48,014 nucleotides of DNA from a virus: IMG/VR virus record IMGVR_UViG_3300030450_003713, positions 1 to 48,014 of that record. One strand, written 5' to 3'. The notes beneath the pieces are model-generated. The model saw nothing but the letters and a program-made list of their open reading frames with translations, was not told where the DNA came from and searched no databases. Both the position numbers and the translations under genes were made by a program. Below, in pieces: positions 1 through 48,014 of the stretch (the first letter of the stretch is position 1; every line of letters begins with the position of its first letter).

Positions 1-74
1 ATAAAAATGATATAAATAAAATATACGGCTTGTTAAAATCAGGTAATATAGCATTCAAAGAGGACTACGATATA
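1..74. repeat. Terminal direct repeat, left copy (circular genome overlap)
   Basis: These 74 bases are identical to the last 74 bases of the window (47941-48014). An open reading frame continues in frame through the overlap, which is what an assembly overlap of a circular or circularly permuted phage genome looks like. At 74 bp it could also be a short physical terminal repeat, but the gene running through it argues for circularity. The unique genome length is then 47,940 bp. Confidence 0.95.
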
Positions 75-212
75 TTAGAAGTTAAATACCATCAATTACG
101 CAGTGAGTTAGATAGCATTTATAAAGTGCTTGAAATGGACGCTCTAGATATACAAGACTTGTATGAAAAACTAGAGAACCATCCAAAAAAAGGAGAAAAC
201 AATGCAAAATAA
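1..212 (+). CDS. C-terminal part of coiled-coil protein that crosses the genome join
   Basis: This is the 3' part of the gene that starts at 47583. Joined across the 74-bp overlap, the whole protein has 189 residues. The first two bases finish a codon and the frame is then open to the stop at 210-212. A TTG at 30 could be read as a start but is only an internal codon. The tail (KLENHPKKGENNAK) is charged and helical. The stop overlaps the start of the next gene at 202 by 11 bases, as expected for translational coupling. The function is unknown. Confidence 0.85.
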   Translation, partial: KNDINKIYGLLKSGNIAFKEDYDILEVKYHQLRSELDSIYKVLEMDALDIQDLYEKLENHPKKGENNAK

Positions 213-507
213 TAAACCAATAGAAATAAATAAAGATTGTAAGTTTATGCACGATTTAACAAACAATGCACAATTAGCACGTTATAATTTAATTATTGTT
301 AAAGGTCAGTTAACTTTATATAGTCAAGGCATTAAACCAAGTAGACATTTTAAATTAAAAGATATTAAAAACTATTTTGGTATCAGTGGCAATTTAAAAA
401 CCATAACCAATAAAATAGATGTTATAAATGGTGTAGTTGAGGAGGTTGTAAAAGGTGTTAAAGATAATATTAACTTAAGTAATAAAGGGGGTTGTGATGA
501 TGAGTAG
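202..507 (+). CDS. Hypothetical protein, 101 aa
   Basis: ATG at 202 follows the ribosome binding site AAAAAAAGGAG at about 186-195 and overlaps the end of the previous gene. The protein is basic in its middle (KPSRHFKLKDIKNYFG) and ends in an acidic tail (GGCDDE). It has no signal peptide or membrane segment. I do not recognise the family. It is the middle gene of a three-gene rightward operon between the divergent promoter region (47425-47582) and the terminator at 723. By position these are early genes. Confidence 0.75.
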   Translation: MQNNKPIEINKDCKFMHDLTNNAQLARYNLIIVKGQLTLYSQGIKPSRHFKLKDIKNYFGISGNLKTITNKIDVINGVVEEVVKGVKDNINLSNKGGCDDE

Positions 508-688
508 AAAGCATTATATCAAGGTAGCAAAGATAATAAAAGATAATACACTCGTTAATAGTGGCAAGATGTTACCCGCATTAAATAAAACGCTGTTAAT
601 AAGTGAACTATGTACAATGTTTAAAGAAGATAATAATAATTTTGATATTGTACGCTTTATAGATGCGTGTGATATAGTAGATGACTAG
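497..688 (+). CDS. Small hypothetical protein, 63 aa
   Basis: Three possible starts lie in tandem: GTG at 494, ATG at 497 and ATG at 500. AAAGGGGG at 484-491 favours 497 or 500. The product begins MMSRKHYIKVAKIIKD and ends in an acidic tail (DACDIVDD). Small proteins beginning this way are common in phage genomes, but I know of no function. It overlaps the end of the previous gene by 11 bases and is the last gene before the terminator at 723-748. Confidence 0.75.
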   Translation: MMSRKHYIKVAKIIKDNTLVNSGKMLPALNKTLLISELCTMFKEDNNNFDIVRFIDACDIVDD

Positions 689-722
689 ATAGTTGTAGGT
701 GGTCAAGAGTTGTAAAACAATT

Positions 723-748
723 AAGCCTCTATTATTAGGGGCTTTTTT
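723..748 (+). terminator. Rho-independent terminator
   Basis: An 8-bp stem, AAGCCTCT with AGGGGCTT (one G-U wobble), encloses a 6-base loop and is followed by a run of six T. It closes the short rightward operon 35 bases after the stop codon and separates it from the late region. Confidence 0.9.
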
Positions 749-751
749 GTT

Positions 752-1058
752 TCCCTTTTACATCAAATAAAATAAATTGGATTACGAATTATAATTGAAT
801 CGAAAACCAATTTTCAACCTAATTATCAACCCCACAGGGTACTTTGGGGGGGTGGTCGGTATAAAAACAATACCCACACACATTCTAAGGCTATTTTTCA
901 AAATTACCCCTTAATTTAAATCTTTTCTTTTTATTATTAATTTTTCTTTTACACGATAATGTACACTATATAGTACTATAATATAGTATATAATAGTGTA
1001 TATAATAGTGTGAGGCTTCATTATTTTTATTTTTGTAAAATTTTTTGTATATTTTCAT
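752..1058. other. Gene-free AT-rich region before the late operon
   Basis: No credible gene on either strand. The left half has a small GC-rich island: CCCCA at 830-834 can pair with TGGGG at 845-849, followed by a run of G. The right half is nearly pure A+T and carries the palindromes and TATAAT repeats listed separately at 961-1012. It is the only space upstream of the 37-kb late operon, so the late promoter most likely lies here. A replication origin is possible but not shown. Confidence 0.6.
961..1012 (+). promoter_or_regulatory. Candidate late promoter and operator cluster
   Basis: ACTATATAGT at 965-974 is a perfect palindrome. TACTATA (974-980) and TATAGTA (982-988) form a perfect inverted repeat around one base. 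TATAATAGTGTA (989-1000) is followed directly by TATAATAGTGTG (1001-1012), two tandem 12-mers that each contain a consensus -10 box. No good TTGACA box sits 17 bases upstream, so an activator- or phage-factor-dependent promoter is more likely than a plain sigma-70 one. Inferred from sequence alone. Confidence 0.5.
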
Positions 1059-1841
1059 ATGGATTTAAAAACAATAAAAAACACAAATCACTATTTATAC
1101 GATAATTTAGAGGAATTTAAGGCTTTTGGTCATAATGAGGATGTGATTGATAGTTGGCGTAATGGAAAAGAGGGTGACTGGGTGTATACTGATGATGGAT
1201 ATATTTGTCAAATTTTAAAAAGAAGTAAAGTTAGTCATCCTGGATACAAAACGGCACGCACAATGGTTCGCACAGTTTGCGGTTCTTTCATTTGTGAACA
1301 GAAAAGTCATGAAATATTAGGGGAAAATGGGATTGCAGAGAACATTTATACGTTTTCTGGCAATTATGATGCTACTTATTCACGTTCAAAGGACAGAAGC
1401 TTGAACAACCGAGAGTTTTTGTTTGCTAGTTACGTTGCATCGGGTCAAGATGCGGTGGAAGCTTATAGAAAAGCTTACCCAATGGCTAAAGATAAGAACT
1501 ATATTAAGAATAAGTCTAAATTTTTACTACAAAAAGAGGAAATACGTACCATGGTTAAGGAAGAGATACAAAAAATACTTGAAGAAGAGGGTGTTACAGC
1601 TGAATGGATTATAGGAAAGTACAGAGATATTGCAGATTTGTCTGATAGGGACACAGATAAGTTGCGTTCTCTTGAATCTTTATCAAAAATATCAGGATTA
1701 TTCGATACAGAGAAGAAACAAGAGCAATTAACAGTATTTCAAGGATTCACACCCAAACAATTGGAGGCATTACAAAATGGAAAAGAAACAAATATCCTCG
1801 CTCACGCAGAAAAAGAAGAAAAAAGCGAAGAAAAAGGATAA
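1059..1841 (+). CDS. terS: Terminase small subunit
   Basis: This is the DNA-recognition subunit of the packaging motor. The central part, residues about 115-215, has the look of small terminases: an NNREFLFASYVASG helix, then AVEAYRKAYP, then a long charged helix and a GVTAEWIIGKYRDIADLS segment before KLRSLESLSKISGLFD. The first 100 residues form an extra domain (GDWVYTDDGYICQILKR) not needed in minimal TerS proteins. No Shine-Dalgarno sequence is visible before ATG 1059, unlike most genes here; the leader is almost pure A+T. It is first in the late operon, with the large subunit five genes downstream. Family call from sequence pattern and position. Confidence 0.8.
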   Translation: MDLKTIKNTNHYLYDNLEEFKAFGHNEDVIDSWRNGKEGDWVYTDDGYICQILKRSKVSHPGYKTARTMVRTVCGSFICEQKSHEILGENGIAENIYTFSGNYDATYSRSKDRSLNNREFLFASYVASGQDAVEAYRKAYPMAKDKNYIKNKSKFLLQKEEIRTMVKEEIQKILEEEGVTAEWIIGKYRDIADLSDRDTDKLRSLESLSKISGLFDTEKKQEQLTVFQGFTPKQLEALQNGKETNILAHAEKEEKSEEKG

Positions 1842-2022
1842 TTGTCCTGTATGTGACGAAAATCTTTACTATGATAATTATATAACGCAAAGAGTTGGGT
1901 TACTTGCAGATGATAATTATACAATTGAAGGATGGATGTGTCCTCATTGTACTTCACAGTTTGATTTAAATAATAATTTAGTGTATATTAACCCCACTAA
2001 TATTAGCATAGGAAGAGCATGA
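1777..2022 (+). CDS. Zinc-ribbon protein, 81 aa
   Basis: ATG 1777 has GGAGG at 1763-1767 and overlaps the end of the terminase small subunit by 65 bases in another frame. A lysine-rich N-terminus (KKKKKAKKK) precedes a two-knuckle zinc ribbon, CPVC then CPHC about 32 residues later. The basic arm plus ribbon suggests nucleic acid binding, perhaps in packaging given the neighbours, but that is inference. Its TGA overlaps the next ATG as ATGA. Confidence 0.75.
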   Translation: MEKKQISSLTQKKKKKAKKKDNCPVCDENLYYDNYITQRVGLLADDNYTIEGWMCPHCTSQFDLNNNLVYINPTNISIGRA

Positions 2023-2147
2023 AGAAGAAAAAAATTAGAACCTCGGATGCAATATCCATGAGTATAGCGCAAATCCCCTCTATATCCTCACATAGTAGTC
2101 TCCCTTATGTGTCCGAGGTTGTTTATCTAGGGAAAATTTATAAATGA
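2019..2147 (+). CDS. Short ORF, 42 aa, linked by ATGA at both ends
   Basis: ATG 2019 overlaps the TGA of the zinc-ribbon gene, and its own TGA overlaps the ATG of the lysozyme gene at 2144, so it would be coupled on both sides. GGAAGAG lies just upstream. The product starts MKKKKIRTSDAISMS and is serine-rich. The DNA also carries a long perfect inverted repeat (2039-2120), so the stretch may act as RNA structure rather than, or as well as, coding. No family recognised. Confidence 0.5.
   Translation: MKKKKIRTSDAISMSIAQIPSISSHSSLPYVSEVVYLGKIYK
2039..2120 (+). other. Long stem-loop between zinc-ribbon and lysozyme genes
   Basis: AACCTCGGA at 2039-2047 is the exact reverse complement of TCCGAGGTT at 2112-2120. 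Pairing continues inward through two G-U wobbles and two more pairs (2048-2051 with 2108-2111), giving a 13-bp stem over a 56-base loop. There is no U-tract, so it is not a terminator. It ends 24 bases before the lysozyme start and could control its translation or mark an RNA processing site. Confidence 0.6.
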
Positions 2148-2662
2148 TTGATATATACACTCAGGATGTTAAAAATTATAACCCTTTATTGGATAGTTTA
2201 ATTGAAAATACTATGTCTGGAGGCGAAAGACCTGAATTTTTGAATTTAGTTAGACAAATAGAGTCTGGAGGAAAATATAGACCATTATTAGGAAGAACAG
2301 ACCTTCCTTATGGGAATCCTAAAGCTAGAGCAAAAACCACAACTGCTGCAGGAGTTTATCAATTTACGGAAGCTTCTGTAGAAACTGCAAAGAACAGGGC
2401 TAAGAATTTAGGGTTTGATAAAGGTTTTATTAATTTAATATCAAATGACCCTAGACAATGGACAAATAAAGAGGCTGATGTAATGGTTCTTGCAAATTTC
2501 TTTGCTCAATCAAAAATAAAAAAAGGATTTGTTGATGAACTTTTAGCAAAAGTTTTTCAAGGAGATAGAAAGGCTATGCAAGATGCTTATTATATGCTAC
2601 ATCATACAGACCCAGATGAAGCAACTAAAAGTCGTGTTAAAGATATAATGCCTTTAAATTAA
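2144..2662 (+). CDS. Lysozyme / lytic transglycosylase (lambda R-like)
   Basis: A peptidoglycan-cleaving enzyme. The catalytic glutamate is probably E40 in LVRQIESGGKYRPLLG. It is followed by the substrate-cleft motif TTTAAGVYQFTEAS (65-78), which parallels the STGAGRYQL segment of lambda endolysin R (GH104 transglycosylases). The C-terminal half is helical (NDPRQWTNKEADVMVLANFFAQ). At 172 residues it is about the size of lambda R. No signal peptide, so release would need a holin, or it may travel in the virion. It lies inside the late operon between TerS and TerL, not beside a recognisable holin. Fold call is good; endolysin versus virion role is open. Confidence 0.75.
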   Translation: MIDIYTQDVKNYNPLLDSLIENTMSGGERPEFLNLVRQIESGGKYRPLLGRTDLPYGNPKARAKTTTAAGVYQFTEASVETAKNRAKNLGFDKGFINLISNDPRQWTNKEADVMVLANFFAQSKIKKGFVDELLAKVFQGDRKAMQDAYYMLHHTDPDEATKSRVKDIMPLN

Positions 2663-2680
2663 TTAAAACAAGGGGATAAA

Positions 2681-3139
2681 ATGGGGAATAGTTTAGATGA
2701 TGTGTTTCAAGGAATATATAAATCCATTGTTGAAGCACAAAATACAATAGAACAACATTATGTAGGTGAAATCAAAGAAGATTACTTCGATAAGAAGGGA
2801 AAGCCTTATATGGTGCCTGTTCAGTTACCAGCAGGACAAAATGGAGAAATGAAGACAATTAACATACCTGTGATTACTTTAGTACCTCATAATGGTATGT
2901 CGATTAAAGAAGTTGAAATTGAGATGCAAGTTGCATTATCTCCAGGGGAATCAGATGAAATAAACAAAAGTAAGGCAATTAAGAAGAAACCTAGTCGTAT
3001 TCGTAGTTTCCTTACTGATTTAAGCAATAGAAATAAAGGTCATGAAATGGCTAAGATTAAGGTGAAGTTTAATGGACAGGACCCGCCAGAGGGGTTAGCT
3101 CGAATTAAAGACTCACTTGTTAAGATAATACCTAACTAA
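2681..3139 (+). CDS. DUF2589-like protein A, 152 aa
   Basis: Start at 2681 has AAGGGG upstream. The chain shares its order of motifs with the next gene: a helical N-terminus, then NIPVITLVPHNGMSIKEVEI, then a C-terminal AKIKVKFNGQDPPEGLARI block. That layout (a PxxxLVPxP strand and a PPEGLxRI end) matches DUF2589 as I know it. No signal peptide or membrane helix. The function of DUF2589 is not established. Two divergent copies side by side suggest a hetero-oligomer. The position between the lysozyme and TerL suggests a late role. Confidence 0.6.
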   Translation: MGNSLDDVFQGIYKSIVEAQNTIEQHYVGEIKEDYFDKKGKPYMVPVQLPAGQNGEMKTINIPVITLVPHNGMSIKEVEIEMQVALSPGESDEINKSKAIKKKPSRIRSFLTDLSNRNKGHEMAKIKVKFNGQDPPEGLARIKDSLVKIIPN

Positions 3140-3156
3140 AATGGAGAATAGTAATA

Positions 3157-3795
3157 ATGGCAACACAAGACACTACAGTTAAAGCTTTTGTAGGACTACC
3201 TATACAAGATTTAATCTGTGCACCAATTATTGGCGCAGCTAAAGGACAAAGAGCTTTAGCACAAGAAACACTCGATTTCGTTAATGATTTAGCTTTTTTA
3301 CCAAAACCTAACAAAGATGGTTCAAAAAACGCTAACATTATCAATGTAAGTCTAGATAGATTAACTAATTCATCAACAACTGGTGAAGTAGCACATGTTA
3401 ATCAGAAAATTCAAATGCCTATGATATCACTTGTAAATATACCAAATTTTGCAATGGATACTATGGAAATTGATTTTGTGATGAATGTAGGTCAATCATC
3501 AACAGATACAGACCATAGTGAGTCATCAACAGATACAGATAGCGGAGTTGAAGCTGGCGCTAGTGCATCATGGGGATGGGGCAGCGCACATATCAATGTA
3601 CATCATAATGTAACAGGACATGTCGGTTCATCTAAGACAAATGTTAGAAATACTGATTTTAGTGCTAAATATGAAGTACATGCTACTGCCAAGCAATTAC
3701 CGCCTGCAGAAGGAATGGCTAAATTTCAGCAAATAATGGCATCTGTTATTGAGCCAATCAGTACTTCGTCAGCAGCAGGAGAAGCATCCCTGTAA
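3157..3795 (+). CDS. DUF2589-like protein B, 212 aa
   Basis: N-terminus VGLPIQDLICAPIIGAAKGQ is the hallmark start of DUF2589 proteins, followed by a helix (ALAQETLDFVNDLAF). The middle has IQMPMISLVNIPNFAMDTMEI, a serine/threonine-rich linker with the direct repeat SSTDTD (about residues 112-126), and a histidine- and glycine-rich stretch (WGWGSAHINVHHNVTGHVG). The end, QLPPAEGMAKF, corresponds to the PPEGLARI block of the upstream gene. The TAA at 3793-3795 abuts the ATG of the large terminase with no spacer. Function unknown. Confidence 0.7.
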   Translation: MATQDTTVKAFVGLPIQDLICAPIIGAAKGQRALAQETLDFVNDLAFLPKPNKDGSKNANIINVSLDRLTNSSTTGEVAHVNQKIQMPMISLVNIPNFAMDTMEIDFVMNVGQSSTDTDHSESSTDTDSGVEAGASASWGWGSAHINVHHNVTGHVGSSKTNVRNTDFSAKYEVHATAKQLPPAEGMAKFQQIMASVIEPISTSSAAGEASL

Positions 3796-5361
3796 ATGGC
3801 TAATTTAAATCTAAATGGAGACGTTTCACAGAATGAGAAGATTCTTGAGATGGCTTACAAGGATTTAATAGTATTTGGCAAATTATTCTCTCCTCAAGAC
3901 TTTTTAGCTTCAGCTACCCCAGATTTCCATGTAAACGTGGGGAAATTGCTCTTAGATAGAGATATACAACAATTGGCTCTTGTTTTGCCTCGTGACCACG
4001 CAAAGTCAACCTTAGCAGCATGTGCTGTCTTACATCGGTTTTTATTTGCGACAAAAGATAGCCCAGAATTTATCGCTTGGGTTGGCGAGGCACAAGACCA
4101 AGCTATTGATAACCTTAATTGGATATCTACCCATATATACGAGAATCCTGCAATACATTACTATTTCGGTGACTTGCAAGGAGATAAATGGACAAAAAAC
4201 GAAATTGTATTAAGAAATAATTGTAGGATGATTGCTAAAGGAGCATCTCAGCGACTTCGTGGTAAAAAGCAATTATCTACAAGATATACTGGAATTATCC
4301 TTGATGACTTTGAATCTGAGTTAAATACTAAAACTCCAGAGTCTAGATTACAAATAAAGAATTGGGTAACAGCTGCAGTATATCCTGCAATTGATTTTGA
4401 TAAAGGTGGTTTTTTATGGTGTAATGGAACGATTGTGCATTATGATTCATTCTTAAATGGACTTGTTAAAAATCATCAGGCTGCCCAAAAAACAGGTGAA
4501 GAGTATTCATGGACTGTTGAAACACATAAAGCAATACAAGATGATGGTACTCCATTATGGCCTTCACGTTGGCCTTTAAAGAAAATTGAGGAAAGAAAGC
4601 AGTTTTATATAGATTCTGGTACACCTGCTAAGTTTTATCAGGAATATATGAATCAAGCTAAATCTCCAGAAGACCAAGTATTTGGTGAAGATGATATAAC
4701 TGGAGGATTCTATTCTGGGAATCTAAAATTTAATGAAGAAGTAAATTCATGGTATTTAAAATTTGAAGATGGGAGTATGGAATATGTCAATATTTATATC
4801 GGGGTTGACCCTGCTTCAACGCTTGGGTCTAGGAATGATTATAGTGTTATTATGGTTACTGCTGTTACTGCAGAATACGATTATTATGTTATTGAATATT
4901 GGAGAAAAAGAGTATTACCAATGGAGTGTGCCGACCAGATATTTAAGATTGCAGAACGATATAAACCGATTAAGAGAATAAATATTGAAACAATATCTTA
5001 TCAGGAAATGCTAAGAGATTATGTACAAAAAAGAAGTAAAAAGGAAGGAAAGTTTCTTCCAGGTATTGAAATGGGGATTAAAGGATATGGTAATCAAAAG
5101 AAGAAAGATAGATTGTTTGAAGGACTTCAACCTATGTTTAAAGCAGGTGCAGTACATTTAAAGAAAGATATGCATGAATTTATTGGAGAATTATTAGATT
5201 TTCCAAAAGGTTCTCATGATGATACAATTGATGCTTTTTGGTTATCGACACAATATGCTAAGGGAAACAAGAAGGCTGGAAAGGCAAAAAGGGTTAAAAA
5301 GGGAGAATCATGGGAAAGACCTAAAAAACGCTATAATTGGATGACTGGTTCACGTATTTGA
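3796..5361 (+). CDS. terL: Terminase large subunit (packaging ATPase and nuclease)
   Basis: This motor protein cuts concatemeric DNA and pumps it into the prohead. ATPase domain: Walker A LPRDHAKST at 64-72 and Walker B IILDDFESE at 167-175, with the catalytic acid E173 or E175. Nuclease domain (RNase H-like): D338 in IGVDPAS, E398 in INIET, and the paired aspartates D475/D476 in SHDDTIDAFW. Length 521 is normal. The basic C-terminus (KAGKAKRVKKGESWERPKKR) may touch DNA or the portal. It starts on the base after the upstream stop, so translation is probably coupled. Confidence 0.95.
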   Translation: MANLNLNGDVSQNEKILEMAYKDLIVFGKLFSPQDFLASATPDFHVNVGKLLLDRDIQQLALVLPRDHAKSTLAACAVLHRFLFATKDSPEFIAWVGEAQDQAIDNLNWISTHIYENPAIHYYFGDLQGDKWTKNEIVLRNNCRMIAKGASQRLRGKKQLSTRYTGIILDDFESELNTKTPESRLQIKNWVTAAVYPAIDFDKGGFLWCNGTIVHYDSFLNGLVKNHQAAQKTGEEYSWTVETHKAIQDDGTPLWPSRWPLKKIEERKQFYIDSGTPAKFYQEYMNQAKSPEDQVFGEDDITGGFYSGNLKFNEEVNSWYLKFEDGSMEYVNIYIGVDPASTLGSRNDYSVIMVTAVTAEYDYYVIEYWRKRVLPMECADQIFKIAERYKPIKRINIETISYQEMLRDYVQKRSKKEGKFLPGIEMGIKGYGNQKKKDRLFEGLQPMFKAGAVHLKKDMHEFIGELLDFPKGSHDDTIDAFWLSTQYAKGNKKAGKAKRVKKGESWERPKKRYNWMTGSRI

Positions 5362-5393
5362 TTTTATAATTAATTATTACTATATTACACACT

Positions 5394-7418
5394 ATGATAG
5401 AAGCGGATAAAAGGGCAACTTATACAAAAGAACTATGGGACAGATGGCATGACGCTCGTAAAGAGTGGGAAGACCATGCAAGAGAAGACATTGATTTTTA
5501 TTTAGGAAATCATTTTAGTGAGAATGAATCTAGCGAATTAGAATCAAGAAATCAGTCTAATCTCCCATTAGATAGATTATATTCTGCTATTGAGCAGTTT
5601 AAAGCTATTATTACGTCTAAACCTCCAAAATTCTCAGCAATGCCGAGAGAAGATTCAGACAGCGACCTTGCCAGTGTATGGAAAACAATACTTGAATATA
5701 TTTGGAATATATCTGATGGTAATGAAATATTCAAGCAAACTGTGCATGATTATGCTGTTACGGGTCTTGGTTATTTTTATGCATATGTAGACAGAGAAGC
5801 TGATTATGGTAGAGGTGAAGTTAAATTTACATATGTAGACCCATTTAGAGTTGTTGTAGACCCAAATGCTAGAAGTAAATATTTTGATGATTCAACAGGA
5901 ATGATGCTCTCAACTATTTTTACAAAGTTTCAATTGTTAGATTTATATCCTCAATTACAAGAAGTTAATGAAGAAAATGGTAAAATGCTCATTGATGAAA
6001 TTGAAAGCTATTATGAGGATGATACTTATCCGTCTCCTATCAATAATAGAACTACGGGGTCTTTTACTCCAGATTATATTAAAGACAAGGATAAAGGAGA
6101 GGGTTCTGAAAAATATCAGTTAATTGAACATTTTTCTAAAACTAAAGTTCCATATTATAGAATAATGGATATGAAAAGTGGAGAAGAAAGAATACTTGAT
6201 ATTGAAAATATGGAGAAGTTTTTATCCGATAAAAATATACAAAAATCTATTGAGGATGGATTGATTGATGTTGTCGAGGTATTACAAACAAGAATTAAGT
6301 TAATATGTACATTAGGACAAATTGTTTTATATGAAAGAATTTTAAATACAGATAAATATCCTATTGTTCCTGTTCCTAATATATGGACAAATACTCCATA
6401 TCCAATGAGCGATGTTAGAAAGAATAAAGATTTTCAAAGATTTTTAAATAAAACAATGTCGTTAATTACATCGCATGCGCAGGCATCATCAGGATTAAAA
6501 TTATTAATACCTCAAGGCAGTGTTGACGATATAGAAGAATTAGAACGTGATTGGGCAAATCCTAATGCAACAATAGAATATGACCCTTCATTTGGAGAAC
6601 CACATTTCCCATCTCCGCAGCCATTATCTAATTCAGTAATGCAGCTTCCGCAGCTTATTGAAAGATATATTGACTTAAATATGGGAATATTTGAAATGTC
6701 TCAAGGTAATGCAGAAGTTGCTCCAAAAACATCATCAGCAACAATGATGCTTGAAGATTTTGGCCAAAGAAGAAGTAAATCAAAATTAAGAGATATTGAA
6801 GGTTCTTTAAGAAGACTTGGGCAGGTTATATACAATTTAGCTAAAGAACATTATACTTATAAAAAAACATTTAGAATTGTGCAGCCAAATAATGATATGT
6901 CAGAATACATGGTTAATCATTATAATGATAAATCACAGGCTATTGGAGAGATGATGAATGATTTAACTATAGGACAGTATGATATTAATGTTATTGGAAA
7001 TTCTACTATGCCATCAAATAGATGGGGAGAATGGTCAATATATATGGAAGCATATCAAGCTGGACTTATTGATAGAACAGAAGCATTAATGAAAACTGAT
7101 ATATTTGATAAAGAAGGTGTTCTTCAAAGAATGGATATTGTTCAACAATTACAAGGACAATTACAACAGGCACAAGAAGCCGTCAAGAATTTACAAGGTG
7201 ATTTACAAACAGCTCATAGAGAGTCAATCTCGGCTCGTAAACGTACAGAAGTTGAGAAATTTAAATCTGAGCTTAAATCACAAGAGTCTCAAACCAAATC
7301 AGCAAATAAGATTGCTGTTGGTAAATTAGAAAACGCAGTTAAACTCGAATCAGAGAAGTTACGTTTACGTAGCCAAACTCAAGAAAGAGAAGAGAAATTG
7401 CAAGAAAAAGGAGAGTAA
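5394..7418 (+). CDS. Portal protein (P22-type, long)
   Basis: The dodecameric portal ring at the packaging vertex. The N-terminal region ELWDRWHDARKEWEDHAREDIDFYLG, then PLDRLYSAIEQFKAIITSKPPK and VDPFRVVVDP, is the typical order for long podovirus portals. The core ends with the ASSGLKLLIPQGS and APKTSSATMMLEDFGQRR segments near the wing/crown boundary. From about residue 570 a glutamine- and glutamate-rich coiled coil (QQLQGQLQQAQEAVKNLQ) resembles a portal barrel. At 674 residues it is close to P22 gp1. ATG 5394 has only an AT-rich leader, without a clear Shine-Dalgarno. It follows terL and precedes the scaffold, as usual. Confidence 0.9.
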   Translation: MIEADKRATYTKELWDRWHDARKEWEDHAREDIDFYLGNHFSENESSELESRNQSNLPLDRLYSAIEQFKAIITSKPPKFSAMPREDSDSDLASVWKTILEYIWNISDGNEIFKQTVHDYAVTGLGYFYAYVDREADYGRGEVKFTYVDPFRVVVDPNARSKYFDDSTGMMLSTIFTKFQLLDLYPQLQEVNEENGKMLIDEIESYYEDDTYPSPINNRTTGSFTPDYIKDKDKGEGSEKYQLIEHFSKTKVPYYRIMDMKSGEERILDIENMEKFLSDKNIQKSIEDGLIDVVEVLQTRIKLICTLGQIVLYERILNTDKYPIVPVPNIWTNTPYPMSDVRKNKDFQRFLNKTMSLITSHAQASSGLKLLIPQGSVDDIEELERDWANPNATIEYDPSFGEPHFPSPQPLSNSVMQLPQLIERYIDLNMGIFEMSQGNAEVAPKTSSATMMLEDFGQRRSKSKLRDIEGSLRRLGQVIYNLAKEHYTYKKTFRIVQPNNDMSEYMVNHYNDKSQAIGEMMNDLTIGQYDINVIGNSTMPSNRWGEWSIYMEAYQAGLIDRTEALMKTDIFDKEGVLQRMDIVQQLQGQLQQAQEAVKNLQGDLQTAHRESISARKRTEVEKFKSELKSQESQTKSANKIAVGKLENAVKLESEKLRLRSQTQEREEKLQEKGE

Positions 7419-7419
7419 A

Positions 7420-8148
7420 ATGGATAACGCATTAGAAAATGAAAATCTTGATAATCAAGGTCAAGTCACTGATAATGTAGGGCAAGATGAAAGTCAAACA
7501 CAAAATACAGAATCTGAAAATGATTGGGAATCTCAAGCTAAGTATCATCAATCAGAGAAGGATAAATTGTATAGTGAGAATCAAAAGCTAAAACAATATG
7601 AACAGATTGGAAATATGTTGGAATCACGGCCTGACATTGTTAATACAATAACAGGAATGTTAAAGGGTGGTCAACCAGCACAGGCTGAACGTATAACTTT
7701 AGAAAAAGATGATTTTGACCCATGGGAAGCCTATAATGACCCAGCATCTAAATCATATAAGTTTCGACAACAAGAGTTACAGGATTCTATAAATGATGCC
7801 GTTCAAGGTCAAATGGCAGGTGTTCAAAAACAAGTTGGAATGAATGAATTAAAAGGACAGCTTCAGGCTAAAGGTCTTAATGACCAAGAAATTAATTCTT
7901 TCATTGAATTTGCAAGTAAAAATCCTGCTGAATATGGCATTGATGGCGCTATTAATATGTGGAAGTCTGTCTCTGGTCAACCAGCACAAGAAGGTGATAA
8001 TAATAATCCTCTAGATTCAATTCGTCAAAATCAAGCAATACCTCAACAGGGTGGTGTTTTAACTGGTGAGCAACCTGCAAGAACTGATGCAAAAGATGAT
8101 ATGTGGAAAGCTATTCAAAAAGCTGGTAGTCGAGCTAACGTATTGTAA
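7420..8148 (+). CDS. Capsid scaffolding protein
   Basis: An acidic and glutamine-rich protein of 242 residues between portal and coat gene, the standard scaffold slot. An acidic disordered start (NENLDNQGQVTDNVGQDESQ) leads to a predicted coiled coil (QAKYHQSEKDKLYSENQKLK) and a helical C-terminus ending KDDMWKAIQKAGSRANVL, whose basic residues could bind the coat protein. RBS AAAAGGAGAG lies before ATG 7420, one base after the portal stop. No protease motif. Role inferred from composition and position. Confidence 0.8.
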   Translation: MDNALENENLDNQGQVTDNVGQDESQTQNTESENDWESQAKYHQSEKDKLYSENQKLKQYEQIGNMLESRPDIVNTITGMLKGGQPAQAERITLEKDDFDPWEAYNDPASKSYKFRQQELQDSINDAVQGQMAGVQKQVGMNELKGQLQAKGLNDQEINSFIEFASKNPAEYGIDGAINMWKSVSGQPAQEGDNNNPLDSIRQNQAIPQQGGVLTGEQPARTDAKDDMWKAIQKAGSRANVL

Positions 8149-8174
8149 ATGTAAATAAAAACTAAGGAGAAAAA

Positions 8175-9521
8175 ATGGCTACTTATAATAGTGGACAAGT
8201 ACAATTCGGAACTCCTGGTGGTGCAACAACAGATAGTGCTTCGTTAAGTACTAGACGGTTGTATGATTTTAGCGATAGGGTCGCAGACTTAGCTCCAGAA
8301 GAATCTCCGTTTTTTGTATATTTGTCAAAAGTAGGTAAAGTCCCAACTTCGGATAGTCAATTCCGATTTTTGGAAGATAGAACAAAGGTTTCTATTACAG
8401 ATAGAAGCTTTTTACAAAAAGGTGGTGGTACACTACCTGCACCAGGAAGTACAGTTTCATTAACATTTGATACTTCAGGTGGAGCAGCAGTTTCATGGCT
8501 CATCAAAGGAATGGTTGTGCAATTTGCTCAAAATGTTAACAAAGATGGTGGCGATGATAATGAAGCATTATTACAAGGTATAGGTAGAATTGAATCTGTA
8601 GCTCATGGTTCATCTGATACAACTTGTACTGTAACTGCAATTCAATCTGTGGATGGTTCAACAACTACGCTTGATAATAATGCTGAATGTGTCGTAATTG
8701 GTACATCATATGAGCAAGGTTCAGGTGCTCCAGATGTATGGTCTCAAGAGCTTGATAATGATTATGGTTATACCCAAATCTTTAAAACAGCTTGTGAGAT
8801 GTCTAATACAGCTAGAGCAACTGTTTATCGTGGTTATGCTGATGAATGGGCAAGATTATGGAATCTTAAATTAAGAGAACATAAAGTTGACATTGAAAGA
8901 GCATTGCTATTTAGCATGAGAGGCTCACAAGGTGGTATTCAATATACTGATGGAATAGTTGGACATTGCCTTAAAAATGGTACAATTACTGATGGTGGCA
9001 TAGGTTCTTATTCAGAAGGAGTGCCATATTTAGGTATGTATACAACTGCTGAAATGACTTATGATGGTTTGTTAAGTGCTTTTGAAGTTATGTATGACCC
9101 TGCAAGGGGTGGTTCTTCAAATAAATTATGTTTAGCATCTCTTCCAGTAGTATCACACTTTAACAAAATCTCTGGTTTTGCTGAAGGAAGTTTGACTGCT
9201 CAAAAATCTCAGTATAATTTTGAAGCAAGTAAGGGTTCATTTGGTCATAAAGTAATGAAGATTGAAACTGTTCATGGTGATTGTAGTATTGTTAAAGAAC
9301 CATTGTTCAGAAATAATGCTTCAGGTCATATGCAGTTTGTTGACCTTGACCATGTTTCATATAGACCTCTTGTTGGTAACGGTGTCAATAGGGACACTTC
9401 AATCACAACTAATGTTCAACAAGCTGATGAAGATTTAAGAAAAGATATGATATTGACCGAAGCTGGTCTTGAAATATCTCTTCCTGAAACTCATGCTTTG
9501 ATTAACATTAACAATATATAA
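8175..9521 (+). CDS. Major capsid protein
   Basis: 448 residues, directly after the scaffold gene, with a strong RBS (AAGGAG). The N-terminal SLSTRRLYDFSDRVADLAPEE arm, ESPFFVYLSKVGK and FRFLEDRTK segments, and a C-terminal end rich in beta residues, fit HK97-fold coat proteins of podovirus-like phages. The stretch EWARLWNLKLREHKVDIERALLF looks like the long spine helix. No N-terminal cleavage site is obvious. Assigned from position, size and these patterns. Confidence 0.85.
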   Translation: MATYNSGQVQFGTPGGATTDSASLSTRRLYDFSDRVADLAPEESPFFVYLSKVGKVPTSDSQFRFLEDRTKVSITDRSFLQKGGGTLPAPGSTVSLTFDTSGGAAVSWLIKGMVVQFAQNVNKDGGDDNEALLQGIGRIESVAHGSSDTTCTVTAIQSVDGSTTTLDNNAECVVIGTSYEQGSGAPDVWSQELDNDYGYTQIFKTACEMSNTARATVYRGYADEWARLWNLKLREHKVDIERALLFSMRGSQGGIQYTDGIVGHCLKNGTITDGGIGSYSEGVPYLGMYTTAEMTYDGLLSAFEVMYDPARGGSSNKLCLASLPVVSHFNKISGFAEGSLTAQKSQYNFEASKGSFGHKVMKIETVHGDCSIVKEPLFRNNASGHMQFVDLDHVSYRPLVGNGVNRDTSITTNVQQADEDLRKDMILTEAGLEISLPETHALININNI

Positions 9522-9535
9522 GGAGGTTATGAATA

Positions 9536-10081
9536 ATGAGAAGTGATGTATTAAATAAAAATAGTAACAGTTATGGCGATGTAGACTTTAAAGACATAGC
9601 CTTTGCAGCTGAAAAGTGGGAATACTTAGTTACTGCTGGCGTTTTAACATCAGTTTCTAAAACTGATGCAGAAGTAGACGCAGGTTTAACTTTAGCAGCT
9701 GGCAATGTATATGTTTCTGCATGGACATCTGATGCTACATCTGCTATAGCATTACCAGCAGCATCTGAAGGAGCTTTTATAGTTTGGGTTCAAACTGGCG
9801 ATGCTGATGCAGCAAATGCTATGACAATAAGTGCTGTTTCAGGTGATGAATTTGAGCAATATCAAGAAGTTCATATAGGAACTGGTATACCAGCCCAACA
9901 AGATTCATCTGTTTCAGGAGATGATATACTTACTATAACACCAGCAGCTACTAATGGTGGCTGGGGTCAAGTAGGAAGTTATTTCATACTTTATTGTAAA
10001 GATGATGGCAAATGGTTAGTTAAAGTGAACGGTGTTTTAAAAGGCACTGGTGCAGCTGGAACTATCGCTTTTAGCAGCTAA
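9536..10081 (+). CDS. Probable capsid decoration protein, 181 aa
   Basis: AAGGAGG lies upstream and the gene follows the coat gene by 14 bases. The chain is alanine-, serine- and threonine-rich and predicted mostly beta (VTAGVLTSVSKTDAEVDAG, SAIALPAASEGAFIVWVQTG). Its compact C-terminus ends GVLKGTGAAGTIAFSS. Size, composition and place right after the coat gene suggest a surface decoration protein. It is followed by a 138-nt structured gap before the next, similarly small, head gene. Confidence 0.6.
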   Translation: MRSDVLNKNSNSYGDVDFKDIAFAAEKWEYLVTAGVLTSVSKTDAEVDAGLTLAAGNVYVSAWTSDATSAIALPAASEGAFIVWVQTGDADAANAMTISAVSGDEFEQYQEVHIGTGIPAQQDSSVSGDDILTITPAATNGGWGQVGSYFILYCKDDGKWLVKVNGVLKGTGAAGTIAFSS

Positions 10082-10219
10082 ACCAAATAAATAAGGTTTA
10101 ATAGTTTTGTAGAACTATGGAGGTTGTCGTATAAAGGGCGACCTCCGAATCTATTAAAGACAATTTAAATTTAAACGAGCCCATTCACGCACAGCCAGTG
10201 CTTAGGGCAGGAGGTAAAC
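10082..10219 (+). other. Structured intergenic RNA region in the head gene cluster
   Basis: This is the largest gap inside the late operon apart from its start, and it is densely paired. TTTAATAG (10097-10104) pairs perfectly with CTATTAAA (10151-10158). Inside, 10119-10128 pairs with 10137-10146 (10 bp, two wobbles) over an 8-base loop. TTTAAATTTAAA at 10164-10175 is a perfect palindrome. GCCC (10179-10182) and GGGC (10205-10208) enclose a GCAC/GTGC hairpin (10189-10201). The last stem ends just before the AGGAGG of the next gene. No start codon opens a useful frame. Possibly a non-coding RNA, an RNA processing site or a translational control element. Confidence 0.55.
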
Positions 10220-10546
10220 ATGGCATATGGAATACATAAATTTACAGTAGCAGAATCAGTAAATGCTAAAATGGGACAGGGAGGTTTTGATGTTGTTGCA
10301 GAACATGATACTAATGGACAAAGACCAGATTCAGGTGATTGGATTGCATTACAATGTGTGGCAGCAGTAACACCTGGGTCAACAGCTTATACAGCTCAAT
10401 TTGTTCAAATAGTAAGTGCTTCTTCTAATATAGGTGATGATTTAGGAACTGTATTTTTACAACCTGGAGATGTTATATATGGAAATTTTGCACAAGTTGT
10501 AAATCATACAAACTCTAATGCTACTCTAATAGCTTATAGAGGTTAA
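10220..10546 (+). CDS. Probable head accessory protein, 108 aa
   Basis: ATG 10220 is preceded by GCAGGAGGTAAAC, one of the strongest ribosome binding sites in the window, and this site is flanked by an RNA stem. The small beta-rich protein (TAYTAQFVQIVSASSNIGDD, GTVFLQPGDVIYGNF) has no membrane or signal sequence. A strong RBS and a place just after the coat and decoration genes fit an abundant small head protein. Its stop overlaps the next ATG as TAATG. Confidence 0.6.
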   Translation: MAYGIHKFTVAESVNAKMGQGGFDVVAEHDTNGQRPDSGDWIALQCVAAVTPGSTAYTAQFVQIVSASSNIGDDLGTVFLQPGDVIYGNFAQVVNHTNSNATLIAYRG

Positions 10547-10755
10547 TGTTAAAAAAATATAAAAAACAATACCAAAAAGGTGGTAAGATGAAAGGACCAT
10601 CACATTCAAAGGGAGGTATCCCTATTGAAGTTGAGGGTGGTGAATATATAATTAAAAAGTCTTCCGTCAATAATGACACGGAAGCTTATTTGGAATATAT
10701 TAATACACATGGTAAATTACCAAATAGTATTGATGCAAGAAAAAGGAGAAAATAA
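10546..10755 (+). CDS. Small basic protein with GGIPIEVEGGEY motif, 69 aa
   Basis: The core SHSKGGIPIEVEGGEYIIKK is a motif that recurs in many phages, including crAss-like and marine ones, usually in virion or virion-linked proteins. What it does is not established. The rest is very basic (MLKKYKKQYQKGGKMKG, DARKRRK). The start is either ATG 10546 (coupled to the upstream stop) or the ATG 15 codons in (MKGPSHS), which has its own AAGGTGG. The stop TAA overlaps the next ATG at 10755. Confidence 0.7.
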   Translation: MLKKYKKQYQKGGKMKGPSHSKGGIPIEVEGGEYIIKKSSVNNDTEAYLEYINTHGKLPNSIDARKRRK

Positions 10756-11003
10756 TGCCGACAGTAAAAGATGAATTAGGAAATAAGGTTGCAGAATTTA
10801 AATATACACCAAAAGGTGAAGCAGCGGCAGATAAAATGGTTGCACAGAATCCAGGATACACAATTTCAGATGCAGGTATGAGAAGTGAAAAAATATATGC
10901 AGGTGGTGGAAAAACAGGATATAATGTTCCTAAATATAAACATGGTGGAAAAGCTTCTTGGAGAGGTAGAAAAGAAAAAGGCCCAAAAGGCGAACTAAAA
11001 TGA
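10755..11003 (+). CDS. Small basic glycine-rich protein, 82 aa
   Basis: N-terminal half TVKDELGNKVAEFKYTPKGE precedes a glycine-, lysine- and tyrosine-rich tail (YAGGGKTGYNVPKYKHGG, RGRKEKGPKGELK). Such tails occur in small proteins of environmental phage head clusters and may bind DNA or the capsid interior. AAAAGGAG lies upstream. It ends with an ATGA overlap onto the next gene. No known function. Confidence 0.7.
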   Translation: MPTVKDELGNKVAEFKYTPKGEAAADKMVAQNPGYTISDAGMRSEKIYAGGGKTGYNVPKYKHGGKASWRGRKEKGPKGELK

Positions 11004-11203
11004 GAATTTATTATTGTAAATGTGGAGAAAGAACTGAAGTTGCTAAAGGTGAAGTTAAGCAATGTAAGTGTAATAGAGTATTTGGTTCAGGCGCTAAAAT
11101 ATCTGACCATATAAATATGAGAACAACATGGAGCGGACAAACACAAGTGGAATTTAGTCAAACAACAATTGACCAAGATATTGCAGATAGGAACGCTAGA
11201 TAA
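11000..11203 (+). CDS. Small CxC zinc-knuckle protein, 67 aa
   Basis: Two CxC pairs, CKCG near residue 7 and CKC near residue 23, spaced as in minimal zinc ribbons. A polar C-terminus follows (TQVEFSQTTIDQDIADRNAR). It is coupled to both neighbours: ATGA with the upstream stop at 11003, and its TAA overlaps the ATG at 11203. No family name can be given. It sits between small basic head proteins and a large structural protein. Confidence 0.65.
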   Translation: MRIYYCKCGERTEVAKGEVKQCKCNRVFGSGAKISDHINMRTTWSGQTQVEFSQTTIDQDIADRNAR

Positions 11204-12927
11204 TGGCAAATTTTGATGTACAAATACAAGCATTAGCAGGAACAGCAACTCAAACTGAAATGGACCAATGGATGATGGATGGAACAAGGGAAATTATCAA
11301 TATGCTTCCTCCTCATTTAAAAGAATATTGTTATTCAAAGCAAACCTTTACATCTGCTGCCGCTAATTCTGAAGCAGAAACAATGATTACAGGACAACTT
11401 GGTAGCGTATTTGCAGGAAGTGTTGAATGTAGGCAAATAAGGCCTATGGATAAACATAAAGCATCAAGCTCAACAAGTATTGAATATGCATCTGCAACAG
11501 ACCCTGTATATTATCTTGAAGGTAATAAAATAAATATATTGCCAGCTTCTTCATCTGGAATATATTATGTTGTTGCTAATCCAAGTATTAATGCTTCTGA
11601 TGTATCTACAATAGATAATTTTCCTAATGAAGCTGAATATTTAGTTGTATTATATGCAGCTTGCAAAGTATTGCAAAATAAAATGAATGAAATGGATACT
11701 GTATCTGCAATTGATACAACAGCTTTAGGAGCAATATCAACAGAATTAGGAGAAACTCAAGCAGTATGTGATAAAATAGATGCTGATTTAGTACTTTCAA
11801 AAGCAGAAATTGTACTTGCAAAAGCCGAAGCAGCTGAACTTGCAACTCAAACAGATAATGGTGGAAATTTTGAGACTGCCTGTGATGCAATGGCAACAGA
11901 ATTAAATAAAGTTGATGAAATAATAGATTTAGCAAATGATGAATTTGACGAAGTTTCAACACAAGTATCTGGGAGTAAAGATTCTCCAATAACAGATGCT
12001 TTTACACAATTTGAATTAGTTGCAGCAAGATTATCTCAAGGAGAAACTGATACAGAAGGAGATATAAATACAGCTCTAGGATTAGTTAAGACAGCAGTTG
12101 ACCAAGCTGCAACAGCAGCAGGGAAATTTACATCAGCAACTGAATCAATATTTGGCGATGAAGATACTTTCTTAACAAGTAATTCTCAATTAACAAGAGT
12201 AAAGGAAGCTTTAGATAAAGCTCAACATCTTATGAGTGATGATGCTTCTTATAATGCTTTATCTGGAGTAACTGATGATGTAACTAATACAAGTGCTTTA
12301 TATTGGCTAGGTGATGAAGATACTGAAATGGTAAATGCAACATTAAGTTTAGTTAATACTGAAATAAAAAGAGCTCAATTGCATATTCAAGAATGGACAT
12401 CGATAGGCGATATGGTAGTTAAGGAAATACAAGCAGCTTTACAAGAAGCTGATGGTTATACAAAAGAAGTCCAAGCAAGATTAGCTCAAGCACAAGCAAA
12501 AAGAGAAGAAGCTCAAGCAAGAATAGCTGCAGGTAATGCTTATTTAGGTGAAGCAAAAGCATCGATTGAAGCTGGTAATGCATATATTAAAGAAGCTCAA
12601 GCTAGAATTGCTCAAGCGCAAGGTTATGCTTCAGAAGTAGGTGCAAGAGCAGGATTTAGTTCTGCTAAACTTCAAGCTGTTCAAGGACATATTAATACAG
12701 CTCAAACTTATGTAGCTACAGCACAAGGATTTGGAGCTGAAATTCAAGCTAAAGTTGCTATTGCTCAAGGTTATGTAGCTGAAGCAAATGTAAGAATGGC
12801 AAGAGAAACTCAAAAATATCAATGGTATCAAGCACAACAAACAAAATTACAGCAAGATTATGATAAAGGGGTACAAATGCTGATATCTCAAGGCATACCT
12901 CAACCAGCACAGAAAGAGGCTAATTAG
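11203..12927 (+). CDS. Virion structural protein, N-terminal adaptor-like domain plus alanine-rich coiled coil
   Basis: 574 residues. The N-terminus (residues 1-170: FDVQIQALAGTATQTEMDQW, REIINMLPPHLKE, NFPNEAEYLVVLYAACKVLQ) resembles connector or adaptor proteins that dock under the portal. From about residue 175 the chain is almost entirely alanine- and glutamine-rich helix. Residues about 405-530 contain near-repeats of the form EAQARIAxGNAYxxEAxA, and a proline-ended tail (SQGIPQPAQKEAN) closes the chain. A long fibrous coiled coil joined to a connector domain fits a head-tail joining or whisker-like component. Function inferred. Confidence 0.6.
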   Translation: MANFDVQIQALAGTATQTEMDQWMMDGTREIINMLPPHLKEYCYSKQTFTSAAANSEAETMITGQLGSVFAGSVECRQIRPMDKHKASSSTSIEYASATDPVYYLEGNKINILPASSSGIYYVVANPSINASDVSTIDNFPNEAEYLVVLYAACKVLQNKMNEMDTVSAIDTTALGAISTELGETQAVCDKIDADLVLSKAEIVLAKAEAAELATQTDNGGNFETACDAMATELNKVDEIIDLANDEFDEVSTQVSGSKDSPITDAFTQFELVAARLSQGETDTEGDINTALGLVKTAVDQAATAAGKFTSATESIFGDEDTFLTSNSQLTRVKEALDKAQHLMSDDASYNALSGVTDDVTNTSALYWLGDEDTEMVNATLSLVNTEIKRAQLHIQEWTSIGDMVVKEIQAALQEADGYTKEVQARLAQAQAKREEAQARIAAGNAYLGEAKASIEAGNAYIKEAQARIAQAQGYASEVGARAGFSSAKLQAVQGHINTAQTYVATAQGFGAEIQAKVAIAQGYVAEANVRMARETQKYQWYQAQQTKLQQDYDKGVQMLISQGIPQPAQKEAN

Positions 12928-13232
12928 TGACAGTTAAGAATATTATAGAACAAGTAGAAAAAATATTCGGAAGACAATCTGAACAATATATGTATCAATT
13001 AATTAATGATGCTCTTGATGATATTGCTGTAAGTAAAAAGAATTATACTCTATCATCTACAGCAAATTTAGAACAATATAAAAGATGGTATGAATTGGCA
13101 GATAAGGTTATTGATATTAAAAAAGTTGAAATATTAGATACTAATGATAGATATATTATGATACCAAAGCTTGCAGACCCTCATAAATTATTAAGAGAAG
13201 ATACTGAATCTTCTGATGATACATTGAAATAA
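12927..13232 (+). CDS. Hypothetical connector-cluster protein, 101 aa
   Basis: The start is GTG 12927, overlapping the upstream TAG by one base; no ATG fits better. The helical N-terminus (IIEQVEKIFGRQSEQYMYQLINDALDDIA) and strand-rich C-terminus (VIDIKKVEILDTNDRYIMIP) resemble small head-completion or tail adaptor proteins. Order (portal, coat, adaptor, this gene) fits neck assembly. Family not certain. Confidence 0.6.
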   Translation: MTVKNIIEQVEKIFGRQSEQYMYQLINDALDDIAVSKKNYTLSSTANLEQYKRWYELADKVIDIKKVEILDTNDRYIMIPKLADPHKLLREDTESSDDTLK

Positions 13233-13241
13233 GGAATAATT

Positions 13242-13634
13242 ATGGCAAATAGAACTTATCCAAATAGTAATTTCGCATGGTATAATGATGATAACAGATT
13301 AGCTGTTGTTGCAAGAGATGATACTTCAACATCTGGCGAAAGAACAAAAGAGAAATATGATACATATCAGGATGCTGATGTTACTGGAGGTCTTAGAATA
13401 ACAACTAATTCTAGATTTGATTATGTTGATGCTCAAACAGATAATTTAAAAACAAATATCGGACTTGATACAGGATTACATGTAAACGTTGTATGCTATG
13501 TTAAAGCTAGAATGTATGAAGATATAGGAGATTTACAACAAGCTCAATATTATAGACAAATGTATGAAAAGAATATGAAACAATATCCGTCAAGGAAAAG
13601 TGGTTTAAGGGCTTTGGCAGTACCAAGGTTATAA
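13242..13634 (+). CDS. Virion-associated protein, probable neck or head-completion, 130 aa
   Basis: RBS AAGGAATA precedes ATG 13242. The first half is polar (SNFAWYNDDNRLAVVARDD). The second half is a helical hairpin, YVKARMYEDIGDLQQAQYYR followed by QMYEKNMKQYPSRKSGLRAL, a pattern I associate with small neck proteins of environmental phages. It ends in a basic tip (ALAVPRL). Exact role unknown. Confidence 0.6.
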   Translation: MANRTYPNSNFAWYNDDNRLAVVARDDTSTSGERTKEKYDTYQDADVTGGLRITTNSRFDYVDAQTDNLKTNIGLDTGLHVNVVCYVKARMYEDIGDLQQAQYYRQMYEKNMKQYPSRKSGLRALAVPRL

Positions 13635-13637
13635 AAT

Positions 13638-14216
13638 ATGGCATATAATTCAACAACATGGACAACTGAAGGAGCGACAACATCTGTATCAAGTGCTAAT
13701 CTTACTTTATATGCTGATTTCTTTACTAATAATATTGAATCGGCAACTTATTTAGCTGGTACACATTACATGTTATCAAGATATAATAAGTCTACAGCTG
13801 CAGAAAATCCACATCTTAGTGATGGCTCTGACCCTGCGACTTCATTCACACTTTCATCTACAACTTTATTCAGGGGAGGTCAATTAGTGCCACACTTACT
13901 TTATTTGCCTGATAATATTTATATTGATGCAGTGTATTCAATTGAAGGAGCAGATGCGGCAACAGGAGACACAACAAGAATGCACTTAATGAGTTTTGAT
14001 TATACATCAAATAGTACTTCTGTATTAACTAACGGAACATTGTTAGCACATAATTCAGATGTAACTAATGGAGGACAAACAAAAACACATTTATCAACTT
14101 GGACCGTAGATAGTGCTTCTGTTTCATCGGGTAAGGTTATTGTGGCGACTTTTGAAGCTGATACTGTTAATTCAGATTATACTATAAATGTTAAAGTAAA
14201 ATATCATTTAACATAA
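13638..14216 (+). CDS. Hypothetical structural protein, 192 aa
   Basis: Serine-, threonine- and alanine-rich, mostly beta, with repeated short strands (TEGATTSVSSANLTLYADFF, GKVIVATFEADTVNSDYTIN). No signal peptide. Composition is like the capsid-decoration-type proteins at 9536, 15182 and 17784, so it is probably exposed on the particle. It starts three bases after the upstream stop. Confidence 0.6.
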   Translation: MAYNSTTWTTEGATTSVSSANLTLYADFFTNNIESATYLAGTHYMLSRYNKSTAAENPHLSDGSDPATSFTLSSTTLFRGGQLVPHLLYLPDNIYIDAVYSIEGADAATGDTTRMHLMSFDYTSNSTSVLTNGTLLAHNSDVTNGGQTKTHLSTWTVDSASVSSGKVIVATFEADTVNSDYTINVKVKYHLT

Positions 14217-14230
14217 ATAAGGGGAATAAA

Positions 14231-14368
14231 ATGGCTGATTTAAATGAGAAGATTTTAAATCTGAAAAAGAAAAGAGAACAAGCAAAAGAAATATTTGTTA
14301 AATGCCAAGGTGCAATTGAAGTACTAGAAGAAATGCTTGAAGAAGAAAATAAAGATAAAAAGAAATAG
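14231..14368 (+). CDS. Small coiled-coil protein, 45 aa
   Basis: ATG 14231 has a strong AAGGGG site. The product (MADLNEKILNLKKKREQAKE, then a run of glutamate and lysine) is a single long charged helix. It fills the gap between the beta-rich structural gene and the phosphoesterase. No function known; possibly a small assembly factor. Confidence 0.65.
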   Translation: MADLNEKILNLKKKREQAKEIFVKCQGAIEVLEEMLEEENKDKKK

Positions 14369-14390
14369 TTTTTTGAAATAAGAGGTAAAT

Positions 14391-15173
14391 ATGCCGAATA
14401 AAGATAAAGGTGTTGTTAGGAGAGCAATTGTAACTCCTGATAAACACTTTCCACTTGCAGATATTCCTGCAATAAAGTGTCTTAAAAAGACAATCGAGAT
14501 AGTTAAGCCAGATATCTATGTAGATTTAGGAGATGTCGGAGAATGGTCAGGGTTTTCACATTGGAAATGGAAAAGAAAGAAAGCACCTCCATTAGAATTT
14601 CTTATAGAAGATTTCGATAAAGATGTTAAGGATGTTAATAAAGGGATGGATATGATTGATGAATCTCTTGATAAAGTAAACTGCAAAGAAAGATATATAA
14701 CAGAGGGCAACCATGATGATTGGTGTAATATGGCAGTTGATAGATATCCATATATACCACAATATAAGTTTGCTAATGCAGTTAAACTTAAAGAAAGAGG
14801 ATATAAATATTATCCTTTTGGTAAGAAGTTAAAAATAGGTAAATTGTATTTTTATCATGGACATCAATATGGTGGGCAGTATCATACTGCAAATCATATA
14901 AGAAAGCTTGGATGTAATATAATGTATGGACATTGGCATGATTTACAGCAAATGAGTGCAACTCATATGGATGGACCAAAGTCAGCTTGGAGTATTGGCT
15001 GTTTAAAGGATATGAGTACTGAGAGTAATGCTTGGCTTGGGAACAGGCCAATCAATTGGGCACATGCATTTGCAATTGTGGATTTCTTTAAAGGAGGGTT
15101 ATTCACAGTACATATAATACAAATAATTAAAGGCAAAACCTCATTGTGGGGTGAGCTTATAGAAGGTAAATAA
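14391..15173 (+). CDS. Calcineurin-like metallophosphoesterase
   Basis: A two-metal phosphoesterase. The ligands are in the usual order: D17 and H19 (TPDKH), D48 (DLGDVGE), N107/H108 (GNHDD), H156 or H158 (YHGHQ) and H181/H183 (GHWH). Length 260 is normal for a stand-alone domain. Substrate unknown: such enzymes act on phosphodiester bonds in nucleic acids, cyclic nucleotides or lipids. It is placed in the virion gene cluster rather than with replication, so it may be packaged or act late. RBS AAGAGGT precedes ATG 14391. Confidence 0.9.
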   Translation: MPNKDKGVVRRAIVTPDKHFPLADIPAIKCLKKTIEIVKPDIYVDLGDVGEWSGFSHWKWKRKKAPPLEFLIEDFDKDVKDVNKGMDMIDESLDKVNCKERYITEGNHDDWCNMAVDRYPYIPQYKFANAVKLKERGYKYYPFGKKLKIGKLYFYHGHQYGGQYHTANHIRKLGCNIMYGHWHDLQQMSATHMDGPKSAWSIGCLKDMSTESNAWLGNRPINWAHAFAIVDFFKGGLFTVHIIQIIKGKTSLWGELIEGK

Positions 15174-15181
15174 GGAGAAAT

Positions 15182-15643
15182 ATGGCAACGTTAAGAGTAA
15201 CACATACGGAAGACATAACATTAAATGGACAACAATTTGGTGGAACGTCTATTAAATCATTTACAAGTATTAGTGAAATATCAAAAAGGATTTTAACTAT
15301 TACAACTACTGAATCTGTAATAGGTACGTTTAGTGCTGCAACAGCTTCAGCTGGGCACTATATTGCAGCTGATGTTAGGTATATAAGATTTACCAATTTA
15401 GATACTACAAATTTTATTACATTAACATTTAGAAATCAAGATAATGATGAAGTTGCTATTAAAGTTGATGCAGGGCAATCTTTTATTTTAAATGGTGATA
15501 ATAACAATGGAATGACAGCTATTTTTAATGCAACTCAAGATGCTGATGCTGCTTCTGATACAGCTTTTGGAAGTTTAACAAATATTCAAGCTGATGCAAA
15601 TACAGGTTCATGTGATTTAGAAATGCTTATAGCTTCTGTATAA
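15182..15643 (+). CDS. Hypothetical structural protein, 153 aa
   Basis: Beta-rich with alternating strands (ILTITTTESVIGTFSAATAS, VRYIRFTNLDTTNFITLTF, VAIKVDAGQSFILNG). The last segments resemble a small jelly-roll or Ig-like subunit. RBS AAGGAGA. Its stop overlaps the next ATG as TAATG. It is probably a virion surface protein; no family recognised. Confidence 0.6.
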   Translation: MATLRVTHTEDITLNGQQFGGTSIKSFTSISEISKRILTITTTESVIGTFSAATASAGHYIAADVRYIRFTNLDTTNFITLTFRNQDNDEVAIKVDAGQSFILNGDNNNGMTAIFNATQDADAASDTAFGSLTNIQADANTGSCDLEMLIASV

Positions 15644-16320
15644 TGAATATAGGTGATTATCTTTTAAAGAGTAATAAGATTACTCAAAAACAAAGAGAAA
15701 AAGCAGAACTTGAACATGAGGTATCTGGTAATAAATTTGGTAAATGTTGCTTAGATTTAGGTTTTATTAATAGGACTGAACTTAATCAAGCAATAAAAGC
15801 AGTACAAAAACATCAAGAAGGAGATAGAAAGTCAATGGCAACACAAATAGGAGAAGATAGTAAATTTACATTTGATATAAAATTTATGGCTACGATAGCT
15901 GCGGTCATTATATCTGCATGTGGAACTTATTTTAGCATTCAAGGCTCTATAAGTGAACTTAAATCTAATAATAGTCCTAATAGGTTAGAACATGATTATC
16001 TTAAAAGTGAGGTAGAAAAAATACAATCTATGGGTGATTTAAAAATTATTAGTTATAAGTTAGATGAATATGATGAAATGTTTAAAGAAATAAAAGAATT
16101 AGTTAGACAATTACAACCTCTTGCTTCTGATTTAGAATTTATAAAAAGTGAGTTAGATAAACTTAAAAATAGAAAGATTGATATTCCTGAAGTTGATTTT
16201 AGTGGGCTTGAATCAGCTATAGATAAAGTAGGAGAAGATGTTAAATCTATGCAGAATAGTTTAGGGGAATTTGAAGAACGATTAAACAAGGTGGAAAGAA
16301 AAGGGGGAGGAAGGTTCTAA
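15643..16320 (+). CDS. MshEN-like domain with transmembrane segment and coiled coil
   Basis: Three parts are visible. Residues 4-55 (LLKSNKITQKQREKAELEHE, then GKCCLDLGFINRTELNQAI) match the N-terminal domain of type II secretion and pilus ATPases (T2SSE_N, or MshEN), with its paired helical L(x)5-9GxxLxxxG-type loops. Residues about 81-100 (FMATIAAVIISACGTYFSIQ) are one membrane helix. Residues 110-215 form a charged coiled coil. In bacteria some MshEN domains bind cyclic di-GMP; whether this one does is unknown. It is followed, with a TAATG overlap, by an outer-membrane barrel, so the pair may span the host envelope. It could also be a spanin-like or holin-associated protein. Confidence 0.6.
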   Translation: MNIGDYLLKSNKITQKQREKAELEHEVSGNKFGKCCLDLGFINRTELNQAIKAVQKHQEGDRKSMATQIGEDSKFTFDIKFMATIAAVIISACGTYFSIQGSISELKSNNSPNRLEHDYLKSEVEKIQSMGDLKIISYKLDEYDEMFKEIKELVRQLQPLASDLEFIKSELDKLKNRKIDIPEVDFSGLESAIDKVGEDVKSMQNSLGEFEERLNKVERKGGGRF

Positions 16321-17381
16321 TGAATGGAAGATTTAAAAATTATTTTATCTATGTGGCTTTCTATGTCTCTATTGTCTTTGGTGGCTTTTTTTCTAATTCG
16401 ACTATTTATGGGTCTGCTGGAATTAGTACACCTTATGTAAATGGGGATATTGAGTTAGAAGATGACTATAAATATAATTTTGGTATTAGAAAAATTGCTT
16501 TATTTCCGTATCAAATAAGAAATAAATTTTACAGAGGAGATGAAAAAGCACTTAGTGATGAAGCTATAACAGGTGCCGTAAGTGGCGTAGAATACCTTTT
16601 TTCAGCCAGTTCTGTGCGTAATAGGGGGTATGAGTACCTAGACCAAGAACATTGGATTAAATGGTCAAATAGCTTCTTTATTACAAAATTTAAATATATT
16701 AATAAAGAAAGTAGAGATTTAGAATTTGCAGATTACGATGCAAGATTTAAATTAAATTTAGGGAAATTATGTTTTACAACTGGCGTTTCTGTAAAAGGCC
16801 ATCCAATTTATGGATATCCTGCTATAAATGATTATGAAGGAGCTTGGTGGGAATTAGCATATGAATATGGCTATGTTGACTATATGGTGCCATTACATGA
16901 TTTAAATAATAATGGAGTAATAGATAGTTATTGGATTTGGATTGAAACTGATTATGAAGCACAGGAAGGTTATTGGGAGGAATATTATGAATCTATTAAT
17001 TATTATTGGGAAGATGAAGATGGTAATTATATAGCAAATAGCGATGATGAATTTTTACAATATCATTATCATAATGTTGTGAAACAATATAATAAAGATA
17101 ATGAAGAAAAGGAATGGCAGGCAGAAGCTTCCATAGTTGTTGGTTTAGATGTGCTACTTGGGGGTGAGAAGTATTACTCCCATATTTGGGTTAATGCATT
17201 TCCTTATTCTGTTGGTTTAACAGATAAATCTTATGAAGGAGATGATGTGCAATATGACGTTGGCATGCTGATAGGCACCAACCTAGGTGAGCATATTGGG
17301 GTATTTATTGAGGGCGCATATCAAAGCTATTATGGAAGAGAAGAGTATAATATATCAACAGGTATAAATTGGAGGTTTTAA
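16320..17381 (+). CDS. Outer-membrane beta-barrel protein with signal peptide
   Basis: 353 residues. The N-terminus has a basic start (MNGRFKN), a hydrophobic core (YFIYVAFYVSIVFGGFF) and a likely cleavage near residue 32 (YGSA-G). The mature part has alternating amphipathic strands (WIKWSNSFFITKFKY, ARFKLNLGKLCFTTGVSV, GVFIEGAYQSYYG). It ends in INWRF, the terminal-phenylalanine signal used by outer-membrane barrels. An acidic, tryptophan/tyrosine-rich loop (about 194-260) starts with DLNNNGVID, a calcium-loop-like motif. A phage-borne barrel could alter the host surface, block superinfection or join the particle. Confidence 0.7.
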   Translation: MNGRFKNYFIYVAFYVSIVFGGFFSNSTIYGSAGISTPYVNGDIELEDDYKYNFGIRKIALFPYQIRNKFYRGDEKALSDEAITGAVSGVEYLFSASSVRNRGYEYLDQEHWIKWSNSFFITKFKYINKESRDLEFADYDARFKLNLGKLCFTTGVSVKGHPIYGYPAINDYEGAWWELAYEYGYVDYMVPLHDLNNNGVIDSYWIWIETDYEAQEGYWEEYYESINYYWEDEDGNYIANSDDEFLQYHYHNVVKQYNKDNEEKEWQAEASIVVGLDVLLGGEKYYSHIWVNAFPYSVGLTDKSYEGDDVQYDVGMLIGTNLGEHIGVFIEGAYQSYYGREEYNISTGINWRF

Positions 17382-17383
17382 AT

Positions 17384-17773
17384 ATGATTAAAGATACATT
17401 TGATATAGGTAGAAACAAAGGTCCTGGAACAGGTGGAAGGATGGACCAACCTATTGGAGGAATGAGAAGACATCAAGAATATTTAGATAGACTTGAAAAT
17501 TTATATAAGTTTGATTGGTTAAAGCAAACACTTGGGAAAGCTCCTCCATTAAAAGGCGATTATACTTTTGGAAAAGAAGGGAATGTTAGAGTTCAACATA
17601 ATCTTCTTGATGAGCTTGTAAATAGGCTAACAGAAAAGTTATATTTTAATAGATATGAAGATGTTAATCCTGAAATTAAGATAGGTACAAAATTCGGTAA
17701 GAATAAGAAGCTATATACAGATTTAACAGCTTCTCCAAAAAGTATAGGTCTTGATTTAGGTATTAAATTTTAA
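17384..17773 (+). CDS. Hypothetical protein, 129 aa, with barrel-like C-terminus
   Basis: I chose ATG 17384, which has GGAGG at 17371-17375 with 8-base spacing, over an in-frame TTG at 17369. The first part is glycine-rich and helical (GPGTGGRMDQPIGGMRRHQE). The end has strand-like segments (EIKIGTKFG, LYTDLTAS, SIGLDLGIKF) that finish on phenylalanine, as the preceding barrel does. No signal peptide. It could be a partner of the barrel or an unrelated virion protein. Confidence 0.55.
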   Translation: MIKDTFDIGRNKGPGTGGRMDQPIGGMRRHQEYLDRLENLYKFDWLKQTLGKAPPLKGDYTFGKEGNVRVQHNLLDELVNRLTEKLYFNRYEDVNPEIKIGTKFGKNKKLYTDLTASPKSIGLDLGIKF

Positions 17774-17783
17774 GGAGAAATAA

Positions 17784-18287
17784 ATGGCTGATGATGCAAC
17801 AATGACAATTAAAGCAGTATTATTACCTGAAGAAATACAGGCGACATTGAAAGATTTAACATTTACTTATGCTCCTGCTGATGCGAATGATAAATGGTTT
17901 TATGGTATTGTAAATGTCCCACATAATACAGGTGGAGTTGATTTGATATCAGGTAAATTTTTAGCGGCTAGTGCTGGTGTTGCAACTGGAACTGCAAATG
18001 CGGATATAACAACTTCAGACAAAGTGAAATTTTTATTTATAAAAAATACAGGAACAACAGATGGAAGCAGTACTACAGATGAAAGTATTATGTTGGTTCA
18101 AGATGGGTCAACTGTAGCACATGGTTCAACGAATGCTATAGAGATAAGCTCTGGACATTCATGGTTTGCAAAAATGCCAAATACAACAGTTGGAGATTTA
18201 CATGCGATTTCAGCAGACCCTGACCAAACAGTAGGTGGAGGAAATGTTCAGTGTATAGTCGCAGCAATATTAGATGATGTTGCATAA
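17784..18287 (+). CDS. Hypothetical structural protein, 167 aa
   Basis: RBS AAGGAG precedes ATG 17784. Beta-rich, with threonine/serine loops (FLFIKNTGTTDGSSTTDESI) and an alternating hydrophobic pattern (GGGNVQCIVAAILDDVA). It is similar in style to the other small structural proteins of this cluster. Stop and next start overlap as TAATG. Confidence 0.6.
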   Translation: MADDATMTIKAVLLPEEIQATLKDLTFTYAPADANDKWFYGIVNVPHNTGGVDLISGKFLAASAGVATGTANADITTSDKVKFLFIKNTGTTDGSSTTDESIMLVQDGSTVAHGSTNAIEISSGHSWFAKMPNTTVGDLHAISADPDQTVGGGNVQCIVAAILDDVA

Positions 18288-18487
18288 TGTCTCAAGAAAT
18301 TAAAAAACAATTAAATTCATTACAAAGAAATATGAATAAATATGGAAAATATATTGAAGAATTAGAAAAAGAAGTTGCTATATTAAAAGCAAATTCACAT
18401 CCAATGGCAGATTTTGTTTGTACTACTTGTGGTAGTAAAGCAAAAAGAGTAAAAGATAACATTAATGAAATCGAGGAGAAATTCTAA
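18287..18487 (+). CDS. Small coiled-coil protein with one CxxC, 66 aa
   Basis: A charged helix (NSLQRNMNKYGKYIEELEKE) is followed by a single CTTCG knuckle and a second short helix (KDNINEIEEKF). With only one cysteine pair, zinc binding would need dimerisation. It is coupled to both neighbours by one-base overlaps (TAATG). Function unknown. Confidence 0.65.
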   Translation: MSQEIKKQLNSLQRNMNKYGKYIEELEKEVAILKANSHPMADFVCTTCGSKAKRVKDNINEIEEKF

Positions 18488-18642
18488 TGGAACAAATAGG
18501 ATTTTTTGCAAGTAACTGGGAATGGTGTTTATTAGCTTTATATGTAGTAGAAAAAGCTATTAAATTATCTCCTTCAACTAAAGATGATGTGATTTGGGAT
18601 ATGATGATAAAACCTGTTGTGGATAAAATAAGAGGTAAATAA
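18487..18642 (+). CDS. Small amphipathic protein, 51 aa
   Basis: ATG 18487 overlaps the upstream TAA and its TAA overlaps the next ATG at 18642. RBS GAGGAGA. The product starts MEQIGFFASNWEWCLLALYV, a tryptophan-bearing hydrophobic helix, followed by a polar C-terminal half (IKLSPSTKDDVIWDMM). The first helix could enter the membrane. Proteins of this size and pattern occur in environmental phage tail regions. A holin role is conceivable but unproven. Confidence 0.6.
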   Translation: MEQIGFFASNWEWCLLALYVVEKAIKLSPSTKDDVIWDMMIKPVVDKIRGK

Positions 18643-20342
18643 TGCCTAAAAAACAATTTAAGATAACTGATTTTTCTGGAGGACTTAATGCCTATTCAGA
18701 CCCAAGAGATATCTTAGATACCCAGTTTGCTCAAAATTGGAATGCTTCATTAGATAAATTTGGAGTTATAAGATTTAGTGGAGCTGGGATTAAATATACA
18801 ACTGACCAGCCTCATATAAATGATGAATTTATTAGTGGGGCTGGTTTATTTTCTTTTTCCACAGATATTAGCGCAAATGTTTTAGATGGAACGGATTTAC
18901 AAAAAGGATTTGAAAGAGGCACTGTTCAATCTCATGCATATGATAGTGGCGCTGCACGTTGGAAATTAACATTAGCTGCTAGTCCTACGTATCAGAGTTT
19001 TGCTGACCATGCGACTAATGATTTTTATAATGATATGATTATACATATTTATTCTGGTCCTGGTAAAGGGCAAACTGCTAGAATTGAAGATTATGTTGGA
19101 AGTAGTAAAGAAGCAACAATTTCATCAACTACAAATTTTGGTTTAAGTGATTCGACTGGTACAATTACTGCAATTGAAGGAGTTCCTGCAGATGAGAATG
19201 TTGCTGCTGTTGCAAAGCTAAGAGTTTATGCTGAAGGTAGTAATACATATCATTTTGGGTCTGGTTCAATGTTAGCAGATGGTAGTTTTTTAGGCAGTCT
19301 TTGGCCTTGGTCTCATATGTCTCTTTGGGCAGAGAATTTAACATTTGTTGATTGGGTTGCTAGAGGAATACCTATACCAGGATTCCATTCTGGTAATGCT
19401 ATATATGTTAATAATAAATATCTTGTAATTAAAGATAGAGATGGTTTATCTTTAACAATATTTTTTGTTAATGCAGCACTAGCAAGTGCTCCCGCTGCAA
19501 ATAAATTCCCAACTTGTACAGATGCTAGTGGTACTGGGTCAAATCATTATATCAAAGTGACTGAATATCAAACATCATATACTCATACGGCTACTGGTGA
19601 GAGTTGGGCTGATGGAGACCGAATATTTAGTGAAAATACTAATGAAAATTTTTATTTATGTAATGTTCAAAATAGAACTGCCGCAGAAACAGCCTCAGAT
19701 ATAGCAGCCATAGTAAATGCGGAGGATGCAGGTTCTGGAATAAATGTTGCAGCTGTTGTGTCTTTTGCTGAAGATGGGAAAAGAACAATTATAACATTAA
19801 CAGCACAAAAAGGGGAAGGAACATTCACATCTGGTAGCAAATGCTTAGACGTTGCATATCATTCATATGGTTATACTCAGGGTTATTTTAATGACGAAAC
19901 AGTTGAGTGGGGAACTAATGTTATAGGTCAAGGTAATTTGGATTGCGAATTAGAGGTTTTTCAGAATTTTACAGGAGGACTTGGAGAATCAACAGCATCT
20001 TTAACAAAATTGACTTGTTCTGGGCATAGTGTTAATATAGGAGAATATATTACAGTATCTGGAGCAAGTGAATCAGGATATAACGATACGCATAGGGTTG
20101 TATGGGTTGAACCAAATGCAATGTATATAGAAAATACAGGTGGTGATTCTGCTATTTCAGGTGGTGGCTGTACATTTACAAGTGTGCCTACTTCTGCTTC
20201 TAAATATATCATTTATAATCTTAAATCGGAGCATGCTGCTACTGCTGATAAGTGGGAAGAGGCCAATAGTTTTCAGGGAACAAGTTTAATATCAAATAAA
20301 AAAATAAGTAGTACAACAGCATTTTCTAAATATACACCATAA
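18642..20342 (+). CDS. Tail nozzle-like protein, N-terminal part
   Basis: The opening, FKITDFSGGLNAYSDPRDIL, matches the F-SGGLN-DPR start of podovirus tail nozzle or stabilisation proteins (T7 gp12 / P22 gp10 type), here 566 residues. Beta-rich throughout, with ADGDRIFSENTNENFYLCNV and a terminal TVSGASESGYNDTHRV stretch like small fibronectin-like repeats. It is followed 9 bases later by a very large protein whose C-terminus looks like the propeller expected for the same nozzle, so the two may form one assembly or be a split gene. Confidence 0.65.
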   Translation: MPKKQFKITDFSGGLNAYSDPRDILDTQFAQNWNASLDKFGVIRFSGAGIKYTTDQPHINDEFISGAGLFSFSTDISANVLDGTDLQKGFERGTVQSHAYDSGAARWKLTLAASPTYQSFADHATNDFYNDMIIHIYSGPGKGQTARIEDYVGSSKEATISSTTNFGLSDSTGTITAIEGVPADENVAAVAKLRVYAEGSNTYHFGSGSMLADGSFLGSLWPWSHMSLWAENLTFVDWVARGIPIPGFHSGNAIYVNNKYLVIKDRDGLSLTIFFVNAALASAPAANKFPTCTDASGTGSNHYIKVTEYQTSYTHTATGESWADGDRIFSENTNENFYLCNVQNRTAAETASDIAAIVNAEDAGSGINVAAVVSFAEDGKRTIITLTAQKGEGTFTSGSKCLDVAYHSYGYTQGYFNDETVEWGTNVIGQGNLDCELEVFQNFTGGLGESTASLTKLTCSGHSVNIGEYITVSGASESGYNDTHRVVWVEPNAMYIENTGGDSAISGGGCTFTSVPTSASKYIIYNLKSEHAATADKWEEANSFQGTSLISNKKISSTTAFSKYTP

Positions 20343-20351
20343 AATAATTTA

Positions 20352-23300
20352 ATGCCAAAAACAAATAGAAATATAGGAGTAAGTAGAAATAAAAAAGTTA
20401 GAAAACCTCGTGTACAAATAAGAGAGGGAATAACTAAAGATGGTGCTGGTGGGAATATTATACGCCAAGAAGACCTTAGAGACCCTAAAAATGTAGATGT
20501 AAGGAATCAGGCTGCTAGGAATAAGCAACTAATTGTGGGTACTCAAGAAGTAGAAGTTGCTACTGTTAGAAACTCTTCTGGTAGTTTTTATACTACTGGA
20601 GCTGCAGATGGTGGTGGCGGCGGCAGTTATAGAAGTATGGAGGATGATAATGTTGGTACTAGCCAGACTGATGATGAGATAATGTATTTAAAATCTACTG
20701 TAGATGTAGATAGTGCATATACATCTGAAAATTTAGGATATATCTCTTTAGTTCCAGAGCATAGAAAGGCTAATGATTCAAAATTAACTATTAAGGCTGG
20801 GGATAGTCTTTCAGGTTGGTATAAGTTATCTTTTGATTTATATTGTTTATGTCCATGGCAATTTTTTGTATCTGATGGAGATAATGCTGATATATTGCCA
20901 GGTGTATTAATATATACTCCAACATCTGGAGGTGGCAGTAATACTGATACAGTCCTTACAAGTCAAGGATGGGTCCATACACAGGAAATGCTTGAAGGTG
21001 GAATTAAACCTTTTGTAAATGCTGTTGGTAATGGCGACTTTCATGATATAACAGATACAGGAATACTTCTTGACGAAGCTTTAACAGTTGGAAAGACAGT
21101 TGTTGATGTAGATGGAACAGGAGTATCTACTGGAACATGTTTTCAGAAGATATTTTTAACGGAGGGGACAAATGTTCCTGGCAGTAATTGGGATGATACT
21201 ATTGGTGTATGTACAGGTATTACAGATGCTACACAAGATAAATTGAGTTTTACTGGACATAGAAATAATAGTCCTGAAGTGACAGTCGATGATGTTGGAA
21301 GTCAGATAGTTGCCAATAATAACGATAAATTATATACGTTAGATGATTGGGAACTTGTTGGGACTACTTTATGGCCAACATGGCTATCTACAAATATTGT
21401 TAGAAGTGAAGATAGTGCAGGAGAAGATAATCACTCTAAAGGAATTTCAGATTTAGATGGTGGACGTAATGGAACATCTGTATTAAAATTATCCACTCAT
21501 CATAATATATATACAAATCCTACTTCTTCGACTGGTGGACATTATTTATATCAAGATATTGAATTAGATGGAAATTGTTGGTATGATTTACATTTTAAAT
21601 ATTTAACATCAGCAGTTGAAAGTGTAGATGCAAATCCAAATTATCATGATATAAATGGTGCAGTTAAAGCTTCATTGATATATTCTCTTATTGATAAAGA
21701 AAGAAATGTTCCTTTAATAGGTGACGGTAATGTTGATAATGGATGGGTATTTGCGGAGGATTCTTCATTAAATTCTGATGTAGCTACTCTCGGAGAAGGC
21801 GGTAATTCTGGAGGGAATTGGTTAAATTTTAGATTTTGTGAACAAAACCAATTTTTTACACATAATAATCAATATTATGACCATTTTACAGATACAATTA
21901 AATTTAATTATTCCACTTTTTATGTTCCTCCTTTAGCAACGGAATCTAGTTCTGTTACAGTTTCTCTAAGATTTTCTATGTTTATTCCACAAGGACACGC
22001 ACTTACGGGTACCGAAGATGGGAATCCAGGTTTAAAGGACGAATCTCATTCTATACTTTTAAGCTATGTAGCAATAAAGAAGTCATTTCCAGATTTAATA
22101 CATATGTCTAATGGTAAACGTTCTATGGTACCTGTTAGAGGATTATCTAGAGACGATGGTATAGAATCACATTCTAACAAATTTTATGATAGATGGCAAA
22201 AATATGAATTATCGTTTCCTGCTATTAGTCCAGGATATTTTGCAAATGAAAACAATGAGGTAGATGATTTTGAGATACGTTTTTATGGGGGTTCATTTGG
22301 GGTAACAAAAAATACTAAAGCTGCACTTGTTACACAAGTAGCATTGGTGAGTACAACGGCTACATATTCATCTACAGCACATGGATTTTCTGCAGGAGAT
22401 AAAATAACAATATCAGGAACAACAAATTTTAATGATGAACATTTAGCTAATAATACAGTACAATCAGTTGCTACAAACAGTTTTACGATGACAGTTTCTT
22501 CTGGAGGCGCAGCTGATGAGAGTGGTTTAACAGCGAATGCAGAACTTATTAATTCTTCATCATATCCAAATAAACAAGTTGTTGGTATTAGGAATGTTAA
22601 ATTATTAAGTACTTATTATAAGTCTGGAGAAGAATATAGTGACCATCTTCTTTGTTTACAAGATAATAGAACTCAAGGAGGAACTGCAAAAACATATTTC
22701 AGTTTATATCATACAAATCACAACTTTTGGGATACAACATTTATAGTTGCTCCTGCTAATTATAATCCTACTTTTGAATATATTAATGGAAGATTGAGAG
22801 TGGGGGATAAAGAATTTTATCAGAATCAACCAACTTATTATTGGTTTTATTTAGATAAAGTTACAGAAAATGGATTAGTTTTTAAAGAATTTATTACACT
22901 TACAGAAAACCAAATTTTAGTTGACCATTCTGGCTTGATGGTAACAGAAACAAAGGACCAGACTTATTGGAGTCAATATGAGGTTGATGCTCTGAGGATA
23001 TTAGGTCATAACTATCAAGGTATGAAGATTTGGCCTAATAGTTCATTAACTGGCTTTGTTGGGGAAAATGATTCAACTAATACTGAAGGAAATTCGCCAT
23101 GGAGATATACTCAGTTTTATCGTCAGTTGGACTGGAAGCCAGATACACCTTACCAAGATGGTGATGGTGAATATAACTCTTATGATTTATGGTATTGGGG
23201 CTTTCCTAGAAATGAAAATCAATATACGCAGCATATTCCTATAGCTTATTATCCAGAAAAGATTGGGCCTGGTGGAAGCTATATTCATTATCCAAAACCC

Positions 23301-26189
23301 TCTAGAACGCAGCATAATAGCTTTAGACATGAAGGAGGTACACTGTTTTCTAGTAGCCCCGTGGAATATGCATGGAAACCAGGAGGAGAGTCTGTTTCAG
23401 GATGTGCGGCTGGTAATAATATCCAGAATATAGAAACCTGCCCAAATCCCTTAGGTGATATTTCTGGTAATGGGATTAAAAATTTGCCTATTTATCTTTC
23501 CATTCCTGGATGGGGACAAGGAGTTAATGGTGAATTTTATGGTTCAGAAGGTGGTGTTCAGATTACAAATTATGGGGAAAAAAATAAGAATTGGGGAAAT
23601 GCCTTACAGCATCAATTAGGATATCAGCTACCAGTAAGTGATGCAACATTAGAAGTGGCTTTAGCGGATGTTGATGAAAGTACTGCTGTTAATACGTTTC
23701 CTTGGTGTACATATTTAAAATTCCGAATAAATCTAGTAGGAATAGCTCTGTCCAGACTGTCATATTGGAATAATGCTGCATGGGGTGGCGATGAGTATGA
23801 TGAAGCTAAAAGTATAAAGCTTGAAGATTGTTTTGTTCCTCAAATGCAAGTAAAGGCTTGGCTTATTCCTGAAAATTGGGGTACCGAGATGTGGGGTAGT
23901 CATAGTTATAGTACGCAGTCTCCTTTTTTAGAAACATTGGGAACGGGGGGAGGAAATAATTATTGCTCATCGCAGCAAGTTGTCGGGAGTGCCTGGGGGC
24001 CAAGTGGACAGCGAGTGAAAATTAAAGAATATATGAGTCTTGATTACTGGCCAAATTGGAATGATTTTGATAACCCAAAATTACCATGGGAAACTATAGC
24101 CCCTTCAGGTTGTGGGGGATATACTAATTTTAATATACCATATAATTTTACAATTAATCCAGATATGGAATTACCTGACCATAAATTATTTCATGCTGGA
24201 AGAAGTTTAATATTGAAAATTTGGTTTTCAGGTAGTGACTTATCGGACCCATATTCTTTATTAAATTTTCCAGGGTATCATTTTTCTTGGCCTACTGGAA
24301 TGTCTGATGTATCTCCAGGTGAAAATAGTGAAGAATTAGATTGTGGTACACACGTAGGAATCAATTTTAGTTATTTTGACGTAGGATTTAAAGACCCTGA
24401 ACCAGCTGGAGGTTCTGGAAGTAATCTTTTTGGGACAGATGTTCCAGAAGATATGATGGCAATAAATTTTGACTTTCAATCTCTTGATTTGGAATATACT
24501 GATAGTTGGGTTGGAAGAAAGTTTAATATTGCTACAACATTAACTAATTATTGGGGTGAAGAAGGTAAATTGCAAGTATTCGATACTATGGTTGGAGAAC
24601 AATATCCAGCAGAGCCAGGAGCAGCTCCAAGAGTTTCTATTGCTATTCCAGTTTCTAGTATTGCAAATAATCCATTGATAAAAGAAATGAAAATTTACTT
24701 TAAAGATATAGAACAAGATATATGGTATAAACAATTTACGTTTGATACACAGGAAAATGTAATTAAACCTTCCACATCATCTAAAGAATTTGCTCCTGAT
24801 ATTGTATCTCCAAGTGGAAGTCATTATATTTTTGAAATTCCTCCTGAAGATATGGTGCATTTCAATGAGATTGATAGTTATGCTAAAGAAACATTTATTT
24901 CTCAAGAAGATGGATTATCTTTGGAAACAATGAGAGTAAATTATAAATATTCTGTTCAAGCTAATAATAGATTATATGTAGGGAATATATATAATCCATA
25001 TACTGAGATACAGCAAGGAGATAGGATGATAAAAACTCCTATTGGAAAATATAATATATTCCCATCAAGTAATTATATTGATGTTGCTATACTTGACGGA
25101 GATGAGATTACGGGACTTGCTTATTATAAAGATAAGATTTTACAATTTAAGAAAAGAAAAGTTTTTGTTATAAATATAGCTGGTGATACTGAATTTTTAG
25201 AAGATACATTTGAACATATTGGTATAACTAATGATTGTCAAGTAGTTACAACTCCTCATGGTATTTGTTGGGTAAATTCAAAAGGATGTTTTATATATAA
25301 TGGAGAAGAACTTACTAATCTTATAGATAATAAAATTGGAGCTCAGGGTTTTCAAGCTGCAGGTGCCGCAGGTACTGATAATTATTGGAGTATATTAGAT
25401 ACATATGTTCCTGCGATAGGATATGTCTCAAGCACTAAAAAGTTGATTATAGCAAAACATACAGGACATGTTCCTGGCTCATTAACTAATAGCTTAGATT
25501 CTGCTTCTATAGAAGGGTTTACATATGATTTTCAGTCTAAAGGATGGACATTTTTAATGAATAAATTTACAGGAGTAGAAGATGCAACAAAATCAAATAA
25601 GATAGGTCTTTTATCAAATTTTGCAAATGATGTAAATGGAGATGTTTTATATTATGCTGTTGGTGCGAGTTCCGATAATCAAGATATTAATTCTGTATAT
25701 AGATGGAGTGAAGAATCTATAACATCATTAGATTCAGGGAATAATGAAGATTATTTTTATTTATTAACAAAGGATTTTGATTTTGGTTCTCCAGGAGCTA
25801 GAAAGAAAATATATAAAGTTTATGTAACATTTAAATCAGTTCAAAAAAGTTGTAGTGTATCAAATTATGCTGATAAATCTTCATGTGAAGCTAATAGCGG
25901 AACTTGGTCCGAAGCTGCGGCACATTCAGGGATTAAAGTATATTGGGGTTATAATGGTCGAGCTAGTTTAACAGAGTTTGCAGATGCTAGTGTCAATTAT
26001 TCTACAACAAATGGATTATCAGATGGAGCATCAAGTACTGATTGGATAATTGCTGAACTTGTACCTTCTGTTTCAGTTAATAATATATATTCTTTTCAAT
26101 TACAATTTAAAGCAATAGCAGCAAATGTTGCGAATGGATTTGAAATTAATGATATAACTATTATCTATAGAGAGAAACCTATAAAATAA
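20352..26189 (+). CDS. Giant tail protein, C-terminal propeller-like, 1945 aa
   Basis: A basic start (SRNKKVRKPRVQIREG) leads into a very long beta-rich body of carbohydrate-module style (CWYDLHFKYLTSAVESVDAN, repeated ITISGT-type blades near residue 700). Residues about 1500-1945 read like a tail-nozzle propeller (NRLYVGNIYNPY, GLAYYKDKILQFKKRKVFVI, GICWVNSKGCFIYNGEEL). At about residue 1834 is the CSxxxYxDKxxCEAN-GTW motif, which the fibre gene also has. There is no good Shine-Dalgarno before ATG 20352, suggesting reinitiation after the upstream stop. Probably the main adsorption or nozzle component. Confidence 0.65.
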   Translation: MPKTNRNIGVSRNKKVRKPRVQIREGITKDGAGGNIIRQEDLRDPKNVDVRNQAARNKQLIVGTQEVEVATVRNSSGSFYTTGAADGGGGGSYRSMEDDNVGTSQTDDEIMYLKSTVDVDSAYTSENLGYISLVPEHRKANDSKLTIKAGDSLSGWYKLSFDLYCLCPWQFFVSDGDNADILPGVLIYTPTSGGGSNTDTVLTSQGWVHTQEMLEGGIKPFVNAVGNGDFHDITDTGILLDEALTVGKTVVDVDGTGVSTGTCFQKIFLTEGTNVPGSNWDDTIGVCTGITDATQDKLSFTGHRNNSPEVTVDDVGSQIVANNNDKLYTLDDWELVGTTLWPTWLSTNIVRSEDSAGEDNHSKGISDLDGGRNGTSVLKLSTHHNIYTNPTSSTGGHYLYQDIELDGNCWYDLHFKYLTSAVESVDANPNYHDINGAVKASLIYSLIDKERNVPLIGDGNVDNGWVFAEDSSLNSDVATLGEGGNSGGNWLNFRFCEQNQFFTHNNQYYDHFTDTIKFNYSTFYVPPLATESSSVTVSLRFSMFIPQGHALTGTEDGNPGLKDESHSILLSYVAIKKSFPDLIHMSNGKRSMVPVRGLSRDDGIESHSNKFYDRWQKYELSFPAISPGYFANENNEVDDFEIRFYGGSFGVTKNTKAALVTQVALVSTTATYSSTAHGFSAGDKITISGTTNFNDEHLANNTVQSVATNSFTMTVSSGGAADESGLTANAELINSSSYPNKQVVGIRNVKLLSTYYKSGEEYSDHLLCLQDNRTQGGTAKTYFSLYHTNHNFWDTTFIVAPANYNPTFEYINGRLRVGDKEFYQNQPTYYWFYLDKVTENGLVFKEFITLTENQILVDHSGLMVTETKDQTYWSQYEVDALRILGHNYQGMKIWPNSSLTGFVGENDSTNTEGNSPWRYTQFYRQLDWKPDTPYQDGDGEYNSYDLWYWGFPRNENQYTQHIPIAYYPEKIGPGGSYIHYPKPSRTQHNSFRHEGGTLFSSSPVEYAWKPGGESVSGCAAGNNIQNIETCPNPLGDISGNGIKNLPIYLSIPGWGQGVNGEFYGSEGGVQITNYGEKNKNWGNALQHQLGYQLPVSDATLEVALADVDESTAVNTFPWCTYLKFRINLVGIALSRLSYWNNAAWGGDEYDEAKSIKLEDCFVPQMQVKAWLIPENWGTEMWGSHSYSTQSPFLETLGTGGGNNYCSSQQVVGSAWGPSGQRVKIKEYMSLDYWPNWNDFDNPKLPWETIAPSGCGGYTNFNIPYNFTINPDMELPDHKLFHAGRSLILKIWFSGSDLSDPYSLLNFPGYHFSWPTGMSDVSPGENSEELDCGTHVGINFSYFDVGFKDPEPAGGSGSNLFGTDVPEDMMAINFDFQSLDLEYTDSWVGRKFNIATTLTNYWGEEGKLQVFDTMVGEQYPAEPGAAPRVSIAIPVSSIANNPLIKEMKIYFKDIEQDIWYKQFTFDTQENVIKPSTSSKEFAPDIVSPSGSHYIFEIPPEDMVHFNEIDSYAKETFISQEDGLSLETMRVNYKYSVQANNRLYVGNIYNPYTEIQQGDRMIKTPIGKYNIFPSSNYIDVAILDGDEITGLAYYKDKILQFKKRKVFVINIAGDTEFLEDTFEHIGITNDCQVVTTPHGICWVNSKGCFIYNGEELTNLIDNKIGAQGFQAAGAAGTDNYWSILDTYVPAIGYVSSTKKLIIAKHTGHVPGSLTNSLDSASIEGFTYDFQSKGWTFLMNKFTGVEDATKSNKIGLLSNFANDVNGDVLYYAVGASSDNQDINSVYRWSEESITSLDSGNNEDYFYLLTKDFDFGSPGARKKIYKVYVTFKSVQKSCSVSNYADKSSCEANSGTWSEAAAHSGIKVYWGYNGRASLTEFADASVNYSTTNGLSDGASSTDWIIAELVPSVSVNNIYSFQLQFKAIAANVANGFEINDITIIYREKPIK

Positions 26190-28096
26190 TGGGACGGAGT
26201 TTTAGAGATTTAACTAGTAAGCCAAAATTGATGCAAAGCTTTCCATCAAATCAATATGGACATGAAGGTGATATTGTAATATCTCAAATAAAAAACAAGG
26301 GTGTTTTTTTATGTGTTAAGGCTGGCAATACATGGTATGCTCAGACTACTATGCAGCCATTACAAAAAATTAATACTGCATATATTAAAGATTTATCCTC
26401 TGATAAAATGACAATTAAAAGACTTGAAAATTGTAAAATTAATGCAGATAAGTTTGTTGTTTCAGAAAATGGAGATATAAAATATAGGACAGCTGACGAG
26501 ATATTAAGTGATTTAGGTATAGATGATATAAATTACTTTGATATTAACTACAAGACAGCATATTGCTCGTTAGAAGGGTATTCTGATAAAGAAACGTGTG
26601 AGGCTAATGGTGGTACCTGGTATTATTCTGAGAATGATTCGCATGATAGTATAAGTAGTACAGCAGAGAATCAGTTGTTAACAGTTGGTCAGTCAATAGG
26701 GAATTTGGATGCAGAATCTAAGCTTACTTATGATGGGTCAACTCTTGAGATTAAATATAATTCAGATTATGATGATAATTGGCAGACATCAGCACAAACA
26801 GATTTATTAAAATTAACTTATGGCGATAATCTTTCTAGCAAATTTAATGTTGCTTCAGACGGTTCACTAACATTAGATGTTGATGGTGATATTACATTAG
26901 ATGCTGATGGTGGAAATGTAATTTTTAAAGATGGAACTAATAGTATAGCTGATTTTGATGTAGATAATAAAAGGTTTGCTTTTTATTATGATGATAATAA
27001 TTGGTTTAGAATACAAATAGGTGCAAATGGAGCAACTTCTTTTCTGACTTCAGACGAAGACCCTGGTGCTGCTGGGCATTTAACATTAGACCCTGATGGT
27101 GATTTAATCATATCTGGAGCAAATACTAAAATAGATGCTGGTAAAAAGTTATATTTAGATGGTGGTGGTGATACTTATATAGTTGCAGAACCTTTAATTG
27201 TAGATACAATGTTATTTACTGTCGGAGGAACAACTATGTTTGCCCTACAAGAAGGAGTGTCTAACGTAGCTAATATTAAAAGTTCAAATTTTTGTCTTGA
27301 TGCAACATATAAATTATTTTTCGATGATACTGCCTTAGGGCATACATATATAACACAATCATCAGATGATATATTAGATATATATGTAGGTGGAGATAAA
27401 ATGTTATCTCTTGATGAAACTGTTGATACAGGGGTAACAAGTTTAATAGGTACTTTAAAAATTAAAGAACAGGCAGATGCAAGTTCTGATACAGCTGCTT
27501 ATGGGCAGATTTGGGTACATGATACAACTCCTAATGAATTAATGTTTACTGATGATGCAGATACAGATATAAGTACAATTAGACATAGTGCTTGTTGGGG
27601 TGGCAATTTTGCAAGAACAACAGGACTTGATGGTGATTGGCTTGCAATACCAACAGGTTATCAGGCAGCTGCAGCTAATTTTGGTTCAACTGCAACAGCA
27701 CCTGTGACTACAGAATTAGTTGCTACAACTGCAGATGATACACTTGGGGTTACATGGATGCCTTTTGGCAAAATAAAAGTTACAGGATGTAGGATATTTT
27801 TTGCGCAAGGTGGTTCTACAAATACAACGCATAAGGCCTGTTTAATGAAATATACTATGGATGCAGATGGAGATTTAACGAGCGGTGTACAAGTAGGTGA
27901 AGATGCATTAGATAGTGATTCTGATGATTATTCTCAAATAGGATGGATAAGTTTAAGTTTAACAAGTACAGGTGCAGATTTACTTATAGATGGAGGAGGA
28001 AATAATGATGTTCTTGTTGCTATGGTATATTGTGTTGATGCAATAAATTCTGCAATGGGAGCTAAGTGTGTTTTGGAATATCAACAGATAGATTAG
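26189..28096 (+). CDS. Tail fibre protein, 635 aa
   Basis: The N-terminal docking domain includes GHEGDIVISQIKNKGVFLCV and TWYAQTTM, typical of fibre adaptors. The motif CSLEGYSDKETCEANGGTW starts at residue 126. A central shaft has repeated SLTLDVDGDITLDADGG- and LYLDGGGDTYI-type strands, like trimeric beta-helix fibres. The C-terminal domain (from about residue 470) is a compact head (VTGCRIFFAQGGSTNTTHKA). No chaperone or peptidase motif is visible. The start overlaps the upstream stop (TAATG). This is the likely receptor-binding protein. Confidence 0.75.
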   Translation: MGRSFRDLTSKPKLMQSFPSNQYGHEGDIVISQIKNKGVFLCVKAGNTWYAQTTMQPLQKINTAYIKDLSSDKMTIKRLENCKINADKFVVSENGDIKYRTADEILSDLGIDDINYFDINYKTAYCSLEGYSDKETCEANGGTWYYSENDSHDSISSTAENQLLTVGQSIGNLDAESKLTYDGSTLEIKYNSDYDDNWQTSAQTDLLKLTYGDNLSSKFNVASDGSLTLDVDGDITLDADGGNVIFKDGTNSIADFDVDNKRFAFYYDDNNWFRIQIGANGATSFLTSDEDPGAAGHLTLDPDGDLIISGANTKIDAGKKLYLDGGGDTYIVAEPLIVDTMLFTVGGTTMFALQEGVSNVANIKSSNFCLDATYKLFFDDTALGHTYITQSSDDILDIYVGGDKMLSLDETVDTGVTSLIGTLKIKEQADASSDTAAYGQIWVHDTTPNELMFTDDADTDISTIRHSACWGGNFARTTGLDGDWLAIPTGYQAAAANFGSTATAPVTTELVATTADDTLGVTWMPFGKIKVTGCRIFFAQGGSTNTTHKACLMKYTMDADGDLTSGVQVGEDALDSDSDDYSQIGWISLSLTSTGADLLIDGGGNNDVLVAMVYCVDAINSAMGAKCVLEYQQID

Positions 28097-28163
28097 AGAT
28101 TTGTAAATGAGAAGAATTATTAATATATTTAACAGACGAATAATATCAGAAAAGGAGTAATTT

Positions 28164-29039
28164 ATGGCATATGTTAGTCCATATCAAGCAGCAGGAGTAC
28201 AATCAAACCTAATACAAGGATTACTAAAATCTCAATTAAAACAAAGAGAAGGTGAAACTGCTGGAAAAATTCAAAAGGGAGAAATGATTAAGGAATATGG
28301 AGAAGATTTAAGGAAAACAACGGATAAAATTAATGAAGCTGCAAGAAAGGCTGCTGGGAAAAAAAGAAAAAGAAAATGGTATGAAAAATTTCTTGGCGAT
28401 GTATTACCTATTTTATCAGTGTTTATTCCAGCTATTGGCCCAGGAATTGCAGGAGGGCTTGCTGGTGTAAGTGCAGGATATGGTGCATCAAGAGATGCAA
28501 AATTTGCTGAAGGTACTGCGAGAAATTTACAAAAGTATATAGAAGATACTCCTATGAGTGGCTATGATAAAGCTAAAAAAGGAATGAGTCCTTGGGAGGG
28601 AACATTTTTATCAGAAAAGGCAGCAGACTATAAATCAGGCCGTTTAGATAGAGCAGCTGATTTGGATAGCGTTATAGCTGCAGCTGAAGATGCTGGTAGT
28701 TTTGGAAATGTTTTTGGAGCAGCACTTCAAAAAGGAATACAAACTTATATGTTGACAAAAGCTGCAGGAGAATTAGGAGAAGGTTTCGGAGGTGGTGCAG
28801 GAGCAACAGTTGATACAGGATTAATGACATCTCTTTCTGGTCCTGGCGGTGTTGCAGGAGGAGCGAATGCATTGGCGGCTGCTGATTATGCATCTCCCCT
28901 TGCTGAAGCTGCTGGTAGTGGTTTATTTGAGGGTAATTTTTTAGATAGTTTAGGTGCAAGTCTTATGGGTCAAGGAGGCATTAAAGATGAAGCCCAATTA
29001 CAATTATTATTAGGCGCTTTAGCAGCGTTACAAGATTAA
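28164..29039 (+). CDS. Internal virion (ejection) protein with glycine/alanine-rich segments, 291 aa
   Basis: RBS AAAAGGAG precedes ATG 28164. Residues 1-75 are charged helix ending in KKRKRKWYEKFLG. Residues about 80-107 (VLPILSVFIPAIGPGIAGGL) are hydrophobic with small residues, as in proteins that line an ejection channel. The rest is alanine- and glycine-rich helix. Order after the fibre and before two more long helical proteins fits the core/ejection slot of podoviruses. Confidence 0.6.
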   Translation: MAYVSPYQAAGVQSNLIQGLLKSQLKQREGETAGKIQKGEMIKEYGEDLRKTTDKINEAARKAAGKKRKRKWYEKFLGDVLPILSVFIPAIGPGIAGGLAGVSAGYGASRDAKFAEGTARNLQKYIEDTPMSGYDKAKKGMSPWEGTFLSEKAADYKSGRLDRAADLDSVIAAAEDAGSFGNVFGAALQKGIQTYMLTKAAGELGEGFGGGAGATVDTGLMTSLSGPGGVAGGANALAAADYASPLAEAAGSGLFEGNFLDSLGASLMGQGGIKDEAQLQLLLGALAALQD

Positions 29040-29051
29040 GAAAGGAAAGAT

Positions 29052-29537
29052 ATGCAACAAATTTTAGAATTATTAGCAAGTATGAACTTAGGAGAATCTC
29101 AAGGTGGAAGTTGGTCAGGTAGTTGGCAGGACATTCCTAATATTACTGGAGGCGATATTGGAGAAGCTTTGGGAGACCTTTTGGGTTTTGGAGCTGATTT
29201 TGATGATGCTTTATTTCAACCTATATCTACACAACAAATGCAAAACTTATTGCCTGGAACATATAGCCCTTTTATGATAGCTTCGCAACAACCTTTGCTT
29301 GCTAATTTATTAAAAACATCTGAAGGAAAAGAAGCAAGAAAAGCTGCTGGTGGTTTTGCTGGTAGTGGAGCATATGAACAATTTAAAGGACGGGCTAAAG
29401 ATGTATATGGAAAAGGGATGACTGATACTCTTTCAGGTATTGCCCAATCACGTGGTGAGCAGCAAGCAGCTATTATGGACTTAATAAACCAATGGAGAGA
29501 AACCGCAATGGGATTAACTAGTCCGACTGGCGGCTAA
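29052..29537 (+). CDS. Internal virion protein, 161 aa
   Basis: RBS AAAGGAAAG. Tryptophan- and glycine-rich start (SQGGSWSGSWQDIPNITGG), then helices (RKAAGGFAGSGAYEQFKGRA) and a conserved-looking QQAAIMDLINQWRETAMG end. Small glycine-rich proteins of this kind sit beside the large ejection proteins in podovirus genomes. No enzymatic motif. Role inferred from position. Confidence 0.55.
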   Translation: MQQILELLASMNLGESQGGSWSGSWQDIPNITGGDIGEALGDLLGFGADFDDALFQPISTQQMQNLLPGTYSPFMIASQQPLLANLLKTSEGKEARKAAGGFAGSGAYEQFKGRAKDVYGKGMTDTLSGIAQSRGEQQAAIMDLINQWRETAMGLTSPTGG

Positions 29538-29552
29538 TAATAAGGAGATTTA

Positions 29553-31166
29553 ATGGCTAGAAATATAAAACCTATTGATGCGTCTCGATGGGAATCAGTA
29601 CAAAACCTTCGTACAGCAAATCCTATTGATAGCGTCCTACAGACACTGGAATATTTTTCCAATAAAAATCGTGAAGAAAAGCAAAGCAGAGCAGGAGCTT
29701 ATGCTACTGCATATAATGAATTTTATAAAGATATACATGGTACGACAGACTTAGAGTTAATTGACACTGAGATAGGTAGAATGCAATCATATTATTCTCA
29801 GAATAAAGAGAAGATGACACCTGAAATGATTGAGAATTTTAATTTGCTATCTCAACAAGCACAGTATCATAAAGAAGATATGGGGGCTTATAGAACAGGA
29901 CTTTCTGCAATGGATATGAAGGGTCAAAATTATTTAAGTCTCGTTGAAGAATATAATGATGCGCCAGATTCATCGCCAGAAGAAGGAATTAGAACTAAAG
30001 ATATGATTGCGCAGGAATTGAATGCTTCTGTTGTTGATTATATAAACTGGTCAGATACATTTAATTCAAAGTATGGGGATAAATTACAAACAGCACAATT
30101 TGCTCATGACAGTTCTAAAATAAATGATTTTGATGATATAATGAGAACTGGTGTTGGTATGATTGCTGATAATCATTTTAGCAAAGAAGAAAAAATGATG
30201 CTTATAAATGGAATAAATCAAAAATCAATGGACCCTCTTAATGAATATGTTAATATAAAGTCTAGAGTTAAATTACAAGATGCAAATGATGCACGTGAAA
30301 GAGGTCGTATGGCTATCAATGCTATTAATAGTCAGGGTAAACTTATTAATGAATACGATAGGGTAACTGAAAGATTTGAAGGTATTATAACAGGGCAAGC
30401 AAGTCCTGCATTAATAACAGAATGGGAAGAAATAGCAGATACTCCAGTATTTGTATATGAATATGATGAAGATGGCGAGAAAAGACCTGTTAATGTTACT
30501 AATAGAGATTTATTATTTGGAGCAGTTACTGATGGATATGAGTTAGATGTTTTATTGACTAATGCTAATTATCAAGTAGATGAAGCAAAAAAAGAATTTG
30601 AGAGTTCAGATAGAGTTTATATGAATACTGTTGGGGAAAGTATATCAAAAAATTATCCAATAACATATCAAGAAGCTGTTCCTAAAGAGATTGTTACCGT
30701 GGATGATGAGATTGTTCCTGCAGATAAAGAAGAAACTAAAGAAATTGATAAAGTAGAAGTTTATCCTGGGGGTAAAACTATAGAAGTTGATGATAAATCT
30801 GAGTTAGACAAACCATCAATTAATAATTTAGATAAATTAAAATCAGGTTTATTTGACAGGGAAAACTTTGAAAAAACAAAATTTGGATATCAAATAAGAG
30901 AGGGCAGTTCTTTAGATGTTTATAAAACAATAAATAAAAAATCTTATGGTAAATCTGGTATTAATAGAAAGTTAAATAGACTTATTAAATATTATTGGGC
31001 TCATATAGATAATAAAATGACTAAACAAGCTAATAGTGTAAAAGACAAGATTTTAAAATTAATAGATTCTAAAAAGGATGTTTTAGATTTTACAGACAAA
31101 GCTAGTGAATGGCAATATACAAGTGAAAAAAGAAGCGAGTTTCCAACTCCTGCAATCTTCAAATAA
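29553..31166 (+). CDS. Internal virion protein, 537 aa
   Basis: RBS AAGGAG. The N-terminus DASRWESVQNLRTANPIDSV precedes long charged helices (REEKQSRAGAYATAYNEFYK, EFESSDRVYMNTVGES). A lysine- and glutamate-rich linker is at about 375-425, and the C-terminus is basic (YGKSGINRKLNRLIKYYW). No membrane segment. It lies directly before the 2288-residue protein, which starts on the base after its stop, so the two are probably made and packaged together. Confidence 0.6.
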   Translation: MARNIKPIDASRWESVQNLRTANPIDSVLQTLEYFSNKNREEKQSRAGAYATAYNEFYKDIHGTTDLELIDTEIGRMQSYYSQNKEKMTPEMIENFNLLSQQAQYHKEDMGAYRTGLSAMDMKGQNYLSLVEEYNDAPDSSPEEGIRTKDMIAQELNASVVDYINWSDTFNSKYGDKLQTAQFAHDSSKINDFDDIMRTGVGMIADNHFSKEEKMMLINGINQKSMDPLNEYVNIKSRVKLQDANDARERGRMAINAINSQGKLINEYDRVTERFEGIITGQASPALITEWEEIADTPVFVYEYDEDGEKRPVNVTNRDLLFGAVTDGYELDVLLTNANYQVDEAKKEFESSDRVYMNTVGESISKNYPITYQEAVPKEIVTVDDEIVPADKEETKEIDKVEVYPGGKTIEVDDKSELDKPSINNLDKLKSGLFDRENFEKTKFGYQIREGSSLDVYKTINKKSYGKSGINRKLNRLIKYYWAHIDNKMTKQANSVKDKILKLIDSKKDVLDFTDKASEWQYTSEKRSEFPTPAIFK

Positions 31167-34100
31167 ATGGCGACAATATACGATTATTTAGATAGGAAAA
31201 GAAGTGAAAATCCTATATATAACAACTATAGTAATTTAAAATTATATAGAGAATTAAAAGGAAAAGATTCAAATCTTCCTGTATGGGAAGCTGTTGATAA
31301 TTCAACTCCTGCAAGACGAAAGAAATCTGCTCTTGAACAAGAACAAGACCCTGGTTTTATTAATGGATTGTTTAATTGGACTGACTGGGGAATCGACCAA
31401 ACAGACCCTAACTGGGTTAAAAACGCATACAATACTTCAATAACAGGTTTAGCCTACCAAGTACATAATAAAAAAAGAAAATATGATATTGATGAGAACT
31501 GGAATCCAGGAATATTAGAGGATATTGGTTCTGCTGTATTATCTTTTATGATGCCAATGGATATTGCATCAATGTGGGTTGGTGGTTGGGCAGGTAAAGC
31601 TGGTCTTGCTGCAACAAGCGCAAGTAAATCTGTTCAAAGAAAAGCTGTAAATAATCTAGTATCTAAAGGGATATCAAAAGAAGCTGCAGAAAAAACTGTT
31701 TCAAGTATTTTAAGTGGGGAATCAGCAGATTTAATTGAAAAAGGAATTGTTAAAAAGTATTTAGCTAAATCTCAAATAGCTCAACATGCTGCTCCAAGGA
31801 TTGCTGCTGCAGGTATGCAAGGCGCAACACTTGCGACATTTGAAGGTGTTCGTGGAGGTCTTGAGGCATGGAATAATGGCGAGGATTCAAAAGGAATATG
31901 GGAAGGTATTGGTAAGGGCGTTGCTCATGGAGGTGTTATGGGTGGACTTGCTGGTGCTGCTGGTGCAAGTTTAAATATTAAGCATGCAAAATTATTTGCA
32001 AAAGCTGATGAACCAGGATTATCAACGACTGAAAGAATTTCTGCTGCAGTAAAAGGTAATACGGAACAGGCAAAATTATTAGCCACTGGAGCTATAGGTC
32101 AGGTTGCAGTGGAAGCTGGAGTATTTACTGCTCCTGATGTCTTTAAAACAATAGCTGATGATAGTTTTAAGGCTGAAGACTTACTAAGAAATTTTGCTGT
32201 TAATATTGGTATGATGGGTATCTTAAAAGTAAAACATAAAGTATTAGAAAAAGGATTCAATGAAGCAGGAAAAATTGCTGCTAAATATAGAGCTAAGGAA
32301 GAGAAAGATAGAAAAGTATTTGATTCTGTTGAAGAGGGAATAAAGGAAACATTAGGTGGAGATATAAAGAAAGCTGAAACTGTTGAAGAAACTAAATCAT
32401 TAGAGGCTGCATCAAATACTTTAGTAAAAGATTATTTAGAGCCTAAATTAAAAGAACGTGGAATAACGATTAAACAGCTTGAAGGATTTGAAGGAAGAAC
32501 AAAAGATTTATTTAAAATGATTGAGGATTATGGAGCTGGGGCTGTAGGTCCAGAGGCAATATCAGCTAAAGACTATGCATCAATGTATGCTACTATAAAA
32601 GAAGCTAAGTCTTTAATGGAATCGAATCTATCATCACATAAAAAAAATGTTACTGGTAAGCAAGGCCAAATTGATAGATTGCAAAAGGCAATAAATGAAT
32701 TTGATGCGATAGAAAATTCTTTAAATGATTGGAAGAATGCACAAAAAGCGCCTGAGCCTCAGCCAGCAGAGATTGCAAACTTAAAAACAAGAATAGGTAA
32801 AGAAATTAAAAAAGCAGTTGAAGCAGGGGATAAAACTACTGTTGATGTTTTAACTGAAGGAAATAAAGAATTTATAAAAATAGATAGAGAAGGCAATGTT
32901 GCTTTTGAACCTGAATTTAAGATGGGGGTTGCTAAAAAACAACTTGAAGGAGTAGAAAGTGCTACTAAGACTTTAAGAAAAGGATTAGAAGATAAGGATG
33001 TCCCTGTAGATGTTGTTGATAAAATTACACAGACAAAAGAAGAACTAAAATATGACCCAGGAAAACCTGAATTTGAGGGAAGAATTAAAGAATTAGAAAG
33101 AAGTGTTTTACAAACAAAAGACATTGCTAAGAAAGAACCATTTCAAGAGGAACTTAAACTTCTTGAAGCCTCTAGAACCATAAGAGATAAGCAATTACCT
33201 GAAGCTGGGGGCGGTGAAAGTTACAGACAAAGTAAACCATTCCTACATTATCTAGCACAAAAAATATTACCAGGACATAAATCTAGAACTACTGGCGTTG
33301 TAATGCAGAATAAAGCTAAATATTTAAAACAGTATGATAAACTAGTACAATGGGTTGCAAAAAATAGAAATAAAAATATATTTGAATTAACAGATAAAGA
33401 CGTTATTGCATATTTTGAAGCAGGTAAAGCCAAAGACCATGTTAATCAATGGGCTTTTGTTATACAAAGATTAAAAGAAGGTGGTATGAGTTCTGCAAAA
33501 GTGGGACAATTACAAATGTCTACCGCTGGGACTATTAAAAGTCGTATAACAGCAATAGATGAGGCACTTATTGGTAAACCAGGGCCAAGAACAACTGCTC
33601 GTGAAGGTATGGAAGCATATTGGAATTTCGGAGATAAATTTGTTGAGTTTATACAGCCTAAAAAAGGAGGACTTACAGGTAAAATTAAGAAGTATGTAAC
33701 ATCCACTTTAGGTAAAAAATTAAAAAAATTATCTAAAGATACGGATGCTCCAGAAGGACATAACGATTTTATGTTTAGAGATGTAAACGGCAGGGCTATA
33801 AATGATGTAATATTAAAGGCTTTTATTCAAAAATATGTAGGGAAAAAAGACATTCCTAAAGGAAGAGCTGGAGAACATAGGGGATTAAGATATTCATTTC
33901 AGCAATATGCAGAAAAGAAATATGGAAGAGGGGCGAAAACAAAAGAAGTATTAGAATTAATTTTAGGAGACACTCCTACTAAAACATTGGAAGATAGGTA
34001 TGGAGCCACAGTATATAACAGACTTGAAACTCAAGCATCTAAATGGGTAAATGAGTATTTAGCAGATATTAAACAAGGCTATTTTCATGAAGGTGGGATT

Positions 34101-37100
34101 AAAGACAATCCTATTGTAAAAATAGATAAGACACTTGCTAAAAATGAAGCTGGATATAATGTTTTTGAGATAAAAAAAGCTCTAGAAAAATTAGATAAAG
34201 CTAAGAAGATTACTTCTGGTGGTGTAGAAATATCTAAAGAAACAGCACAAGCTATGTTTGAATACATGATACAAACAGCTCCAAGAATCAATGAGGTTGT
34301 TCCTAAGCAATCTGAAATAAGTGCAAGAATAAAAGCAGTCGAAAAAGAGAGAGCTGACTTAGCTAAAGCTGAGATAAAAGAAAGTGAAGAGGCTCAATTA
34401 CAATTAAAATCTGCAGAAGAAGTAATATCAAAAGAGGAATTAATAAATCAAATCAAATGGCAAAAAGAAAAGCATCCTAACTTATCAGTTAAAGTTGAAA
34501 AAGATTTAGGCAAATTTAGAGGACAATATGTTTTAGGTAAGATTACAGGTAAGCTTATAGAGATAGCAGAAGGAAGAGCTAAAAAAGATACATTGCCACA
34601 TGAAGTATCACATGATGTTGTTAATGTTTTAAAAGCATCTGGAGACAAACTTAGTAAGAAACTTATTGATAGAGGTACAAAATTATTTGGAACAGAAGAG
34701 AAACTTGTTCAGGCTCTTGGTGAGTATACTGCAAATAGATTAAAGAATAAGACAATGTTATCTAAGATGAAAAGCTGGGTATCAAATGTTGTGAGTTATT
34801 TTAGACAATACTTTGGTATACATAATCCTAATGATGTCGCAAGAATGAAGAGTGATATTGTTAATATACTTGGAGAGAAAGTATTTAAAGGTAAAAAACC
34901 AAGTGATTATATGGGAAGTGCCGCATCATTAAAGGTACAATATAGTCTTGGTGATACAAAGACTGGTTATAAGAATCTATTAAAAGCTAACGCTGCAGTT
35001 AATGCTACGAAAAGAGAATTAAAAAAGAATCATAATATTAGTGATGATGTTATAAGAAGAATTACAAAAGATGAATTAGGTGTTGAGCGTTGGACAATTA
35101 AAGAGGGTAAGGAAAATTCTGTAAATGTTAATCAGTTATGGAATTTACAAACAAAATTAAATAATCTTGCTGTAGCAAGAGGCGCTGGTAAATCAAAAAA
35201 TGAAGCTACAAATGAATCTTATGTAACGGACGTTGAAGCAAAATATAAAATTAATGAGAATCAAAGGAATAACTTCTTTAAGGATACATATAATACCACG
35301 TTTGAGAATGCTTCAGAATCTCAAATAAAACATTATCGTTCTGTTGTAATACAAGGCAAAGAAACTCCTGCTATATTAACTGCATCTGCTGATTTTACTG
35401 CAAATTATAAAGATGTTTCAGGGGCTATGTCTGTATGGAGGAGACCTTTCATGACTGTTGGAGGAGTGCTTAGGAAATGGGGTAAAAAATGGGGAGAAAA
35501 AATAGCTGAAGCCTTAGACCAACACGACCATGTTAGAACAATATATTATGGACATGCACAGGTCCACCTTGATAGAATTGCAAAAATTGTTGATAAGAAT
35601 ACAAAAAATAACTTTATGCATCTTATTGATAAAGACCTTGCAACTGGTGCTATAAAAAGCTTAAAAGAACTTGTTGAGCAATATCCAAATAATAAAAAGT
35701 ATGCAAGTGAACTTAAACAGGCTGAAATTATATCTAAAAAATTCAGAGACAAAAATGACCCTTACAACGATGCTGTAAATATATGGAAAAAATTATCAGA
35801 TGGATTCTGGGATGCTCTTACAGTAGAGGTTAGTAAAAATTCTAACCCTCAAGAAGCAAAAGCAATAGTTGCAGAGCTAGGTAAAACATATATCAATAAT
35901 TATTTTACAAGGCGTGTAAGAACAGAGGTTATGCAACACTTGGATGCAAATACTCCTGCTGTTATTAAAGTCGCTAAAGAGGCTATTGCTAAATTATCCG
36001 AAAAAGAATTAAAAGCTGCTGCCGACAAACTTGTTTCATCTAAAAAAATAAAGAAAAACTCAGCAGATTATAAAGCTATAGTTGAAGGTAAGGGTGCAGA
36101 TTCAAAACATCTTATTGATATTGTTGCGAATGAAGTATTTGATATGTATAAATTTAATCCTGCAAAAGTTAAACCTTCATTTTTAAAAGAAAGAGGAGCG
36201 CAACTACCAGAGTATATGGAAATTATGACAAGCAAAGGGAAGAAGATGGTTAAGACATATGAGACAGGTCTTGATGCTACCATGACGAATTATGCCCTTG
36301 GTATGTCAAGATTCCTTGCGACAGTGAGATTGTTTCCTGAATTTACAGAGCTTGGAGGTAAGTTTTCTCTTGATAGAGCTAGAAAAGCAAGTATACTTAA
36401 ACAAATGAGAGAAGATAAAGGTATGGGGACCTATGCTTTAGAGGCTATAGAAAGACAGCTAGGGTTAACTCACAGCGCACAAGACATGTTGAATAATCCA
36501 TTTCTAATGGGTGCTGGTCGTGTTACAAATATGTCAGCTGCAATAGGACTATCATCTCCAACATCTGGTATAAAGAATGTCTTGATACAAATACCAAGAA
36601 ATATGGCTTTGTATGGTATTAGAAATACAACGAAAGCTATATCCAGAGGGTTAACAATATATAATGACCCAAAATTATACCAACAAGCAATAAGAGAAGG
36701 TCAGATAGGTTTTGGTACAAAAGTTTTATTTGAAGAATCCCCTACTGTAGGAAAGAATATTAAATGGTGGTTTGATAATGTTAATCTTATGATGAAAAGT
36801 GAGAATCTAAATAGAATTGTATCAGCTGAGGCAGCCAAGATGCACTTTAATGAGCTTACAAATAAACTTAGAGGCAATCCATCTTTATTCCATCCAACTG
36901 CAAAGTCTGGGGAAGTGCAAAGATACTTAAAATATAATTACAGATTAACAGATAAACAAATTGATTATATTATTAATGAGCCTAATCTTACTGGTAAAAA
37001 AGAATTTACAAAGATAATGGAGTGGGTAGGATTTCAAGGACATAAAAGAGCAGCAGGTGCAACAGGTGTATCTGACCTACCATTATGGATGTCTAGTAAA

Positions 37101-38033
37101 TACGCTAGACCATTCACATTATTTCAAAGAATTGCTATGTCTGTAACAATTGACAGTTATAATAATTATGTTAAGCCTATAGCTAATGGTAATATTGCTC
37201 CAATGCTAAAGGCAACGATAGGGCATGGCCTTACAGGTGCAGCACTATATGGTATGTATAATACATTACTTGGACAACAGCCTCCAAAAGAAGATAGCCC
37301 TGCAATTGATAGAGCAATGTCTAATATATGGAGAGGTGAGATGCTAGGTGTATGGGGAGAGATTTTAAATCCATATCAAAAAGAAATGTCAATGCCTATA
37401 ATGGAACCTGTTATTATAAGAAATGCTAAACTTGCATGGGAGAATATTTCAGATGCAATTGGATATAAGAAGACTTGGAGTGAAGCAGTAAGAGATATCG
37501 GATTAAAATCTGTTGTTATAATAGGTCAAGGTGAAAAGATATTAACAAATATTAAACATCCATATGTTGAAAACTATAAAAGAACAAGAACACTTGAGAG
37601 AACATTTGAACATGAGAATGATTATGGTGCTGATGGAAATTTTGAGAAGAGTAAAAGAAGTCCATACTATTGGAATCTTAAGAAAGCTATAATGCTTGGT
37701 AAATCTGATGCTGAAATAGCAAGAGCTTACTATGCTGTATACAATTATTTACTACATGATGCAGAAGTAAGATTAAAAATGACATCAAAATCAAAAAGAA
37801 TTAAGTATGCTAAGAGCGCAATAAGGCAATCAGTAGCTAAAATGGCTCCAGTTACACAAAGCAATAAAAAACAAGGAAGACCTATATCAAGATATCAAGA
37901 ATTTTTAAATTCAATATCCCCTTCTAATAGAAAGATGGTTGAAGATATTATGAAAACTTATGAGTTTAAAGTAAGAGCATTCAACAAGATAATAAGAAAT
38001 CCTTTATATAAAAATCAAAACGCTATTTATTAG
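31167..38033 (+). CDS. Giant ejection protein with recombinase-like and HExxH peptidase-like domains, 2288 aa
   Basis: The N-terminal third has small-residue hydrophobic stretches (VGGWAGKAGLAATSA, HGGVMGGLAGAAGASL) typical of ejection proteins, then coiled coils. Residues about 692-790 look like the core-binding domain, and 800-955 like the catalytic domain, of a tyrosine recombinase: R812, K839, H904/R908 in EHRGLRYSF, a LGDTPTKT loop and Y945 in LEDRYG. The spacings are close to XerD. Around R1040 (QTAPRINEVV) a second Arg-box-like piece follows. Residues 1145-1149 are HEVSH, with E1186 a possible third ligand, as in polyvalent-protein metallopeptidases. The C-terminal third is helical with hydrophobic segments. 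Probably injected with the DNA. Its stop overlaps the convergent gene by 11 bases. Confidence 0.7.
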   Translation: MATIYDYLDRKRSENPIYNNYSNLKLYRELKGKDSNLPVWEAVDNSTPARRKKSALEQEQDPGFINGLFNWTDWGIDQTDPNWVKNAYNTSITGLAYQVHNKKRKYDIDENWNPGILEDIGSAVLSFMMPMDIASMWVGGWAGKAGLAATSASKSVQRKAVNNLVSKGISKEAAEKTVSSILSGESADLIEKGIVKKYLAKSQIAQHAAPRIAAAGMQGATLATFEGVRGGLEAWNNGEDSKGIWEGIGKGVAHGGVMGGLAGAAGASLNIKHAKLFAKADEPGLSTTERISAAVKGNTEQAKLLATGAIGQVAVEAGVFTAPDVFKTIADDSFKAEDLLRNFAVNIGMMGILKVKHKVLEKGFNEAGKIAAKYRAKEEKDRKVFDSVEEGIKETLGGDIKKAETVEETKSLEAASNTLVKDYLEPKLKERGITIKQLEGFEGRTKDLFKMIEDYGAGAVGPEAISAKDYASMYATIKEAKSLMESNLSSHKKNVTGKQGQIDRLQKAINEFDAIENSLNDWKNAQKAPEPQPAEIANLKTRIGKEIKKAVEAGDKTTVDVLTEGNKEFIKIDREGNVAFEPEFKMGVAKKQLEGVESATKTLRKGLEDKDVPVDVVDKITQTKEELKYDPGKPEFEGRIKELERSVLQTKDIAKKEPFQEELKLLEASRTIRDKQLPEAGGGESYRQSKPFLHYLAQKILPGHKSRTTGVVMQNKAKYLKQYDKLVQWVAKNRNKNIFELTDKDVIAYFEAGKAKDHVNQWAFVIQRLKEGGMSSAKVGQLQMSTAGTIKSRITAIDEALIGKPGPRTTAREGMEAYWNFGDKFVEFIQPKKGGLTGKIKKYVTSTLGKKLKKLSKDTDAPEGHNDFMFRDVNGRAINDVILKAFIQKYVGKKDIPKGRAGEHRGLRYSFQQYAEKKYGRGAKTKEVLELILGDTPTKTLEDRYGATVYNRLETQASKWVNEYLADIKQGYFHEGGIKDNPIVKIDKTLAKNEAGYNVFEIKKALEKLDKAKKITSGGVEISKETAQAMFEYMIQTAPRINEVVPKQSEISARIKAVEKERADLAKAEIKESEEAQLQLKSAEEVISKEELINQIKWQKEKHPNLSVKVEKDLGKFRGQYVLGKITGKLIEIAEGRAKKDTLPHEVSHDVVNVLKASGDKLSKKLIDRGTKLFGTEEKLVQALGEYTANRLKNKTMLSKMKSWVSNVVSYFRQYFGIHNPNDVARMKSDIVNILGEKVFKGKKPSDYMGSAASLKVQYSLGDTKTGYKNLLKANAAVNATKRELKKNHNISDDVIRRITKDELGVERWTIKEGKENSVNVNQLWNLQTKLNNLAVARGAGKSKNEATNESYVTDVEAKYKINENQRNNFFKDTYNTTFENASESQIKHYRSVVIQGKETPAILTASADFTANYKDVSGAMSVWRRPFMTVGGVLRKWGKKWGEKIAEALDQHDHVRTIYYGHAQVHLDRIAKIVDKNTKNNFMHLIDKDLATGAIKSLKELVEQYPNNKKYASELKQAEIISKKFRDKNDPYNDAVNIWKKLSDGFWDALTVEVSKNSNPQEAKAIVAELGKTYINNYFTRRVRTEVMQHLDANTPAVIKVAKEAIAKLSEKELKAAADKLVSSKKIKKNSADYKAIVEGKGADSKHLIDIVANEVFDMYKFNPAKVKPSFLKERGAQLPEYMEIMTSKGKKMVKTYETGLDATMTNYALGMSRFLATVRLFPEFTELGGKFSLDRARKASILKQMREDKGMGTYALEAIERQLGLTHSAQDMLNNPFLMGAGRVTNMSAAIGLSSPTSGIKNVLIQIPRNMALYGIRNTTKAISRGLTIYNDPKLYQQAIREGQIGFGTKVLFEESPTVGKNIKWWFDNVNLMMKSENLNRIVSAEAAKMHFNELTNKLRGNPSLFHPTAKSGEVQRYLKYNYRLTDKQIDYIINEPNLTGKKEFTKIMEWVGFQGHKRAAGATGVSDLPLWMSSKYARPFTLFQRIAMSVTIDSYNNYVKPIANGNIAPMLKATIGHGLTGAALYGMYNTLLGQQPPKEDSPAIDRAMSNIWRGEMLGVWGEILNPYQKEMSMPIMEPVIIRNAKLAWENISDAIGYKKTWSEAVRDIGLKSVVIIGQGEKILTNIKHPYVENYKRTRTLERTFEHENDYGADGNFEKSKRSPYYWNLKKAIMLGKSDAEIARAYYAVYNYLLHDAEVRLKMTSKSKRIKYAKSAIRQSVAKMAPVTQSNKKQGRPISRYQEFLNSISPSNRKMVEDIMKTYEFKVRAFNKIIRNPLYKNQNAIY

Positions 38034-38415
38034 ACCACAATTTATCTATTGGAAGCAATGCCATCTGGCTCATATTATTGTCTCCGCCCATTACCATTTT
38101 CAAATCCCCTTGTTTATGGAGCTTTTTTATCTTATCCCTTAGTTGGTCTACCCTAAACATAAATCCGCCCTCTATTACCCCATTATAGCTCAATAAATGC
38201 ACCCAGAGGTTAGAGTCTGTGCTAGAAATACCTGATGGACTACCATTATAGCGTAATTCTACTGCAATATTACCTGTTGTCTTCCATATATCACGTTCTG
38301 TCTTTACTTCTATTTTATTGTTACCCTCTTGCATGTCTTTTACAAAGTCTTCCCCTAATTTTCCAAATTTTAAATCAAGGTCAAATCCCTTTACATATCC
38401 TTCTGTTGCTTTCAT
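38023..38415 (-). CDS. PD-(D/E)XK-like nuclease, 130 aa
   Basis: I chose ATG 38415, which has GGGAGG 7 bases upstream, over a GTG at 38481 that lacks a ribosome site; that longer frame would add 22 coding-like residues, so it stays possible. The core KIEVKTERDIWKTTGNIAVE has the E-x-K strand of restriction-type nucleases, followed by NGSPSGISSTDSNLWVHLL, as in phage nucleases of this fold. Last gene of the leftward replication operon, convergent with the giant virion gene. Substrate unknown; perhaps recombination intermediates. Confidence 0.65.
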   Translation of the reverse strand: MKATEGYVKGFDLDLKFGKLGEDFVKDMQEGNNKIEVKTERDIWKTTGNIAVELRYNGSPSGISSTDSNLWVHLLSYNGVIEGGFMFRVDQLRDKIKKLHKQGDLKMVMGGDNNMSQMALLPIDKLWSNK

Positions 38416-38556
38416 CCACATTCCTCCCTTTTCTATATAAACTTCACCAAATACATCTATTATGTCTTGTAAGTATATCACTTAAAAAATATAAACATAA
38501 TCAACATGATTAATTTATCAAGTAACCATAATAATATAAGTAGTGTTAGTTTTTTG

Positions 38557-38820
38557 TTAACGTTCATCTTTTAAATCATCTATTTTTTCTTGCAGTACAT
38601 CTATATCATCAAAACCATTAAGCTGTATAACCATATCTGTTACAGAAGACATACACCAAACACAAAAACACGTAGGTATAATCCCAAAATATCCCCTTAT
38701 ATCCCCTTGCTCTTCATCTATTGGTGATTTACATACACAGCAATCTTCCATATTTAAATTTGGGTCTTCAGCATCCGCTGCCCGTTCCATTGATGTTCTA
38801 TTTTCCATATTTTCTTTCAT
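38557..38820 (-). CDS. Small zinc-binding protein, 87 aa
   Basis: Cysteines CCVC near residue 27 and CFCVWC near residue 51 suggest a zinc site. An acidic C-terminus follows (GFDDIDVLQEKIDDLKDER). The start is ATG 38820 with AAAGAGAAG before it; a second ATG four codons in (MENRTS) is also possible. It overlaps the upstream small gene by 23 bases. Function unknown. Confidence 0.65.
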   Translation of the reverse strand: MKENMENRTSMERAADAEDPNLNMEDCCVCKSPIDEEQGDIRGYFGIIPTCFCVWCMSSVTDMVIQLNGFDDIDVLQEKIDDLKDER

Positions 38821-38920
38821 ACTTCTCTTTTAATAGTTTGACTCCACGCATATTATCAACTTTAAATAGCCATTCTATTTTTTTTCTTAACCTCATTTCT
38901 TCTGTGTTTTTACTTGTCAC
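38798..38920 (-). CDS. Small basic helical protein, 40 aa
   Basis: GTG 38920 has AGGAGG just upstream. The product (EEMRLRKKIEWLFKVDN, then KLLKEKYERKYGK) is a basic amphipathic helix. It overlaps the end of the HNH gene and the start of the zinc gene, which fits this tightly packed operon. An internal ATG eight codons in is the only alternative start. Confidence 0.5.
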   Translation of the reverse strand: MTSKNTEEMRLRKKIEWLFKVDNMRGVKLLKEKYERKYGK

Positions 38921-39374
38921 ATCTCCTCCTTTCAAGGTATTGTTTTTTCATATAATTATATAACATTTTTATCTCTTTAAAATTTGCATTACTTTTCATT
39001 TGATTTGCTTTTCTTGAAATCCATTGTACATTACCCTTAATATAGCCTTTATTATTATCTATTCTGTCTAGTGTTGGACTATTATCTGTTGATTTTTCAT
39101 CCCCCACAAACAAAGGGATAAGAAGTGCAGGGCAAATTTCAGGAACACTGGGCAAATCCTTACTTCTTGCAAACCCAAAAGAAATATCTTTCTTTTTTGC
39201 TCTCTCTTTAGCTTGGCTAAAAGCTCTTACACATGGATTAATCCTGTGTAATTCCTTCCTTCTATTTAAATGTACGAGATTTCCAACTTTTGCTTTTTCT
39301 CTTTCAATTAATCTTCTAATGCCTTCTTCTGTCCTTCCAATATAATTACTAGGATTTTCTTTTTTAGCGCTCAT
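38910..39374 (-). CDS. HNH endonuclease-like protein
   Basis: The second half carries the core TLDRIDNNKGYIKGNVQWIS, then RKANQMKSNAN, a standard phage HNH-type signature. The D of LDRID takes the first metal-site position and the N of GNVQW the second. The basic N-terminal half (RRLIEREKAKVGNLVHLNRR) may contact DNA. A free-standing homing nuclease is possible, but the protein is in an operon with RuvC and helicase and overlaps both neighbours, so a repair or packaging role is as likely. Start ATG 39374 overlaps the RuvC-like stop. Confidence 0.75.
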   Translation of the reverse strand: MSAKKENPSNYIGRTEEGIRRLIEREKAKVGNLVHLNRRKELHRINPCVRAFSQAKERAKKKDISFGFARSKDLPSVPEICPALLIPLFVGDEKSTDNSPTLDRIDNNKGYIKGNVQWISRKANQMKSNANFKEIKMLYNYMKKQYLERRRCDK

Positions 39375-39843
39375 TAAAATACTCTTCCTTTGCGTAATGT
39401 GTTATTAATATTGCATCAGCTGTTGCTAGTGTAACCTTTTTTAAATCAGGGTACAACTCTTTAGCTTTACTCTTAAGCCAATTCTTTCTATCCTTTACAA
39501 TCATACCTTTAGGGCATCCAATCCATTTAATCCAATCATTAGGTAGTGTTGTATACATCTTAATTTCATGAGACGCAGCGATACCAAGCCATTGTCCATA
39601 ATTAACTCCATACGTAAATGCTGCACGTGTTGCATTACTTGGTCTTGCCCATACTCTCTCCATCAAAAGTTTAACGTTGTCAGGAGCGGTATTGCCTATT
39701 GCTATTTTAAATAAAACAGACATATCAAATACTTTATCAGGACATTTATGTGCTTCTGCTTTACCTGTCTCATCTATTATCATAAGACCTCCACTTTTTC
39801 CTGGGTCTATACCTATATATTTATTTGAACGGAAGGGTGTCAT
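39364..39843 (-). CDS. RuvC-like Holliday junction resolvase
   Basis: RNase H-fold resolvase of 159 residues. D13 in YIGIDPGKSGG, E62 in LLMERVWAR, and D143 with H149 in ATADAILITHY make the metal-binding acidic set. RBS GGAGAA sits 7 bases before ATG 39843. It overlaps the end of the helicase gene and the start of the HNH gene. It would resolve branched DNA made by the exonuclease and annealing protein of the same operon before packaging. Confidence 0.85.
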   Translation of the reverse strand: MTPFRSNKYIGIDPGKSGGLMIIDETGKAEAHKCPDKVFDMSVLFKIAIGNTAPDNVKLLMERVWARPSNATRAAFTYGVNYGQWLGIAASHEIKMYTTLPNDWIKWIGCPKGMIVKDRKNWLKSKAKELYPDLKKVTLATADAILITHYAKEEYFNER

Positions 39844-41164
39844 CTATCATTTCTCCTAGTGAATTATGTATTTTACATTTATCTCCATCATATGCTAAGT
39901 CTACAGTACCGCTATCTCCATACCTAACTTTATTTGCACACAAAGTTAAAGTATTCTTGCCTTTGCCTTTTTCTCCTTGCACCTTATAATCATAATATGA
40001 GAAAAATACATTCTCTGCAACCTGCTCTATCGCCCCGCTCTCTGCAAGGTCTGAGAGTTGTGGCATTAACGCCTTGCCTCTAGCACCTGCTCTTTCTATA
40101 AATCTATTTAATTGTGAAGCAAGAACAACAACAGCATTAGTATCTTTTGCTAGCCACTTATAATCATTAACAAGCTTTTCTATCTGAAGTCTTCTTTGGT
40201 CCTCTTTACCTTTACACGCAATTAGCTGAATATAGTCATCAAAAATTATATCAGGTTTAAATCTTTTAACCTCACTAGATGATGATGCAAAATCTTTAAC
40301 ATTATCAAACATTAGAAATTTATCCTTTGAATATTTCTTTTTCACATACTCAACTGCAGTATTAAAGAATTTAACATCTTGCTCACTAAATATATTTTTC
40401 CTAACCATGCCATAAGATAATTGCTGTGATTCTAAGCATATAATCTTCTTAAGTAACTCTGAATTAGGTAACTCCCTGCTGAAGAATATAGCTTTATACC
40501 CTTTTTCTAAAACATTGGCTAACATATTAATCATTACTGTTGTTTTGCCATGTCCTGGCCTCCCACCTATAATTGTAATTTCGCCTCTTGTTAAACCACC
40601 TGCAAATTTATCTAAATTAGGATAGCCTGTTGTAATTAACTTTGTTGTTTTATTCTTAATACTACTTACAGTTTCATCTATAACATCTTCAATATCTGAT
40701 GCAATGGATGGCCTAGTATTTAATATCTCGCCTAAAATTGAGTGCGTTTCGCTGATTGTTTGATATATGTCCCCTCTATTATTCATAGTATTGGTTTTAA
40801 TCTCTTCAGCTTTTACTACAACCTGTCTCATGAGGAACTTATCATATAATTTTTTAGCATATAGCTCAGTCATACCTTTTAAACAGGTGTCTCCTGTACA
40901 TCCAACTATATAATGATGATTTAACCCTCTGTTAATGTCATACTGCGTTAAAGACATTGTGACTGTGCGTGTATCTATTAATTCGTTCTTACTTTTCATG
41001 TATTTTATTTTCTTCCAAAGAAGTTTTGCTCTGTCTTGATAAAATACTTCTAAGTTTGAGAAATATTTAGCTACAGCCTCATATTCCCCCTCATTGTTAA
41101 TTACAGAACCTAATACAGCATCCTCTGTAACCTTATCATACGGCAACGTGATTGCGTTATCCAT
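39821..41164 (-). CDS. dnaB: Replicative DNA helicase, DnaB family
   Basis: An N-terminal domain (TEDAVLGSVINNEGEYEAVAKYF) is joined by a linker helix to a RecA-like motor. Walker A GRPGHGKT is at 201-208, the catalytic glutamate E231 in FFSRELP, Walker B IIFDDYIQL at 306-314, and motif H4 ASQLNR at 349-354. It unwinds DNA at the fork as a hexamer. No primase or polymerase gene is present, so host enzymes must be recruited. The C-terminus, EMIDDTLPFK, resembles the acidic tip of SSB. RBS GGGGGAG precedes ATG 41164. Confidence 0.95.
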   Translation of the reverse strand: MDNAITLPYDKVTEDAVLGSVINNEGEYEAVAKYFSNLEVFYQDRAKLLWKKIKYMKSKNELIDTRTVTMSLTQYDINRGLNHHYIVGCTGDTCLKGMTELYAKKLYDKFLMRQVVVKAEEIKTNTMNNRGDIYQTISETHSILGEILNTRPSIASDIEDVIDETVSSIKNKTTKLITTGYPNLDKFAGGLTRGEITIIGGRPGHGKTTVMINMLANVLEKGYKAIFFSRELPNSELLKKIICLESQQLSYGMVRKNIFSEQDVKFFNTAVEYVKKKYSKDKFLMFDNVKDFASSSSEVKRFKPDIIFDDYIQLIACKGKEDQRRLQIEKLVNDYKWLAKDTNAVVVLASQLNRFIERAGARGKALMPQLSDLAESGAIEQVAENVFFSYYDYKVQGEKGKGKNTLTLCANKVRYGDSGTVDLAYDGDKCKIHNSLGEMIDDTLPFK

Positions 41165-41180
41165 TTTCTCCCCCTTATGC

Positions 41181-41354
41181 TTATAATTTATCTTCTAGCT
41201 CTTTAATCCTTTTCTTAGTAGAATTTATAAGTTTTTGTGTTATAGGTGTCCAAAACTCAGTAACACCGCCTTTGTTTTCCTTATAATATTCTAAATCTTC
41301 TTTAAGCCAAGAGATTATTATTTCTCTGTCCTTCCTTCCTGTTTTTCTTGCCAT
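41181..41354 (-). CDS. Small charged helical protein, 57 aa
   Basis: ATG 41354 has GGAGAAAG upstream and overlaps the end of the preceding gene by 37 bases. The product runs MARKTGRKDREIIISWLKED, then a helix with GGVTEFWTPITQKLI and a charged tail. It resembles small proteins seen next to phage helicases, but I know no function. Confidence 0.65.
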   Translation of the reverse strand: MARKTGRKDREIIISWLKEDLEYYKENKGGVTEFWTPITQKLINSTKKRIKELEDKL

Positions 41355-41536
41355 TCTTTCTCCGCCTTGATTGATTCTTGCTCTATTGCATCGTACAATG
41401 TGTCAGGTGCAATCTCATTTACTCTATATACTCTCATCCCATCTTGAGTAGGGAAACCCTCAATAGGTTCTCCCTTAAAGTATATTCCCCACTCATTCTT
41501 AGAAAGTACTCTAGATAACAATTCATATATTTTCAT
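41318..41536 (-). CDS. Hypothetical protein, 72 aa
   Basis: I chose ATG 41536 because GAGGAA lies 6 bases upstream. The frame is open to 41755, but that part overlaps the gene ending at 41604 and looks like its shadow; a GTG at 41641 is possible but has no ribosome site. The product starts MKIYELLSRVLSKNEWGIYF and ends in a glutamate-rich helix (IKAEKEWQEKQEGRTEK). Function unknown. Confidence 0.6.
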   Translation of the reverse strand: MKIYELLSRVLSKNEWGIYFKGEPIEGFPTQDGMRVYRVNEIAPDTLYDAIEQESIKAEKEWQEKQEGRTEK

Positions 41537-41603
41537 TATCATTTCCTCGTTTTTTTTTATAATTGCTCTTTTTTTTTCCTCTTCAGACTCGCACCTAAGT
41601 GCT

Positions 41604-41849
41604 TCATTTAGACTTAGGAACTTTCTGTTGTTTGTCGTCACGTACACTGTCGCTAGTTCCGTCTTTATTAGATTTTTCAAGTTCTTCTTTTTCCACTTGC
41701 TCTCTCTGTTTGTCGAGCCATTCTTTGAATGCAATTTCTTCTCCTTTATACTCAAAATACTTACTTAGAACTGTTTCTAGATTTATTATTCGAACCTTTG
41801 CTACTTCCAGAACTTTTACTACTTCTTTTATTGTCGGCTTTTTTGCCAT
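41604..41849 (-). CDS. Small coiled-coil protein, 81 aa
   Basis: AAGGAG precedes ATG 41849. A helical start (TIKEVVKVLEVAKVRIINLE) leads to a charged second helix (FKEWLDKQREQVEKEELEKS) and a low-complexity tail. Its first 89 bases overlap the end of the upstream gene in a different frame. The function is unknown; heptad-like spacing suggests dimers. Confidence 0.65.
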   Translation of the reverse strand: MAKKPTIKEVVKVLEVAKVRIINLETVLSKYFEYKGEEIAFKEWLDKQREQVEKEELEKSNKDGTSDSVRDDKQQKVPKSK

Positions 41850-42024
41850 TTTCTTTCTCCTTATCTACTTTAACATCATCAACTAGGTCGATGTGTTCTG
41901 TTGTTGTTGACTTTTCACTTAGACCATCCATTGTATGTGTCATACCTCTAACGATATCTTCAAGCCTCTTGACCTGAATCTTTAACGCATCAATATCTTT
42001 TTCCATGTCTATTGCTCTTCCCAT
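41761..42024 (-). CDS. Coiled-coil protein with serine/lysine-rich tail, 87 aa
   Basis: A strong AAGGAGGT precedes ATG 42024. The start MGRAIDMEKDIDALKIQVKR is a pattern I associate with small early proteins of marine phages. The C-terminal third is serine-, lysine- and asparagine-rich (KRSSKSSGSSKGSNNKSRNS) and lies over the start of the next gene in another frame. The tail may bind nucleic acid. No defined function. Confidence 0.65.
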   Translation of the reverse strand: MGRAIDMEKDIDALKIQVKRLEDIVRGMTHTMDGLSEKSTTTEHIDLVDDVKVDKEKENGKKADNKRSSKSSGSSKGSNNKSRNSSK

Positions 42025-42038
42025 TACTACCTCCTTAT

Positions 42039-42260
42039 TTAAATTCCAAAACGTTCACTAAAATACGCTCCTGCTAATTCATCTCTTCTTTTTTTTAGAC
42101 TATTAATAAATTTGTTTGTTACGACTGAGCCATGATTTGTAGTTTCTCCCATATTAATCTCAGCTGTAAATATCATTTCTGAATAATGTTTAATCACATC
42201 CATAGTATTTTCTAATTTCATCTGTTTACTGTAGTCTATTAATTGTAATTTATCTTCCAT
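42039..42260 (-). CDS. Hypothetical protein, 73 aa
   Basis: AAAGGAAAGG precedes ATG 42260. The product is helical and charged (DYSKQMKLENTMDVIKHYSE), with a polar middle (NMGETTNHGSVVTNKF) and RRDELAGAYFSERFGI at the end. It follows a GC-rich stem in the intergenic gap. Family not recognised. Confidence 0.65.
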   Translation of the reverse strand: MEDKLQLIDYSKQMKLENTMDVIKHYSEMIFTAEINMGETTNHGSVVTNKFINSLKKRRDELAGAYFSERFGI

Positions 42261-42283
42261 ATTTTCCTTTCCTTTGAGGGAGC

Positions 42284-42311
42284 GGGAGGAGATGAAACAT
42301 AAACACCTCCC
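42284..42311 (-). other. G-rich stem-loop in the replication operon
   Basis: On the minus strand GGGAGG pairs with CCTCCC over 16 bases, and three more G outside can pair with CCC after a 3-base bulge. In such AT-rich DNA this is a very stable structure. No U-tract follows, so it is not a standard terminator. It sits between the HTH gene and the 73-residue gene and could stall RNase or adjust downstream expression. Confidence 0.5.
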
Positions 42312-42321
42312 CCCTATGTTA

Positions 42322-42462
42322 TTATTTTATATGTCTATAAATCGTAGCTCTAGATACGCCTGACATTTTAACTATATCTCTAACAGGTATACCCATTTTA
42401 CGCATAAATCTTATAAACACTCTCTTAGCTTTGTTTACCTTTCGCCTAGAATGGTATTTCAT
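42322..42462 (-). CDS. Small helix-turn-helix protein, 46 aa
   Basis: ATG 42462 has GGAGGAGAAG directly before it and overlaps the SSB-like stop by 17 bases; a longer frame to 42579 is only the shadow of that gene. The basic start (YHSRRKVNKAKRVFIRFMRK) leads to an HTH unit, PVRDIVKMSGVSRATIYRHI, of the resolvase/Hin type. It is probably a DNA-binding regulator of this operon. No catalytic domain is attached. Confidence 0.75.
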   Translation of the reverse strand: MKYHSRRKVNKAKRVFIRFMRKMGIPVRDIVKMSGVSRATIYRHIK

Positions 42463-43081
42463 CTTCTCCTCCTGAAATAACCTTTTTGTCTCCTTCAGCC
42501 CATTTTTTAATATATTTGGAGTCCCAGTACTGCTTTCTTTCTCCATTTTTACTAATCCATGGTCTACCAAGGTCCACAAATGCTATACATGGCTGTCCTA
42601 GAGTATCTTCAGGTGATAAATTTGGAAGCAATTTAACTTCCACATCATTCCCATCAATAGTTCTTGTTTCAACAGGACATTCAACCCCTATTGAATCACA
42701 GAACCTTAAATACCCTGCATTTCCCTCAGAATTGGACTTAAATGTATCCTTTTCGCCAGGTTCTAAGAATCTCCATACATTACCCCTAAACTTATAGCCG
42801 ATATATGGAGTACCGCTTGTATCTTCCATTTCTCCTGCTATATTTTTAAATTGGAATGTTTTAGATTCATTTTCTTTAGATGCCTCAAACGTATAATTAT
42901 AAAGTCTAGCTTTAAACTCACCTTTTTTAACATCTACTATCTTTGATTCGCATTTAATAATATGACCAAAGTATTCACCTTTAGCAATAGGCTGAGTAAG
43001 ACTTTTCTTTTTTTCCTTTCCTGGAACAAAGAAACTCTCTTCTTTAGTGGTATCATTAAACATCTCATTTACATCTGCCAT
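42446..43081 (-). CDS. SSB-like single-stranded DNA-binding protein
   Basis: The end, GGEDEIPF, is the classic acidic tip by which SSB recruits partners. The body is beta-rich (KGEYFGHIIKCESKIVDVKK, RLYNYTFEASKENES, FKNIAGEMEDT), as in OB-fold proteins. At 211 residues it is longer than bacterial SSB. It is next to the annealing protein and exonuclease, forming a recombination set. I am confident in ssDNA-binding context and tip, less in the exact family. Confidence 0.7.
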   Translation of the reverse strand: MADVNEMFNDTTKEESFFVPGKEKKKSLTQPIAKGEYFGHIIKCESKIVDVKKGEFKARLYNYTFEASKENESKTFQFKNIAGEMEDTSGTPYIGYKFRGNVWRFLEPGEKDTFKSNSEGNAGYLRFCDSIGVECPVETRTIDGNDVEVKLLPNLSPEDTLGQPCIAFVDLGRPWISKNGERKQYWDSKYIKKWAEGDKKVISGGEDEIPF

Positions 43082-43653
43082 TACTTACCTCCTTGTTTCT
43101 TATCTTTTATCATGTTTTCTATTTTTTCCATACAGGCTTCGTAATTGTTAGCATTAATATTCATACTAGCAACCTTACTCTTCAAGTCTTTAACAAGCTC
43201 TTTCCCTAAAGGTTTAGCAAAATCATATAGATTCTCTTCCTCTTTAGGCGTTAAAGCATCAGGTTCAGGTAAATCCTCACCTGCATAGATATATAATCCT
43301 AATCCATGTAATGCTATCGCTTTAGCTAATGCTCGTTGTAGACTTGTATTAATTTGAAAAGCATTTGGCTTTTCTATTGCGTTATTCCTGTTGTCTAGTA
43401 CAGGATGAATCTGTGATAGTGATATACCATCAACTTCTACCCATACATCAACAAAATAACCACACTCTGTTTTAAAGAATGGCGAACCATCCTCTGCTTT
43501 TGTTACTCCCCATCTTGCATTTGGACAGGCACGTTTAAGTTCCTGCACTGCAAAAGACCAAGACAAGTAATTAAATTGACCCTTCTTCTCAACATATTTA
43601 CTTACATCAGTCTTAAAGAGCTTCATGAATGTGCTTTGTGTTGTTTTACTCAT
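43081..43653 (-). CDS. Single-strand annealing protein, DUF1071/Sak type (Rad52-like)
   Basis: ATG 43653 has AAGGAG 5 bases upstream; a GTG two codons earlier is less likely. The DUF1071 signature is present: NYLSWSFAVQELKRACPNA, then a beta core (TECGYFVDVWVEVDGI), then NAFQINTSLQRALAKAIALH and GLGLYIYAGEDLP. These proteins anneal complementary strands in phage recombination. The partners, a Cas4-like exonuclease and an SSB-like protein, flank it. The last 60 residues are a charged tail. Confidence 0.85.
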   Translation of the reverse strand: MSKTTQSTFMKLFKTDVSKYVEKKGQFNYLSWSFAVQELKRACPNARWGVTKAEDGSPFFKTECGYFVDVWVEVDGISLSQIHPVLDNRNNAIEKPNAFQINTSLQRALAKAIALHGLGLYIYAGEDLPEPDALTPKEEENLYDFAKPLGKELVKDLKSKVASMNINANNYEACMEKIENMIKDKKQGGK

Positions 43654-43662
43654 ATTCACTCC

Positions 43663-44439
43663 TTATCGTTGTGGATTACAATGGTCTAGAAACTGACAAT
43701 AATTACATTGCCAAGATTGTACAGGTGAAACACCTGTTCTAAACGGAGGTAATCCCTGTTTATGTTCATCATTTACATTTTTCCAGAACAAGTAGGCTCT
43801 TGAAACGTAGGTGAGAGGTACCGACACTGCTCTCATCATTGATGTATCCTTGTTGTAGTAATACAAAAACATTCCGTCAAGCCTACCAAGTTCTTCTTTT
43901 ACTGCATATCCATATGTCCCTAATTGAAGCTCATAGTGTATCGATGGATTAAATGCGGGTTTTCTCCCGAATTTCAACTTCCAAGAATATCCTCCACACG
44001 TCTTCAAATCATATAGATAAACTTCTTCACCTTCAGCAACAATATCATAAAAGCCTCTCACGTTCAAGTCTTCTATTCTGATTTCTTGCTCAGTATGAAA
44101 TTTTAAACCTTTTTCTTTATTATTAATTTCTTTTTCTTGATGATGTACATCATTATGTACATTATTATGTACTCTATTATAGTGCGTAAGAGCTTTTTCA
44201 AAATCATCATGTACATTATTACCTAATCTTAAGAGTCTTTTTGTCTTTGCATCAAGAGGATTTGATGGCTTTACTTGTTCTACTGATTCAAAGTATAATT
44301 TCCTTGAACAGCTACCAGCACCACTAGCATGATACCAGCTTTCATTACCCTTATACCTTTTTAAGCGGTTTTCTTCCTGTTTTTCATCAAGATAATCATT
44401 ATAGATGCCTTCTATGTCAATCGGACTATTTACGGGCAT
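43663..44439 (-). CDS. Cas4-like PD-(D/E)XK exonuclease with Fe-S cysteines
   Basis: The nuclease core has D132 (RGFYDIV), D144 and K146 (VYLYDLKT) and Q172 (HYELQLGTY), the usual RecB/Cas4 arrangement. Four cysteines, C44 (AGSCSRKLYF), C245, C248 and C254 (QCNYCQFLDHC), would hold an iron-sulfur cluster as in Cas4 and AddB. A histidine-rich insert (NNVHNDVHHQEKEI) is coded by short ATTATGTAC repeats. It would resect DNA ends for the annealing protein next door. No CRISPR array is present, so this is the phage recombination kind. Confidence 0.85.
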   Translation of the reverse strand: MPVNSPIDIEGIYNDYLDEKQEENRLKRYKGNESWYHASGAGSCSRKLYFESVEQVKPSNPLDAKTKRLLRLGNNVHDDFEKALTHYNRVHNNVHNDVHHQEKEINNKEKGLKFHTEQEIRIEDLNVRGFYDIVAEGEEVYLYDLKTCGGYSWKLKFGRKPAFNPSIHYELQLGTYGYAVKEELGRLDGMFLYYYNKDTSMMRAVSVPLTYVSRAYLFWKNVNDEHKQGLPPFRTGVSPVQSWQCNYCQFLDHCNPQR

Positions 44440-44587
44440 TATAGCCTCTATTTACACATTCATCAATTAGATGATTTAAACAATCATTCACTGAATCAAA
44501 TCCTAAAATGTAAGATGTTCCTTTGAATTTTTTCCAAGTATCTTTATTTACTTTTAATTGGTAGGTAGTTAATTTATTATCACTCAT
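44426..44587 (-). CDS. Ribbon-helix-helix-like small protein, 53 aa
   Basis: AAAGGGATATAT precedes ATG 44587, and the end overlaps the exonuclease start by 14 bases. The first part TTYQLKVNKDTWKKFKG is a strand-turn-helix like small Arc-type regulators, and a second helix (DSVNDCLNHLIDECVNRG) follows. First gene of the replication operon, so it may control its own promoter. Fold call is tentative. Confidence 0.6.
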   Translation of the reverse strand: MSDNKLTTYQLKVNKDTWKKFKGTSYILGFDSVNDCLNHLIDECVNRGYNARK

Positions 44588-44690
44588 ATATATCCCTTTC
44601 TATGTATCTATATTATTAATTATTAATCTTTATAACAAATATTTTCTTTTATTTTTATAATATAATCTGTTGTCTCAATGCTGTCTCAAT
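44588..44690 (-). promoter_or_regulatory. Promoter region of replication operon
   Basis: On the minus strand TTGAGA (44689-44684) stands 18 bases from TTATAT (44665-44660), a weak but acceptable sigma-70-type pair. TGTCTCAATG is repeated at 44671-44680 and 44682-44691 as an 11-base-phased direct repeat that covers the -35 box, a likely operator. The rest is nearly pure A+T. Confidence 0.45.
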
Positions 44691-44724
44691 GAAAAAGGGC
44701 TACTCCCGTAATGGTTTCGCCCTT
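44691..44724 (-). terminator. Rho-independent terminator of the early operon
   Basis: On the minus strand AAGGGC (44724-44719) pairs with GCCCTT (44700-44695) over an 18-base loop, and the transcript then reads five T. It follows the leftward early genes (47424-44737) and separates them from the replication operon. The loop is long for a terminator, so efficiency is uncertain. Confidence 0.65.
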
Positions 44725-44736
44725 CTCCTTTTTCTA

Positions 44737-44976
44737 TTACTCTATGATTGCCTCAATCACATCAGGTATCTCAACCTCTTTAACAACATCAGCTGGTTCT
44801 ATTTCTTCTAAGGCTTGTATCTTATCCATAAGAAATCCAACTTCTCTTGTCATTATGCTTACCTCTGTCTTTACCATTGATAATACGGCAAATGAATTAC
44901 TGCTTTTAACAGAATTCCATGTACACCATATTGTCAGTGCAATCACTACATACCACACAGGGTTTGTATTTTTCAT
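44737..44976 (-). CDS. Small membrane protein with coiled coil, 79 aa
   Basis: AAAAGGAGATACT precedes ATG 44976. A single membrane helix (VWYVVIALTIWCTW, residues 7-20) near the N-terminus is followed by a coiled coil (VSIMTREVGFLMDKIQALEE) and an acidic end. Topology fits an inner-membrane protein with a soluble tail, as in some holin-partner or host-takeover proteins. Next to another membrane microprotein. Function unknown. Confidence 0.65.
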   Translation of the reverse strand: MKNTNPVWYVVIALTIWCTWNSVKSSNSFAVLSMVKTEVSIMTREVGFLMDKIQALEEIEPADVVKEVEIPDVIEAIIE

Positions 44977-44991
44977 AGTATCTCCTTTTCT

Positions 44992-45066
44992 TTACTTTTT
45001 AGTAACTTCACTTATCATTAAAAAGATTAGCACGAATACTGCTAACCAACCAATCCACTCTATCAT
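44992..45066 (-). CDS. Single-helix membrane microprotein, 24 aa
   Basis: ATG 45066 has AAAGGGGAG upstream with good spacing. The product is one hydrophobic helix (MIEWIGWLAVFVLIFLMISE) and a short TKK tail. It lies directly upstream of the 79-residue membrane protein in the same operon. It could be a holin-like or toxin-like peptide; size alone cannot tell. Confidence 0.5.
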   Translation of the reverse strand: MIEWIGWLAVFVLIFLMISEVTKK

Positions 45067-45079
45067 CTACTCCCCTTTC

Positions 45080-45277
45080 TTAAGGCAGTGTTTTGCCTTC
45101 GTTTTCATCTATTCCATAATACTCATCTTCAGTTACACCTCTGTACTCCCAAATATGAATATTATTCTCAAGTATTGCGTCCATATCATCTAATTTAGGC
45201 AAGTTAAATTCATCATAATCAAGGTCAAAGCCTCCATCATTCAGAAAGTCCATTGCCTTATCTTTTATTAAGCTCAT
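45080..45277 (-). CDS. Hypothetical acidic protein, 65 aa
   Basis: I chose ATG 45277 with AAAGGAGG just upstream, overlapping the preceding TGA as ATGA; a longer frame to 45337 is a shadow. The product starts MSLIKDKAMDFLNDGGFDLD and is strongly acidic (YDEFNLPKLDDMDAI). Family unknown; small acidic early proteins often bind host enzymes. Confidence 0.65.
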   Translation of the reverse strand: MSLIKDKAMDFLNDGGFDLDYDEFNLPKLDDMDAILENNIHIWEYRGVTEDEYYGIDENEGKTLP

Positions 45278-45564
45278 TCGTCCTCCTTTTCCATTACATC
45301 TTCTATGTCTATATTCCAATCTTCGACCATATTCCATCTATTATAAGCCCAAGTTCCACTGCTACCAAAATAACAGACATCTAATAACCATTCTATCTCT
45401 CCAAATAAATCCTTATAATCCATATCCATTATATTCTCAATTACAATTTCTTTGGCTTTTTCGTATTGTTCATCACTCATCTTTCTTTTCTTCATTCGGT
45501 CTCCTTCCTTTCCCCTTTTGACATAAAAGTCATTACCATCTTTTACTATTTCTTCATTCATCAT
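45274..45564 (-). CDS. Hypothetical protein, 96 aa
   Basis: Two starts have ribosome sites: ATG 45564/45561 (AGGAG) and an internal ATG 23 codons in (AAGGAG). The product has EEIVKDGNDFYVKRGKEG at the start, then DEQYEKAKEIVIENIMDMDY and WLLDVCYFGSSGTWAYNRWN, and an acidic end. Its TGA overlaps the next ATG as ATGA. No family recognised. Confidence 0.65.
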   Translation of the reverse strand: MMNEEIVKDGNDFYVKRGKEGDRMKKRKMSDEQYEKAKEIVIENIMDMDYKDLFGEIEWLLDVCYFGSSGTWAYNRWNMVEDWNIDIEDVMEKEDE

Positions 45565-45718
45565 CTTCTCCTGTGGTTAGCACAACATTAACAATAACAT
45601 CTTTATCCTCATTTGTTGGAAAGCTCCAATCAAAATATAGCTCTCCACCTTGTAACTGATATAAATCTTGCTCAGTTAAATTTACTCTTATACTATAATG
45701 GTCCTTAAGTTTCATCAT
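45554..45718 (-). CDS. Hypothetical protein, 54 aa
   Basis: AAGGAGAAGGAA precedes a double ATG at 45718/45715. The product, MMKLKDHYSIRVNLTEQDLY followed by ELYFDWSFPTNEDKDVIVNV, looks like a compact beta protein with an acidic end. It overlaps the next gene by 11 bases. Function unknown. Confidence 0.6.
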   Translation of the reverse strand: MMKLKDHYSIRVNLTEQDLYQLQGGELYFDWSFPTNEDKDVIVNVVLTTGEDDE

Positions 45719-45733
45719 TTCCTTCTCCTTTTT

Positions 45734-45832
45734 CTAATAAATAAATCTTATGATTGATATAATTACCTTTATCCAACAAAAAAAGGCAAGTGCTGTTACC
45801 AGCACCCACCCTATTAACCTAACATTAATCAT
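45734..45832 (-). CDS. Membrane microprotein, 32 aa
   Basis: ATG 45832 overlaps the end of the preceding gene. The product is one hydrophobic helix (LIGWVLVTALAFFCWIKVII). The DNA also holds a GTGCTG/CAGCAC hairpin (45790-45805) with a T-run downstream on the minus strand, so the stretch may partly serve as a leaky terminator. There is no clear ribosome site, so coding is uncertain. Confidence 0.4.
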   Translation of the reverse strand: MINVRLIGWVLVTALAFFCWIKVIISIIRFIY

Positions 45833-46205
45833 TATTCTTTGGACCTTTATTCTTTGAACCTATCGTTAACATATCATAAATGATATTATCAATATTCTCG
45901 TAATACCTTTCTTCTTTATGTTCATTAAGATTAACAACATCAACACCTTCAGGCTTTTCTACTGCATCTTCTTCAGGCTCATCAAATGTTATATGGTTAG
46001 CTAATCTGCCTCTATTCTTAGCATCTAAGCCTGATATCCACATAATGAAATTGCTCTGCATCTGTTTGAATTTACTCCTTAAATATTCTCCCTCACTAGC
46101 AACTTCAAACGCTGTTCCTGTTACTCCATAGGCATCTTCTGCAAATTTCTTCAAATCAGTATCAATTGCCCATCTTACTAAACTATCTATGTCTCTACTA
46201 TTCAT
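45825..46205 (-). CDS. Hypothetical protein, 126 aa
   Basis: GGGAGAAAAA precedes ATG 46205. The first 85 residues are helical (DIDSLVRWAIDTDLKKFAED, EGEYLRSKFKQMQSNFIMWI) with a conserved-looking RGRLANHITFDE segment. The C-terminus is acidic and then basic (GSKNKGPKNND). It starts with an ATGA overlap from the small gene upstream. No family recognised. Confidence 0.65.
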   Translation of the reverse strand: MNSRDIDSLVRWAIDTDLKKFAEDAYGVTGTAFEVASEGEYLRSKFKQMQSNFIMWISGLDAKNRGRLANHITFDEPEEDAVEKPEGVDVVNLNEHKEERYYENIDNIIYDMLTIGSKNKGPKNND

Positions 46206-46345
46206 TTTTTCTCCCTTGCTATTTTTTTCCTTATTTTATCTATTTTTTTACTTATACTTAAACTTGTATAGTTAAGGTTTATATCTTCAGGTGTTGGTTT
46301 CTTCTTTCTATTTATATAATCTATAAATTGTGTAACTCTACTCAT
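46202..46345 (-). CDS. Small basic protein, 47 aa
   Basis: ATG 46345 overlaps the TGA of the gene upstream as ATGA and has GGAGAAGGA before it. Its own TGA overlaps the next ATG the same way. The product (MSRVTQFIDYINRKKKPTPE, ending KIDKIRKKIAREKK) is lysine-rich and may bind nucleic acid. Function unknown. Confidence 0.65.
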   Translation of the reverse strand: MSRVTQFIDYINRKKKPTPEDINLNYTSLSISKKIDKIRKKIAREKK

Positions 46346-46545
46346 TTTCCTTCTCCTTTTTCTTTATCCCAAAACCAATCAAAACTCTCATAATATTCTT
46401 TATTTAACTTATCCCTTTTCATCTCATTTTCAAATAATCTCTTTGCCTCTTTTTTCGTGTAACCCATATATTTCCTAGTTACCCAATGTCCATCAATTAT
46501 ATCGCTGATAACAATATATCCGTTTATGTTCTTATTTAGTGTCAT
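46342..46545 (-). CDS. Small conserved-type protein downstream of the ribozyme, 67 aa
   Basis: AAGGAG (46557-46552) precedes ATG 46545 and starts right where ribozyme stem III ends. The product has NGYIVISDIIDGHWVTRKYM, then GYTKKEAKRLFENEM, a pattern common in tiny proteins of marine and cyanophages and without known function. Its mRNA would begin at the ribozyme cleavage site 59 bases upstream. Confidence 0.7.
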   Translation of the reverse strand: MTLNKNINGYIVISDIIDGHWVTRKYMGYTKKEAKRLFENEMKRDKLNKEYYESFDWFWDKEKGEGK

Positions 46546-46557
46546 TTCCTTCTCCTT

Positions 46558-46615
46558 TTAAGCCGTTTCGTGTAACTCATCAGACTAGACTACAAATATC
46601 TAGTGACGGCATTAA
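46558..46615 (-). ncRNA. Hammerhead ribozyme, type III
   Basis: Self-cleaving RNA read on the minus strand. Stem III GCCG (46610-46607) pairs with CGGC (46565-46562), extended by UUAA with UUAA across one bulged U. The cleavage triplet GUC ends at 46605. Stem I ACUAGA (46604-46599) pairs perfectly with UCUAGU (46589-46584) over a 9-base loop. The core CUGAUGA is 46583-46577, stem II is a minimal GU-UAC-AC (46576-46570), and GAAA is 46569-46566. Every invariant core base is present and the chain ends lie in stem III. Cleavage would fall between 46605 and 46604, in the sense direction of the flanking genes. Stem II has only two pairs, so speed in vivo is uncertain. Confidence 0.85.
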
Positions 46616-46622
46616 GCCGTCA
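46604..46622 (-). other. Hairpin capping the ribozyme's upstream product
   Basis: TGACGGC (46622-46616) pairs perfectly with GCCGTCA (46610-46604) over TTAAT. The right arm is the 5' strand of ribozyme stem III plus the cleavage site. Before cleavage the hairpin competes with stem III; after it, the upstream mRNA ends exactly in this 6-bp hairpin. TTAAGCCGT occurs twice on the plus strand (46558-46566 and 46612-46620), giving two alternative partners. Confidence 0.75.
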
Positions 46623-46624
46623 TA

Positions 46625-47023
46625 TTATGCTCCTCCCTTCATTGCTACTTTTTTAGCAGGTGCTTTAACAGCAGGTTCTTCTTCTTTAGTCTTTGCTATT
46701 AGGTTTTCAAGGTCTCTACGACATTCTCTTGCTTCATCATAGGCATTTCGTGCTGTGTAAGATGCGTCATCGCATCGGCTTTGTGTGGACTCTATTTCGT
46801 CCTTGGCTGTATCGGCTGTACACTCAAGAGAATCTAGACTAGCAATTAAGTCGTCTAAATCATCTCTTTTTAGTAAGATGTGGGTTGTTGTGTTGAAGGC
46901 TTTATATCCTGCTTCTTTTTCTTTTTCTAACTCTCTAATATCATCATTTAACTTTTTATTATCACTTTCCATCTGTGTTATTTGAGATATGAAAGATGTT
47001 AATGTTTCTGTTAGGTTATTCAT
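46625..47023 (-). CDS. Coiled-coil protein, 132 aa
   Basis: AAAAGGAGTAAATA precedes ATG 47023. Long heptad stretches (MESDNKKLNDDIRELEKEKE, ECTADTAKDEIESTQSRCDD, YDEARECRRDLENLIAKTKE) and an alanine/lysine-rich end (KAPAKKVAMKGGA) show a rod-like protein. No enzyme motif. It is the gene just upstream of the ribozyme and its stop is 10 bases from stem III, so its mRNA 3' end would be made by cleavage. It overlaps the upstream stop by one base. Confidence 0.7.
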   Translation of the reverse strand: MNNLTETLTSFISQITQMESDNKKLNDDIRELEKEKEAGYKAFNTTTHILLKRDDLDDLIASLDSLECTADTAKDEIESTQSRCDDASYTARNAYDEARECRRDLENLIAKTKEEEPAVKAPAKKVAMKGGA

Positions 47024-47424
47024 TATTTACTCCTTTTCTTTGGCTTGAAACTCTCTAATAATTCTTCAGTTTCGTTATCTTTGTCTTGTATTGTAGATAC
47101 ATAAGCATACAATTCTTCGGTAAGTATTTCATAAATATTTGCTTGGATTATACTTATAACACTAGGATTATCACCTTGTAAATCACTTGGTTGTATTAAG
47201 TCAAAATTGGTACTAGCATATTGTAGTAAATCGTAAGTATAAATCGGTATGTTGTTGTCGGCTATCTCGTTTATTACATCATCTATTTCAATAACATATG
47301 TTTCATCTATTTTTATTTCTTCTTCTTTTAATCTATCTTGTAGTTCATCTATTGCTCTTTCTATTATATCCTCTGTGTAATACTTTCTTTCTTTAGAGCA
47401 TATACAATCTTTTTTTCTTTCCAT
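47023..47424 (-). CDS. Hypothetical early protein, 133 aa
   Basis: First gene of the leftward early operon; GAGGAAATC precedes ATG 47424. The N-terminus has CICS, then helices (YTEDIIERAIDELQDRLKEE) and an acidic core (ETYVIEIDDVINEIADNNIP). The C-terminus is basic (ELLESFKPKKRSK). Family unknown. As the first transcribed gene after infection it may be a host-takeover factor. Confidence 0.65.
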   Translation of the reverse strand: MERKKDCICSKERKYYTEDIIERAIDELQDRLKEEEIKIDETYVIEIDDVINEIADNNIPIYTYDLLQYASTNFDLIQPSDLQGDNPSVISIIQANIYEILTEELYAYVSTIQDKDNETEELLESFKPKKRSK

Positions 47425-47582
47425 GATTTCCTCGCTTTTTTTATTCCCTCAACCCTAAAATATAAGCATAATAAACATATATAAACAATAATAAAAGATA
47501 ATAAATAATATTAAATAATGTGGAACTTATATATATTAGTATAGTTTAATAAGTGTTAATTAAATATAAATAGAGGTATAAA
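47425..47582 (-). promoter_or_regulatory. Divergent early promoter region
   Basis: 158 bases of nearly pure A+T between the first leftward gene and the rightward gene at 47583; no gene fits in it. On the minus strand TTGTTT with a TGC-TTATAT extended -10 about 17 bases on is the best candidate. Rightward, TATAGT (about 47540) is a possible -10 box without a clear -35. It is the only place both short operons could start. Confidence 0.5.
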
Positions 47583-48014
47583 ATGAAAAAAGAAACAAGT
47601 GATATTATTGGCATAGTAACTGACAGAATAGATGAAGATATAAAAGAACTAGAACAAAAAATTAATCGCACTGGTCAATTCCACCTTGACGCAGTTAATG
47701 AAAAAATAAATAAGTTAGAGCATAATTATAAAAAACTTGAAGGCAATATAGGAGCAGTAACAACTGCGCATAATATGGGCGTTGAACTAGCAAAAGAAGA
47801 CAGCGCCTATAATCATAATAAAATAGTGCAGTTAGATAATAAAATAGATGAAAAAGTAGATAATAACGCTAGATTATTACAAGACGCTACAAGAAAGATA
47901 TTTTTAAATATTGATACTATTAATGATAGTGTAGATAATAATAAAAATGATATAAATAAAATATACGGCTTGTTAAAATCAGGTAATATAGCATTCAAAG
48001 AGGACTACGATATA
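47583..48014 (+). CDS. Coiled-coil protein, N-terminal part (continues at 1..212)
   Basis: ATG 47583 has AGAGGT upstream. The first 144 codons run to the end of the window and continue in frame at position 75 of the left end, for a 189-residue protein. It begins MKKETSDIIGIVTDRIDEDI and is heptad-rich almost throughout (IKELEQKINRTGQFHLDAVN, EKINKLEHNYKKLEGNIGA). Long rods of this kind act as tethers or regulators; no specific function can be assigned. Rightward early operon, divergent from the leftward one. Confidence 0.85.
   Translation, partial: MKKETSDIIGIVTDRIDEDIKELEQKINRTGQFHLDAVNEKINKLEHNYKKLEGNIGAVTTAHNMGVELAKEDSAYNHNKIVQLDNKIDEKVDNNARLLQDATRKIFLNIDTINDSVDNNKNDINKIYGLLKSGNIAFKEDYDI
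47941..48014. repeat. Terminal direct repeat, right copy
   Basis: Exact copy of 1-74, lying inside the coding region of the gene that starts at 47583. See the left copy. Confidence 0.95.

Follow-up and report, generated by a model that had tools for sequence, protein, structure and literature searches.

The window analysed here, 48,014 bases long, spans the whole record of an uncultivated virus. Its terminase and portal genes lie on the plus strand, and the leftward replication and early region, with genes for a DnaB-like helicase, a Sak-like annealing protein and a PD-(D/E)XK nuclease, lies on the minus strand. Near the right end, the minus-strand gene order is an ocr-like gene, a coiled-coil-like gene, a short gap with a hammerhead ribozyme, and small genes. 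The ocr-like gene, which is the first of the leftward early operon, scored 29.5 bits against Pfam PF08684 (cut-off 25) and E 5e-9 against PHROG 2568 (ocr-like). The start codon of the 67-aa gene that follows the ribozyme lies at 46545-46543. Nucleotide and protein searches of the named phages returned no relatives of the ribozyme region, and the terminase had only distant matches among them (<60% identity).

One further structure was seen in this region. Inside a small ORF, a hairpin of 13 pairs is followed by a U run (45783-45812, minus strand), with relatives 92-97% identical over 90+ bases (L003 ~2660-2750, L016 ~2100-2190, L068 985-1077). Rfam gave weak sub-threshold matches to the FopS sRNA for those in L003 and L016. 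It is possibly a terminator, an attenuator or a small RNA.

The hammerhead and its parts

A sequence-only reading of the window had described a type III hammerhead with all its parts on the minus strand, running in the sense of the leftward early operon. Both the orientation and the order of the parts held up: all of them were present base by base (Table 1) and conserved in four other contigs. The core positions C3 U4 G5 A6 N7 G8 A9 ... G12 A13 A14 are occupied by CUGAUGA and GAA(A), without variation in the five loci. Three stems surround it, of 7 bp (stem I), 1-2 bp (stem II) and 5-7 bp (stem III), with the A15.1-U16.1 pair and GUC as the NUH triplet. Loops close stems I and II, and stem III is open on its 5' and 3' sides, which is the type III permutation. 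The earlier pair counts were slightly short: the perfect pairing ACUAGA/UCUAGU is there, yet stem I reaches 7 bp rather than 6 bp when a U-G pair is counted, and the GCCG/CGGC of stem III grows to 5 bp (GCCGU/ACGGC) with A15.1-U16.1 included. On its sequence, the element in the window is confirmed as a complete type III hammerhead for which cleavage is predicted.

Table 1. Positions of the ocr-like module, the hammerhead and their neighbours in the window
Feature	Position	Strand	Remarks
ocr-like gene (DNA mimic, anti-restriction)	47023..47424	(-)	Pfam PF08684 and PHROG 2568
Coiled-coil-like gene, function unknown	46625..47023	(-)	upstream neighbour of the ribozyme
Upstream hairpin GACGGC-UUAAU-GCCGUC	46605..46621	(-)	all 6 pairs unvaried in the five loci
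Type III hammerhead ribozyme, whole	46562..46610	(-)	sequence and covariation in relatives
Stem III 5' strand GCCGU	46610-46606	(-)	
C17 of the GUC triplet	46605	(-)	
Predicted cleavage site, after C17	46604..46605	(-)	position from known hammerhead mechanism
Stem I ACUAGAU/GUCUAGU	46604-46598 with 46590-46584	(-)	7 bp counting one U-G
Loop I AUUUGUA	46597-46591	(-)	
Core CUGAUGA	46583-46577	(-)	invariant in 5/5 loci
Stem II/loop II GUUACAC	46576-46570	(-)	pairs G-C and U-A
GAA	46569-46567	(-)	
Stem III 3' strand ACGGC	46566-46562	(-)	
Shine-Dalgarno AAAAGGAG of the downstream gene	46559-46552	(-)	two bases beyond stem III
Downstream 67-aa gene	46342..46545	(-)	not conserved at this position

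Pattern scanning revealed only one credible hammerhead motif within the 48-kb window. When any base was allowed at core position 7, the scans gained L069 and nothing extra in the window. A loose motif at ~13194-13237 on the plus strand was rejected, as it had 4-bp stems and a non-canonical triplet and stood at chance level. In 80 Mb of simulated sequence with the dinucleotide content of the window, there were 4 type III motifs with a stem I of ≥6 and a stem III of ≥5, which corresponds to a chance expectation of ~0.005 such motifs per window, both strands included. The ribozyme 11-mer GTTACACGAAA reappears inside the next gene (46453-46463, minus strand), where the second copy overlies a GYTKK stretch that is present in the L005 relative as well. 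This recurrence is probably a coincidence.

Relatives of the ribozyme and conserved pairing

Searches with the upstream gene and the core recovered the type III element in four further contigs (L001, L002, L003 and L006). The CUGAUGA core, GAAA, loop I AUUUGUA and stem III were kept in all five loci. The earlier reading had asked whether the core bases drift in related phages while the flanking genes are conserved; in all relatives with a type III element the core was invariant. Stem I, by contrast, was ACUAGAU/GUCUAGU in the window, ACUAGGU/GCCUAGU in L003 and L006, and AGUAAGG/CCUUACU in L001 and L002. Four of its seven pairs had changed on both sides with 100% standard pairing in the five-sequence alignment, and sliding the partner strand of the alignment abolished the covariation signal. 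In stem II, the window and L006 have 2 bp and L001-L003 a single pair. Compensatory change was found for stem I only, stems II and III being too invariant to tell: the five contigs are close relatives, and neither stem III nor the upstream hairpin, both unvarying, yields covariation.

Loop II carries UACA, which is complementary to the UGUA of loop I. Among unrelated phages, five hammerheads whose stem I likewise has 7 bp carry different loops that are again complementary (UCGU/ACGA, UGGCA/UGCCA, GGUA/UACC, AGCGA/UCGCU and CGG/CCG). With the window included, these make six distinct elements; of their 720 permutations, the true pairing of loop I with loop II scored highest, above the other 719 re-pairings. 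A loop I/loop II pseudoknot has been described for hammerheads (Perreault et al. 2011, PMC3088659), and the sequence points to such a tertiary contact here, as in the extended, fast form. Base pairing between loops I and II that holds the ribozyme in its active fold is the best explanation of these complementary sequences. With four related contigs, a covarying stem I and complementary loops, this is a conserved hammerhead and not a chance motif.

The covariance search that the sequence-only reading had called for did not help. Rfam cmscan of the window hammerhead returned no match at the gathering threshold, nor with E up to 10. A fully canonical type I homologue in L012 was missed too, with scores below the cut-offs of Hammerhead_HH9 (17.6 bits vs 52) and RAGATH-1 (27.5 vs 56.3), so the failure was read as poor sensitivity of the models. 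Because Rfam is blind to the window hammerhead, the decision was made by its relatives. The short-stem canonical phage hammerheads of L001, L003, L012 and others likewise fell under every hammerhead cut-off of Rfam release 15, and annotation based on Rfam overlooks such ribozymes. A scan of genome contigs for the loop I/core pattern found none.

Wider relatives carried hammerheads of type I. These lay directly after the homologue of the coiled-coil gene in L069, L072 and L073, one small gene further on in L012-L014, and at other places in the interval from the ocr-like gene to the nuclease gene in L022-L025, L086/L087 and L089. Elements of this last set have a GUA cleavage triplet and a U10.1-U11.1 mismatch closing stem II, a mismatch that is listed as tolerated (PMC3088659). 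Ten pairs had changed on both sides among the seven distinct type I sequences, and the 5' strand of stem I was at the stop codon or overlapped it. Many family members with the same flanking genes had no recognisable ribozyme, which is therefore dispensable, and relaxed scans revealed no decayed hammerhead copies. Since two types occur at one junction, selection appears, from the sequences compared, to keep the cut at the ocr-module junction rather than one RNA sequence.

Neighbouring genes and the upstream hairpin

In each of the five type III loci, exactly 3 nt separate the stop codon of the upstream gene from the hairpin, and the predicted cut lies 20 nt past the stop codon of the coiled-coil gene. 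The coiled-coil-like protein was 65-73% identical to its homologues in L001-L003, and the identity in L006 was 62.5% (tblastn). The downstream side varied. The ribozyme was followed by a Shine-Dalgarno and the 67-aa gene in the window, by a Shine-Dalgarno and another small ORF in L006, and by a noncoding stretch of ~200 nt in L001-L003. The 67-aa gene was absent after the ribozyme in L001-L003, and in L006 another gene stood between the two. The ribozyme of L001 is followed by a start codon only after ~210 nt, past the noncoding stretch. As the stop spacing is fixed and the downstream side variable, the ribozyme is to be counted with the ocr/coiled-coil module, at its 3' end, and the ribosome binding site of the downstream neighbour was rejected as a conserved partner. 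The emphasis placed by the earlier reading on the gene at 46342 is thus doubtful, with three different neighbours in five loci and conservation on the upstream side.

The noncoding stretch begins directly after the hammerhead (L001 856-1060, L003 1223-1429, L002 from 5478). It was 97% identical between L001 and L003 and absent from the window and L006. It contains a 10-bp long-range stem, GAGGGUAGUA/UACUACCCUC, and its folding alone was not significant (z -1.3).

The contact with the ribosome binding site and the 2-bp stem II had both been singled out as worth testing. The 3' edge of the ribozyme is indeed adjacent to the binding site of the gene at 46342, but stem III and the Shine-Dalgarno do not touch. 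Two pattern scans of the viral collection yielded several dozen phage hammerheads of all three types. A Shine-Dalgarno and an ATG followed within 45 nt after 52/65 of them, and after 32/40 of type III; for positions drawn at random from the same strand of these loci, the figure was 9.3%. Such adjacency is partly expected from the shortness of phage intergenic gaps. In published hammerheads, a stem II of two base pairs is frequent, and a single pair occurs in one case (Perreault et al. 2011, PMC3088659). Both features of the window ribozyme are ordinary. On the minus strand of L066, at least 6 hammerheads of types II and III were seen within ~3 kb, several just before a Shine-Dalgarno.

The hairpin between the stop codon and the cleavage site had escaped the sequence-only reading, as had the pairing of loops I and II, the type I hammerheads of the relatives and the tie to the upstream gene. 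Its 3' arm consists of the stem III strand GCCGU and the cleavage-site C, and the hairpin ends exactly at the cleavage site. Because GCCGU is shared and C17 is paired, the hairpin and the hammerhead fold are mutually exclusive. The loop read UUAA(A)U across the loci, and the folding energy was -10.1 kcal/mol. An intrinsic terminator was rejected, since ACUAGAU follows in place of a U run and the terminator scan did not list it.

Among other phage type III hammerheads, 14/36 clusters had a strong, stable hairpin closing the upstream product within the last 40 nt before the cut (p ≤0.05; ~2 expected), with a different geometry. This is suggestive, at the level of sequence, of a property general to phage type III hammerheads. 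Among the phage type III hammerheads compared, only the window family had a compact 6-bp hairpin whose end coincides exactly with that site of cleavage. The upstream product of a type I hammerhead ends in the stem III hairpin by construction, whereas type III leaves a bare strand. The extra hairpin would supply the type III upstream product with the same kind of end as type I.

Proposed cutting of the early transcript

We propose, with a probability of roughly 0.62, that the ribozyme severs the ocr-like/coiled-coil message from the early transcript, so that its 3' end is capped by a hairpin, in analogy to RNase III processing in T7. The hammerhead would cut the RNA during transcription of the leftward early operon, parting this message from the remaining early transcript. 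The upstream product would end in GACGGC-UUAAU-GCCGUC>p, with a 2',3'-cyclic phosphate, and its hairpin could prevent religation and shield the 3' end. The downstream product would begin with a 5'-OH and at once the stem I hairpin, with the Shine-Dalgarno left free. A self-cleaving RNA would then do the job that RNase III does between the early genes of T7. We infer cleavage in the cell, protection of the end and a benefit to the expression of the ocr module; end protection and a T7-like benefit are drawn from analogy. RNAfold, which ignores tertiary contacts, favoured the hairpin widely over stem III (MFE -20.9 vs -11.0 kcal/mol without the 5' arm), so that cleavage could be slow. The program was unfavourable to stem III in many other phage hammerheads as well.

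The same exclusion of one fold by the other may be read as a bistable switch gated by translation. The strand with the cleavage site would stay trapped in the hairpin until the 5' arm is covered by a ribosome that terminates 3 nt upstream; the freed GCCGU would pair with the downstream ACGGC, the hammerhead would cut, and cleavage would report that the ocr module had been translated. The fixed stop spacing fits this scheme. So does the invariance of the hairpin 5' arm and UUAA (10/10 columns, against 43% in the variable upstream CDS), although this would be equally expected from capping of the 3' end alone. The hairpin and stem III were also examined for covariation that bears on a switch, and they showed no variation in the five contigs. 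When the upstream bases were kept unpaired in RNAfold, stem III occupancy, otherwise 0.00 in each of them, rose to 0.80 in the window and to 0.62-0.69 in L001-L003. However, occupancy was near zero in several unrelated phage hammerheads as well, and this figure was rejected as proof of a switch. The type I relatives also argue against gating, since a ribosome at the stop codon would block the 5' strand of their stem I rather than help it. We consider such gating unlikely, and it is a shade more doubtful still that translation of the anti-restriction module acts as the trigger of self-cleavage of the early mRNA in a two-state switch.

Alternatively, the active hammerhead may be selected for the genes downstream, with the upstream RNA removed and a short, structured 5'-OH leader setting their translation and stability. 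The Shine-Dalgarno of the window, no more than 2 nt from stem III, and the 32/40 type III hammerheads with a Shine-Dalgarno and an ATG after them would agree with this, as would the HF1/HF2 haloviruses, in which the 5' end of an early transcript maps to the hammerhead site (PMC3088659). The neighbour differs among the five relatives, however, and lies far off in L001, and in short intergenic gaps any element would be expected to border a Shine-Dalgarno. This explanation is improbable, more so than gating by translation. It is highly improbable that the hammerhead is selfish or decayed, has no function today and persists through recent common ancestry: hammerheads are common in mobile DNA (PMC3088659) and many family members have none, but the compensatory changes in stem I beside an unchanged core in five contigs, the lack of decayed copies in relaxed scans and the two types at one junction all speak against it.

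Phage hammerheads, usually beside a ribosome binding site, are already known. The window element shares with the published type III ribozymes with a pseudoknot (PMC3088659) the core, the permutation, the very short stem II, the loop-loop pairing and the intergenic position in a phage. Unlike them, it is unrecognised by current Rfam models and is preceded by an invariant hairpin, which has one strand in common with stem III and stops at the cleavage site. In the lytic viruses HF1/HF2, the hammerhead is 13 nt upstream of an early gene's start codon (PMC3088659), a similar position. These viruses are archaeal, the core is a variant and the genes are different; their hammerhead precedes the first ORF of its transcript, whereas that of the window lies inside an operon, after the ocr module. 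Also comparable are the clustered prophage hammerheads that flank ardA, are active in E. coli and have been proposed to cut the transcript into shorter mRNAs (PMC3088659). They too belong to a polycistronic phage transcript and stand beside an anti-restriction gene. The window differs in having one ribozyme per operon, an ocr-like gene rather than ardA, and an uncultivated phage known here from its sequence. In T7, RNase III cuts the early transcript at five sites (PMC4858673), so that an early polycistronic transcript is again cut between genes, and T7 also has an early ocr gene. The enzyme there is a host protein and not a self-cleaving RNA, making the likeness a functional analogy without homology.

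Two features deserve to be followed: one junction holds hammerheads of two types, and the hairpin and the active fold exclude each other. The ocr-module junction bears on what phage hammerheads are for. Two types at this junction and changing downstream genes make it a compact system with natural variants, in which one can ask whether ribozymes replace T7-style mRNA processing by RNase III in some phages. The hairpin that excludes the active fold offers a handle on whether a natural hammerhead is regulated.
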